Source: an uncultured Candidatus Marinamargulisbacteria bacterium
Lineage (GTDB): Bacteria > Margulisbacteria > Riflemargulisbacteria > GWF2-35-9
Length of the DNA stretch: 40,675 bases
Assembly (NCBI GenBank): GCA_903910705.1
Contig: CAIWAN010000066.1
Span: forward strand, 1-40,675
Direction: 5' to 3'
Shown here: positions 1 through 40,675 of the stretch, piece by piece
Layout: each line of letters begins with the position of its first letter
Position numbering within the stretch: the first letter of the stretch is position 1
The notes under the pieces: generated by a model
What the model saw: only the letters and a program-made list of their open reading frames with translations
Told to the model about the DNA's origin: nothing
Databases searched by the model: none
Translations under genes and position numbers: made by a program

Positions 1-108
1 GCTGTCTTTAGGGAGAAAATTGACTCGTTCCTAGATGGACTCCCTAATCAACGCGATGAGTTGCGTCAATTTATTGGCACTAAACTGCACCTACTTCAAT
101 CGCCCTGA
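1..108 (+). pseudogene. 3' end of a probable IS630-like transposase (cut by window edge)
   Basis: Frame 1 is open from the first base to a TGA at 106-108 and gives 35 residues. They include an FLDGLPNQRDELRQF segment followed by a hydrophobic K-L-H-L-L end. That layout (aromatic/acidic helix, Arg-Asp-Glu-Leu, short hydrophobic tail) resembles the C-terminus of IS630/Tc1-type DDE transposases, as I remember the family. Only the tail is visible, so whether the element is intact cannot be judged. An imperfect palindrome (ACCG ... CGGT) lies just after the stop at about 113-130 and could belong to an element end, but this is speculative. Confidence 0.4.
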
Positions 109-225
109 AAAACCGTAAACCAATTCGGTCGAAGTATATAACATATAGTTAAGACTTCGGTTTGATGCGTGAAAGTTTTCATGAATAAATGTGAAATATT
201 CAATAATAGGTTGCGATATATTTAT

Positions 226-1218
226 ATGACATCCGAAAAACCAACGTTAGAGATGATTGCAAAATCCTGCAAAGTAGGGGTGTCGACGGTATCAACGGCC
301 CTTAATCATCCTCAAAAAATTGGAGTTTACACTCGAGAGAGAATTATAAGAACGGCCCGAGAACTCGGCTATTTTTCAAGAGGAAAAGAAGTATCGGTTA
401 AGAAAATAATTATCGTTGCAGATAACTATAAAGACTATTTTTTTGGAGAATACTATCAAGACGTTATTTTCGGGATACAAAATACGCTATCTCAGTTAAT
501 GATTCCTACGTTAGTTCTCTCTAATCTTGATGTTGATTATTCGCGAATTTATGACTATGACGGGATTGTTTTCGTTGGACGGACACCGCCGTCCTTTATT
601 CAGTTTGTTCAGAAGTATAAGATCCCATTCGTTTTAGCTGGGCACCCCTATTATGACAATCATTTTCCTTGTGTGTATCAAGATACTCAGAGCGGGGTTT
701 TGGAATTAATGAGTTTTACGATAAATTGTCGACACGAGCGGATCGCTCTACTTACAGGTGAGGTCGAAGAAAAAGATTATGCATGGAATCTCTTTCTGAG
801 TTCCTATAAATGGGCACTGAAACGTAATAATATAGAGTTTGATGATCAAGATATATATCAAAGCAGCTATCATCAAGTTGAAAAGACAGAAATAGCGTTC
901 AACCAGATACTTTCTAGTAAAAAACGTTATTCAACCATATTTTGTTCGAGTGATCTTATTGCTTGTTTTGCTATGATGGCAGCCAAAAAGTATGAGATTA
1001 GTATACCCAAAGATATTTCGATCTCAGGATTTGATGGAATTAAATTCCCTCGGCATTTATCGCCTTTCCAATCCTCATTGACAACCATGGCATGTGATCG
1101 AGAACGTATTGGTCAAGAAGCGGTAAAGGGACTTGTTAAGTTAATAAACAAAGATAGCTTTTCAGGGAAGGTTATTCCTATGATTCCACAAATTCGTGAG
1201 AGTGTTCGGCGGGTATAG
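226..1218 (+). CDS. LacI-family transcriptional regulator
   Basis: Likely DNA-binding repressor or activator controlled by a sugar-like ligand. An N-terminal LacI helix-turn-helix is clear at residues 6-27 (TLEMIAKSCKVGVSTVSTAL), with a hinge helix (RELGYF) and then a periplasmic-binding-protein-like core. The core has the family's C-terminal Gly-Phe-Asp-Gly step (SGFDGIKFPRHLSPFQSSLTT shortened here to its idea) and a closing I-R-E-S-V motif. I chose ATG 226 because it puts the HTH at the usual distance from the N-terminus; GTG 169 and ATG 181 would add 15-19 residues unlike the family. No good Shine-Dalgarno sequence precedes any candidate. No sugar-use genes follow, so the regulon is unknown. 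It may control the envelope genes starting at 1291, or be a remnant beside the upstream mobile element. Confidence 0.85.
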   Translation: MTSEKPTLEMIAKSCKVGVSTVSTALNHPQKIGVYTRERIIRTARELGYFSRGKEVSVKKIIIVADNYKDYFFGEYYQDVIFGIQNTLSQLMIPTLVLSNLDVDYSRIYDYDGIVFVGRTPPSFIQFVQKYKIPFVLAGHPYYDNHFPCVYQDTQSGVLELMSFTINCRHERIALLTGEVEEKDYAWNLFLSSYKWALKRNNIEFDDQDIYQSSYHQVEKTEIAFNQILSSKKRYSTIFCSSDLIACFAMMAAKKYEISIPKDISISGFDGIKFPRHLSPFQSSLTTMACDRERIGQEAVKGLVKLINKDSFSGKVIPMIPQIRESVRRV

Positions 1219-1251
1219 TTGCATGCTGAGCAAAAATCAGAATGAATGTAT

Positions 1252-1283
1252 TTGGCATAATCTAATTGGTTGAGTGATATAAT
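1252..1283 (+). promoter_or_regulatory. Promoter of the 1291 gene, leaderless geometry
   Basis: A perfect TATAAT lies at 1278-1283, preceded by TG in extended -10 position (TGA-TATAAT). The only -35-like element is TTGGCA at 1252-1257, with a long 20-base spacer, so the extended -10 may do most of the work. The box ends seven bases before ATG 1291, so transcription should begin at or next to the start codon. Confidence 0.6.
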
Positions 1284-1290
1284 AGTAAAC

Positions 1291-2016
1291 ATGTCCCTCA
1301 AACAGATGCTTCTACTTCTTTCTTTTGGATTGAGTGGGATATCCTTGCCATTTTCTTATCTTCCATCTCGGTTCGAGGTCGTTGAGTCCGCAGGCGCATT
1401 AGTTTCCTATAATATTTCGTTGATCAGCAATAAGCCTGTCACTGAAGAGGTTGATCTGAGTCTCAGCACATGGGAGGTGACGGGTGATCAATTTCTGTTT
1501 TACCCCTTTAGTGAAGGCTGGGTTTTCTTGCCAACAGCCCATATAACCATTCCGCCTGATAGTTCTCAGATCTTGTCGTTTGGGTTTAAAGTGCCTGATA
1601 GTGTTGGGGAAAAGCGTTTTCAGCTCAATTTTTCAACCGAGCTTGAGAATGCCTCGTTTCGATTTAGTAAAACGATCCCTGTCTATTTAGTTATTTCTGG
1701 TACAGAAATAGTGAAATGTCGTATTGTTACGTTCGATATATTACATAAGGGAGATTCCCTGCAGGTGAATTGTATGATCGAGAACGAGGGCAATGTTCAT
1801 ATTCGTCCTCGTATAGACATTCAGTTCCAAGGCGATCCCACTTGGATCCGAGTTCAAGATGATGTGCCGGTGTATCCATTCAGTCAACGACAGTTAGGGA
1901 ATATTGTTCCATTGCCTGAAAAGGGGAGAGAGGGTGCTTTGGTGAATGTTCGCGTTCAATACTATGATATTCGCGGTAGTATTCATACCGTGAGTGACCA
2001 GGTTAGGGTGCGCTGA
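1291..2016 (+). CDS. Exported Ig-like protein, possible PapD/chaperone-like fold
   Basis: A 241-residue protein with a hydrophobic signal peptide (about residues 1-20) and then an all-beta sequence. It opens like a PapD-type or COG1470-type Ig domain: a strand with VVESAGALVSYNISLISNK, then strands separated by V-P-D-S turns. A second Ig-like domain covers about residues 125-241 (CMIENEGNVHIRPRIDIQF). It may be a periplasmic chaperone or surface adaptor for the two downstream exported proteins. ATG 1291 is preferred over TTG 1270 because the -10 box lies between them. It overlaps the next start by one base (TGATG), so the three genes 1291-4741 probably form an operon. No enzyme motif is visible and the exact function is unknown. 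Confidence 0.7.
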   Translation: MSLKQMLLLLSFGLSGISLPFSYLPSRFEVVESAGALVSYNISLISNKPVTEEVDLSLSTWEVTGDQFLFYPFSEGWVFLPTAHITIPPDSSQILSFGFKVPDSVGEKRFQLNFSTELENASFRFSKTIPVYLVISGTEIVKCRIVTFDILHKGDSLQVNCMIENEGNVHIRPRIDIQFQGDPTWIRVQDDVPVYPFSQRQLGNIVPLPEKGREGALVNVRVQYYDIRGSIHTVSDQVRVR

Positions 2017-3404
2017 TGAAACGCGGGCTATTGGGCCTGTTGCTTTTTGCTAGCCTAAGTCTAGCAGGGAATTCTATTGGGTTCCAAGTGAGTCTTTATG
2101 TCCCATCAACGTATACCGTGGAATGGAATGTGGTTACGTCAACCCCGATTATTTATTATCCGCTCCATGTGTCTTGTGATGAAAGCATCTCTGTCCTTGT
2201 AAGAGGGGGGCAAACGGATGTTCAAACGGGCTTTGGTTATTTCCATGATTTTATTATTACATTAAATGTGGGGGTTAATACACTCAACCTTTCGGCAACC
2301 GATTCCTCTGGTGGCCCCCCTCAAGAATTGCAAGCCGTGATCCATGTTATTCCCGAGAGTTCGACGGCTTCAATTGGAGGGGCGACCCAGTCCATCGGGA
2401 TAGAGATCCCTGTTGGCGCTGTTGACCAATTCTATACACTGAGCGCCAATGTGGTCACTCAGTCGTATGATGCCCCAAATACCGCCTCATTAAATGGGTT
2501 GGTGATCGATGTATTCTTTGTTTCTTCGACAGGAAATATTGTTCCAACCTCTCATTTCTCGGTTCCAGTTATTTTAGAGCTGCCTTATTTTGGAACAGCG
2601 ACACAAGGGGTTGCTGTGGCCTATCTTGATACAAGCGTTTCCCCCTCTGTATGGCGATATGATGGAATCCATGTTCTGACCGTCGATGTGGTGGCGCATA
2701 AGGTATGGGTTGCGGTAGAGCACTTTACGATCTTTGGGGTCTTTACGTTTGAGGATCGTTTGGCGCCCTTAATTTCTCAGCTAAAGGCCAATAATATGGG
2801 GCTGATAGACGGTTCTTTTATCAGACCTTCTCCCCTATTTTCGATGAGTTTTACGGATTCTCGGCCAACGGATAGTGGCGTGGTCAGCTATAATATTTCT
2901 TTGATCAAAGTGGGTGACGTGGGTAGCCATAGCACCTCCGACAGCTTGGTTGCGACGGCTCAAGTTGATGTTGTGTGGGATTTAAGCTCGATCTCGATCT
3001 CCGATGGCGATTATCGATTGATCGTGTCGGTTGAAGATGCTTCGGGCCTTGTCTCAACACGGAGTATAACGTTGTTCTGTCGCTCGGAGGTTCAAATTCT
3101 GAATTTCCTGGCAGGGCCCAACCCTGTCAATATTAAGCGTTCACCCTCGGTTCACTTTACTTATGATCTTTCCAAGTCCATGGCAACAACGATCTATATT
3201 TTTGATGTGGCCGGTCGACGGGTTCGTCAGATTCAGACGCCGTCTGGCCTTAATGGTGGACTTATTGGGCCGAACGATGTGATTTGGGATGGCCGAACCG
3301 ATCAGGGCACGGTGGTTCCGGCTGGGCTTTATCTTGTTTATATTAAGTCGGACGAAGTGGGTCTTTCGTCGGCCAAACGATTTATGTTGTTGGTGACAAA
3401 ATGA
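2016..3404 (+). CDS. Secreted multidomain protein with C-terminal FlgD-Ig-like domain
   Basis: A 462-residue exported protein with a signal peptide of about 20 residues (MKRGLLGLLLFASLSLAG). Middle beta-rich segments include one with a surface-receptor-like VEHFTIFGVF end at about residue 235-245. The last ~95 residues are a typical FlgD-Ig domain: GPNPVN, then YIFDVAGRRVRQI, then W-D-G-R-T-D-Q-G and PAGLYLVYI. Such C-terminal domains recur in proteins sorted to the outer surface in several diderm phyla. The next gene encodes a PorV/UPF0164-like barrel, which makes a cargo-and-sorting relationship conceivable. That link is inference, as no other type IX-like component is in the window. Start ATG 2016 overlaps the previous stop. 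Confidence 0.75.
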   Translation: MKRGLLGLLLFASLSLAGNSIGFQVSLYVPSTYTVEWNVVTSTPIIYYPLHVSCDESISVLVRGGQTDVQTGFGYFHDFIITLNVGVNTLNLSATDSSGGPPQELQAVIHVIPESSTASIGGATQSIGIEIPVGAVDQFYTLSANVVTQSYDAPNTASLNGLVIDVFFVSSTGNIVPTSHFSVPVILELPYFGTATQGVAVAYLDTSVSPSVWRYDGIHVLTVDVVAHKVWVAVEHFTIFGVFTFEDRLAPLISQLKANNMGLIDGSFIRPSPLFSMSFTDSRPTDSGVVSYNISLIKVGDVGSHSTSDSLVATAQVDVVWDLSSISISDGDYRLIVSVEDASGLVSTRSITLFCRSEVQILNFLAGPNPVNIKRSPSVHFTYDLSKSMATTIYIFDVAGRRVRQIQTPSGLNGGLIGPNDVIWDGRTDQGTVVPAGLYLVYIKSDEVGLSSAKRFMLLVTK

Positions 3405-4741
3405 TGATAAAGAAAATTTTAATGATTCTTCTTTGCTCAGTTCTTTGGGCTGCCAATTTGGATGCATTTTTGGATAATGGGATCGGGATCGTTGGTCCTT
3501 CAATGGGTGGTGCTAACTTTCGTCCAGTCGGACTGGAGAGCGCTTGGTCGGCTCCAGCTCGCCTTTCCTTGATGCAAGAATCAAAAATGTCGCTTGTGAT
3601 TGATCGAAAATGGGATTTTCTCGATGAGATCTGGTTGGGGGCAGCCATGCCAACCGATTTTGGTGTTGTCGGCTTCCAATATTTTAATCAGCGGTCGATC
3701 GATCAGATATTAGGAACGACCTACGTTGCCGGTAAGAATCAACTTGACGGTCTTGTTTATAATTACTACGAGTCACTGATGCAGCTTACCTATGCAAATG
3801 ACTTCAATAACAACCTGCGGTGGGCTGCGGCAGGCCGACTTCAGACTAAAGTTCTAGGGCCTGTTCAGGCATCCTCAATGGGTTTGGATGTGGGGGGCGA
3901 TTGGGATGTGTCGCCGGAACTGAATCTTAGTGTCAAGTTGACTAATCTGGTCTCCACACCTTATGAATGGGCTTCAGAGAATGAGCAACCCAGTTTGGGG
4001 TGGATCTCGGGGGTAGGTTTTCAACTCAACCCCATGTGGTCAGTCAATGCGGGGTTGCAAAGTAGTGGTTCGGATATGAAGTGGTTGCTTGGGTCGGAAT
4101 ATGTTTTCAATCAGTCTTTATTTATTCGGGCGGGAGCCAATCGGGATGAACTCTCGGCGGGGATCGGTCTTCAACTGGGTTCAATGGGGATCGATTATGG
4201 GTTCCAGTATGTTCTGACGGGAGAGGGATTGTTAACGAGTATTCATCGTATGGGTGTCTCCTTTGCTTTTGATGGAGTTGAGTCGAAGTCTTCTATTAAA
4301 GAAGCTGATGTGATGGTCAATGAAACAGCAACTTCAGAAAGCCCTCCCACCGAGAAAGTGAGTCCGAAAGAAGCTGTTTCTGTTGCGGCTGATATCCTAT
4401 GGTCCAATAAAAAATGGATTGTTCAAGGTTTTGCCGCCGCAGGTTTATCACGACTGGCCCAGAATGATCGGGATATCATCCTTCGAGCTGATGGGAAGTT
4501 CTATTCAAAAGGAATGTATACTGAGGCTGTTGTTTTAAATTACGATTTTAACAATGGGCAAAGGTTGAAAATGCGTTTGAAGGTTGTCAATGGGGCCATG
4601 CGCATTGAAGGCATCACGGATTTGACTTCCCCCATCACGATCAATGGCAAGCTTCTCGATGTCGGGGCTAATGGTCGTTATTTGATGATCGAACCTTTAA
4701 ATAAAGGCGAGGCAAAGATTCATTTAAGCATCCAAGACTGA
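3401..4741 (+). CDS. Outer-membrane barrel, PorV/UPF0164-like, with C-terminal domain
   Basis: A 446-residue exported protein: signal peptide 1-20, then the GIGIVGPSMGGANFRPVGLES stretch, close to the 'G-A-R-x-x-x-M-G-G-A' openings of PorV/PorQ/UPF0164 barrels. Alternating amphipathic strands run to about residue 290. A low-complexity Ser/Thr/Glu/Pro linker (about 295-325) leads to a ~115-residue C-terminal domain that is not part of the barrel family and that I do not recognise. It probably sits in the outer membrane with the tail on one face. ATG 3401 overlaps the previous stop by four bases; ATG 3404 is an equally possible start. Confidence 0.7.
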   Translation: MMIKKILMILLCSVLWAANLDAFLDNGIGIVGPSMGGANFRPVGLESAWSAPARLSLMQESKMSLVIDRKWDFLDEIWLGAAMPTDFGVVGFQYFNQRSIDQILGTTYVAGKNQLDGLVYNYYESLMQLTYANDFNNNLRWAAAGRLQTKVLGPVQASSMGLDVGGDWDVSPELNLSVKLTNLVSTPYEWASENEQPSLGWISGVGFQLNPMWSVNAGLQSSGSDMKWLLGSEYVFNQSLFIRAGANRDELSAGIGLQLGSMGIDYGFQYVLTGEGLLTSIHRMGVSFAFDGVESKSSIKEADVMVNETATSESPPTEKVSPKEAVSVAADILWSNKKWIVQGFAAAGLSRLAQNDRDIILRADGKFYSKGMYTEAVVLNYDFNNGQRLKMRLKVVNGAMRIEGITDLTSPITINGKLLDVGANGRYLMIEPLNKGEAKIHLSIQD

Positions 4742-4761
4742 TTCCGCAACCCTTGATAAAA

Positions 4762-4770
4762 TGATATACT
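4762..4770 (+). promoter_or_regulatory. Extended -10 promoter of purD, leaderless geometry
   Basis: TGA followed by TATACT at 4765-4770 gives an extended -10 element. There is no convincing -35 at 16-18 bases upstream. Seven bases (TTTGAGT) separate the box from ATG 4778, the same distance as at 1283/1291 and 20791/20799. Confidence 0.55.
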
Positions 4771-4777
4771 TTTGAGT

Positions 4778-6040
4778 ATGAAGATTCTTATTATTGGTAG
4801 TGGTGGGCGAGAGCATACGATTGCTTGGAAGTTAAAACAAAATCCCCGTGTCTCCTCGATATATGTTGCTCCAGGGAATGGTGGAACCGCAACGGATGCC
4901 ATCAATATTGACATCAAAGAAACCGATTTTGATGCGATCGAGGCTTTTGTCAAAGAACAGTTGATCGATCTTGTGGTTGTGGGCCCCGAAGTTCCGCTCG
5001 TCATGGGGCTGGTTGATCGATTGAGGCCCTTCGTTCGAGTGTTCGGACCGAACAAGCAATGCGCTCAACTTGAGGGGAGCAAAGCCTTCTCTAAGGAATT
5101 CATGCAACGACATCATATTCCGACGGCAGCTTATGCTGATTTCGCCGATGCTTTATCGGCCAAACACTACCTTGAAGCCTGCGACTACCCGATTGTGATC
5201 AAAGCAGATGGTCTTGCCGCAGGAAAAGGCGTGGTTATTGCAAAAGATCAAGCTGAGGCCGTCAAGTCGATCGAGGATATGATGGAGGCCCGCTTGTTTG
5301 GGGATGCGGGGGGCAAAGTCGTTATCGAGCAGTTTTTGGTGGGCGAAGAAGCCTCTTTATTAACCTTTGTGGATAAATCAGCCCTTATTCCGATGGTTTC
5401 CGCTCAAGACCATAAAACGATATTCGAAGGAGACAAAGGCCCCAACACCGGCGGCATGGGAACATATTCTCCTGCGCCCGTTATGACGCCTCAGGTGATG
5501 AATAAAGTGCGCTCAACGATTCTGGACCGGATTCAGGATGGATTCCGAAGAGATGGTTTAGACTTTCGCGGTGTATTATTTATTGGCCTCATGATCGTAA
5601 AGGGTGAGCCCTATGTTTTAGAGTTTAATGTTCGTTTTGGTGACCCTGAAACCCAGTCCGTATTGATGCGGCTTGAGAGTGACTTGTTGTCGATACTTGA
5701 GGCTGTTTGTGACGATAAGTTGTCAATAATGGATATTGTATGGAGTAATGATCCGGTTGTCTGTGTAGTATTAGCCAGTGGGGGGTACCCAGGGCCATTT
5801 GAGAAGCATAAGATCATCACCGGTTTGGATAAGGTGACGAATCAGGCTTTCCATGCGGGAACAATCCTGTCGAATGATAGGGTTTATACTAATGGAGGCC
5901 GTGTTCTTGGTGTTACCGCTCGGGGTAAAACTTTAGAAGAAGCTATTAGTAAGGCCTATGCCGATGTGGATATCATTGACTTCGACGGGAAATATTGTCG
6001 GCGGGATATCGGGCAAAAAGCCCTCCATCGCCCCTCATGA
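4778..6040 (+). CDS. purD: Phosphoribosylamine--glycine ligase (GARS)
   Basis: Joins glycine to 5-phosphoribosylamine with ATP to give GAR, the second step of purine synthesis; cytosolic, ATP-grasp fold. At 420 residues it is of normal length. Visible motifs: N-terminal ILIIGSGGREHTIAWKL, the PEVPLVMGLVDRL segment, ATP-grasp IKADGLAAGKGVVIA, PNTGGMGTYSPAP, and metal-binding FNVRFGDPETQ. I start at ATG 4778, not TTG 4772, because the promoter -10 box ends at 4770 and the protein then begins as the family does. It heads a + strand operon with rdgB and envelope genes, overlapping rdgB by four bases. It stands alone here without other purine genes. Confidence 0.95.
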   Translation: MKILIIGSGGREHTIAWKLKQNPRVSSIYVAPGNGGTATDAINIDIKETDFDAIEAFVKEQLIDLVVVGPEVPLVMGLVDRLRPFVRVFGPNKQCAQLEGSKAFSKEFMQRHHIPTAAYADFADALSAKHYLEACDYPIVIKADGLAAGKGVVIAKDQAEAVKSIEDMMEARLFGDAGGKVVIEQFLVGEEASLLTFVDKSALIPMVSAQDHKTIFEGDKGPNTGGMGTYSPAPVMTPQVMNKVRSTILDRIQDGFRRDGLDFRGVLFIGLMIVKGEPYVLEFNVRFGDPETQSVLMRLESDLLSILEAVCDDKLSIMDIVWSNDPVVCVVLASGGYPGPFEKHKIITGLDKVTNQAFHAGTILSNDRVYTNGGRVLGVTARGKTLEEAISKAYADVDIIDFDGKYCRRDIGQKALHRPS

Positions 6041-6639
6041 CAGAGATCATTCTCGCCACCCATAATGAGCATAAGGTTGAAGAAATTAACGCATTATTGG
6101 AAGGTGTGCCGGTTCATTTTGTTTCCCTAAAAGAAAAGGGATATTTTGAGGAGATCCTTGAAACAGGGGCAACGTTTGACGAGAATGCTCGACTAAAGGC
6201 CTCGACGATCGGGGCAATATTCGGGCAAATGACACTGGCTGATGATTCGGGGCTTGAGGTAGATGCGTTGCACGGGGCACCGGGCGTTTTTTCGGCTCGA
6301 TATGCTGGAGCAGGGGCTACCCCAGAGCAGTTATGTCAAAAACTATTGATTGCGTTGAAAGACGTTCCATATGAGCTGCGTACGGCTCGTTTCCGTTGTG
6401 TGATGGCATTGTTTGACCCGCAAACACAAGTTTGTCATCTGGTTGAGGGAGCGGTCGAAGGGCGAATTACAGATTCGATGCGAGGTCATCATGGGTTTGG
6501 TTATGATCCGGTTTTTGAGGTGATCGAAACGGGAAGAACGATGGCCGAAATGCCCCCTTATGAAAAAAATTCGATCAGTCATCGATTTAGAGCCGTTGAA
6601 AAGATAAAGGAACGACTCCTTGAATATCCTTTTTATTAG
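6037..6639 (+). CDS. rdgB: XTP/dITP (non-canonical purine NTP) pyrophosphatase
   Basis: A house-cleaning enzyme that hydrolyses ITP, dITP and XTP to monophosphates, keeping deaminated purines out of nucleic acid. At 200 residues it is of usual length. Family motifs: LATHNEHKVEEI at the N-terminus, TFDENARLKA, LADDSGLEVDAL followed by PGVFSARYAG, GHHGFGYDPVF, and KNSISHRFRAV near the C-terminus. ATG 6037 overlaps the purD stop (ATGA) and is preferred over an upstream in-frame start inside purD. The pairing with purD fits a purine theme before the operon turns to envelope functions. Confidence 0.95.
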   Translation: MTEIILATHNEHKVEEINALLEGVPVHFVSLKEKGYFEEILETGATFDENARLKASTIGAIFGQMTLADDSGLEVDALHGAPGVFSARYAGAGATPEQLCQKLLIALKDVPYELRTARFRCVMALFDPQTQVCHLVEGAVEGRITDSMRGHHGFGYDPVFEVIETGRTMAEMPPYEKNSISHRFRAVEKIKERLLEYPFY

Positions 6640-7687
6640 TAATGGTCATGGCGAGGATGTCATTTCCCGTCAATTAGTAGAGGTTTTTCAGCGCCTTCAC
6701 CCCCAAAACGATATTTATATTATGCCATTGGTTGGCGGAGGACAAGTGTTCGATGGAATTCAGTCGGCCACTGCTCTCGAGTCAAGATGGGTTTCCCCTT
6801 CGGGTGGTTTTATCGGTTCGTTTTCAGCGCTGATATCCGAGATCAAAGCAGGGGTTCTTCGGGCTCATTACCAACAGATCCGAGAGGCTCGATTTTATCA
6901 ATTTGATGAGGTTGTGGCCGTTGGGGATTTTTTTGCGCTCATTGTCGCAAGGCTTGTCCATGCCAAACATCGCGTGTTTATACCAACCGCAAAGTCGGAT
7001 CTATTCGAGCCTCATTTTGCAATTGAACGTTTTTTTATTCGTCGATGGGCGAGTCAGGTTTTCACCAGAGATCAGGTGACGGCGGACTCCCTTGTTTCGA
7101 GAGGGATTCGGGCGAAATACTTAGGCAATATTATGATGGATCTGGTTACTAGAAAATCGACGCGGCAGCACGACCAATTTATTGTCGGTATCCTTCCAGG
7201 GAGCCGAGACGAGGCCTACGCTAATTTTGAACGGATCATTTCGGTGCTTCGGCATTGCCCAAAAGCATGGCAAATTCGGATCGCTGCCCCGCCACAACTT
7301 GATTTGTCGCGACTTCAATCGATCCCCCTTGAACAAGATCATACGTGGTGTGGTTTCCAGTCCCTTCTTGATGAGGTTGACATGGTTATTGGCCTTTCAG
7401 GGACGGCTAATGAACAATGTGTGGGGTGTGGAATTCCTGTCGTTGCTTTTCAGGGTGTTGGACCGCAAACAACAAAGCGTCGTTTTATTCAACAAAGCAA
7501 ATTATTGTTAGGCGGTGTTCGTCTCGTCGAAGGCGCAAATTCTGCTATAATAGCCAAACACGTTATCAAAGCATCAAAAGATAAAGATTGGTTTGCTTAT
7601 GTCCGTGAACAAGGTCCAAAGATAATGGGGGCTTCGGGAGCAAGTCAGCGTATCGTGAAAGAGTTGTCATGTATTTTCGAATCTTAA
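6620..7687 (+). CDS. Lipid-A-disaccharide-synthase-related glycosyltransferase (LpxB-like)
   Basis: A 355-residue protein beginning NILFISNGHGEDVISRQL, the hallmark of the LpxB-related family first seen in cyanobacteria (TIGR03492 as I recall) rather than of true LpxB. Later features are the VAVGDFFALIVA segment, a glycine-rich GILPGSRDEAY step typical of the GT-B nucleotide site, and a C-terminal ANEQCVGCGIPVVAF loop. It starts at TTG 6620, preceded by AAGGA at 6607-6611, and overlaps rdgB by 20 bases. Context (next gene MsbA-like, then GT9) supports a role in glycolipid or LPS assembly at the inner membrane. Its real acceptor is unknown. Confidence 0.75.
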   Translation: MNILFISNGHGEDVISRQLVEVFQRLHPQNDIYIMPLVGGGQVFDGIQSATALESRWVSPSGGFIGSFSALISEIKAGVLRAHYQQIREARFYQFDEVVAVGDFFALIVARLVHAKHRVFIPTAKSDLFEPHFAIERFFIRRWASQVFTRDQVTADSLVSRGIRAKYLGNIMMDLVTRKSTRQHDQFIVGILPGSRDEAYANFERIISVLRHCPKAWQIRIAAPPQLDLSRLQSIPLEQDHTWCGFQSLLDEVDMVIGLSGTANEQCVGCGIPVVAFQGVGPQTTKRRFIQQSKLLLGGVRLVEGANSAIIAKHVIKASKDKDWFAYVREQGPKIMGASGASQRIVKELSCIFES

Positions 7688-9393
7688 ATTACGTTAGGCC
7701 CTATCGAACGAAATTGCTTTTGGCGATTTTTTTCGCCATCGTATTTTCTGCCTCGAATGTTTTTTTTATTGCCCTTGTTCGGGATATTAGCAAGGCGCTC
7801 GGTCAAAAAGACATCGTATTATTTAATATATTTATTTTGGATACGATCGGTTTGTATCTGGTTCGTCTCTTGGCGACCTATTTTCAAACCTATCTGATGT
7901 CTTATATCTCTAATCGATTGACGATCGATCTTCGTGTCGAGATGTATACGCATATTCAGAAACTGTCCCTCGATTTCTTTGAGAAATTTCGTCAAGGGGA
8001 TATTATGAGCCGGCTTTTGGGTGATATCGGGGCGATAGAAACCGTTATCCGACAGAGCTTTACCCAAGTGATCCCTCAAACGCTCACACTCATTGGCGTT
8101 CTGGGTTATTTGATCTATATGAACTGGAAGCTAACCCTTATGACGTTTGGGGTCTTACCTCTCTTTGTTTGGTTGATCCAGATTTTTGGAAATCGAGTCA
8201 GACGGATATCGAGCAAGATCCAACGTAAAAGTGCCGATATCGTTTCTGTTCTTCAAGAGTCCCTTGCGGCTATTCGTGTAGTCAAAGCCTTTTCGACAGA
8301 AAACTATGAGATCAAGCGATTTATTCGAGAGAATGAACGGAATTTTATATTTAATATGAAAAATGCCCGAATCTCGGCTTTGCAAGAGCCCGTTATTGGT
8401 TTTCTTCAATTTATGGCGTTTTTGATCGTCATTTGGTATGGCGGGCAATTAGTGGTTACCAACCAATTATCAGTCGAAAATTTAATCGCGTATTTTACCG
8501 GTATTATGTTGCTGATCGATCCGGTGATCGCCTTAAGTAAAGTGTATACCATGATACAGGGTGCTTTTTCGTCAGCGGAACGTGTGTTTACCATTCTTGA
8601 TATTAAGCCCACCGTAAAGGAAAAGAAGAACGCAACGGTTCTATCCGAAGTCAAAGGGGATATCGTCTTTGACCATGTGACGTTTGCCTATAACCCTGAT
8701 GAGAAGCCGGTTTTGATCGATGTTTGTGTGGATATTAAAGCCGGTCAAACGATTGCACTCGTTGGGCCAAGTGGGGCAGGGAAGTCAACTTTTGTTAACT
8801 TGATCCCCCGGTTTTATGATGTCAATGAAGGGGCGATCAAGATCGACGGTCATTTGGTCAAAGATCTAAATATTTTCTCCTTTCGGAACCGCATCGGTAT
8901 TGTTCCCCAAGAAACCGTGCTCTTTAGTGGGTCGATCGAGAATAATATCGCCTATGGAAAGATAGGCGCTAGTCGCCAAGAGATCGTCGAGGCGGCTCGT
9001 TTTGCCAACGCTGAAGAGTTTATCCTTCGACAAAAGAACGGTTATGTCACACGTATTGGTGAACGGGGGCTTAAGTTGTCGGGTGGTCAACGCCAACGAA
9101 TCGCTATCGCTCGGGCGATCTTAAAGGATCCACGGATCTTGATTCTTGATGAAGCGACATCTGCGCTCGACAATGAGTCTGAAAAATTGGTCCAAGACGC
9201 GTTAGAACGGTTAATGAAGGGACGAACCACGCTCGTTATTGCTCATCGATTATCGACCGTTATTAATGCTGACAAGATCCTCGTGTTTGAGAGTGGACGC
9301 ATTGTCGGTGAAGGCACGCATGATGAGCTGTTGGTCAATTGTGCTTTGTATAAAAAACTCTACGAAATGAATTTCAAAACAAGTAAAGTATGA
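7669..9393 (+). CDS. msbA: MsbA-like lipid ABC exporter (fused permease-ATPase)
   Basis: A 574-residue half-transporter that should dimerise in the inner membrane and flip a lipid-linked substrate, most likely lipid A-core, to the periplasmic leaflet. The N-terminal ~310 residues hold six membrane helices with the ABC exporter coupling segment (LSLDFFEKFRQGDIMSRL). The ATPase has Walker A GPSGAGKST (about 366-374), Q-loop PQETVLFSGS, signature LSGGQRQR (about 470), Walker B ILILDEATSALD (about 490) and H-loop VIAHRLSTV. All catalytic residues are present. It overlaps the LpxB-related gene by 19 bases. MsbA cannot be told from other lipid exporters by sequence alone; the neighbours make LPS the best guess. 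Confidence 0.85.
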   Translation: MYFRILNYVRPYRTKLLLAIFFAIVFSASNVFFIALVRDISKALGQKDIVLFNIFILDTIGLYLVRLLATYFQTYLMSYISNRLTIDLRVEMYTHIQKLSLDFFEKFRQGDIMSRLLGDIGAIETVIRQSFTQVIPQTLTLIGVLGYLIYMNWKLTLMTFGVLPLFVWLIQIFGNRVRRISSKIQRKSADIVSVLQESLAAIRVVKAFSTENYEIKRFIRENERNFIFNMKNARISALQEPVIGFLQFMAFLIVIWYGGQLVVTNQLSVENLIAYFTGIMLLIDPVIALSKVYTMIQGAFSSAERVFTILDIKPTVKEKKNATVLSEVKGDIVFDHVTFAYNPDEKPVLIDVCVDIKAGQTIALVGPSGAGKSTFVNLIPRFYDVNEGAIKIDGHLVKDLNIFSFRNRIGIVPQETVLFSGSIENNIAYGKIGASRQEIVEAARFANAEEFILRQKNGYVTRIGERGLKLSGGQRQRIAIARAILKDPRILILDEATSALDNESEKLVQDALERLMKGRTTLVIAHRLSTVINADKILVFESGRIVGEGTHDELLVNCALYKKLYEMNFKTSKV

Positions 9394-10853
9394 TGCACCG
9401 TATCCATTCCTGTTTTAATAAACGTCGAACGACGTTAACACAGAAGCAAAGACAATCAGTCCAGACGTTGGCTATTTTATTCCCCGAGGCGCTTGGCGAT
9501 TATTTGATCTTTTTGCCTTTTATGAATCGAGTGAAAGTCGTTTTTCCCCATGCTAAGATCCATGTTTTCTCGTCGAAATCAATACAGCTGTTGTTGTCGA
9601 ATCATCGCAATGTTGATCGATTCATATTGATCAATGACGTGGGGCTAAACCATCACCCCCGAACGTGGAGCGATCTGAAACAATACTCGGAATGTCTCCA
9701 AAAGGAGAAATATGATGCCGTTTTCTTTACGCATGATCCTCTTTTTTGGTATGCGTTGTATGCCCGAATACCTCTTTTGCTTCGAGAAAAGACCGCGATC
9801 CAATTTCGAATGTTTTGTTTTGGTTCCCCCCATTGGTTGACGGCTCGTCGATACGCGCATCTTTCCGTCCGATACATGAATAATCTCGATATGTATAGCG
9901 GACAGTGGGCAAAAGCCTCTGAGTATGACTATCGTTTGGGTATTCCCGATGCTTTAACCCAAACGCACCCTTTTGAATTGCCGTCGAACTATGTTGTCAT
10001 CAATCCCGATTTTCACTCCTGTCGTAACTATGATAAGACGTTTTATCTCCAAGTCATCGATTATTTATTGAATACCCTCCATTTATCGGTCGTTCAGGTT
10101 GGATTGAAGGATAATTACGAATTAGCTCGTCATTTCGATCATCCCCATTATGTTGATTTAGTGGCTAAAACGAATTTGTTCGAATTGTTAGCTGTAATGA
10201 GGGGTTCTTCTCTCTTTATAGGAGTGGATAGTGGCACGGCTCATTTGGCGTCAGCCTTGGGTATCAAGGCGTTGATCGTTTATCCGCCCAAAGGAACGCA
10301 ACCTTGGCAATGGGGCGCCTATCATGCGGACTGTCATCTGTACAAGTTCTCGACGATAAAGAGCCGCTGCGAGGAGCATTGTTCGTTCTTCTCTAGTTGT
10401 GATCTCGGCCATTGTGACAAAGACTATGATATGACTGATATTTTTACTCGGATCGAATCGATCATTAAATCACCGCCACGATCTCATGTCGCCAAGCAAC
10501 GGGAGGTCTTTAAGCTTAGTGTTGCGATTTTAGTCGCGCAACGTGACGATCAGCGCGATCTTGAATTTTGGCAAACGATGGAAACAGCAGGGTATAATAT
10601 TCTTTACCGCCCCTTAGCCGAGATAAAGAAAATGAAATTGAAAGAATTTAGCGAGTTAGTTAAGACAAATGAGCTTCGAGTGTTGGTGTTGCCAAAAAAA
10701 GGGATACCCCTTAAATTTCGCCTGTATCAGCTTTACTGTGATCTATCCGAACAACGGTTGTTCATGAATATGACGCAGGATCAATTTAAAGACGAAGACT
10801 CATTCGTTGCGCTTGTTACGGGCCATCTATCCGGCCACCGACCGGTTATTTAG
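9390..10853 (+). CDS. Glycosyltransferase family 9 (heptosyltransferase-like) with extra C-terminal domain
   Basis: A 487-residue protein. Residues ~25-350 are a GT9 GT-B fold: LAILFPEALGDYLIFLP near the start, and the donor-site GVDSGTAHLASALGIKALIVYPP at about 280-300 (shown in part). GT9 enzymes usually add heptose to the LPS inner core, and hldD, which makes ADP-L,D-heptose, lies just downstream on the other strand. Unlike typical ~350-residue members it has ~130 further residues (from about 360) with no motif I recognise, possibly a second domain. A Cys-rich patch (CEEHCSFFSSCDLGHC) sits near 330-345, as in some GT9 proteins. It overlaps MsbA by four bases. Confidence 0.8.
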   Translation: MMHRIHSCFNKRRTTLTQKQRQSVQTLAILFPEALGDYLIFLPFMNRVKVVFPHAKIHVFSSKSIQLLLSNHRNVDRFILINDVGLNHHPRTWSDLKQYSECLQKEKYDAVFFTHDPLFWYALYARIPLLLREKTAIQFRMFCFGSPHWLTARRYAHLSVRYMNNLDMYSGQWAKASEYDYRLGIPDALTQTHPFELPSNYVVINPDFHSCRNYDKTFYLQVIDYLLNTLHLSVVQVGLKDNYELARHFDHPHYVDLVAKTNLFELLAVMRGSSLFIGVDSGTAHLASALGIKALIVYPPKGTQPWQWGAYHADCHLYKFSTIKSRCEEHCSFFSSCDLGHCDKDYDMTDIFTRIESIIKSPPRSHVAKQREVFKLSVAILVAQRDDQRDLEFWQTMETAGYNILYRPLAEIKKMKLKEFSELVKTNELRVLVLPKKGIPLKFRLYQLYCDLSEQRLFMNMTQDQFKDEDSFVALVTGHLSGHRPVI

Positions 10854-11788
10854 GATACATACCCGCCTGTTTTTTGAAAAACGTCGAAATATCTTTTAAC
10901 GCCTTCTTCAACCGTTTGAAAGGGTTTGGTATAGCCTGCTTCTCGAAGGGCGTTGATATTGGCTTCGGTAAAAGTTTGATACTTCCCAACTAAGGCCGCA
11001 GGGAACGGAACGGTTTCGATCTGCGTTTCGGGGATAAGCGTTTTGATCGTATTGGCAATGTCTTGAAAGCTTTGAGCATGTCCGCTCCCACAGTTAAATA
11101 TGCCGCTCTTTTTGTTCTCGAAAAAGAACTGATTAACGGCCACCACATCGTCGACATAGATGAAATCGCGACGGAAGCCCTTGCTGCCTTCGAATAGTTT
11201 TAAGCTTTCACCTTTTGCCGCTGCCGTCATGAGGTGAAACGCCACAGAGGCCATTCGCCCTTTGTGATTTTCCTGAGGGCCATAAACATTAAAATATCGA
11301 AGTCCCAACACTTGTGACGAGAGGTGCGACTTCAAAATGTCTCGGACATGTTGGTCAAAAAGAAACTTAGAGTAGGCATAAATATTAAGCGGGTACTCGC
11401 AAGAAAGATCTTCTGTGAAGCCTTTTTCACCGTTCCCGTACACCGAAGCACTCGACGCATAAAGGAAGTTGATCTTATTGGTAAGCGCAAAGCTAAGAAG
11501 CTCTTTGGAGTATTCAAAGTTATTCTTCATCATGTATCGCCCATTGCTTTCCATGGTGTCGCTGCAGGCCCCCTCATGGAAGATGGTCTCGACTTGTTTG
11601 AAATGGTTGAGTTCCTGAAGAAAGTCCTCTTTATCGATGAAGTCGGCGATTTTGAGGCGATTAAGGTTTAGATGCTTTTCAGGTTTTGATAGATTATCGA
11701 CCACAATGATATTGGTGTGCCCCAAATCATTCAGAGACTTTACGATATGACTTCCAATAAAACCGGCACCGCCAGTAACAATGATCAT
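10850..11788 (-). CDS. hldD: ADP-L-glycero-D-manno-heptose 6-epimerase
   Basis: Epimerises ADP-D,D-heptose to ADP-L,D-heptose, the donor for the LPS inner core; cytosolic, extended SDR fold. 312 residues, normal length. Features: NAD(P)-binding TGGAGFIGSHIV at the N-terminus, HldD-specific LNRLKIADFIDKEDF and FHEGACSDTMESNGRYMM (read as one conserved block), ASSASVYG, and the catalytic Y-x3-K in YAYSKFLFDQH. It is convergent with the GT9 gene, the two stops overlapping by four bases, and divergent from the NIL-ferredoxin gene with overlapping promoters. Its start is six bases from a -10 box, so its mRNA is probably leaderless. Confidence 0.93.
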   Translation of the reverse strand: MIIVTGGAGFIGSHIVKSLNDLGHTNIIVVDNLSKPEKHLNLNRLKIADFIDKEDFLQELNHFKQVETIFHEGACSDTMESNGRYMMKNNFEYSKELLSFALTNKINFLYASSASVYGNGEKGFTEDLSCEYPLNIYAYSKFLFDQHVRDILKSHLSSQVLGLRYFNVYGPQENHKGRMASVAFHLMTAAAKGESLKLFEGSKGFRRDFIYVDDVVAVNQFFFENKKSGIFNCGSGHAQSFQDIANTIKTLIPETQIETVPFPAALVGKYQTFTEANINALREAGYTKPFQTVEEGVKRYFDVFQKTGGYVS

Positions 11789-11794
11789 GTTCCC

Positions 11795-11824
11795 ATTCTA
11801 CTTGTTTTGACATTTATTCGGCAA
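11795..11824 (-). promoter_or_regulatory. hldD promoter, leaderless geometry
   Basis: On the minus strand: -35-like TTGCCG (11824-11819), 18-base spacer, -10 TAGAAT (11800-11795), then six bases (GGGAAC) to ATG at 11788. It overlaps the divergent promoter of the 11846 gene, so the two may compete for polymerase. Confidence 0.5.
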
Positions 11825-11835
11825 GTCCGTAAGAT
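11807..11835 (+). promoter_or_regulatory. Promoter of the NIL-ferredoxin gene
   Basis: Perfect -35 TTGACA at 11807-11812, exactly 17 bases, then -10 TAAGAT at 11830-11835. ATG 11846 follows after ten bases, so a start seven or so bases past the box leaves a leader of at most a few bases. This promoter rules out the longer reading frame start at 11717 as the translation start. Confidence 0.7.
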
Positions 11836-11845
11836 AGGCGTTATT

Positions 11846-12268
11846 ATGGCCGATAAAATTAGTAAAAAATGGGTGCTTCAGTTTCCCCCGAATCAAGTGG
11901 ATAAGCCGATCGCGTATCATTTAGTCAAAGATTTTAATCTGGTGATCAATATTCTCCAAGCCAGCGCTCATGAGGAAAAAGAGTCATTTATGATCGTTGA
12001 AGTCATCGGTCGTAAAAAAGATATCGATAATGCGTTTGATTTCCTGCAAACCCAAGAGATCGAAGTGGTCGATATGGAAAAGGGGATTTCCCTTAATGTG
12101 AACGCCTGTATCCATTGTGGCTTATGTGTGGGGCTGTGTCCGACAACAGCGTTGACGATCGATCCCAAGACCCATGAGGTTTGTTTCGAGAAAAAAGATT
12201 GTGTCGTGTGTGATCTTTGCCTTAAATATTGCCCCGTCGCCGCCATTGAGATGGAGTTTTTGAAATGA
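11846..12268 (+). CDS. NIL domain plus two-[4Fe-4S] ferredoxin protein
   Basis: 140 residues. An N-terminal NIL domain (about 1-85; begins KWVLQFPPNQVDKPIAYHL) is followed by a bacterial-type ferredoxin (about 88-140). The ferredoxin has two full Cys-x2-Cys-x2-Cys-x3-Cys-Pro sets: CIHCGLCVGLCP and CVVCDLCLKYCP. This architecture is known as the partner of COG1900/DUF39 proteins in making homocysteine from aspartate semialdehyde and sulfide, where it is thought to supply electrons. The next gene (12265, overlapping by four bases) is a COG1900-like protein, which supports the pairing. The true start is ATG 11846, fixed by the promoter. NIL domains also occur in methionine ABC transporters, consistent with a methionine-related role. 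Confidence 0.85.
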   Translation: MADKISKKWVLQFPPNQVDKPIAYHLVKDFNLVINILQASAHEEKESFMIVEVIGRKKDIDNAFDFLQTQEIEVVDMEKGISLNVNACIHCGLCVGLCPTTALTIDPKTHEVCFEKKDCVVCDLCLKYCPVAAIEMEFLK

Positions 12269-13221
12269 TATTGACCTATGAACAACTGTTAAGCGACGTA
12301 AAGTGCAATGGGCTTAAGTCAATATCCTCAAAAGTTAAAGCTGTTGCTCTGGGTGTTTTTGAGCCGCTTGATCATGTTAGGCTGACCATGGGGTTTAAGT
12401 CGTTAGGGTTAAAACCTTTTTCAGCAAAGATCCAAAATGTCCCCCTGAGCGTCCAAGGTGAACGGGAATTTATTTTAACGCCCACAACCCTTTCGTTGGA
12501 CGATGCCATGAATACCCATTTTCCGGGCGACTTTATTTATGGGGGTGCCTTTGTTCTTGAGGATCTGATGAATCATAAACCGCTTGATTTTCGCGTTTTT
12601 GGCTATCCCACGGATTTAACCGATCGACAAGAACTCCGAAAGTCTATCTCCGTTGATGATCTTCATTATGGGCTTCTTGATGTTGAACTGAGAAAAGACC
12701 TGCATCCCACCGCTTATGTAAATAGTGGAGACACGCTTAAATTTACAGAGAATGGGGCCATCAAGAATAATTTTCAGTCGATAAACTTCCGAACATCCGG
12801 CTTGTTGCAGTCCATTATTGATTTATCGAATCATGTTGAGACGGTCTTTATGGCTGGTACAACAGGGACGCTGAGTACATTGGGAGATTCGCTTGTTCGG
12901 TTTAGTGGTGATTTTCTTCGGATGGACACGTTGTATGCGAGTGGGCTCAGTTTAAAGGGGTACGGTGTGATGCTAGCACTTGGGTTGGGCGCGTTAATTC
13001 GGGTTGATGGAAATAGTCACGTCTTAGAACAGATCATTGCCAATGAAGATCGTTTGTTCAAGGTGGTTGATGGTGTTACGCAAAAAGAGCTTTCTCGTAT
13101 TCCCTTTAAACAATTTCGAGATTCGACGGTTACGATAGGCGAAGACGTATATAAGGTCGGATCTCTGACCAGTTTATACCTTGCCGAACGGATCTCGCGA
13201 CGCTTGTCCGGCCAAGAATAA
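12265..13221 (+). CDS. COG1900/DUF39-like protein lacking the expected cysteines
   Basis: 318 residues. By eye it aligns with the DUF39 (homocysteine-forming, aspartate-semialdehyde sulfurtransferase) family. The stretch VFEPLDHVRLTMGF (31-44) matches the family's 'gtFePMCSSG..l.fGh' step, IQNVPL (57-62) the 'lNNVp' step, and GGAFVLEDLMNHKPLDFRV (93-111) plus GYPTDLTDRQE (113-123) the 'GgAhviEDL..Gk..' and 'yGTDCYPRkE' steps. At both sites where the family carries cysteine this protein has another residue: D36 and L118. Its only cysteine is C14. It is shorter than most members. It may have a changed chemistry or be a non-catalytic partner. It follows its ferredoxin gene with a four-base overlap. 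Family assignment is from memory. Confidence 0.6.
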   Translation: MILTYEQLLSDVKCNGLKSISSKVKAVALGVFEPLDHVRLTMGFKSLGLKPFSAKIQNVPLSVQGEREFILTPTTLSLDDAMNTHFPGDFIYGGAFVLEDLMNHKPLDFRVFGYPTDLTDRQELRKSISVDDLHYGLLDVELRKDLHPTAYVNSGDTLKFTENGAIKNNFQSINFRTSGLLQSIIDLSNHVETVFMAGTTGTLSTLGDSLVRFSGDFLRMDTLYASGLSLKGYGVMLALGLGALIRVDGNSHVLEQIIANEDRLFKVVDGVTQKELSRIPFKQFRDSTVTIGEDVYKVGSLTSLYLAERISRRLSGQE

Positions 13222-13224
13222 GCG

Positions 13225-13254
13225 TTGACGCGGTCTTTTCTCACATGGTAAAGT
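13225..13254 (+). promoter_or_regulatory. rplU promoter
   Basis: -35 TTGACG at 13225-13230, 18-base spacer, -10 TAAAGT at 13249-13254. Unlike the leaderless set, rplU keeps a leader of about 40 bases with a good ribosome-binding site (GAAGGAG near 13284-13290), as expected of a heavily translated ribosomal operon. Confidence 0.6.
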
Positions 13255-13301
13255 GAATCCTCGTTTGAATCGTTCTTATCAGTGAAGGAGTGTAGAATAA
13301 T

Positions 13302-13724
13302 ATGTATGCTATTGTTGAAGTTGCAGGGAAACAATATAAAGTTAAACAGGGCTTATCGCTCCACGTAGATAAACTTGAAGCTAAAGAAGGCGAAAGTCTT
13401 GTTCTTGATAAGGTTCTTCTCGTAAAAACCGATAAAGACCTTAAGTTGGGGATGCCCTATGTAGAGGGCGCTTCGATCGCCGCTACTGTTAAAGATCCCT
13501 TATTTAAAGACAAGAAGATCATTGTGTTCCATTACAAGAACAAAACGGGTTTCCACAAGAAACAAGGACATCGCCATCAATACACTATCCTCAAAATTGG
13601 GGATATTTCGTTAGGTGAACCGGTTAAGTCTGCCAAAGCAATCGCTGAGGTTGCTGCGTCTAATGTCGACGTTGCTCCAGATGAGGCACCGAAGAAACGG
13701 TCGAAGAAAACAACAGAAGTTTAG
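13302..13724 (+). CDS. rplU: 50S ribosomal protein L21
   Basis: Binds 23S rRNA in the large subunit. 140 residues: the first ~103 are the conserved L21 domain (MYAIVEVAGKQYKVKQGL at the start; KTGFHKKQGHRHQYTILKI near the end, here quoted in part). These are followed by a ~35-residue Ala/Asp/Lys-rich tail ending in KKRSKKTTEV that common L21 proteins lack. First gene of the L21-L27-Obg cluster; 14 bases separate it from rpmA. There is no small Prp-type protease gene between them, consistent with the short L27. Confidence 0.97.
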   Translation: MYAIVEVAGKQYKVKQGLSLHVDKLEAKEGESLVLDKVLLVKTDKDLKLGMPYVEGASIAATVKDPLFKDKKIIVFHYKNKTGFHKKQGHRHQYTILKIGDISLGEPVKSAKAIAEVAASNVDVAPDEAPKKRSKKTTEV

Positions 13725-13738
13725 CTGGAGGCTCGTAA

Positions 13739-13996
13739 ATGGCTCATAAAAAGGGAAAAGGTAGTTCAAATAACGGTCGCGATAGTAATCCCAAATACCT
13801 TGGGGTTAAAAAGTTTGGTGGCGAAGTCGTTAAAGCAGGCCAGATCATTATCCGTCAACGCGGCACACGCGTTAAACCAGGTGTTAATGTGGGTTTAGGA
13901 CGTGATTACACCATTTTTTCGTTAATGGAAGGTTTTGTTAAATTTGATACCATCCGAAACGGTCAAAAGCGCGTTAACGTTCTTCCCGCAGCGTAG
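13739..13996 (+). CDS. rpmA: 50S ribosomal protein L27
   Basis: Large-subunit protein whose N-terminal tail reaches the peptidyl-transferase centre. 85 residues, normal length, starting [20 protein letters not shown]. The start is direct, without the cleavable N-terminal extension found in Firmicutes-type L27, matching the lack of a Prp protease gene beside it. An AGCTGGAGG ribosome-binding site lies just upstream. A strong terminator follows the gene. Confidence 0.97.
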
Positions 13997-14019
13997 CTCT
14001 TTATTTATTCGTGATTATT

Positions 14020-14048
14020 AAAAAGGCGGACATTTGTCCGCTTTTTTT
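14020..14048 (+). terminator. Rho-independent terminator after rpmA
   Basis: Stem GCGGAC (14026-14031) / GTCCGC (14036-14041) with a four-base ATTT loop, followed by seven T (14042-14048) and preceded by five A. It should end rplU-rpmA transcripts and limit read-through into obg; the flanking A-run lets it work in both directions. It is the only convincing intrinsic terminator I found in the window. Confidence 0.85.
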
Positions 14049-14062
14049 GTTAGAAAAGCTAG

Positions 14063-15058
<996 letters not shown>

Positions 15059-15092
15059 AAACATAAAGACCATAATCAATCAATACATTTAG

Positions 15093-15101
15093 TTATCCAC
15101 A
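15093..15101 (+). other. DnaA-box consensus match
   Basis: TTATCCACA matches the 9-base DnaA box exactly, in an AT-rich stretch of the obg-flagellar intergenic region. A second, near-match box on the other strand is at 15249-15257. A lone exact 9-mer can occur by chance. Confidence 0.45.
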
Positions 15102-15112
15102 ACTTACGATAA

Positions 15113-15171
15113 CGAAGGTAAGGCAGAATGTTCGGCCACGACGCCTTCGGCGCTTATCAAGCTAGCGAAGG
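15113..15171 (+). repeat. Three-arm inverted repeat, alternative hairpins
   Basis: CGAAGG (15113-15118), CCTTCG (15144-15149) and CGAAGG (15166-15171). The middle arm can pair with either side. The right-hand hairpin is reinforced by an inner GCTT/AAGC stem (15152-15155 with 15159-15162) and a three-base loop. Mutually exclusive pairings of this kind suit an attenuator, a protein site or a mobile-repeat relic; no T-run follows. Confidence 0.5.
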
Positions 15172-15248
15172 TTGAGAATCAGCCAAAATTATGATATTGA
15201 TACGTTTACCCCTTTGATAATGGGGATGAGGACTTTATATGTCCAAAA

Positions 15249-15257
15249 TGTGGACAA
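15249..15257 (-). other. DnaA-box-like site, one mismatch
   Basis: TGTGGACAA, which reads TTGTCCACA on the minus strand, differs from the consensus box at one base. It lies 148 bases from the exact box and in opposite orientation, within the same 288-base intergenic region. Confidence 0.3.
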
Positions 15258-15309
15258 CAAAAGATGGTCAGTCTGCTTCGTGATGTTCGATTCATGAAAA
15301 TGGGATTCG

Positions 15310-15339
15310 TTGACAGTAAAAAAATCAATATGTTAGGGT
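15310..15339 (+). promoter_or_regulatory. Flagellar operon promoter, leaderless geometry
   Basis: Perfect TTGACA at 15310-15315, 18-base spacer, then TAGGGT at 15334-15339, which keeps only the key T, A and final T of a -10 box. Exactly seven bases separate it from ATG 15347, as at other leaderless starts here. No sigma-28 or sigma-54 motif was seen. Confidence 0.45.
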
Positions 15340-15346
15340 GGCTACT

Positions 15347-15841
15347 ATGGACATAAATGGTGACGTTAGTCTATTTCGGTCGAATCTTCAACAAAACACA
15401 AATTTATTCAGTCAGCCCAATCCGGCTGATCCTGAGCAGACTCGATTATATTTTGAAAAGAAATTTTCTGATATTTTTTCGGGATTCTTAAATACCTCTC
15501 TGGATCCTAATAGTAGTGATATGTTGGGTTCCTCCTCGTCCTCGAACGAACTTGATTTTTTTGGGACAAATTCGACGGATCCTTTCGCGGCCAATACGAA
15601 TTTACAATTAGCCCAATTGAACCTTTCGCAAAATCAATTTCTAGGCACACAAAACTTGGATCTAATGAACCAATCTGCCGCCATCATTGGTAAACAGGCG
15701 ATGTATGTCCAAGATGGGGTTAAACATTCGGGACTGGTTGAGTCCGTTGTAAATGATAAGGGGATCATTTCGTTTCGCATTGACGGTGTGCTCATCCCGA
15801 TGCAGTCGATCCAAGAAATAAAGGGGGCGTCCAATGCTTGA
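15347..15841 (+). CDS. flgD: FlgD-like hook-capping / scaffold protein
   Basis: 164 residues. The last ~65 match the N-terminal conserved part of FlgD: a Q-rich helix (AQLNLSQNQFLG), then LMNQSAAIIGKQAMYV and a beta segment around VESVVNDKGIISFRIDG, ending IPMQSIQEI. The first ~100 residues are Ser/Asn/Asp-rich and probably disordered. FlgD caps the growing hook and is discarded. This version lacks the FlgD-Ig and Tudor domains of longer homologues. ATG 15347 is chosen over GTG 15338 because the GTG overlaps the proposed -10 box. It overlaps the next gene by eight bases and heads the flagellar operon. Identity is good but not certain. Confidence 0.65.
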   Translation: MDINGDVSLFRSNLQQNTNLFSQPNPADPEQTRLYFEKKFSDIFSGFLNTSLDPNSSDMLGSSSSSNELDFFGTNSTDPFAANTNLQLAQLNLSQNQFLGTQNLDLMNQSAAIIGKQAMYVQDGVKHSGLVESVVNDKGIISFRIDGVLIPMQSIQEIKGASNA

Positions 15842-16697
15842 TATCATGAAAAATGGTGAAAATGCGATGCGAGCCTTCGAGACAGCGCTTCGTATTCAGA
15901 CGGCCAATATGGGCAATATGAGTACGGTCGGGTACAAGTCTTTAAAATATTCGTTTAAAACCATTTTCAATAAAGTCCTCAATTCAGGTTCTACCGGCAA
16001 TTTTGAGCATGGAGGAACGAATCCCCATCAAGAGGGAGCGAGTGTTGCTTTGTCAGGCATAGCAGTTGATTTCTCCCAAGGTGAAATCGGTGCAGGACAG
16101 AAACTGGACATGGCGCTCAAAGGGAACGGTCTGTTTATCGTCTCCCCCGATGATGGACGAACTTTCTTGTACACACGCGCAGGGAATTTTAAATTCAGTC
16201 CAGATGGTTTTCTCCTCGATAATTCAGGCCGGAAGGTTTATGGATTTAAATATGTAGGGAGTGGAAAATTCGATACAGCCAATATGGAGCCGATTAAGAT
16301 CGATAGCCCTGCTAACGCAGGATGGCAAGCTCAGGGTAATCGAGGGATACTCGTCCAAGATTATGCAACGTCTTCAGCGGACCCCACAAACCTTGAAGCC
16401 TCCAAACCTCTGTTTCAGGTGGCTTTAACGGACTTCTCGAATCGAGCGGGGCTCATTCAATATGACGGAACAACCTTTAAGGCAACCCCTTCAGCCGGCA
16501 TCCCTTTTACACCCGCCGCTCCCTTAGATACCGGGATGGCCGAGGCTGTTTCTCAGTCCATTGAGAAGTCGAATGTGTTTTTTATCGGAGAAACGGTTGA
16601 TGCCATGGAAGTCCAACGGGCTATGTCCGCCAGCTTGACCGCAGTAAAGATCGCCAGCCAACAGATCCAGAACATTATTCAGCAGTTAGGCTCATAA
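15834..16697 (+). CDS. Flagellar hook/rod protein of the FlgE/FlgF/FlgG family
   Basis: 287-residue axial protein of the flagellum, exported through the FliPQR/FlhB channel. N-terminal rod-type helix with NMGNMSTVGYKS (the family's 'NianvnTpGyK' motif), then ASVALSGIAVDFSQGEIG, the central LDMALKGNGLFIV and YTRAGNFKFSPDGFLLD. The C-terminal coiled segment is AMEVQRAMSASLTAVKIASQ. Length suits FlgF or FlgG (about 250-265) more than FlgE (over 400), but position right after FlgD-like would suit a hook protein. Starts at ATG 15834 behind AAGGGGG. Confidence 0.88.
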   Translation: MLDIMKNGENAMRAFETALRIQTANMGNMSTVGYKSLKYSFKTIFNKVLNSGSTGNFEHGGTNPHQEGASVALSGIAVDFSQGEIGAGQKLDMALKGNGLFIVSPDDGRTFLYTRAGNFKFSPDGFLLDNSGRKVYGFKYVGSGKFDTANMEPIKIDSPANAGWQAQGNRGILVQDYATSSADPTNLEASKPLFQVALTDFSNRAGLIQYDGTTFKATPSAGIPFTPAAPLDTGMAEAVSQSIEKSNVFFIGETVDAMEVQRAMSASLTAVKIASQQIQNIIQQLGS

Positions 16698-16710
16698 TCA
16701 TTAAGTTATT

Positions 16711-17763
16711 ATGTCGAAGCGAATCAATATAACGTACCCCAGTTCACTTCGGGATTGGCATCTTCATATCCCGATGCGCGCTCATGAACGAGGGGATAAT
16801 CGTTATATTTCTTCGATGGGAACCGTTGATATCGTCAAGACGCAAAATCGGTTGTATCGGATTCTCGAATCGTGGCGAATCCTTCTAGAACGGCAGTTTG
16901 GTCTTTCGTGTCGATGGAGCGGGGTGACCTTCGATCAGGCGGTGTTTTCTGATAGCCACGCTTCACAACCCCAAGTTATCTACCTTGTTAAGAATGGATC
17001 GTTATCTTTTAGCTGGTCATTTGATGATCGTTTTATTCGACATTTGCTTGGTTTTTCATTCGGTCTCAGTGTCGAAGAGTCTGACCAGCTGGGATCTTCT
17101 GAAATGGAACAACTTTTTTTTAAACAAGTTTTTGCGGATACTATGTTGCCCATTTTGAATGAGTTGGGGGTGAATTCTTTAGACCCTCAACCTCAACAAG
17201 GTCGACGGGAAGTAAATGCGCTGATCGCGGACCAAGATACGTATTATCAGTTTCACTTTGATATGAAGATCCCTTCTCTAAAAGAAACTGTTTCAACAAC
17301 ACTCTCTTTTACGGAGAATATGTTGCGTGGCTTTATGGCTCTTCCCAATCATTCCTTATTTGCGAGATCAAAAGTCGTCCTGAGTGAAGACGTGCTAAGT
17401 CAAATATTCTCTCCTGTTGAGGCAAGGCTTGGACATGTCGATCTATCACTGGGTGAGCTGAAAGAATTACAAGTTGGCGATGTTCTTATCTTGAATAAGG
17501 GGCTTGCGGACTCAGTCGAACTTCGTATTGCTGGTGAACTCGGCTTTAAGGGAACGTTGGGTCTAATAAATCGTCGAATGAGCGTCCAACTCCTTAGTCA
17601 TGACAATAATCAAAAAATGGGTGACGATTTGCCGAACATCCCCGATAATGACGAAAATTGGTTCGAGTCTCAGGAGGAGCCATCGTCCGAAATTGAAATG
17701 AGGTCAGCTCAGGATGATGCTGTGAACGAATCTGAAGATGAGTTTGATTGGGAGAAATTATAA
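16711..17763 (+). CDS. fliM: FliM-like flagellar switch protein (SpoA domain)
   Basis: 350 residues. A FliM/YscQ-like middle region (about 20-200) is followed by a SpoA (SPOA/FliN) domain at about 220-295, with VEARLGHVDLSLGELKEL, QVGDVLILNK and LINRRMSVQL. The tail is strongly acidic (DDLPNIPDNDENWFES ...), ending in EDEFDWEKL. The usual N-terminal CheY-binding motif of FliM (LSQDEIDALL-like) is not present. It forms the cytoplasmic C-ring with the following FliN-like protein. It is more divergent than normal FliM, and an HrcQ/YscQ-like name is possible. One-base overlap with the next gene; no Shine-Dalgarno sequence before ATG 16711. Confidence 0.75.
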   Translation: MSKRINITYPSSLRDWHLHIPMRAHERGDNRYISSMGTVDIVKTQNRLYRILESWRILLERQFGLSCRWSGVTFDQAVFSDSHASQPQVIYLVKNGSLSFSWSFDDRFIRHLLGFSFGLSVEESDQLGSSEMEQLFFKQVFADTMLPILNELGVNSLDPQPQQGRREVNALIADQDTYYQFHFDMKIPSLKETVSTTLSFTENMLRGFMALPNHSLFARSKVVLSEDVLSQIFSPVEARLGHVDLSLGELKELQVGDVLILNKGLADSVELRIAGELGFKGTLGLINRRMSVQLLSHDNNQKMGDDLPNIPDNDENWFESQEEPSSEIEMRSAQDDAVNESEDEFDWEKL

Positions 17764-18779
17764 TGACCGTTAACAAGGATGAATTACGGGAACTGATCGA
17801 AAGCGATCTTTTTGGAGATGGGGCTTTCTCGTTGGATGACCTCGTGACGAGTGAAAAGAAAAGTGATGAAGCGCAGGAACAGTTTTTCGAAACGGATCTT
17901 GCGATCGAGCCTGTCGATGATGATTTGCTTGGAGCTGAGATCGCTGCCCTTTCCGGCAATTTTTTTAAGGGACTTGAGCCCGAGCCGGAGGCTTTTTCTG
18001 TCGATGATTTTGAATTACCCGAAGTCGAACCCCTCTCGATCACGCCTCTTACTGAGGAGCCTTTGCCTGAATTTGATATGAATGAGGATATCGAACAACA
18101 GAGTGACGCGCCTGTGTCTTCTTTTCCTGATGCAGATGAACTGATCGCCGAAGAGGAACAGAGCTTGGAATCTTTTTTTGAAAGTGTTGGAAAACAGCTC
18201 GACTCTGTCGAAGAAGAAGTGGCTCTCGACAAAGAAGAGACGTACTCTCAACGGGTTGATGAAGACGACTTCCAAGAAATGGGCGAAACGATGATCGATC
18301 CCTTTCCAGAGACGGATGTGGAGGGTGTCGAAGAGGAACAAAGTTTAGAGTCGTTTTTTGAAACGGTTGAAAAACAACTCGATTCTGTCGAGCAGGAGGT
18401 GTTTGAAGAGCCCTCCGTACCAATGATCGATCCCCAACCTGAACTCACCCTTCCAGAAGAACCCCCTGTTGCTGAGGGACGTGTCGATGTTCGTCCTATC
18501 GAATTTCCTGAGTTGGAAGAACGAATATCGGGGCAGTCTTTTGATTTAGGCTTTTTTGCTAACATCCCTGTCAAGATCGATGTTTACCTTGGCAATACGA
18601 CGATTTCCCTTAAAGAAGTCTATGATTTAACCGAGGGAGCCATTGTTTCCCTCGATAAACTCTTTGGTGAGCCTCTCGATCTTCGGATCAATGGCCAAGT
18701 TATTGCCAAAGGTGAGGTTGTTGCCGTGGATAATCAATATGGCGTGATGATCAAAGACATTGTTCGGTCAAATTCATGA
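17763..18779 (+). CDS. fliN: FliN-like flagellar switch protein with long acidic repeat region
   Basis: 338 residues against ~130 for ordinary FliN. Only the last ~75 (from about 265) form the SpoA domain: NIPVKIDVYLGNTTISLKEV, then LTEGAIVSLDKLFGEPLDLRING quoted in part, and VVAVDNQYGVMIKDIV. The first ~260 are Asp/Glu-rich, probably disordered, with a repeated unit (see 18150-18401). The N-terminus (KDELRELIESDLF) loosely recalls the EIDALL CheY-binding motif missing from the FliM-like partner. A FliY-like relocation of CheY binding to this subunit is conceivable. Start ATG 17763 overlaps the fliM stop by one base. Confidence 0.8.
   Translation: MTVNKDELRELIESDLFGDGAFSLDDLVTSEKKSDEAQEQFFETDLAIEPVDDDLLGAEIAALSGNFFKGLEPEPEAFSVDDFELPEVEPLSITPLTEEPLPEFDMNEDIEQQSDAPVSSFPDADELIAEEEQSLESFFESVGKQLDSVEEEVALDKEETYSQRVDEDDFQEMGETMIDPFPETDVEGVEEEQSLESFFETVEKQLDSVEQEVFEEPSVPMIDPQPELTLPEEPPVAEGRVDVRPIEFPELEERISGQSFDLGFFANIPVKIDVYLGNTTISLKEVYDLTEGAIVSLDKLFGEPLDLRINGQVIAKGEVVAVDNQYGVMIKDIVRSNS
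18150..18401 (+). repeat. Internal 60-codon duplication in fliN
   Basis: Two near-identical coding blocks start exactly 180 bases apart, at 18150 and 18330. They encode EEEQSLESFFESVGKQLDSV (residues 130-149) and EEEQSLESFFETVEKQLDSV (190-209), followed by similar EEEV/EQEV ends. Codons differ at silent sites, so the copy is not recent. The units look like amphipathic helices in an acidic linker and could bind a partner. Confidence 0.8.
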
Positions 18780-19084
18780 CATCAGGCATTATTGGCTACT
18801 TTATGAGTATTGCGCTTGTTGTTGGGTTGATCTTTGCCCTTTATTATGTGGCCCAAATGGTGATGAATGGATCCCCCCTTAAACGGGGTGAGAACCGACG
18901 TCTAAAAGTATTGGAATATCTAGCGCTTCAACCTCAAGTGGGGCTGTATATCGTAAAAGTGGATGAGAAAGATTTTCTTGTTTCAGTGAGTAATCGACAA
19001 ATCCAGCAAATGACCCCGTTGCAGTCAAAGGAATTTAATGAGATATTAGAAGACCATGCTGTTCGCCGCGCCCGTCAATCTTGA
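18776..19084 (+). CDS. fliO: FliO-like flagellar export protein
   Basis: 102 residues. One N-terminal membrane helix (about 5-30, IIGYFMSIALVVGLIFALYY) and a small cytoplasmic beta domain with ENRRLKVLEYLALQPQVGLYIVKVD (part), the FliO pattern of 'l.vle.l.l.p...l.lv.v.g'. FliO helps FliP assemble at the export gate. Position between fliN and fliP is the standard order. ATG 18776 overlaps the fliN stop by four bases; fliP starts 29 bases before its end. Confidence 0.8.
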   Translation: MTSGIIGYFMSIALVVGLIFALYYVAQMVMNGSPLKRGENRRLKVLEYLALQPQVGLYIVKVDEKDFLVSVSNRQIQQMTPLQSKEFNEILEDHAVRRARQS

Positions 19085-19751
19085 TCTAGGGACTGTCCTT
19101 AACGGGACGCCTCTACAATTCAGCAATTCCATATCCTTAATTATTTTCTTGTCGATGATCTCGTTGGTACCGTTTTTCTTGGTATCCGTCACCTCCTTCA
19201 TGAGGATCACGATTGTTTTTGGGATGCTTCGTTCCGCGATGGGGACGCAACAATCCCCTCCGAATATTGTCATTATTTCTCTGGCGCTTTTTATGACGAT
19301 CTTTATTATGTCGCCTGTTTGGAATAAGGTGAAGGCCGAAGCTTTGGATCCCTATAATAAAGGAACGATCTCTCAAGATGTAGCCATAAAAAAAGCGTTG
19401 AATCCGTTGCGAACGTTCATGTTCGCGCAGGCGGGGCAAAAAGACCTTGCCCTATTTGCCGAATTCTCTCGTATTGACCTTAAGAAGATCAAATCGAGAG
19501 AGGATATCCCCACGTATGTTCTGATCCCCGCCTATATGATCAGTGAATTAAAGAAAGCGTTTATGATCTCGTTCGTCATTTTTTTGCCGTTCGTTTTGAT
19601 CGATCTATTGGTTTCGAATATATTGTTATCTTTGGGGATGATGATGTTGTCGCCCGTCATGATCTCTTTGCCCTTTAAAATATTATTTTTTGTCCTCGTC
19701 GATGGGTTCAATGTCATTGCTAGAGGGTTGATGCAAAGTTATATGCACTGA
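19056..19751 (+). CDS. fliP: Flagellar export gate protein FliP
   Basis: 231-residue membrane protein of the FliP5-FliQ4-FliR1 export gate. Family blocks: SLVPFFLVSVTSFMRITIVF, LRSAMGTQQSPPNIVIISL, FMFAQAGQKDLALF, DIPTYVLIPAYMISELKKAF and the last membrane pair with LGMMMLSPVMISLPFKILFF (each seen in the translation). Many FliP proteins have a cleaved signal peptide; here the N-terminus (MLFAAPVNLDLG) is short and lacks a clear one. It overlaps fliO by 29 bases. fliQ does not follow directly: an unknown secreted gene intervenes. Confidence 0.95.
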   Translation: MLFAAPVNLDLGTVLNGTPLQFSNSISLIIFLSMISLVPFFLVSVTSFMRITIVFGMLRSAMGTQQSPPNIVIISLALFMTIFIMSPVWNKVKAEALDPYNKGTISQDVAIKKALNPLRTFMFAQAGQKDLALFAEFSRIDLKKIKSREDIPTYVLIPAYMISELKKAFMISFVIFLPFVLIDLLVSNILLSLGMMMLSPVMISLPFKILFFVLVDGFNVIARGLMQSYMH

Positions 19752-20785
19752 TGAAGCGTTTGTTTCTGTTGGGTTGTTGCATCGCTTCGTTCTCCTTCTC
19801 CCAGCTCGTGCTAGGGTCGTTTACGTCGAATAATTTGAAATATCTATGGCCAGGCGCTGGGCTTTTGACAGAGGAACGAGCCTTCCTTAATCAGAGTCCG
19901 ATCGGAAGTGGACTTTCTTGGACCCCAAGTGGGTCTGAGTCTGTGATGACGGCTTTGCCCATCAATCATATTGATACCCCCCCCATTCAATGGTTGCTCG
20001 AGTCAAATAAGCCTGAAAAGCTATTCGATTATGGTCTGGTCTACCAGCAGAAAAACCTTGAAGGCGCGTCTCGCTTGATGCTTTTTCACTTAAACAAAAC
20101 GGGGAAACCGGGATATATTACTCTAAAAGTGACCCCAACGGATCCTTCCATGGTTTGGCTAAAGGGTGGGGTGTCCGGTCCTGATACCTCGGAGCTATAT
20201 GTTGGGCAACGACTGATGCGAACCTTCTTCGACCCTGATCAGTCTGTGTTCGGCGTCGAAAATGGCTATTCTCGAACTTGGGTTGTTGGACCCGATCAAG
20301 TATTGGGTGGATTACTGGATATTTGGCTGAGCCCAAAAGGCCTTTATGATGTTGAGGTGTTTTTCTATGAGAATGTAACTCGCGATGCTTCAGGGCCTGT
20401 GGTGGGCGCATCCCCTTGTTTCGCTTATCATGAATTATCTTCCCGTATCATCATGAAGGATGAGGCTCTTCGCTACAATATGAGTATCGGTCGAGAGGAT
20501 TATTTGCAGGCTGGAACAGAAACCTTGGAGGGGAACTATGGCGTGCTACATCGATTTAAGGTTGTTTTTTTGCACATCGGAACATATGTCGTTAGCTTTA
20601 CTGCCAATGGGGGGCCAGCCCGATTGATTGCTCGTGTTGGTGATCAGATCTGGAGTAGTTATGCAAAGACCGATGCCAAGGTGCTTGAGCTCAATATCAC
20701 CGCTCCACAAGAGATCCTCATCGAAACCATTCCGCTACCTGGCTCTAACTACCCCGCGACCCTTACGATACAAAAAAAACCGTAG
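19751..20785 (+). CDS. Secreted protein of unknown function inserted between fliP and fliQ
   Basis: 344 residues with a signal peptide (MKRLFLLGCCIASFSFSQLV...). After it comes a beta-rich, aromatic-rich sequence with no motif I recognise. Pieces such as LKYLWPGAGLLTEERAF, GLVYQQKNLEGASRLMLFHL and a final LEGNYGVLHRFKVVF look like a periplasmic beta-sandwich. The CC in the signal segment is not a convincing lipobox. It is embedded in the flagellar operon (ATG overlaps the fliP stop by one base; fliQ starts 14 bases after its stop). It might act in rod or ring assembly in the periplasm or outer membrane, but that is only context. Confidence 0.7.
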   Translation: MKRLFLLGCCIASFSFSQLVLGSFTSNNLKYLWPGAGLLTEERAFLNQSPIGSGLSWTPSGSESVMTALPINHIDTPPIQWLLESNKPEKLFDYGLVYQQKNLEGASRLMLFHLNKTGKPGYITLKVTPTDPSMVWLKGGVSGPDTSELYVGQRLMRTFFDPDQSVFGVENGYSRTWVVGPDQVLGGLLDIWLSPKGLYDVEVFFYENVTRDASGPVVGASPCFAYHELSSRIIMKDEALRYNMSIGREDYLQAGTETLEGNYGVLHRFKVVFLHIGTYVVSFTANGGPARLIARVGDQIWSSYAKTDAKVLELNITAPQEILIETIPLPGSNYPATLTIQKKP

Positions 20786-20791
20786 TATACT
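20763..20791 (+). promoter_or_regulatory. Internal promoter of fliQ, leaderless geometry
   Basis: TATACT at 20786-20791, seven bases (GACGCGC) before ATG 20799. The -35 candidate TTACGA (20763-20768, spacer 17) is weak. The box lies right after the stop of the unknown secreted gene, so fliQ-fliR-flhB could be transcribed separately. Same -10 and spacing as purD. Confidence 0.45.
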
Positions 20792-20798
20792 GACGCGC

Positions 20799-21062
20799 AT
20801 GACCATTGGAATTGCGACCGATTATTTGCGACAAGGGATTAATCTTCTCTTGTTACTTTGTATGCCTGTTATTGGGGCTGGATTGGCGATCGGATTGCTC
20901 ATATCCTTGTTTCAGGCGGTTACGCAGATCCAAGAGCAAACCCTAACGTTTGTTCCCAAATTAATTATCGTTTTTGTGGTCTTGTCGCTTACTTTTCCTT
21001 GGATGGTCAGTAGTATTATTTCTTGGACGTTGTCGATGTGGACACAGATCTATCAGTTTTAG
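20799..21062 (+). CDS. fliQ: Flagellar export gate protein FliQ
   Basis: 87 residues, standard length, two membrane helices (about 14-40 and 50-75), with GLAIGLLISLFQAVTQIQEQ and LTFVPKLIIVF, the family signature. I start at ATG 20799: an upstream start at 20628 would add 57 residues that lie in the previous gene and are unlike FliQ. fliR begins on the next base after the stop. Confidence 0.93.
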   Translation: MTIGIATDYLRQGINLLLLLCMPVIGAGLAIGLLISLFQAVTQIQEQTLTFVPKLIIVFVVLSLTFPWMVSSIISWTLSMWTQIYQF

Positions 21063-21836
21063 ATGATTCTGAGCACCCCTAACTTGTTCGCCTTTTTCTT
21101 GATACTGGCAAGGCTGGCGGGATTGTTTTCGGTGGCTCCCATTTTTAGCGATCGAGCGATCCCTCAAACCATGAAATTAGCCATGATCGTTTGGATCTCC
21201 TTATTGTTGTGGTTTGTCGTCCCGCTTCCCAAAGTTGTTTTTACCACCAATTTGGACGTGATGTTGTCATTGATTTTTGAGTTTTTTCTTGGTTTTGTCA
21301 TTGGATTTATTCCTCGTATTATCTTTTTGGGTGTTCAAATGGCGGGGTCCTTGATGGACATGCAGATGGGGCTCAGCGTCGCGGCGACCTTTGATCCTTC
21401 TACCGGCGGGCAGACAACGATCATGGAACGGCTCATGTTCTATTTAGCCATAGCGATCTTTTTTTTGACCAACTCTCATCATTTGTTTTTGGTCTCTATT
21501 TTGGAGAGTTTTAAAGTCATTCCGTTGGTTAAATCAATCTCCTATCCAGGATTATTGGAGCAAGTGGGGCAGTTGGCGGGGGAAATATTTTTCACGGGAC
21601 TAGAGATGTCGATGCCCATCCTTATCATCATTTTCATGTTGGATTTCGCCTTAGGTTTGCTCGCTCGGTTGGCTCCACAAGTCAATGTTTTTTCATTAGG
21701 ATTTCAGATCAAACCGATGATCGGCCTATGGATATTCCTTTTTACATTGCCTGTCTTGATCACTGAATTCGATGGCATGGTGAACCATATGATGGATCAA
21801 GTTTATCGGCTTTATGCTGAAGTGAGGCCGATCTAA
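21063..21836 (+). CDS. fliR: Flagellar export gate protein FliR
   Basis: 257 residues, usual length, strongly hydrophobic with about six membrane segments. Family features: FLILARLAGLFSVAPIFSDR at the N-terminus, EFFLGFVIGFIPRIIFLGVQ, MAGSLMDMQMGLSVAATFDP and LLARLAPQVNVFSLGFQIK. Caps the FliP-FliQ gate. Starts immediately after the fliQ stop and overlaps flhB by one base. Confidence 0.95.
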   Translation: MILSTPNLFAFFLILARLAGLFSVAPIFSDRAIPQTMKLAMIVWISLLLWFVVPLPKVVFTTNLDVMLSLIFEFFLGFVIGFIPRIIFLGVQMAGSLMDMQMGLSVAATFDPSTGGQTTIMERLMFYLAIAIFFLTNSHHLFLVSILESFKVIPLVKSISYPGLLEQVGQLAGEIFFTGLEMSMPILIIIFMLDFALGLLARLAPQVNVFSLGFQIKPMIGLWIFLFTLPVLITEFDGMVNHMMDQVYRLYAEVRPI

Positions 21837-22917
21837 TGGGTGATTCAAGCGATAAGACCGAAGAACCGACCCCACATAAATTACGCGAGGCCCGAAAAAA
21901 GGGGCAGGTCGTTAAAAGCAAAGAGGTAACGACGGCGTTCTTGTTCTTAGCTTCTTATTATGTATTGCGTTCAAGTATGCTGAATCTTTGGGAAAAAGTT
22001 ACCGGGTACTTTTATGCTTCCTTTCAGACTATTTCAAACCCCATCAATACCGCGGTCGTCTTTAAACTTCTCCACGAATTTGTCCTGGTGCTTTTGCTGA
22101 CGTTGATGCCCTTGTTGCTGGTAAACTTTTTTTTGGCTATTGCACTCGAATCGCTTCAAACAGGTTTTAATGTTGCTTTTGAAGCGCTTCAGCCCAAGCT
22201 GAGCAAGATCAACCCCATCGAAGGCTTTAAGCGCATGTTCTCCATAAAAGGTCTGGTCGAATTGGCTAAATCGATCGCAAAAATGGCCATTATCTATTTT
22301 ATTGTTCTGAAAGCCATTCTTCCGGTTTTTCCCGTTCTTCTTCAAAGTGGTCAAATGCCCATAGTTGCCGCTGTTGGATTTACAGGCGATCTTGCCTTCA
22401 AGGTTGCGATCCGAGTAGGACTTTTCTATCTCTTTATTGCTTTGCTTGATTATTTTTATCAGCGGCATGAATTTATGAAACAGATGAAAATGTCAAAACA
22501 AGAAGTGAAGGATGAGTACAAAAAACTCGAGGGCGATCCCATGATCAAACAACGTCAGCGAGATATGGCGATGCAATTGGTCAATGGACGAGGCCGAGGG
22601 GGAGCGGGAGGTGCGGATGCTGTCGTCACCAATCCGACTCATATCGCGGTTGCCATCAAATACGATCAAGATATTATGCAAGCCCCGCAAGTGGTCGCAA
22701 AAGGCAAAATGTTGTTAGCTGAAGAGATCAAAAAGATCGCCGCAGAAAACAATATTATGGTGATCGAGAATCCTGAGATTGCCCGTGAATTATATGCAAC
22801 GACCGAGGTGGGGCAAGAGATCCCTGCCAATCTTTATTCCGCGGTTGCGGAAATTTTGGCTCTTGTTTACGATATCAAGAAACGTCGGCAAGCCCGTTTG
22901 GCTCCGCAACCTGCATA

Positions 22918-22918
<1 letters not shown>
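21836..22918 (+). CDS. flhB: Flagellar export switch protein FlhB
   Basis: 360 residues, usual length. N-terminal DKTEEPTPHKLREARKKGQV, four membrane helices (about 30-210), KMSKQEVKDEYKKLEGDP linker, and the autocleavage Asn-Pro-Thr-His at residues 266-269 within VVTNPTHIAVAIKY. FlhB sets export specificity from hook to filament by cleaving itself at NP/TH. All key residues are present. No flhA follows; the operon gives way to an SLBB gene and ligA. Confidence 0.97.
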
Positions 22919-26064
<3,146 letters not shown>

Positions 26065-26099
26065 CGCCTCAGTATAATAGGGCTATAAAATCTTTGGCT

Positions 26100-26105
26100 A
26101 GGAGG
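26100..26105 (+). promoter_or_regulatory. Consensus ribosome-binding site fixing the 26112 start
   Basis: AGGAGG, six bases before ATG 26112. It shows that the in-frame TTG at 26094, which lies upstream of this site, is not the start. Confidence 0.85.
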
Positions 26106-26111
26106 CCCTTC

Positions 26112-26810
26112 ATGAAAAAATTAATCGCATTGCTTTTGGTTCTGGGTTGTTTGGTATATGCAGAAGAAGGCAAAGTCTTTAATGGTGAGATCGATAACTT
26201 TGAGGATGGCAATATGATCGAGGCTCCGGCATGGTGGACATTCGGTGATTCAGACCAAACCGTAGTTGAGACTGACATTTGGGCCAAGGATCCGCTTATT
26301 AAATATCTCGGCAAATATGCGCTACAGGTTAAAGGCGAGACAAAATCTTGGTATGTGGGTGGAATGGGAACCTATCTGGGTGTGGATGCGAGCAGTTATA
26401 CCCACGTCAAATTACATGTTTACGGGGCTGGGCCGGATAGCGGCAAGGTAACCATACAGCTTTTTGAAGATGACAACGGAAATACGACGCTTGAACAAGA
26501 TGTAAATAATAACTATGAGCCTATTTTCGATGATAAGTTCGAATATGAATTAAAAGTCAATTGGAAAGGCTGGAAAGTGGTTCAAATCCCGTTTACTGCC
26601 TTTAAAGATGCCAATCGCAAAGACCCCAAGATAAAAGATTCGAAAAATATTGGGGATGGTTTGTTCAATCCTGATCGCTTAAACGGTTCAGGTGGTTTAC
26701 TTCACTTCCAGTTTGTTTTCTTGGCCAACACTAAGTCAGGTTCTATTGATATGGCTTTTGATAACATTCGCTTAATGAACTTGGGTGGCGTTAAAGGAGT
26801 CGCTAAATGA
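26112..26810 (+). CDS. Exported CBM11/CIA30-like jelly-roll protein
   Basis: 232 residues with a clear signal peptide (about 1-18, cleaved near YAEEG). The rest is one beta jelly-roll: IDNFEDGN opening, WWTFGDSD, a middle with KLHVYGAGPDSGKVTIQLFE (in part), GWKVVQIPFTAF, and a closing IDMAFDNIRLMN. This pattern is that of carbohydrate-binding CBM11/CIA30 and related domains. It is first in a tight operon of exported proteins, so it may be a major surface component or a sugar-recognising tip. It is strongly expressed by the look of promoter and RBS. The next gene overlaps by four bases. Confidence 0.75.
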   Translation: MKKLIALLLVLGCLVYAEEGKVFNGEIDNFEDGNMIEAPAWWTFGDSDQTVVETDIWAKDPLIKYLGKYALQVKGETKSWYVGGMGTYLGVDASSYTHVKLHVYGAGPDSGKVTIQLFEDDNGNTTLEQDVNNNYEPIFDDKFEYELKVNWKGWKVVQIPFTAFKDANRKDPKIKDSKNIGDGLFNPDRLNGSGGLLHFQFVFLANTKSGSIDMAFDNIRLMNLGGVKGVAK

Positions 26811-27319
26811 TAGGCCGACTCCTTTTGGGGGTTGTTTTGTTGGGGTTTTCACTGGCAGCTTCACAATCTTCGGTTGTTCAAGTCATGGTCAATGTAAAGA
26901 GTATTTTTGAACTGTCGGTTGATCGAAGCATCGTAGATTTTAAGGCGATGGCCGCAAAAGAGGAAAAGAACGATCAACCGGATGGCGAGGGCGTCAAAGT
27001 CACGGTCAAAACTAATAATGGACGCCCTTGGTTCCTGAAGATCAGTGATCTGTCGGAGCTGTCAAGCGGAACGGATGTGATCCCCAATAGTCAATTTACG
27101 TGGAGTGGGTATCGCTCAAAGACGGCAAAAGGAACATGGTTCGGAAATGGCCGGAATCCGTTTTCTCTAACGCCTGCATTGGCTTATTCGAGCGCTCCAA
27201 CGGAATACAATAATTATCCGTCCGGTACCGATGCGTTCTTTAAGTTTGGGGTTAAGATACCGGATAAACAAAACAGTGGCGTCTATCGAACCGTCATCGC
27301 TTTTACACTGACCGAGTAA
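26807..27319 (+). CDS. Exported pilin-like / WxL-like subunit 1
   Basis: 170 residues, signal peptide about 1-18 (cleaved near LAASQ), then a small beta-sandwich. Its last strand is NSGVYRTVIAFTLTE. The next protein ends QSGSYYSNITFTLTGN. The shared SG-x-Y-x3-I-x-F-T-L-T end, also common in spore-coat-U and WxL-type domains, suggests related subunits that could assemble by strand exchange. No cysteines in the mature part. Four-base overlap with the gene before; three bases before the gene after. Pilin identity is inference from context (chaperone and usher-like genes follow). Confidence 0.6.
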   Translation: MIGRLLLGVVLLGFSLAASQSSVVQVMVNVKSIFELSVDRSIVDFKAMAAKEEKNDQPDGEGVKVTVKTNNGRPWFLKISDLSELSSGTDVIPNSQFTWSGYRSKTAKGTWFGNGRNPFSLTPALAYSSAPTEYNNYPSGTDAFFKFGVKIPDKQNSGVYRTVIAFTLTE

Positions 27320-27322
27320 TTC

Positions 27323-27763
27323 ATGCGCCGCCTGATCTTATTGCTTGTTCTGGCTTTTGCGCCGGCCGTTTTTCCATTAAGCCTCGCTGTGACCCAAACG
27401 CCTGTCATAAACTTTGGCGATCTTGCCCCGAACGAAGGGGAGTGGCTAACCCTTGGATATTCCTATCCTCCTACAAAGGTTGATTGTACGGCGAATGCTG
27501 GGGCATGGCAGCTTTCCATTAAATCAACAGGGTTTTATGGGCCGGCCTATATGCCCGTTAGTTCCATGAAATTTGATCTCGTATGGCCTTTGATTCCAAT
27601 TACGGATGTTTGGACAAATTTTACAGGAAGCGATCAACTAATTGATTCGGGAACATTAGCCATGACAAAGTCCTATTCTTTTCTATGGGGAATACGTATC
27701 CCAACGAATCAACAGTCCGGATCTTATTATTCAAACATAACATTTACGTTGACCGGAAATTAA
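27323..27763 (+). CDS. Exported pilin-like / WxL-like subunit 2
   Basis: 146 residues, signal peptide about 1-20 (MRRLILLLVLAFAPAVFPLS), mature beta-sandwich with VTQTPVINFGDLAPNEGEW, LGYSYPPTKVDCTANAGAW (one cysteine) and the C-terminal QSGSYYSNITFTLTGN. Related in its last strand to the preceding protein. Aromatic pairs (FYGPAYM, YYSN) recur. A minor or major fibre subunit is possible; sequence alone does not decide. Confidence 0.6.
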   Translation: MRRLILLLVLAFAPAVFPLSLAVTQTPVINFGDLAPNEGEWLTLGYSYPPTKVDCTANAGAWQLSIKSTGFYGPAYMPVSSMKFDLVWPLIPITDVWTNFTGSDQLIDSGTLAMTKSYSFLWGIRIPTNQQSGSYYSNITFTLTGN

Positions 27764-27773
27764 GGAGAATATA

Positions 27774-28550
27774 ATGAAAAGGTTCTTGATCGCTCAAATA
27801 GTTGCTCTCATCCTATCCATAGCCTTTGGGTTTCAAGTTAACCTTGATCCGTCTCACATCGATGTCACCATGAAATCGGAGGGTTTAGAGCGTCGAACGT
27901 TAACCCTTTCAAATAGTGGCAAAGAACCCCTGCAAGTCAAAGTATATTTGAACGATTGGACATTCGAGAAAAACGCAAAGACCTTTCTTCCTGCTGGGGC
28001 TACGGCCTACACCCTCAAAAATAACGCGAAAATATACCCCACAAGTTTTAGCATTAACCCCCTCGAAAGTAAAAGTGTGATTCTTAGTCTAACTGCTAAG
28101 AAAGACGATCCTGCTGGTCAATATGGCGTTGTATTCTTTGAAGTGCAACCCGCTGCAAGATCAAAGAATTCAGGGCTAAGTATCGGAGGGCGTCTTGGAA
28201 CCCTGATTGCAAAAGAGGCAGAGGGTAAACAAAAGCGGCAACTTCAACTTTCCCGTTCAAGCGTTACGTTAAAAGGCAAGAAACTTTTGATCGATCTCGA
28301 GGGCAAAAACCCAACGGCGTTGTTGGTTCGACCCAAGGTGACCGTGGTTTTAACGAATGATAAAAACGACGTTCTTTATAAAAGCGATATCCAAAGCGAT
28401 TGGATCTTGTTGCCAAATTCAACGCAGTCCTACTCGGGGGTTCTTTTTGTTGACAAGGTTGATGCGAAAACGGGTTTGACGGCTTTGATCACGATCGACT
28501 TGGGTGATGACGAGCTTATGCTTAAAGAAAGCAAGGTCATCCTCGAATGA
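27774..28550 (+). CDS. PapD-like periplasmic chaperone candidate
   Basis: 258 residues, signal peptide about 1-20. N-terminal Ig-like domain (about 22-125) with VTMKSEGLERRTLTLSNSGK, an early strand that alternates as in PapD-type and DUF916-type domains, and INPLESKSVILSLTAKKDDP before the GQYGVVFFEV strand. The second domain (about 140-258) has LQLSRSSVTLKGKKLLIDLEG. It lacks the classical Arg8/Lys112-type signature I would need to call a true PapD; the two-domain plan fits. AAGGAG at 27763-27768 is a strong RBS before ATG 27774. Sits between the pilin-like genes and the usher-like gene. Confidence 0.6.
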   Translation: MKRFLIAQIVALILSIAFGFQVNLDPSHIDVTMKSEGLERRTLTLSNSGKEPLQVKVYLNDWTFEKNAKTFLPAGATAYTLKNNAKIYPTSFSINPLESKSVILSLTAKKDDPAGQYGVVFFEVQPAARSKNSGLSIGGRLGTLIAKEAEGKQKRQLQLSRSSVTLKGKKLLIDLEGKNPTALLVRPKVTVVLTNDKNDVLYKSDIQSDWILLPNSTQSYSGVLFVDKVDAKTGLTALITIDLGDDELMLKESKVILE

Positions 28551-30874
28551 TGAAGCGCCTCATCATCCTTGGATTTGTTCTGAGTGTATCGCTTGCGACG
28601 ACACTTCAAATGGATGTCAATGAACAGCGCGTATTTTCTCGATCCGGCACGACAGGGTTTGTCGCTATCAATAACCAAGAGGTGCTACTCCTCACGACTC
28701 AAAATAATGCGGTTGTCGTTAAAGCCTTGCGGCCTGGGCAAGCGACTTTCGTTGCTATCGTCGGTTCTGAGCGCGTTCCTTATCGAATAACAGTCGGGGT
28801 GATCAAGCTACCCGAACGACAAATAGTCGAAGATCCCGATTATTCAGGTAAAGTCTTTGCAACCAACCTCAGCATGGGGTTTGGAAGTGGAAAATCACAG
28901 TCCACTTATGCTCAAAATATTTGGGACTATGCTTACACCACCTATCGACTTCGAACGACAGGTGAAACGCCGATCGGGTCTTTAGTCAATCAAATTGACA
29001 TCAAGAACGGACGGGATGCTCAGGGCGTTAATGCCTTCTTTACCTCGATCAAGTCACCATTGGGACTCTTCGCGGTTGGGGATCAATTTATTCAAGATCA
29101 AGCGTCGATTCTCTTCCCCTCCCAACCTGTTCAAGGTTTTAGTTATGAACGATCAGTTGGCAATGTGAACTACTATGTTTTCGCCGGTAAGAATAATTAT
29201 GGTTCTTGGGGCTCTGCTTTAGAGCGAGAGGAACGAGCAGCTCAAGATATTAGCATCGTCAAAGGGATCATGACGGTTAGTCCGTCTTCATCCGTTGGGC
29301 TTTCTCTTGGTAATGGGGGGATGAGCCTTTTGGGTAACACACAATGGATGGGGGTTCATCTTGATGGCGAGTTTGCTCAAGATAATAAAGGGAAGTTTGC
29401 TCAAGAAGCCACGGGCGTCTTTCGATCCGTTTCTGAGGACCTTTCTTGGACAGGAGGTTACCGTTATTACCAAGCCGATTTTAATGTTCCTGTCGGACTC
29501 GTAAATTATGGTGGCTATCAAGGGATGTGGGGGAATCTTAATTATCAGCCGTCTGATATTATTTCTTTGACTTACGCGGGGCAACGATATAAACGCGCTC
29601 TATCGAGTCAAATGAAGGACGAAAATGGGAATCAATTCCAAATTAGTCTTTTGGGTGAACGTTACAAAGACTTTTTGCCCGATCTGACGGTTCAGATATG
29701 GGACAATCAAGGTGCAGGTGCGGTAAATACCTATGATGTTTATCCGATCTCTACGAATTCGATCGTTATGACGACCTCGATGACGAATGAAATGTCGTAT
29801 CTTCAAAACGGAGCCTCCTATAGACTCTCTAAACGGTTGCCCTGGTATGGGGTCGACGTCTGGGCTAAATGGATACCTCAACAAGTCATTAATCAACAAA
29901 GCCCTACATATAGTTATGACAAACAATCGGTTGGTTATGGGGCGCGACTACCTTTATTTAATGAAGGGTTAGTCTATCAAGGGGAATGGTTGCGAGACGA
30001 GACTCGATATCATGATCAAGCGACCACCCCCGAGAAAATTCATCGTTCGTTCTTCAGTACTTGCCCACTTATTCTTTGGAGTCCGAATATGGTGCTGAAT
30101 ACGTTTTATCAATATGAGAATCGTCAAAACGAATCAACCCTCGAGACCTTTATTAAACACTTTTATAAGATCGAACTTCAATGGAGAGTGAATCCTTTGG
30201 GGCTCCTGACGTTAGCCACCTACCGAACGATAGACGAAGCGCCGGCCGTTTATCAACAAAATAGAGTATTGGACGAATGGCGAATAGAGTATTCTCAGGA
30301 CTTTAACTGGCATGCAAACTTTGGCAAAAACAAGTCTGTTCTAACGGGTATTGTTTATATCGACGAAAACAACAATGGAATCTATGAGAAAAAAGAAAAA
30401 GGCGTTGCCAATGTCCGCGTTGCCTTATCGGGTTCTCGTGTGACAACAACGAACAAAGAAGGTTTTTATCACTTTGATAATGTCAATGAAGGCGAGGCTT
30501 CCTTGGATCTTGAATGGGCCGGAGCTCAGGCAGACTTGATCATCGATGAAATGCCAGCTCCCATTAAAGTGAAAACGAATGAACGCTATGTTGTGAATGT
30601 TGCGGTTCGTTTGAATGACCGGTTCAAAGGATTTGTGCTTGATGATAAAGAAAACGGCGTTCAAGATGTCCGAGTGATGATCAATGACCATGTTGTCAAA
30701 ACCGATGAAACGGGGTATTACGAATATTCTTCTTCGGAATACGGTGGCAACTATACAGTGGCCCTTGATATGAGTTCATTGCCCAGTCAATTTAAACTGA
30801 TCGGTGATCGGAAAAAATACGTCACGGGTGGTGCGGAGTTGAATTTTTCCATGGGTCCAAGGAGCACGAAGTGA
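28547..30874 (+). CDS. Usher-like outer-membrane protein with pilus-N and SdrD-B-like domains
   Basis: 775 residues. Signal peptide about 1-20. Next a ~65-residue Ig-like domain (about 22-85) resembling the pilus-type N-domain of secretins (FVAINNQEVLLLTTQNNAVV, in part; GQATFVAIVG). Residues ~95-590 are an extended beta-rich, aromatic-rich region like an outer-membrane barrel (VGDQFIQDQASILFP, GGYRYYQADFNV). From 598 comes an SdrD-B/prealbumin-like domain, LTGIVYIDENNNGIYEKKE, then GVANVRVALSG and TNKEGFYHFDNV; from 694 a second, GFVLDDKENGVQDVRVMIN and TDETGYYEYSS. Classical ushers end in two small domains too, but not of this kind. Starts ATG 28547 (ATG 28550 possible). Confidence 0.65.
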   Translation: MMKRLIILGFVLSVSLATTLQMDVNEQRVFSRSGTTGFVAINNQEVLLLTTQNNAVVVKALRPGQATFVAIVGSERVPYRITVGVIKLPERQIVEDPDYSGKVFATNLSMGFGSGKSQSTYAQNIWDYAYTTYRLRTTGETPIGSLVNQIDIKNGRDAQGVNAFFTSIKSPLGLFAVGDQFIQDQASILFPSQPVQGFSYERSVGNVNYYVFAGKNNYGSWGSALEREERAAQDISIVKGIMTVSPSSSVGLSLGNGGMSLLGNTQWMGVHLDGEFAQDNKGKFAQEATGVFRSVSEDLSWTGGYRYYQADFNVPVGLVNYGGYQGMWGNLNYQPSDIISLTYAGQRYKRALSSQMKDENGNQFQISLLGERYKDFLPDLTVQIWDNQGAGAVNTYDVYPISTNSIVMTTSMTNEMSYLQNGASYRLSKRLPWYGVDVWAKWIPQQVINQQSPTYSYDKQSVGYGARLPLFNEGLVYQGEWLRDETRYHDQATTPEKIHRSFFSTCPLILWSPNMVLNTFYQYENRQNESTLETFIKHFYKIELQWRVNPLGLLTLATYRTIDEAPAVYQQNRVLDEWRIEYSQDFNWHANFGKNKSVLTGIVYIDENNNGIYEKKEKGVANVRVALSGSRVTTTNKEGFYHFDNVNEGEASLDLEWAGAQADLIIDEMPAPIKVKTNERYVVNVAVRLNDRFKGFVLDDKENGVQDVRVMINDHVVKTDETGYYEYSSSEYGGNYTVALDMSSLPSQFKLIGDRKKYVTGGAELNFSMGPRSTK

Positions 30875-31503
30875 AAATATTAATTATCGTTTTGCTTTCA
30901 GTAAGCACGCTCTTTGCGGCGATGAGTGATGAAAGTTGGGCCAACCTAAAGAAACAATATCTACTTTCAAAAACAATATCTCATGATGCCAACATTCGAT
31001 TTGGTATGGCAATGGCTTATGCCTATACAGGCTTTATCCAAGAGGGTTTTTCTGAGATCGCGTTGATCCCCTCTGTTGATCCAACGTTTAAATCAGTCGT
31101 TGTCGATAAATACATCAGGAAAACAAATCTGAATCCAAGTAATTGGCAGCATCATTGGTTCTTAGCTTTTGCCTACTACGTCAATGATCGAAAAGATGAA
31201 TCCATTATCGAGTTCCAAAAGGTCATCAATTTAGTGACCGACCCCTCGATCAAAGGGTGGGCGTGGGGTTATATCGCCTATATTTATGGAGAGAGAAAAG
31301 ACTGGCCTAAAGCAATGACCGCGATAAATAATGCGATCAAACTTGAACCCGAAGGGAGTGCCTTATATTTTGCGAAAGGGCTAGCCCTTAAAGAAACGGG
31401 TGATACCGTTGGCGCAGCGGGCGCTATCGTCATGGCGGGGTCGTTGCAAGCCAAACAGATGTTCGGAAAGCGATCCATCTCGAAATTAAAGAATGATCAG
31501 TAA
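30871..31503 (+). CDS. Exported TPR protein
   Basis: 210 residues with a short signal peptide (about 1-16, KILIIVLLSVSTLFAAM). About three to four tetratricopeptide repeats follow: MAMAYAYTGFIQEGFSEIAL, FLAFAYYVNDRKDESIIEFQ, WGYIAYIYGERKDWPKAMTA and LYFAKGLALKETGDTVGAAG. A periplasmic scaffold for the preceding usher-like system is likely. GTG 30871 overlaps the stop of that gene; it overlaps lptC by 11 bases. Confidence 0.75.
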   Translation: MKILIIVLLSVSTLFAAMSDESWANLKKQYLLSKTISHDANIRFGMAMAYAYTGFIQEGFSEIALIPSVDPTFKSVVVDKYIRKTNLNPSNWQHHWFLAFAYYVNDRKDESIIEFQKVINLVTDPSIKGWAWGYIAYIYGERKDWPKAMTAINNAIKLEPEGSALYFAKGLALKETGDTVGAAGAIVMAGSLQAKQMFGKRSISKLKNDQ

Positions 31504-31912
31504 GCTTATTGTTTTTATTGGATTTATTGCCTTATTGTTTTTTGTTTTTAGCCAGATCAATTTCTCGCCGGTAACTTTAGTCAAAAAGAAGGTTCCAGAC
31601 TTTGTTCTTGAAAATAGCTATACTCGACATTATGTTCGAGGTGAACCCAAATTCACGATCCAGGCAAAACGTATTGAAATTTTTGATCATCGGTTGGAGA
31701 TCCAAGATGCGGTTGTTCGTTTTCAACCCTCCATTGAGGTGTTTTCGGATCAAATGTCGCTCGATTTGTCCAAGGGGATGTTGTGGGCCAATCAAAATGT
31801 GATGGTTCGGGCCAATCAATTTCAATATTTTGGAACTAAGGTGATCTATGATATTAAACAAAAACGGTTTACTGGCTATAATAGAGGAAAATTGTTGTTA
31901 GGATCAAAATAA
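31493..31912 (+). CDS. lptC: LptC-like LPS transport protein
   Basis: 139 residues: one N-terminal membrane helix (about 4-22) and a periplasmic LptC/OstA-type beta-jellyroll (FVLENSYTRHYVRGEPKFTI, then IEIFDHRLEIQDAVVRF, ANQNVMVRANQF). Passes LPS from LptB2FG to LptA. Slightly shorter than the ~190 residues of E. coli LptC. Directly followed by lptA (one-base overlap). No LptB or LptD is in the window. Confidence 0.8.
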   Translation: MISKLIVFIGFIALLFFVFSQINFSPVTLVKKKVPDFVLENSYTRHYVRGEPKFTIQAKRIEIFDHRLEIQDAVVRFQPSIEVFSDQMSLDLSKGMLWANQNVMVRANQFQYFGTKVIYDIKQKRFTGYNRGKLLLGSK

Positions 31913-32427
31913 TGAAAAAATTACTATTTATGCTCATCGTTGTTTGTTTGTCTTTTTCGAAACAGGCCGAGCCTGTCCAAATTCAAGCGGATCGGTTTGA
32001 GGTCGATATTTCGAGCAATCAATTTGTTGCTGAAGATAATGTGGTTATTCAGCAAGGTGAGATCATGATCACCGCTAAACGGGCGACGTATACAAGCAAG
32101 CGTGATTTTATCAATATCGATAAGGATGTCAGTCTAAAGTATCAAGATCTGAACCTTAAATCCGATGTTCTGGTTTTTGATCGGGTCAAGCAACAAATGC
32201 TGGCAGAGGGTCATTTGAAAGTGGACAATCGGGACATTAATATTGTCTCAGAGCGGCTTCGCTATGATATCGACCCCAATATCATTTTGTTCTTGGGTGA
32301 AACAACGGTGATCCAAAAAAAGAATGTGATCAGAGGACGCAATATCCTTTATGATGTAAAAAAACGAAAACTGTCCTCCACCGAAAAAACGCAAATGCGA
32401 TTAGAGTCGACGCCTACAAATCGATGA
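31912..32427 (+). CDS. lptA: LptA-like LPS transport bridge protein
   Basis: 171 residues, signal peptide about 1-19, then an OstA/LptA beta-jellyroll: QIQADRFEVDISSNQFVAED, NVVIQQGEIMITAKRATY, VLVFDRVKQQMLAEGHLKV. Forms the periplasmic LPS bridge between LptC and the outer-membrane translocon. Its start overlaps lptC's stop by one base and its stop overlaps the TrxB-like start (ATGA). Confidence 0.85.
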   Translation: MKKLLFMLIVVCLSFSKQAEPVQIQADRFEVDISSNQFVAEDNVVIQQGEIMITAKRATYTSKRDFINIDKDVSLKYQDLNLKSDVLVFDRVKQQMLAEGHLKVDNRDINIVSERLRYDIDPNIILFLGETTVIQKKNVIRGRNILYDVKKRKLSSTEKTQMRLESTPTNR

Positions 32428-33401
32428 GTCAGGTTGATACGCGTCTTGAGAAAAACATTATTACCCTTGAAGGTGGGGCGGTGTATGACGTCCTTATTAT
32501 CGGTGCGGGGCCAGCGGGTATCACGGCGGCCACACTGGCTTTTCAGCGGGGTCTCTCTGTTCTTTTGATCGAAGAAGCGGTTCTTTGTGGGAATGTATAT
32601 AATATCCCAGAGGTTGAAGATGCCGTATTCTTTCGAGAAGTGAGACCTTTAGGTAAAGATATCGCGCCCTACTTCTCTCAGAATATTACTCGCTTCCCCC
32701 TCGATGTTGTTTATGAGCGGGTTAGCGCTGTAAAGCTTGAAGGTCCCATTAAAACCGTCATCACAGCCCATCATACCTACTGGGGGCGATCTGTGATCCT
32801 TGCCACGGGGACAAAAATAAAGCAAGCAACGGTTGCGAATAGCGAGCAATTTTATGGCCATGGGGTCTCTTATTGTGCGGTTTGTGACGTGGGGTATTAT
32901 TTTCAGAAGCCTGTTATGATCGTGGGAACGGGGGAGAATATGGCTAAAATGGCATTATTCTTGTCCGAGGGGGGTAGTCAGGTTGCTTTTGTCAGCCCCA
33001 CCGATCGCATCGATGCGTCCGCAACCATCCGAACCAGATTGGCGGGGCATTCAAAAATATCCGGCTATTATGGTTATAAAATTATCGAGCTGAAAGGTGA
33101 TCATAAGTTAGAGTCGGTTGTTTTAGAATCCTCGGATAAACAAAAAACCATTACAGTAAAAGCTGAGGCTTTATTCATCTATGAAGGCATTCAAGCGAAC
33201 ACCGATTTTCTCGCAAATGATCAACTCGAATTAACCCATGAGGGGTTCGTTCGAGCGAATGCCTTAATGGAAACAACGGTCTCGGGCGTGTTCGCTATTG
33301 GTTCGGTGCGAGATAACCCACGACGACGGATCGTATACGGGATGTCCGATGCGATGACCGCCATTGATCAAATCGAAACCTATTTATATTTTCTAGCATG
33401 A
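32424..33401 (+). CDS. Thioredoxin-reductase-like flavoprotein
   Basis: 325 residues, FAD/NAD(P)H pyridine-nucleotide disulfide oxidoreductase of the low-Mr TrxB group. FAD-binding DVLIIGAGPAGITAATLA; redox pair CAVC at C151/C154 (usually CATC); a second Rossmann site VMIVGTGENMAKMALFLSEG, which departs from the usual G-G-G-x-S-A core. The C-terminal FAD contact reads GVFAIGSVRDNPRRRIVY where most members have G-D-V/C. The N-terminal ~25 residues are an extra lead. Probably reduces a thioredoxin-like partner, but the altered NAD(P) and FAD motifs make substrate and electron donor uncertain. Sits oddly between lptA and csaB. Confidence 0.75.
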   Translation: MSQVDTRLEKNIITLEGGAVYDVLIIGAGPAGITAATLAFQRGLSVLLIEEAVLCGNVYNIPEVEDAVFFREVRPLGKDIAPYFSQNITRFPLDVVYERVSAVKLEGPIKTVITAHHTYWGRSVILATGTKIKQATVANSEQFYGHGVSYCAVCDVGYYFQKPVMIVGTGENMAKMALFLSEGGSQVAFVSPTDRIDASATIRTRLAGHSKISGYYGYKIIELKGDHKLESVVLESSDKQKTITVKAEALFIYEGIQANTDFLANDQLELTHEGFVRANALMETTVSGVFAIGSVRDNPRRRIVYGMSDAMTAIDQIETYLYFLA

Positions 33402-34453
33402 ATATCGCGCTTGTGGGGTACTTCGGGTACGACAATATTGGCGATGATGCTATCCTTCAGAGTATTCTCGGTCAACTCAAACGATATCATCGACCGCTTC
33501 AACTGATCGTTTTCGCTCATCAGCCTGAGCGAATAGAGAAGCGGTTTCGAGTCCAAGCCCTTAATCGAATGTCGTTGCCCTCTGTTTTGGCAGGTATAAG
33601 CATGAGTGATCTGGTCATTTTCGCGGGAGGATCATTGTTTCAAGATCGGACGAGCTTTCGAAGCCTTTTGTATTATTGTGCCATGATCGGTTTGGCGCGG
33701 CTTTATGGAAAAAAAGTGATTTTATATGCCCAAGGGATCGAACCCTTTCGCTATAAATGGAGCGAGTGGCTTGTGCGAAATGTGCTGCTTTTTGCCCATC
33801 ATATCAGTGTGCGAGACCGTGAAAGCATGACGTTATTAAATAAATTACTGCGACGAAAGAAGCGGGTTCGTTTTGCCGTGGATTCGGCGTTATTACTAGC
33901 ACCCTATCGCACAAATAATCTCTATCAAGGCTTTATTGGCCTTAACTTTATGGCCTCTCCTCATTTTCCGATCGATGAGGTCGTCGAACAATTGGATCGT
34001 TTCTCGAAAGAATATCAGCGGCGATATTTATATGTGGCATTTAATAAAAACGATCTCCATATCGGACAAGAGATCAAAAAACGTTTGCATGAAACACAAA
34101 TGGTCATTTTAGACCCCGAGGATAATCTTTCTCTTTTCCTTGGTATTTTGCAGCAGCTTGATATGATGGTCGGGATGCGCCTTCATAGCCTTATTTTGAG
34201 CGCCTCGGCGAGGGTCCCCTTTATAGGGATCCACTTTCACGATAAGGTAAATAGTTTTTGCAAAGAAGTAAAACAGCCCGTAATTCGATTCTCTGATTTA
34301 CAGAAAGGCGAGCTATATAGTAATCTAGGGCTTGTCTTTAAAGAGCGAAAACGTTATCAAACTCAGCTTTCCGTATTAGTTGATGATCTCGTCAAAGAGT
34401 CCAAAGACAACCTAATAAATAATATCATCATCAAATATGACAAAACAGGATAA
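33398..34453 (+). CDS. csaB: CsaB-type polysaccharide pyruvyl transferase
   Basis: 351 residues. Transfers pyruvate from PEP to a wall- or surface-polymer sugar, which lets SLH-type S-layer proteins bind. The opening IALVGYFGYDNIGDDAILQS is the CsaB signature; further on come VIFAGGSLFQD, ILYAQGIEPF, and the C-terminal MVGMRLHSLILSAS with the active-site R-L-H. Unusual to see beside LPS genes, as CsaB is best known from S-layer bacteria. It overlaps the TrxB-like gene by four bases and tagA by 17. Confidence 0.9.
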   Translation: MNIALVGYFGYDNIGDDAILQSILGQLKRYHRPLQLIVFAHQPERIEKRFRVQALNRMSLPSVLAGISMSDLVIFAGGSLFQDRTSFRSLLYYCAMIGLARLYGKKVILYAQGIEPFRYKWSEWLVRNVLLFAHHISVRDRESMTLLNKLLRRKKRVRFAVDSALLLAPYRTNNLYQGFIGLNFMASPHFPIDEVVEQLDRFSKEYQRRYLYVAFNKNDLHIGQEIKKRLHETQMVILDPEDNLSLFLGILQQLDMMVGMRLHSLILSASARVPFIGIHFHDKVNSFCKEVKQPVIRFSDLQKGELYSNLGLVFKERKRYQTQLSVLVDDLVKESKDNLINNIIIKYDKTG

Positions 34454-35177
34454 TACAATTGGAGGGGTTGAGTTTTTCTCGGAAGATTACCCCGAGTTAA
34501 TTTCGACTATTGATCGATATATCCTTGCCAAAAAAGGTTGCTTTTTATTAACCCCAACGACAGAAATTTTGGGCGATTGTCTCAAAGATCCCGATATGAT
34601 GAAGGTGTTAAAACGAGGGGATATCCGTATTCCTGATAGTACGACTATTATCTGGTTGGCTCGACTTTTGGGGAAAAGTATTAAAAAAAGAGTGACGGGC
34701 ATTGATGCTTTGATCAAACTTGGCCAAGCATCCCATCGTCGCTACAAGGTCTACTATTTGGGCTCAAAGGCCGATATTTTGGCTCAGGCAGTTACGGCCA
34801 CAAAAACCCTATTACCGGCTTATGATGTCGTGGGTTTTCATGATGGGTATTATCGACGGGACGAGATCGATCAAATTGTCGATGACATCAACCAAAGTCA
34901 GGCCGATATCCTTTTTGTCGGGATGGGGTTCCCCAAACAAGAGCTGTTTATTTATGACCATATTAAAAAGTTGACTGTCCCCGTAAAAGTAACCGTTGGT
35001 GGGAGTTTCGATGTGATATCAGGAACGCTAAAGCGTGCGCCAAAATGGATGCAAAGCGCTGGCATTGAATGGGTTTATCGTTTAATTCAAGAACCTTCAC
35101 GGGTGGGACGAATGGCTCAGATTCCCCTTTATCTTTTTCAGCTTCTGAAAAAGGAACTTTCCCTTAAGTCAAAATGA
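34437..35177 (+). CDS. tagA: WecG/TagA/CpsF-family glycosyltransferase
   Basis: 246 residues. Makes lipid-linked disaccharides, usually adding ManNAc(A) to GlcNAc-PP-undecaprenol. Markers: LLTPTTEILGDCLKDPD region, IRIPDSTTIIWLARLLGK (part), ILFVGMGFPKQELFIYD, and the highly conserved VGGSFDVISGTLKRAPKWM followed by IEWVYRLIQEPSR. Membership is firm, exact sugar unknown. csaB-tagA next to each other is a frequent pair in firmicute-like and deep diderm genomes. Overlaps csaB by 17 bases, acpS by four. Confidence 0.9.
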   Translation: MTKQDNTIGGVEFFSEDYPELISTIDRYILAKKGCFLLTPTTEILGDCLKDPDMMKVLKRGDIRIPDSTTIIWLARLLGKSIKKRVTGIDALIKLGQASHRRYKVYYLGSKADILAQAVTATKTLLPAYDVVGFHDGYYRRDEIDQIVDDINQSQADILFVGMGFPKQELFIYDHIKKLTVPVKVTVGGSFDVISGTLKRAPKWMQSAGIEWVYRLIQEPSRVGRMAQIPLYLFQLLKKELSLKSK

Positions 35178-35536
35178 TCGGTGTCGACATCGTTGAGATC
35201 GATCGCCTCGAAGCGCTTGTACCCGACCAAGAATTCTTAAAACGCGTATATACAGAGACTGAGTTAGCTTATTGTCATCAGGCAAAGTCAAGAAAAGTGA
35301 TAGCAGCTCGTTTGGCCACTCGTTTTGCGGCAAAAGAAGCCGTTTTTAAAGCGATCGAAGCCTTGAAAGTGTTGCGTTGGAAAGAGATCGAAGTGATCAA
35401 TGAAGAAAGTGGGAAGCCGGTTCTTCATTTTCATGGGGAAACCAAAGTTTTGCTCAATGATTTGGGTTTGAAGGTTGAAATTTCCCTCAGTCATAGTCAA
35501 GCTTATGCGGTCGCAGCGGCGATGCTGAGCTCTTGA
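35174..35536 (+). CDS. acpS: Holo-[acyl-carrier-protein] synthase
   Basis: 120 residues. Transfers 4'-phosphopantetheine to acyl carrier protein. Family motifs MIGVDIVEIDRLEAL with the metal-binding Asp, RFAAKEAVFKAIEAL with the Glu-Ala-x2-Lys step, and SLSHSQAYAVA near the end. Normal size. ATG 35174 overlaps the tagA stop (ATGA). Confidence 0.93.
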   Translation: MIGVDIVEIDRLEALVPDQEFLKRVYTETELAYCHQAKSRKVIAARLATRFAAKEAVFKAIEALKVLRWKEIEVINEESGKPVLHFHGETKVLLNDLGLKVEISLSHSQAYAVAAAMLSS

Positions 35537-35581
35537 CGCCCATGGTTTAATAAAATCAGTTTAATTAAGAAGGAGAGCAAG

Positions 35582-36133
35582 ATGATAAAAAAGTTCGTAT
35601 GTTCAGTTTGCGGTTTTGTCCACGAAGGGAATGAACCCCCTGCAACATGTCCTCAGTGCCATGCACCCGCCTCGAAGTTTATTCTTAAAGAAGAGACCGC
35701 CGCACTTGTTTGGGCCGATGAGCATAAGATCGGTGTCGCAAAAGGTTTAGACGCTGAGATCGTTGAAGGGCTCAAAATGAATTTTGTAGGCGAGTGTACC
35801 GAAGTAGGGATGTATATCGCGATGAGTCGTCAGGCGGATCGAGAAGGGTTTCCTGAGATAGCCGAAGCCTATAAGCGCATTGCTTATGAAGAGGCCGATC
35901 ATGCGGCCCGTTTTGCTGAATTGTTGGGTGAAGTGCTCGTCGCGGATACCCGGACTAATTTGCAAAAAAGAGTCGAAGCCGAGAATGGTGCTTGCAAGGG
36001 AAAGAAAGAGATCGCTACCAAAGCAAAAGCCTTAAACTATGACGCTATTCATGATACGGTTCATGAAATGTGTAAAGATGAGGCTCGACATGGTCAGGCA
36101 TTTGAAGGACTCCTTAAACGATTCTTTAAATAG
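35582..36133 (+). CDS. Reverse rubrerythrin-type peroxidase (rubredoxin-first)
   Basis: 183 residues. N-terminal rubredoxin-like knuckles Cys8-x2-Cys11 and Cys23-x2-Cys26 ([23 protein letters not shown]) precede a ferritin-like four-helix domain with diiron ligands in [30 protein letters not shown] and EARHGQAFE. The rubredoxin-before-ferritin order is that of reverse rubrerythrins of anaerobes, which reduce hydrogen peroxide. RBS AAGGAGAG at 35570-35577. It probably has its own promoter, though the TTGACG at 35533 has no -10 at proper spacing. Confidence 0.85.
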
Positions 36134-36136
36134 ACC

Positions 36137-36901
36137 TTGAACCAGTTTTCCCGAACCGAATTAATGATAGGCCGTGAGGCCCTAGAGAAACTTCACCACT
36201 CCACCGTCGCCATATATGGTATTGGTGGAGTGGGGTCGTATACGGCTGAGGGGCTTGCAAGGGCCGGTGTAGGGAAGTTCGTTCTTGTCGACGACGATAC
36301 CATTTGTGTCACAAACATCAATCGTCAGATCCATGCCACTCATCTAACCGTCGGACTATCTAAAGTGGAGGTCATGAAACAACGGATTCTTGAGATCAAC
36401 CCCAAGGCAGAGGTCACTGCATACCATGCGTTTTACTCGCCAGAGTCGTCCAACGAGACGTTAAAACAAGGCTATGACTATATTGTTGATGCGATCGATA
36501 ATGTGACCGGAAAGATTGATCTTGTTATCAAAGCCGCAAAATTCGGTATACCCATCATAAGTTCGATGGGGACAGGCAATAAATTAGACCCAACCCAGCT
36601 AGAAGTCGAGGATATCTATTCAACCTCCGTGTGTCCCTTGGCCAAAGTGGTTCGAAAATTGCTAAAGGAACGGGGCGTAAAGTCGCTTCAAGTCGTTTAT
36701 TCTAAAGAACAACCGCTGAAACCACTCGATCTTCCTCATTTAAGCTGCAAAATGAACTGTGTTTGTTCAGAAGGCAGCTCAAAGCATTGTACTGTTCGTC
36801 GTCAGGTTCCCGGCAGCATCTCGTTCGTCCCGTCAGTCGCTGGCTTCATCTTGGCGGGGGTTGTGATCAAGGGTCTGATTGGAAGGCAAGATGTTTTATA
36901 G
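36137..36901 (+). CDS. tcdA: tRNA threonylcarbamoyladenosine dehydratase
   Basis: 254 residues, E1/ThiF-like ATPase that cyclises t6A37 of tRNA to ct6A. ATP loop VAIYGIGGVGSYTAEGLARA, VDDDTICVTNINRQIHATHL, VDAIDNVTGKIDLVI, SSMGTGNKLDPT, and the C-terminal SVAGFILAGVVIKGLIG. Begins at TTG 36137, three bases after the rubrerythrin stop; no ATG start fits the family opening (FSRTELMIGREAL). Confidence 0.9.
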   Translation: MNQFSRTELMIGREALEKLHHSTVAIYGIGGVGSYTAEGLARAGVGKFVLVDDDTICVTNINRQIHATHLTVGLSKVEVMKQRILEINPKAEVTAYHAFYSPESSNETLKQGYDYIVDAIDNVTGKIDLVIKAAKFGIPIISSMGTGNKLDPTQLEVEDIYSTSVCPLAKVVRKLLKERGVKSLQVVYSKEQPLKPLDLPHLSCKMNCVCSEGSSKHCTVRRQVPGSISFVPSVAGFILAGVVIKGLIGRQDVL

Positions 36902-36942
36902 ATGATAATGAAGCGGAGTCATTCATTTTACTTTCATATAAT

Positions 36943-37644
36943 TTGAATAAACTCTGGATCGCAAGTGGCTTGATTGCTGTTCTGATAGCCGGTGGGCTTT
37001 TTCTTGCCCCTCGTTCTAATGATCGTTTCTATCAGTTAGGCTATACCCCTTCAGCGTCTTTCAAAAAAATTGCCGTCATCTTCACTGGCGTTGGGCAACA
37101 AACAACCAATTTAGAATATACCAAGATCGGCCGCTATTATCTGTCAAAGGGCATTACCCCGATCTATGTTGATATTGATTGGAGACGTGTGGGCCTTAAC
37201 CATCTTTCCGAAACAGCGGATCAACTTGGGGCTGTAATCTGCACATCATTTCCCCACTCAAAGGTCTATCTTTTTGGGTTCTCCTTTGGCGCGGTTATGG
37301 CCTACAAGGTGTCAGAACGGATTGCTTCGGAGCAAGCGCTGCTCTGCTCCATGTCGCCAGTGTTTGACGAAGATAGAAAGCTGCAACAGTTCCCCTTTAA
37401 ACAACTTTTAGGCCTTATAACGAATGATTCAAAACAGAAACTCACGTTTGCTCATAGCCGATCCAAGGGAATTATCTTGTTGTATGGTGAACACGATAGT
37501 TTCTTGATTAACCCTCGCATGATCTATTTTCGGAAGAACTCAATCGCAAACAATGTATCTGTTATAGTAAAAGATGCCCATCATGATGTTTCGGGGGGCA
37601 GTTATCTTCGTGCGATCAAGACTTATGTCGAGGCCATAGAATAA
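36943..37644 (+). CDS. Membrane-anchored alpha/beta hydrolase
   Basis: 233 residues with an N-terminal membrane helix (about 3-22). Nucleophile elbow GFSFG with Ser114, acid candidate Asp185 in GEHDSF and His213/His214 in DAHHDVS, so a full catalytic triad is possible. Fold resembles peptidase- or lipase-like hydrolases in the periplasm. The reading frame is open far upstream, but that part lies inside tcdA; TTG 36943 is my best start. A TATAAT at 36937-36942 abuts it, which is unusual because transcripts from that box would begin after the codon. Overlaps the GNAT start by one base. Substrate unknown. Confidence 0.65.
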   Translation: MNKLWIASGLIAVLIAGGLFLAPRSNDRFYQLGYTPSASFKKIAVIFTGVGQQTTNLEYTKIGRYYLSKGITPIYVDIDWRRVGLNHLSETADQLGAVICTSFPHSKVYLFGFSFGAVMAYKVSERIASEQALLCSMSPVFDEDRKLQQFPFKQLLGLITNDSKQKLTFAHSRSKGIILLYGEHDSFLINPRMIYFRKNSIANNVSVIVKDAHHDVSGGSYLRAIKTYVEAIE

Positions 37645-38120
37645 TGTCACAAGGATCAGTGGTGATTAGCCCCCTGTCCGAGTCCGATACTGCGGACTAT
37701 GGCGTTCTCTTTAAATATGTTTTTTCGAAAAGCCCTTGGCACGAGACGTGGACAATTGAAGAGATCAAAGAAAACCTTGAGAAAGTAAGATCGAGGAGGG
37801 GCTTTCTTGGTAAGGTTGCCAAAATCGAATCGAGATCGGTTGGATTTCTGACAGGATACGATATTCCAGTTGTGTCAAAGATATTCTACCTCGACCAACT
37901 CTTTATCGATGAGACTTATCATGGACGAGGGATCGGTAAGACCTTGCTTTCGACTACTCTGGAGACATTGCGGTTGAAGGGGGGGCGTTTGGTGATCCTA
38001 CTAACAAAGGTTGATAGTCCTGCCTATTTCTTTTATCGCCATCAAGGATTTAAACCCTTATTGCCGATGTTTAGACTAAGGGGTAAAGTGTTGCTGTTTT
38101 TCTCTGTTTATAAAAAATAA
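37644..38120 (+). CDS. GNAT-family N-acetyltransferase
   Basis: 158 residues, single GNAT fold. Acetyl-CoA-binding motif A is LFIDETYHGRGIGKTLLST (R/Q-x-x-G-x-G/A pattern as H-G-R-G-I-G-K), with motif B near YFFYRHQGFKPLLP. Substrate unknown. Placed between the hydrolase and a FemAB-like protein; all three could act on a shared surface or small-molecule substrate. Confidence 0.85.
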   Translation: MSQGSVVISPLSESDTADYGVLFKYVFSKSPWHETWTIEEIKENLEKVRSRRGFLGKVAKIESRSVGFLTGYDIPVVSKIFYLDQLFIDETYHGRGIGKTLLSTTLETLRLKGGRLVILLTKVDSPAYFFYRHQGFKPLLPMFRLRGKVLLFFSVYKK

Positions 38121-38130
38121 GGATCATATC

Positions 38131-39351
38131 GTGACAATTATTCATTCGATCATCGCCAATAAACTTAAGCTGCGTTGGGCCTCGCATTATAGTCGAGTTA
38201 CGGGAAAGCCTGTTCCCTCGGGGCTTTCTTTTTCTGTTTACTCGTCTTTTACTGATGTCCCGTCAAGTACATGGAACCTCGGTAATCTGAAAAATGATGT
38301 ATTCTTATCTTCAGAATATTTATCTGCGCTAGAGCAGGCACCCCCAGATAATATGGAGTTTCGTTATGTGGTTTTTATTGATCACAATATTCCCGTAGGG
38401 ATCGCCTATTTTCAGATTTTAGAGCTAGATCGCAGACTTCACCGTCCAGTACATGGTATTTGGTCTCGCTTTCATGATCGGTTCGCGAGTCATCTGTCCC
38501 TTCGCCTTCTTGTTTGTGGCAATGTGTTGCTGAGTGGCGAACATGGGTTTATGTTCGCTGAGAGCCATTCAGAACAAGCCTTACATGCTATTGCCGAGGT
38601 TGCGTTTTCAATCAGGCGATCAGAAAAAAGAAAAGTGTCTGTTACGTTAGTTAAAGACTTCTATGATAAACATGAGTATCCCCGCCATATTCTCGAGACG
38701 TTCGGGTATTATTCTTTTGATGCAGGGCCAAACTTGGTTATTCCGATCCGAAGCAATTGGGTCTCTTTTGACGCCTATTTAGGGGAGATGAAATCAAAGT
38801 ATCGAAAACGGGCTACTAGTTCTATTAAGAAGGGGACGATGTTAAAGCGAAAGAGCCTTGATCTGGACGATCTGATCAAGTACCGAAATGAGGTGTTCGC
38901 CCTCTATTCTGAAGTCGTGGACAAGGCTAAATACAAACTGTTTGTCCTCTCTCCTGATTATTTTGTTGAGTTAAAACGAAAATTGGGTGATCTTTTTATT
39001 TGTGAGGCTTTTTTTCACGAAGGAATTCTTGTTGGGTTTACCACCCGAATATTGAATAATGAAATGATGGAAGGATATGCTCACGGGCTCCACTACTCCC
39101 AAAATAAGACGTTTGAGTTGTATCAGAACTTTATGTTGGATGATATAAGAGCGGCCATAGATAAGCCATTCCTGCGAATAAATACAGGCAGAACGTCGAT
39201 CGCTATGAAAAGCTCTGTTGTTGCGCAAGCTGAAGATATGACCTGTTATATGCGGTTTTCTGGGCGACTTTCAAATCAACTATTAAAGCCTTTATTTGCG
39301 TTTATCAAACCTTCGAACGAATTCTGTCGAAACCCTTTTGAAGACGAATGA
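38131..39351 (+). CDS. FemAB/BioF2-like double-GNAT protein
   Basis: 406 residues. The C-terminal half resembles the acetyltransferase-like domain shared by FemAB and PF13480 proteins: a YLGEMKSKYRKRATSSIKKG stretch, VFALYSEVVDKAKYKLFVLS, FICEAFFHEGILVGFTTRIL and FELYQNFMLDDIRAAI. Such proteins add amino acids or acyl groups to peptidoglycan precursors or exopolymers, often from tRNA or CoA. GTG 38131 with AAGGATC upstream. N-terminal ~190 residues look like the partner half-domain. Exact role unknown. Confidence 0.7.
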   Translation: MTIIHSIIANKLKLRWASHYSRVTGKPVPSGLSFSVYSSFTDVPSSTWNLGNLKNDVFLSSEYLSALEQAPPDNMEFRYVVFIDHNIPVGIAYFQILELDRRLHRPVHGIWSRFHDRFASHLSLRLLVCGNVLLSGEHGFMFAESHSEQALHAIAEVAFSIRRSEKRKVSVTLVKDFYDKHEYPRHILETFGYYSFDAGPNLVIPIRSNWVSFDAYLGEMKSKYRKRATSSIKKGTMLKRKSLDLDDLIKYRNEVFALYSEVVDKAKYKLFVLSPDYFVELKRKLGDLFICEAFFHEGILVGFTTRILNNEMMEGYAHGLHYSQNKTFELYQNFMLDDIRAAIDKPFLRINTGRTSIAMKSSVVAQAEDMTCYMRFSGRLSNQLLKPLFAFIKPSNEFCRNPFEDE

Positions 39352-39384
39352 TATAGTTTAACGGAACATATCCGGAATAAGGCG

Positions 39385-39412
39385 TTGACAATTGATTGAT
39401 TTAGACTAAAAT
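39385..39412 (+). promoter_or_regulatory. tetR promoter, leaderless geometry
   Basis: Perfect TTGACA at 39385-39390, 16-base spacer, -10 TAAAAT at 39407-39412, then six bases (ACGATT) to ATG 39419. Together with purD and the 1291 and fliQ starts this is one of the clearest leaderless cases. Confidence 0.7.
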
Positions 39413-39418
39413 ACGATT

Positions 39419-40021
39419 ATGGTCGAAAAAATTAATGCGCCCGATAAAGATCAAGCTGTAAAAGAAGATATTCTTGGATCGGCAGAACGTGTTTTCCAAA
39501 AATGGGGATTAAATAAAACCACAATGGAAGATATTGCTTCTGAAGCACAAAAGGGAAAAAGCACCCTATATTATTACTTTAAAAGCAAAGAAGAGATTTT
39601 CGAAGCGGTTATTACTCGGCAGATTGAACAACTATTGATGTCCGCTAAAAAAAGCGTTGAACATGTCAGCTCAAGCAAAGAAAAACTTAAGTTATATGTC
39701 ATTTCATCGCTAAAAGAGATCCATAAATTTGGAATGGTTTTTAGTATTGTCCGTGACGAGATCAAAGGCAATCGATCCTATGTAGATAAAATCTCTCAAA
39801 AAATCAAAGATTCTGAGAAAGATTTCATTAAAGATATACTGCTTGAAGGGGTTGCATCAAAAGAAATCAACTTTAAGATTGAAGAGCTTGAGATCGTGTC
39901 AGAAACTATACTGGGTATTATTTATGCGCTTCACATGTTTCTTTTCAGAGATAATAGAGATGACCTCGAGACAAGTCAAAAGATAGAGATTACGGCAAGG
40001 TTAATCGCAAACGGCATGTAA
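39419..40021 (+). CDS. TetR-family transcriptional regulator
   Basis: 200 residues. N-terminal HTH (about 16-62): ILGSAERVFQKWGLNKTTME, EDIASEAQKGKSTLYYYFKS. The C-terminal helical ligand-binding region ends in MFLFRDNRDD. The gene just downstream is a TolC-type efflux protein, and TetR regulators commonly repress such efflux operons. An inverted repeat at 40036-40056 is a plausible operator. A T-run follows the gene at 40022-40029 but without a convincing stem. Confidence 0.9.
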   Translation: MVEKINAPDKDQAVKEDILGSAERVFQKWGLNKTTMEDIASEAQKGKSTLYYYFKSKEEIFEAVITRQIEQLLMSAKKSVEHVSSSKEKLKLYVISSLKEIHKFGMVFSIVRDEIKGNRSYVDKISQKIKDSEKDFIKDILLEGVASKEINFKIEELEIVSETILGIIYALHMFLFRDNRDDLETSQKIEITARLIANGM

Positions 40022-40035
40022 TTTTTTTTGTCTTA

Positions 40036-40056
40036 ATTTCGACTGTAAAACGAAAT
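40036..40056. promoter_or_regulatory. Inverted repeat, likely TetR operator
   Basis: ATTTCG (40036-40041), nine bases, CGAAAT (40051-40056): a perfect 6-base-arm palindrome in the 69-base gap between tetR and tolC. It overlaps the predicted -35 of the tolC promoter, the right place for a repressor. Confidence 0.5.
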
Positions 40057-40067
40057 ATGACTATATT
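40039..40067 (+). promoter_or_regulatory. Predicted tolC promoter
   Basis: -35-like TCGACT (40039-40044), 17-base spacer, -10 TATATT (40062-40067). tolC follows with a leader of ~15-20 bases and a purine-rich RBS (GAAAGAAAGG, 40075-40084) before ATG 40091. Confidence 0.4.
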
Positions 40068-40090
40068 GTCTGCGGAAAGAAAGGTGCATT

Positions 40091-40552
40091 ATGAATAAAC
40101 AAAGTTGGATGGTCATGTTCGCGATGATTTGTTTGTTGTTAACCCCTGTAGCCACCATAGCGGCAACAGCTGAGATAACTCTTGAACAAGCGATACATGA
40201 AATAATTGAAAATAATCTGTCATCAAAGACTTTGGGATATAAGGTTAAGCAAGCTGATTCAGCCTACGAACGGTCTCAAACAAAGTTTTCTCCGTTTGTG
40301 AATATGTCCAGTGGGTTTCAGAACGTCATTCTTGATCCCGCCAGTCTAGATGCGGTATATGGATCGCAATTCTATAAAGCGCAGACCGGTCTTAGTTTGG
40401 GACAATCATTTAAAACCGGAACGACGGTTATCGGTGGGTATCAAGAGACATATACCGACTACAGTGTTCCGGGTGCCTACCTAACCGGTCGTCCTACATC
40501 ATGGCATAGTCCAGCGATTTTTGTTCAGATCAAACGGGCGCATAAAATTTAG
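40091..40552 (+). pseudogene. tolC: TolC-family outer-membrane efflux protein, truncated
   Basis: 153 residues: signal peptide (about 1-25), then the TolC start TLEQAIHEIIENNLSSKTLGY (in part), VKQADSAYERSQTKFSPFVN and beta-strand segments FYKAQTGLSLGQSFKTGTTV. Full TolC proteins have ~420-480 residues. The reading frame runs through SPAIFVQIKR, which looks like the expected next conserved step, and then switches within a few codons to a stop (TAG 40550-40552). This suggests an insertion or frameshift near 40535. The sequence beyond has no TolC-like reading frame in any frame, so an insertion element is the likely cause. Confidence 0.6.
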
Positions 40553-40675
40553 TCGGGTAGATGAGTAAAACCGGAGAGCTAAATGGGCTTGAGCGCAGAC
40601 AAACAACGAGATAAAAGCACTTGACAGCGGGCAAAGGCCCCCAAAATTTTTTAGGGGTAAATCACATACCTCTAA
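40553..40675. other. Unassigned DNA after truncated tolC, possible insertion end
   Basis: No TolC-like coding in any frame. A C/A-rich hairpin-like stretch with GGCCCCC and TAGGGG arms lies near the edge (about 40637-40660). A minus-strand frame is open from 40675 to 40499 but shows no motif and crosses the tolC part. It could be the left end of a mobile element continuing past the window. Confidence 0.25.

Follow-up and report, generated by a model that had tools for sequence, protein, structure and literature searches.

A diverged COG1900 protein without the family cysteines keeps its NIL-ferredoxin partner in Marinamargulisbacteria and is probably repurposed

Introduction

What does a COG1900 protein do once the cysteines of its family are gone? 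Cys54 and Cys131 are nearly universally conserved in COG1900a L-aspartate semialdehyde sulfurtransferases (L-ASST). In the window, which is the whole 40,675-nucleotide stretch of an uncultured Marinamargulisbacteria genome that we analysed, a NIL-domain ferredoxin gene precedes a COG1900-like gene whose product was initially annotated as having lost both residues. That initial annotation took both to matter, which is somewhat too strong: only Cys54 is reported to be essential in vivo, while a C131A protein stays active (PMC12068725). Within COG1900, L-ASST thus depends on Cys54 but MMP16 can do without its core cysteines (PMC12068725), and a natural and conserved member that lacks the family cysteines and comes with its native ferredoxin would separate the roles of these cysteines from those of the rest of the pocket.

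Results

The COG1900-like gene (ATG 12265 to stop 13221, forward strand) starts within the end of the ferredoxin gene, the two sharing 4 bp (ATGA), and encodes a diverged, cysteine-poor protein of 318 aa. Profile searches matched this protein to PF01837 (HcyBio) at 75 bits (cut-off 26.2), over residues 2-315 and profile positions 3-339 of 349, with no other PF01837 match and no Fer4 match along its length, and hhalign aligned it with a canonical homologue over 316 columns at 99.5% probability. Both results place it in the PF01837/COG1900 superfamily, and the suspicion that it might belong to a different family was not borne out. It is the single PF01837 match of the window genome, in which the profile search found no second, canonical copy. 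In a MAFFT alignment, 37 columns, including K50, D79, D80, N83, G93, G94, D117 and N153, are invariant between diverged and canonical proteins; these may be structural. Canonical members have a ~20-residue loop (WQGTQHNPHAPRL...) and a C-terminal tail that are missing from the window protein, and its predicted fold topology is that of a canonical member, with secondary structure elements in matching order. A fold search with the window protein returned nothing from the PDB at E<=0.001, its top hit, at a VIA Z of 4.4 across 59 residues of Ig-like domains, being uninformative, and sequence searches of the PDB found no COG1900-family structure.

We then compared the positions of the family cysteines. 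With hhalign, VFEPLDHV of the window protein lies opposite canonical TFGPMCSS, which puts Asp36 (codon 12370..12372, forward strand) at the site of the essential Cys54 of M. acetivorans MA1821, in a loop that is 2 residues shorter; GYPTDLTDRQE lies opposite AYGTDCYPRK, which puts Leu118 (codon 12616..12618, forward strand) at the site of Cys131. These are the two replacements first proposed, and MAFFT, which aligns the first site with a gap of 2 residues, also leaves both sites without a cysteine, although the two comparisons are not independent since both models come from the same 17 sequences. Neither Cys54 nor Cys131 of COG1900a L-ASST is therefore present. At a third site, Arg176 (codon 12790..12792, forward strand; NFRTSG) lies opposite a cysteine that is invariant in the full-length canonical homologues of the phylum that were aligned (NYCSAG). 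Canonical members retain GPMCSSG, GTDCYPR and NYCSAG, while the diverged clade carries Asp or Glu, Leu or Val, and Arg or Lys at the three cysteines, so that the loss of both L-ASST cysteines is common to all four diverged members. Around the Cys54 site, the canonical protein has a loop between two predicted strands (E43-50/E57-63), where the diverged one makes a tight turn of two residues (E26-35/E38-44). Misalignment was ruled out, as both methods leave these sites without a cysteine and the order of the predicted secondary structure elements agrees.

As initially annotated, the only cysteine of the protein is Cys14 (codon 12304..12306, forward strand). It is private to the window species, being replaced by Leu in the same-genus relative (L020) and by Glu (L019) or Lys (L018) in other genera, and was thus rejected as a replacement thiol. 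The other cysteines of the clade are just as scattered: L018 has one only in its NERC block (ENRCFN, a non-family position), L019 has one near the C terminus and L020 has none. No cysteine is common to different lineages of the diverged clade.

The ferredoxin gene (ATG 11846 to stop 12268, forward strand) encodes a 140-aa NIL-domain 2[4Fe-4S] ferredoxin that matched the NIL model at 49.6 bits as well as Fer4 models. As already noted, it keeps all 8 cluster cysteines (88, 91, 94, 98, 119, 122, 125 and 129), so that the two [4Fe-4S] motifs known from the NIL-ferredoxin partners of L-ASST are in place. A ninth cysteine, Cys113, had gone unmentioned; it adjoins the second cluster, is invariant in 4/4 clade members and is absent from the 8 canonical ferredoxins that were compared. 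Such a pattern is what one would expect if Cys113 served as a persulfide carrier in trans and the pair still made homocysteine. We consider this reading improbable, given that a lone cysteine with a cluster ligand six residues further on could serve another role and that a second homocysteine synthase is not needed in the window genome, as described below.

Upstream of the ferredoxin gene lies a sigma70-like promoter (11807..11835, forward strand) made of TTGACA (11807-11812), a 17-bp spacer and TAAGAT (11830-11835), leaving a predicted 5' leader of only ~3-5 nt before the ATG at 11846. The near-leaderless promoter proposed from the window proved real as a motif: a 10/12 match with equivalent placement, which is reached at ~0.26% of random positions, was found in all four genomes (the window, L020, L019 and L018), which represent 3 unrelated upstream sequences. 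A second near-leaderless sigma70-like promoter is found in the window at 39385-39419, before the gene at 39419, so this arrangement is not special to the ferredoxin/COG1900 pair.

To place the pair in its phylum, we surveyed 74 genomes of Margulisbacteria. PF01837 was detected in 20 of them, 16 with a canonical and 4 with a diverged protein. Complete, single-frame canonical copies scored 503-519 bits, and the diverged ones, all from family f1 (the window genome G000, G030, G031 and G033), scored 69-122 bits. Identity to the window protein was 45-88% for the other three diverged proteins and 23-25% for canonical ones. Scanning genome contigs for relatives outside the phylum returned only the same two species (L023 and L024), and neither viral contigs nor plasmids contained any relative; the proteins of L023 and L024 are identical to those of L020 and L019, which leaves the clade documented here by only four genomes, of three lineages at most. 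A NIL-ferredoxin was found in 19/20 COG1900 genomes and in 0/54 others of the phylum (Fisher p ~1e-16, ignoring shared ancestry), which indicates that the diverged protein keeps its partner. The ferredoxin gene comes first in the diverged clade, and the COG1900 gene comes first in the canonical loci that were read.

A low family score (75 bits, against ~510 for canonical members) could betray a COG1900-like gene decaying beside a useful ferredoxin. Comparison with the same-genus relative put Ka/Ks at 0.05 in the COG1900-like gene and at 0.006 in the ferredoxin gene, with Ks near saturation, showing that both genes are under strong purifying selection and that neither is decaying; a pseudogene was ruled out on this basis. 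Considering also that the frame is open and the ATGA/GTGA overlap kept in all four diverged genomes, and that the proteins are 45-55% identical across genera with long invariant blocks, a relic is barely credible.

The balance of conservation within the pair is reversed between the two groups. In canonical genomes, COG1900 was more conserved than the ferredoxin in 27/28 pairs (78% versus 70% on average), whereas in the diverged clade the ferredoxin was more conserved in 6/6 pairs (~76% versus ~45-55% between genera). An unusually conserved ferredoxin that keeps its NIL domain, next to a fast-changing COG1900 partner without family cysteines, might be a non-catalytic methionine or redox sensor derived from the old enzyme. 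Since we saw neither a DNA-binding or output domain nor a linked regulon, and since the conserved core pattern of COG1900 persists, we regard such a sensor as highly improbable. LacI-family regulators that resemble each other at the N terminus are encoded at 169-1218 of the window, ~10 kb from the pair, and at 27-1010 of L018; in G033, one is found immediately ahead of the NIL-ferredoxin gene. The neighbours of the pair (an epimerase, rplU, rpmA and obg) give no functional clue, as they are housekeeping-like and differ in G033.

We then looked for another route to homocysteine and found homoserine dehydrogenase, a MetX-like acyltransferase (441 bits, below the strict NCBI cut-off of 500 that no control genome reached either), two MetY O-acetylhomoserine sulfhydrylases (619 and 652 bits; cut-off 495) and an 852-aa MetH that does not extend into the last quarter of the profile. 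A cystathionine beta-synthase and a cystathionine gamma-synthase/lyase-type enzyme are also encoded. By annotation, the window genome thus has a route from homoserine through homocysteine to methionine, and with a standard MetX/MetY/MetH-type route present the pair would not be needed as a homocysteine synthase.

Desulfovibrio cannot synthesise homocysteine without COG2122, the MA1715-type helper (PMC5764234). Neither a protein query nor NF003323 detected this helper in the window genome, which is 97.7% complete. It was found in 15/16 canonical COG1900 genomes, in 0/4 diverged ones and in 0/8 genomes of the window's class; it does not strictly define L-ASST, since Synechococcus elongatus matches PF01837 and not NF003323. 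A full-length PLP homocysteine-type enzyme (a full-length match, roughly E below 1e-80, a cut set after the table was seen) was absent from 13/16 canonical genomes and present in 43/54 genomes without COG1900, uncorrected for ancestry, and the diverged genomes pattern with the COG1900-free ones. As 3/16 canonical genomes also have such an enzyme, finding the two together is not in itself proof of a new role, and as the COG2122 and PLP states are uniform across the class, they may reflect ancestry rather than the pair. With a MetX/MetY/MetH route present and COG2122 absent class-wide, the choice first offered between another sulfur carrier and a new reaction shifts towards a new reaction or a mixture of the two, and a carrier in trans such as Cys113 keeps the low probability given above.

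If sulfur chemistry disappeared together with the cysteines, the new reaction could be a ferredoxin-dependent carbonyl reduction without any sulfur transfer. The loss of three family cysteines, the absence of COG2122, the standard homocysteine route, the missing loop and tail and the reversed conservation are all consistent with this. The pair nevertheless keeps the family pocket residues and a NIL domain, which has been associated with the binding of methionine; these point to a related substrate, and we hold a carbonyl reduction without sulfur transfer to be rather unlikely.

Several other genes deserve mention. Two DsrE/DsrF/DrsH-like proteins and a ThiF-family protein are encoded near the methionine genes (G000:C57, L031 1209-2683; L032 9447-9947) and are possible sulfur carriers. 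The methionine region also encodes a diverged PLP protein (L032 1781-3232) that scores highest against BesB among NCBIfam models, at 207 bits, far below the 800-bit cut-off; similar matches are present in G030 and G031. Outside the window, at G000:C57 4882-10725 (L031), an OAH sulfhydrylase gene is followed by nifH-, nifB-, nifD- and nifK-like genes. The best PDB match of the nifD-like protein (347 bits, with true nitrogenases at 143 bits or less) is 9FMG, the methylthio-alkane reductase of Rhodospirillum rubrum (PMC12552129), and the cluster likely encodes a methylthio-alkane reductase in Marinamargulisbacteria.

Discussion

From these comparisons, we infer that the pair has probably been repurposed. 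The joint absence of the cysteines and of COG2122 looks like the loss of a persulfide relay, while the conserved pairing and pocket suggest that ferredoxin electrons are still put to some use by the complex. Together with the other route to homocysteine and the precedent of MMP16, this makes us favour, tentatively and with slightly less than even confidence, a ferredoxin-coupled enzyme that derives from L-ASST, works without a cysteine persulfide and is not a required homocysteine synthase. In such a repurposed enzyme, the NIL-ferredoxin would still feed electrons to a small, putative carbonyl substrate, bound in the pocket that has been kept from the family (Lys50, Asp79-Asp80, Asn83, PGxFxYGG and Asp117). 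Sulfur, if transferred, would come from free sulfide and not from a protein thiol, as may also be the case in MMP16. The substrate could still be aspartate semialdehyde, giving a second, sulfide-dependent route. More generally, it seems fairly likely that these proteins form a cysteine-independent branch of COG1900, a NIL-ferredoxin-coupled bacterial enzyme that would catalyse either a non-homocysteine reaction or a reductive thiolation that uses free sulfide instead of a protein persulfide. In practice, even when a PF01837 match exceeds the Pfam cut-off, the cysteines should be checked before homocysteine synthesis is annotated.

The closest known pairs are MA1821 (COG1900a) with MA1822 (NIL-ferredoxin), which form L-ASST, and the DUF39/NIL-ferredoxin pair of Desulfovibrio. 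Like them, the window combines a PF01837 protein with a NIL/2[4Fe-4S] ferredoxin that has all eight cluster cysteines; unlike them, it has no cysteine at Cys54, Cys131 or the third family site, and its genome lacks COG2122 and has a standard MetX/MetY route. Next to canonical members of its own phylum, the window protein shares the 37 invariant columns at ~24% identity, without the loop and the C-terminal tail and with a reversed gene order. The other instructive comparison is with MMP16/ComF, the COG1900d coenzyme M synthase, whose core cysteines are dispensable in vivo (PMC12068725). The window protein has no match to the corresponding model TIGR03287 at E<=1, and its relatives reach 19-31 bits against a cut-off of 364. 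As in MMP16, a COG1900 domain is coupled to ferredoxin electrons and family cysteines are not at the COG1900a positions; unlike in MMP16, the ferredoxin is a separate NIL-domain polypeptide instead of being inserted in the COG1900 domain.

Follow-up and report, generated by a model that had tools for sequence, protein, structure and literature searches.

What is made by six consecutive genes for exported proteins in the 2.2-Mb genome of an uncultured marine bacterium of the Margulisbacteria? The window, by which we mean the whole stretch of 40,675 nucleotides that was analysed, had been read in a first-pass annotation as holding a possible chaperone-usher (CU)-like surface system of six exported proteins, and all six open reading frames were found at 26112–31503. 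They lie on the plus strand, overlap or stand no more than about 10 bases apart, and have N-termini that were signal-peptide-like when judged by eye. The locus is flanked by a CoA-dehydratase-activase-like gene on one side and by lptC and lptA on the other, with glycosyltransferase-type genes also nearby; at 22918–23298, between flhB and ligA, the window encodes a short exported protein with an SLBB domain (5.5e-11). The clean promoter noted ahead of the first gene was present as a consensus match: a sigma-70-like TTGCCA-17-TATAAT (26050–26078, plus strand) agreed at 11 of 12 consensus positions, was the top-scoring site in 25900–32500 and stood 34 bp 5′ of the first ATG, and AGGAGG (26100–26105) lay upstream of the first gene (26112). 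This previously unrecognised operon looks like a surface-fibre assembly machine, and its first five genes probably form a distinct lineage of donor-strand, CU-like surface-fibre systems.

A scan of genome contigs with SubA, the first of two small subunits, gave matches in Margulisbacteria only, and the close relatives were Candidatus Marinamargulisbacteria, Margulisbacteria GWF2_35_9 and Termititenax sp. The genes did stay together in related genomes, a check that had been suggested beforehand: the order CBM-subunit(s)-chaperone-usher was kept across several Margulisbacteria families in differing neighbourhoods, namely in f1/f2, in genome G007 and in f4, and with contig breaks in G057, G032 and G038 (in G038 and G032 contig ends split the module). 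Six genomes from two families carried cbm-subA-subB-chaperone-usher-(ugd)-tpr-lptC-lptA, where the bracketed gene, about 440 aa and UDP-glucose 6-dehydrogenase-like by sequence, stood between usher and TPR in four of the six (L012 9223-10545, L013 5223-6536, L014 9688-11013, L015 6181-7518) and was missing from that position in G000, the window's genome, and in G001. In G007 the core of five genes adjoined genes with carbohydrate-binding domains, in f4 a gene for a peptidoglycan amidase (AMIN/Amidase_3) came after the usher gene (L040 6410-7798, L039 6288-8546, L042 4702-7188), and in G057 and G032 the core lay downstream of sugar-permease-like and GH26-CBM9 genes. The arrangement is beyond chance, since the first five genes follow one another in the same sequence in genomes that are only distantly related. 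Among 74 genomes, the chaperone and usher profiles both matched in 18, each matched alone in one, and neither matched in 54 (Fisher 5e-15, kinship of the genomes ignored); the match in the usher-only genome (G022) covered just a C-terminal domain, and in the chaperone-only genome (G057) the usher was cut by a contig end. The sixth gene of the window (30871–31503) encodes an exported protein of 210 aa with a TPR domain, as annotated, but it does not belong to the conserved unit: it was seen in the two closest families only and is a lineage-specific neighbour outside the core.

The fourth gene (27774–28550) encodes a predicted periplasmic chaperone of 258 aa. Lack of a PapD-like fold had been named in advance as one of two findings that would overturn the CU-like reading, but the AF2 model (pLDDT 75) gave two β-sandwich (Ig) domains arranged as in such chaperones, with the best PDB matches to WxLIP (1.7e-10), Caf1M (3.7e-10), FimC and CsuC (3.3e-9). 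The most-matched Pfam family was WxLIP_PGBD (DUF916), found in 8 of 19 chaperones with a best value of 2.5e-5, and DUF3324 matched one of the 19 weakly. The predicted G1 strand read h-x-h-x-x-[RK] in all 15 usher-linked chaperones examined; in the window copy the basic residue is Arg140 (codon at 28191–28193), which comes after the h-x-h donor motif in LSIGGRLG, within the predicted G strand of domain 1, and by analogy is a candidate anchor of the subunit C-terminus. Archaic chaperones anchor the carboxylate with Arg89, which lies in the F strand of domain 1 (PMC4654587); the corresponding position in our chaperones was G, S, A or Q and never Arg, and their conserved basic residue sits in strand G, not in strand F. 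A second chaperone-like paralogue in G002-G004 (L074 5725-7309, L075 6492-7241, L076 4230-7467) had no G1 basic residue and was excluded from the core; the G002 copy (L076) adjoins small exported and CBM11-like proteins, and these paralogues may represent a second system.

The second and third genes encode SubA (170 aa, 26807–27319) and SubB (146 aa, 27323–27763), which were homologous to each other (profile P 2.5e-18). Both end in the shared strand SG-x-Y-x3-I-x-F-T-L-T that had been noticed at first reading (SGVYRTVIAFTLTE and SGSYYSNITFTLTGN), and the SubA chain closes with FTLTE. SubA is WxL/SCPU-like by its W-F-L motif, its G-x-Y at 11 residues from the C-terminal end and its profile matches. 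Most subunits of the family had one W-x-L in the middle and ended in F-T-L/M-T-E/Q, so that the second W-x-L of the WxL domain was mostly replaced by F-T-L/M, and their G-x-Y Tyr stood 11 residues from the C-terminal end, as in 8 of 10 SCPU pilins. Roles had at first been assigned from gene order and size; this G-x-Y spacing and the G1 Arg/Lys of the chaperone are diagnostic features that now support them. SubA also carries an N-terminal extension of about 14 residues, which appears as an alignment gap at the same place in SubB, whose gene adjoins that of the chaperone. Across the family, 24–33 residues preceded the first core strand in subunits not next to the chaperone and 9–16 in the chaperone-adjacent one, a statistic that is illustrative because the signal cleavage sites were placed by a visual reading that was not blinded. 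In a Burkholderia archaic locus, the second SCPU protein likewise begins right at the core, without an extension. These features suggest that SubA is the polymerising subunit and that SubB may be the first, or tip, subunit.

The first gene (26112–26810) encodes an exported β-jelly-roll protein of 232 aa. Its CBM11-like assignment was right, though partly sub-threshold (SGBP_B_XBD 9.4e-6, CBM_11 0.16), and its relative from G057 matched SGBP_B_XBD at 1.5e-7, above the cut-off. A CBM-like gene leads every intact module. We also considered whether this protein could be a hidden pilin and rejected this, as its profile matched neither WxL nor SCPU. It has no subunit-like C-terminal strand and is probably a glycan-binding or anchoring partner of the fibre.

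Ushers are 24-stranded outer-membrane barrels (PMC8410936). The fifth protein (775 aa, 28547–30874), for which a non-barrel prediction was the other refuting finding named in advance, was modelled with an N-domain, 24 strands at about aa 102–590 (28850–30316) and two C-terminal β domains; the model is of low confidence (pLDDT 59.7, built from 5 sequences), and its low-confidence stretch at aa 309–359 may hide one or two more strands. The top 11 PDB matches of the model were all FimD/PapC, over about 800 columns (E 4e-16 to 4e-11); the next was a porin (1.8e-8), and AlgE was also among the matches (4e-7). As a barrel alone, FimD (1.3e-7) did not beat porins (1.8e-8) by E-value; usher entries with only the barrel score like porins, so part of the strength of the usher match comes from the whole domain arrangement. 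No domain was inserted between modelled strands 6 and 7, the plug site of ushers, and the longest inter-strand stretch in the barrel, 51 residues of low confidence, lay away from these strands. PF00577 matched neither the window protein, nor its genome, nor any of 14 usher-like family members, with an E. coli control positive, and the barrel profile did not match archaic ushers (P 0.14).

The ends of this protein also agreed with what had been read from the sequence. The secretin-type pilus N-domain (T2SS-T3SS_pil_N, aa 17–85, 28595–28801) was sub-threshold in the window protein (0.0032) and matched in 6 of the 14 family members (best 1.3e-9); a PapC_N-type N-domain was absent, and the N-domain profile compared with ushers gave P 0.31. 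The two SdrD-B-like domains at the other end (aa 597–775, 30335–30871) matched SdrD_B at 1.1e-13 and CarboxypepD_reg at 1.1e-8. The second of them also matched archaic ushers by hhalign (P 1.3e-4; reversed control 0.71), which by itself is weak evidence because SdrD_B/CarboxypepD domains are common. Members in f4 were shorter (580–588 aa), had no C-terminal domains and ended in GGLVY(K/R)F; a C-terminal aromatic is typical of outer-membrane barrels. Separately, the window protein has lost a third C-terminal domain of about 80 aa that is present in five relatives, including the same-genus G001; in the DNA alignment the loss is a clean gap of about 257 bases just before the TPR start (window 30870-30875, L011 2449-2700).

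For profile comparison, plasmids supplied both archaic loci (SCPU-chaperone-usher) and WxL clusters, with consensus-like probes serving as bait only; the hhalign P-values are pairwise and based on small alignments. The chaperone profile matched archaic CU chaperones over the full length (5.6e-12), WxLIP over both domains (2.3e-10) and classical chaperones (1.2e-6), and the subunit profile matched WxL (3.3e-8) and, weakly, SCPU (6.3e-5), while reversed and column-shuffled controls stayed at background. The two reference groups barely matched each other directly (archaic chaperones vs WxLIP 2.3e-3, SCPU vs WxL 0.042). With the seven nearest sequences only, the chaperone gave 2.7e-8 against archaic chaperones and 2.4e-9 against WxLIP, and the subunits gave 5.7e-6 against WxL and 9e-4 against SCPU, which makes the SCPU link the weakest. 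At the level of single families, SubA, SubB and the 258-aa chaperone had no convincing Pfam or NCBIfam match; Pfam SCPU (PF05229) matched none of 25 subunits, leaving the profile-profile link alone, and Pfam WxL matched none of the subunits despite the profile result above. A PDB sequence search with the usher, chaperone and subunit profiles returned just an SdrD domain and a weak secretin N-domain match. Subunits and chaperone are no more distant from WxL/WxLIP than from their archaic CU counterparts, and by sequence the system stands between the CU and WxL families.

Together, the barrel and PapD-like models, the conserved gene order and the diagnostic residues support the chaperone-usher-like reading, which rests on observed gene order, homologies and co-occurrence and on predicted folds. 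The assembly route that we infer would begin with the export of SubA and SubB, each an incomplete WxL/SCPU-like domain of Ig type. The chaperone would complete each subunit with its domain-1 G strand, holding the subunit C-terminus near Arg140, and pass it to the usher-like protein with its secretin (T2SS-T3SS pilus)-type N-domain. SubB, having no donor extension, would therefore go first, as the tip, and SubA would then be added one after another by donor-strand exchange, the N-terminal extension of each fitting into the groove in the subunit ahead of it. The fibre would exit through the plugless barrel of about 24 strands, with the CBM-like protein probably binding glycan or serving as an anchor.

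A rival explanation, which we consider unlikely, is a very divergent archaic (sigma) CU pilus operon whose differences are lineage drift. Archaic systems such as Csu (CsuC, CsuD) likewise have a two-Ig-domain chaperone matched over its full length, subunit genes beside chaperone and usher, the same C-terminal subunit pattern (G-x-Y at 11 residues from the chain end), a pair of subunits of which only one is extended at its N-terminus, and a barrel of usher size with C-terminal β domains; archaic ushers are mostly 765–800 aa, near the 775 aa found here, and Cyanobacteria and Deinococcus-Thermus are reported to have archaic systems (PMC4654587). However, the Margulisbacteria system has no PF00577, no plug and a secretin-type domain instead of PapC_N, the Arg89 anchor is missing, the subunits have a terminal Glu/Gln in place of the aromatic residue, lack the Cys and are closer to WxL than to SCPU, and a CBM protein heads the operon. 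The classical ushers FimD/PapC are the best structural matches and resemble the model in its 24 strands and C-terminal β domains, but differ in the plug and the N-domain, with no detectable sequence similarity (profile P 0.037, 54 columns).

The closeness to WxL raises the alternative of a diderm WxL-type complex that forms no polymer, in which WxL-like domains would leave via the barrel, bind glycan or peptidoglycan and stay permanently paired with the WxLIP-like protein. WxLIP consists of DUF916, DUF3324 and a C-terminal transmembrane helix (PMC10599100). The window chaperone has no such helix, a large usher-like barrel is always present in the Margulisbacteria modules, and one subunit class has an N-terminal extension while the last has none, as a polymer predicts, so that this alternative seems improbable to us even though the WxLIP_PGBD matches, WxLIP as top PDB match, the subunit match to WxL with one W-x-L retained, the amidase beside the f4 module and the CBM protein in every module all speak for it. 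The WxL/WxLIP (DUF916-DUF3324) clusters of Lactobacillales likewise place the subunit gene 5′ of the WxLIP gene, but the Margulisbacteria host is diderm, its subunits lack the second W-x-L, and no LPXTG partner was seen. Less likely still is a reading in which the barrel serves as an exporter related to exopolysaccharide or lipopolysaccharide, similar to AlgE/AlgK or BcsC, and is helped by TPR and carbohydrate-binding proteins. The nearby TPR, lptC, lptA and glycosyltransferase-type genes, the dehydrogenase-like gene of four relatives and the AlgE match would fit it, but modules of other families contain none of the TPR, lpt and dehydrogenase-like genes, ushers outscore AlgE by many orders of magnitude, and chaperone and subunits are left unexplained. 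The system lacks several of the tested features of the known usher superfamily and falls outside the WxL clusters too; a donor-strand system that likely works like chaperone-usher is the reading we retain.

Relatives probably exist beyond Margulisbacteria. A search with the G057 chaperone found homologues on five Deinococcus plasmids (L083, L100, L101, L102, L103), which matched the Margulisbacteria chaperone profile at 3e-40 to 1.6e-19. Each adjoins, or is one gene away from, a protein of 839–1090 aa with SdrD/carboxypeptidase domains, as in Deinococcus NW-56, where the large protein stands beside the homologous chaperone, and the C-terminal ends of these large proteins matched the usher ends (profile P 2.9e-15). 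The genes are annotated as hypothetical, FimB/Mfa2 or carboxypeptidase regulatory-like. In contrast to the Margulisbacteria modules, no CBM gene was seen, and matches of the small proteins to the subunit profile were weak or absent (best 0.01). These clusters are probably unrecognised relatives of the system. In other searches, tblastn of the G007 usher in plasmids gave matches confined to SdrD_B domains, the Roseomonas and Eleftheria plasmid matches had no chaperone-usher context, and the D. radiodurans MP1 DUF11 proteins were ruled out as relatives, having shared domains only and no chaperone.

Standard profiles overlook the system entirely, so the parts of similar fibre-assembly machines probably carry the label hypothetical in Margulisbacteria and Deinococcus, and perhaps in further phyla too. 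A plugless usher, which in f4 is also without C-terminal domains, would raise the question of what gates and drives fibre secretion. CU pili and WxL complexes are families with no obvious earlier link, and a literature search found no paper treating WxL proteins as chaperone-usher relatives. We tentatively suggest, as an idea that may well prove wrong, that the module is a third, old donor-strand lineage by which diderm CU pili and monoderm WxL/WxLIP complexes would prove homologous, WxL domains being relatives of pilins and WxLIP a relative of PapD, with an usher that is plugless and has a secretin N-domain. If the WxL link is true, two large surface-protein families that have been studied separately become joined.

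An expanded version of the module was observed in G027 (L079 2710-15721), with two multi-Ig chaperones of about 500 aa, an usher-like protein of 1332 aa and several genes of subunit-like type, among them a truncated chaperone.
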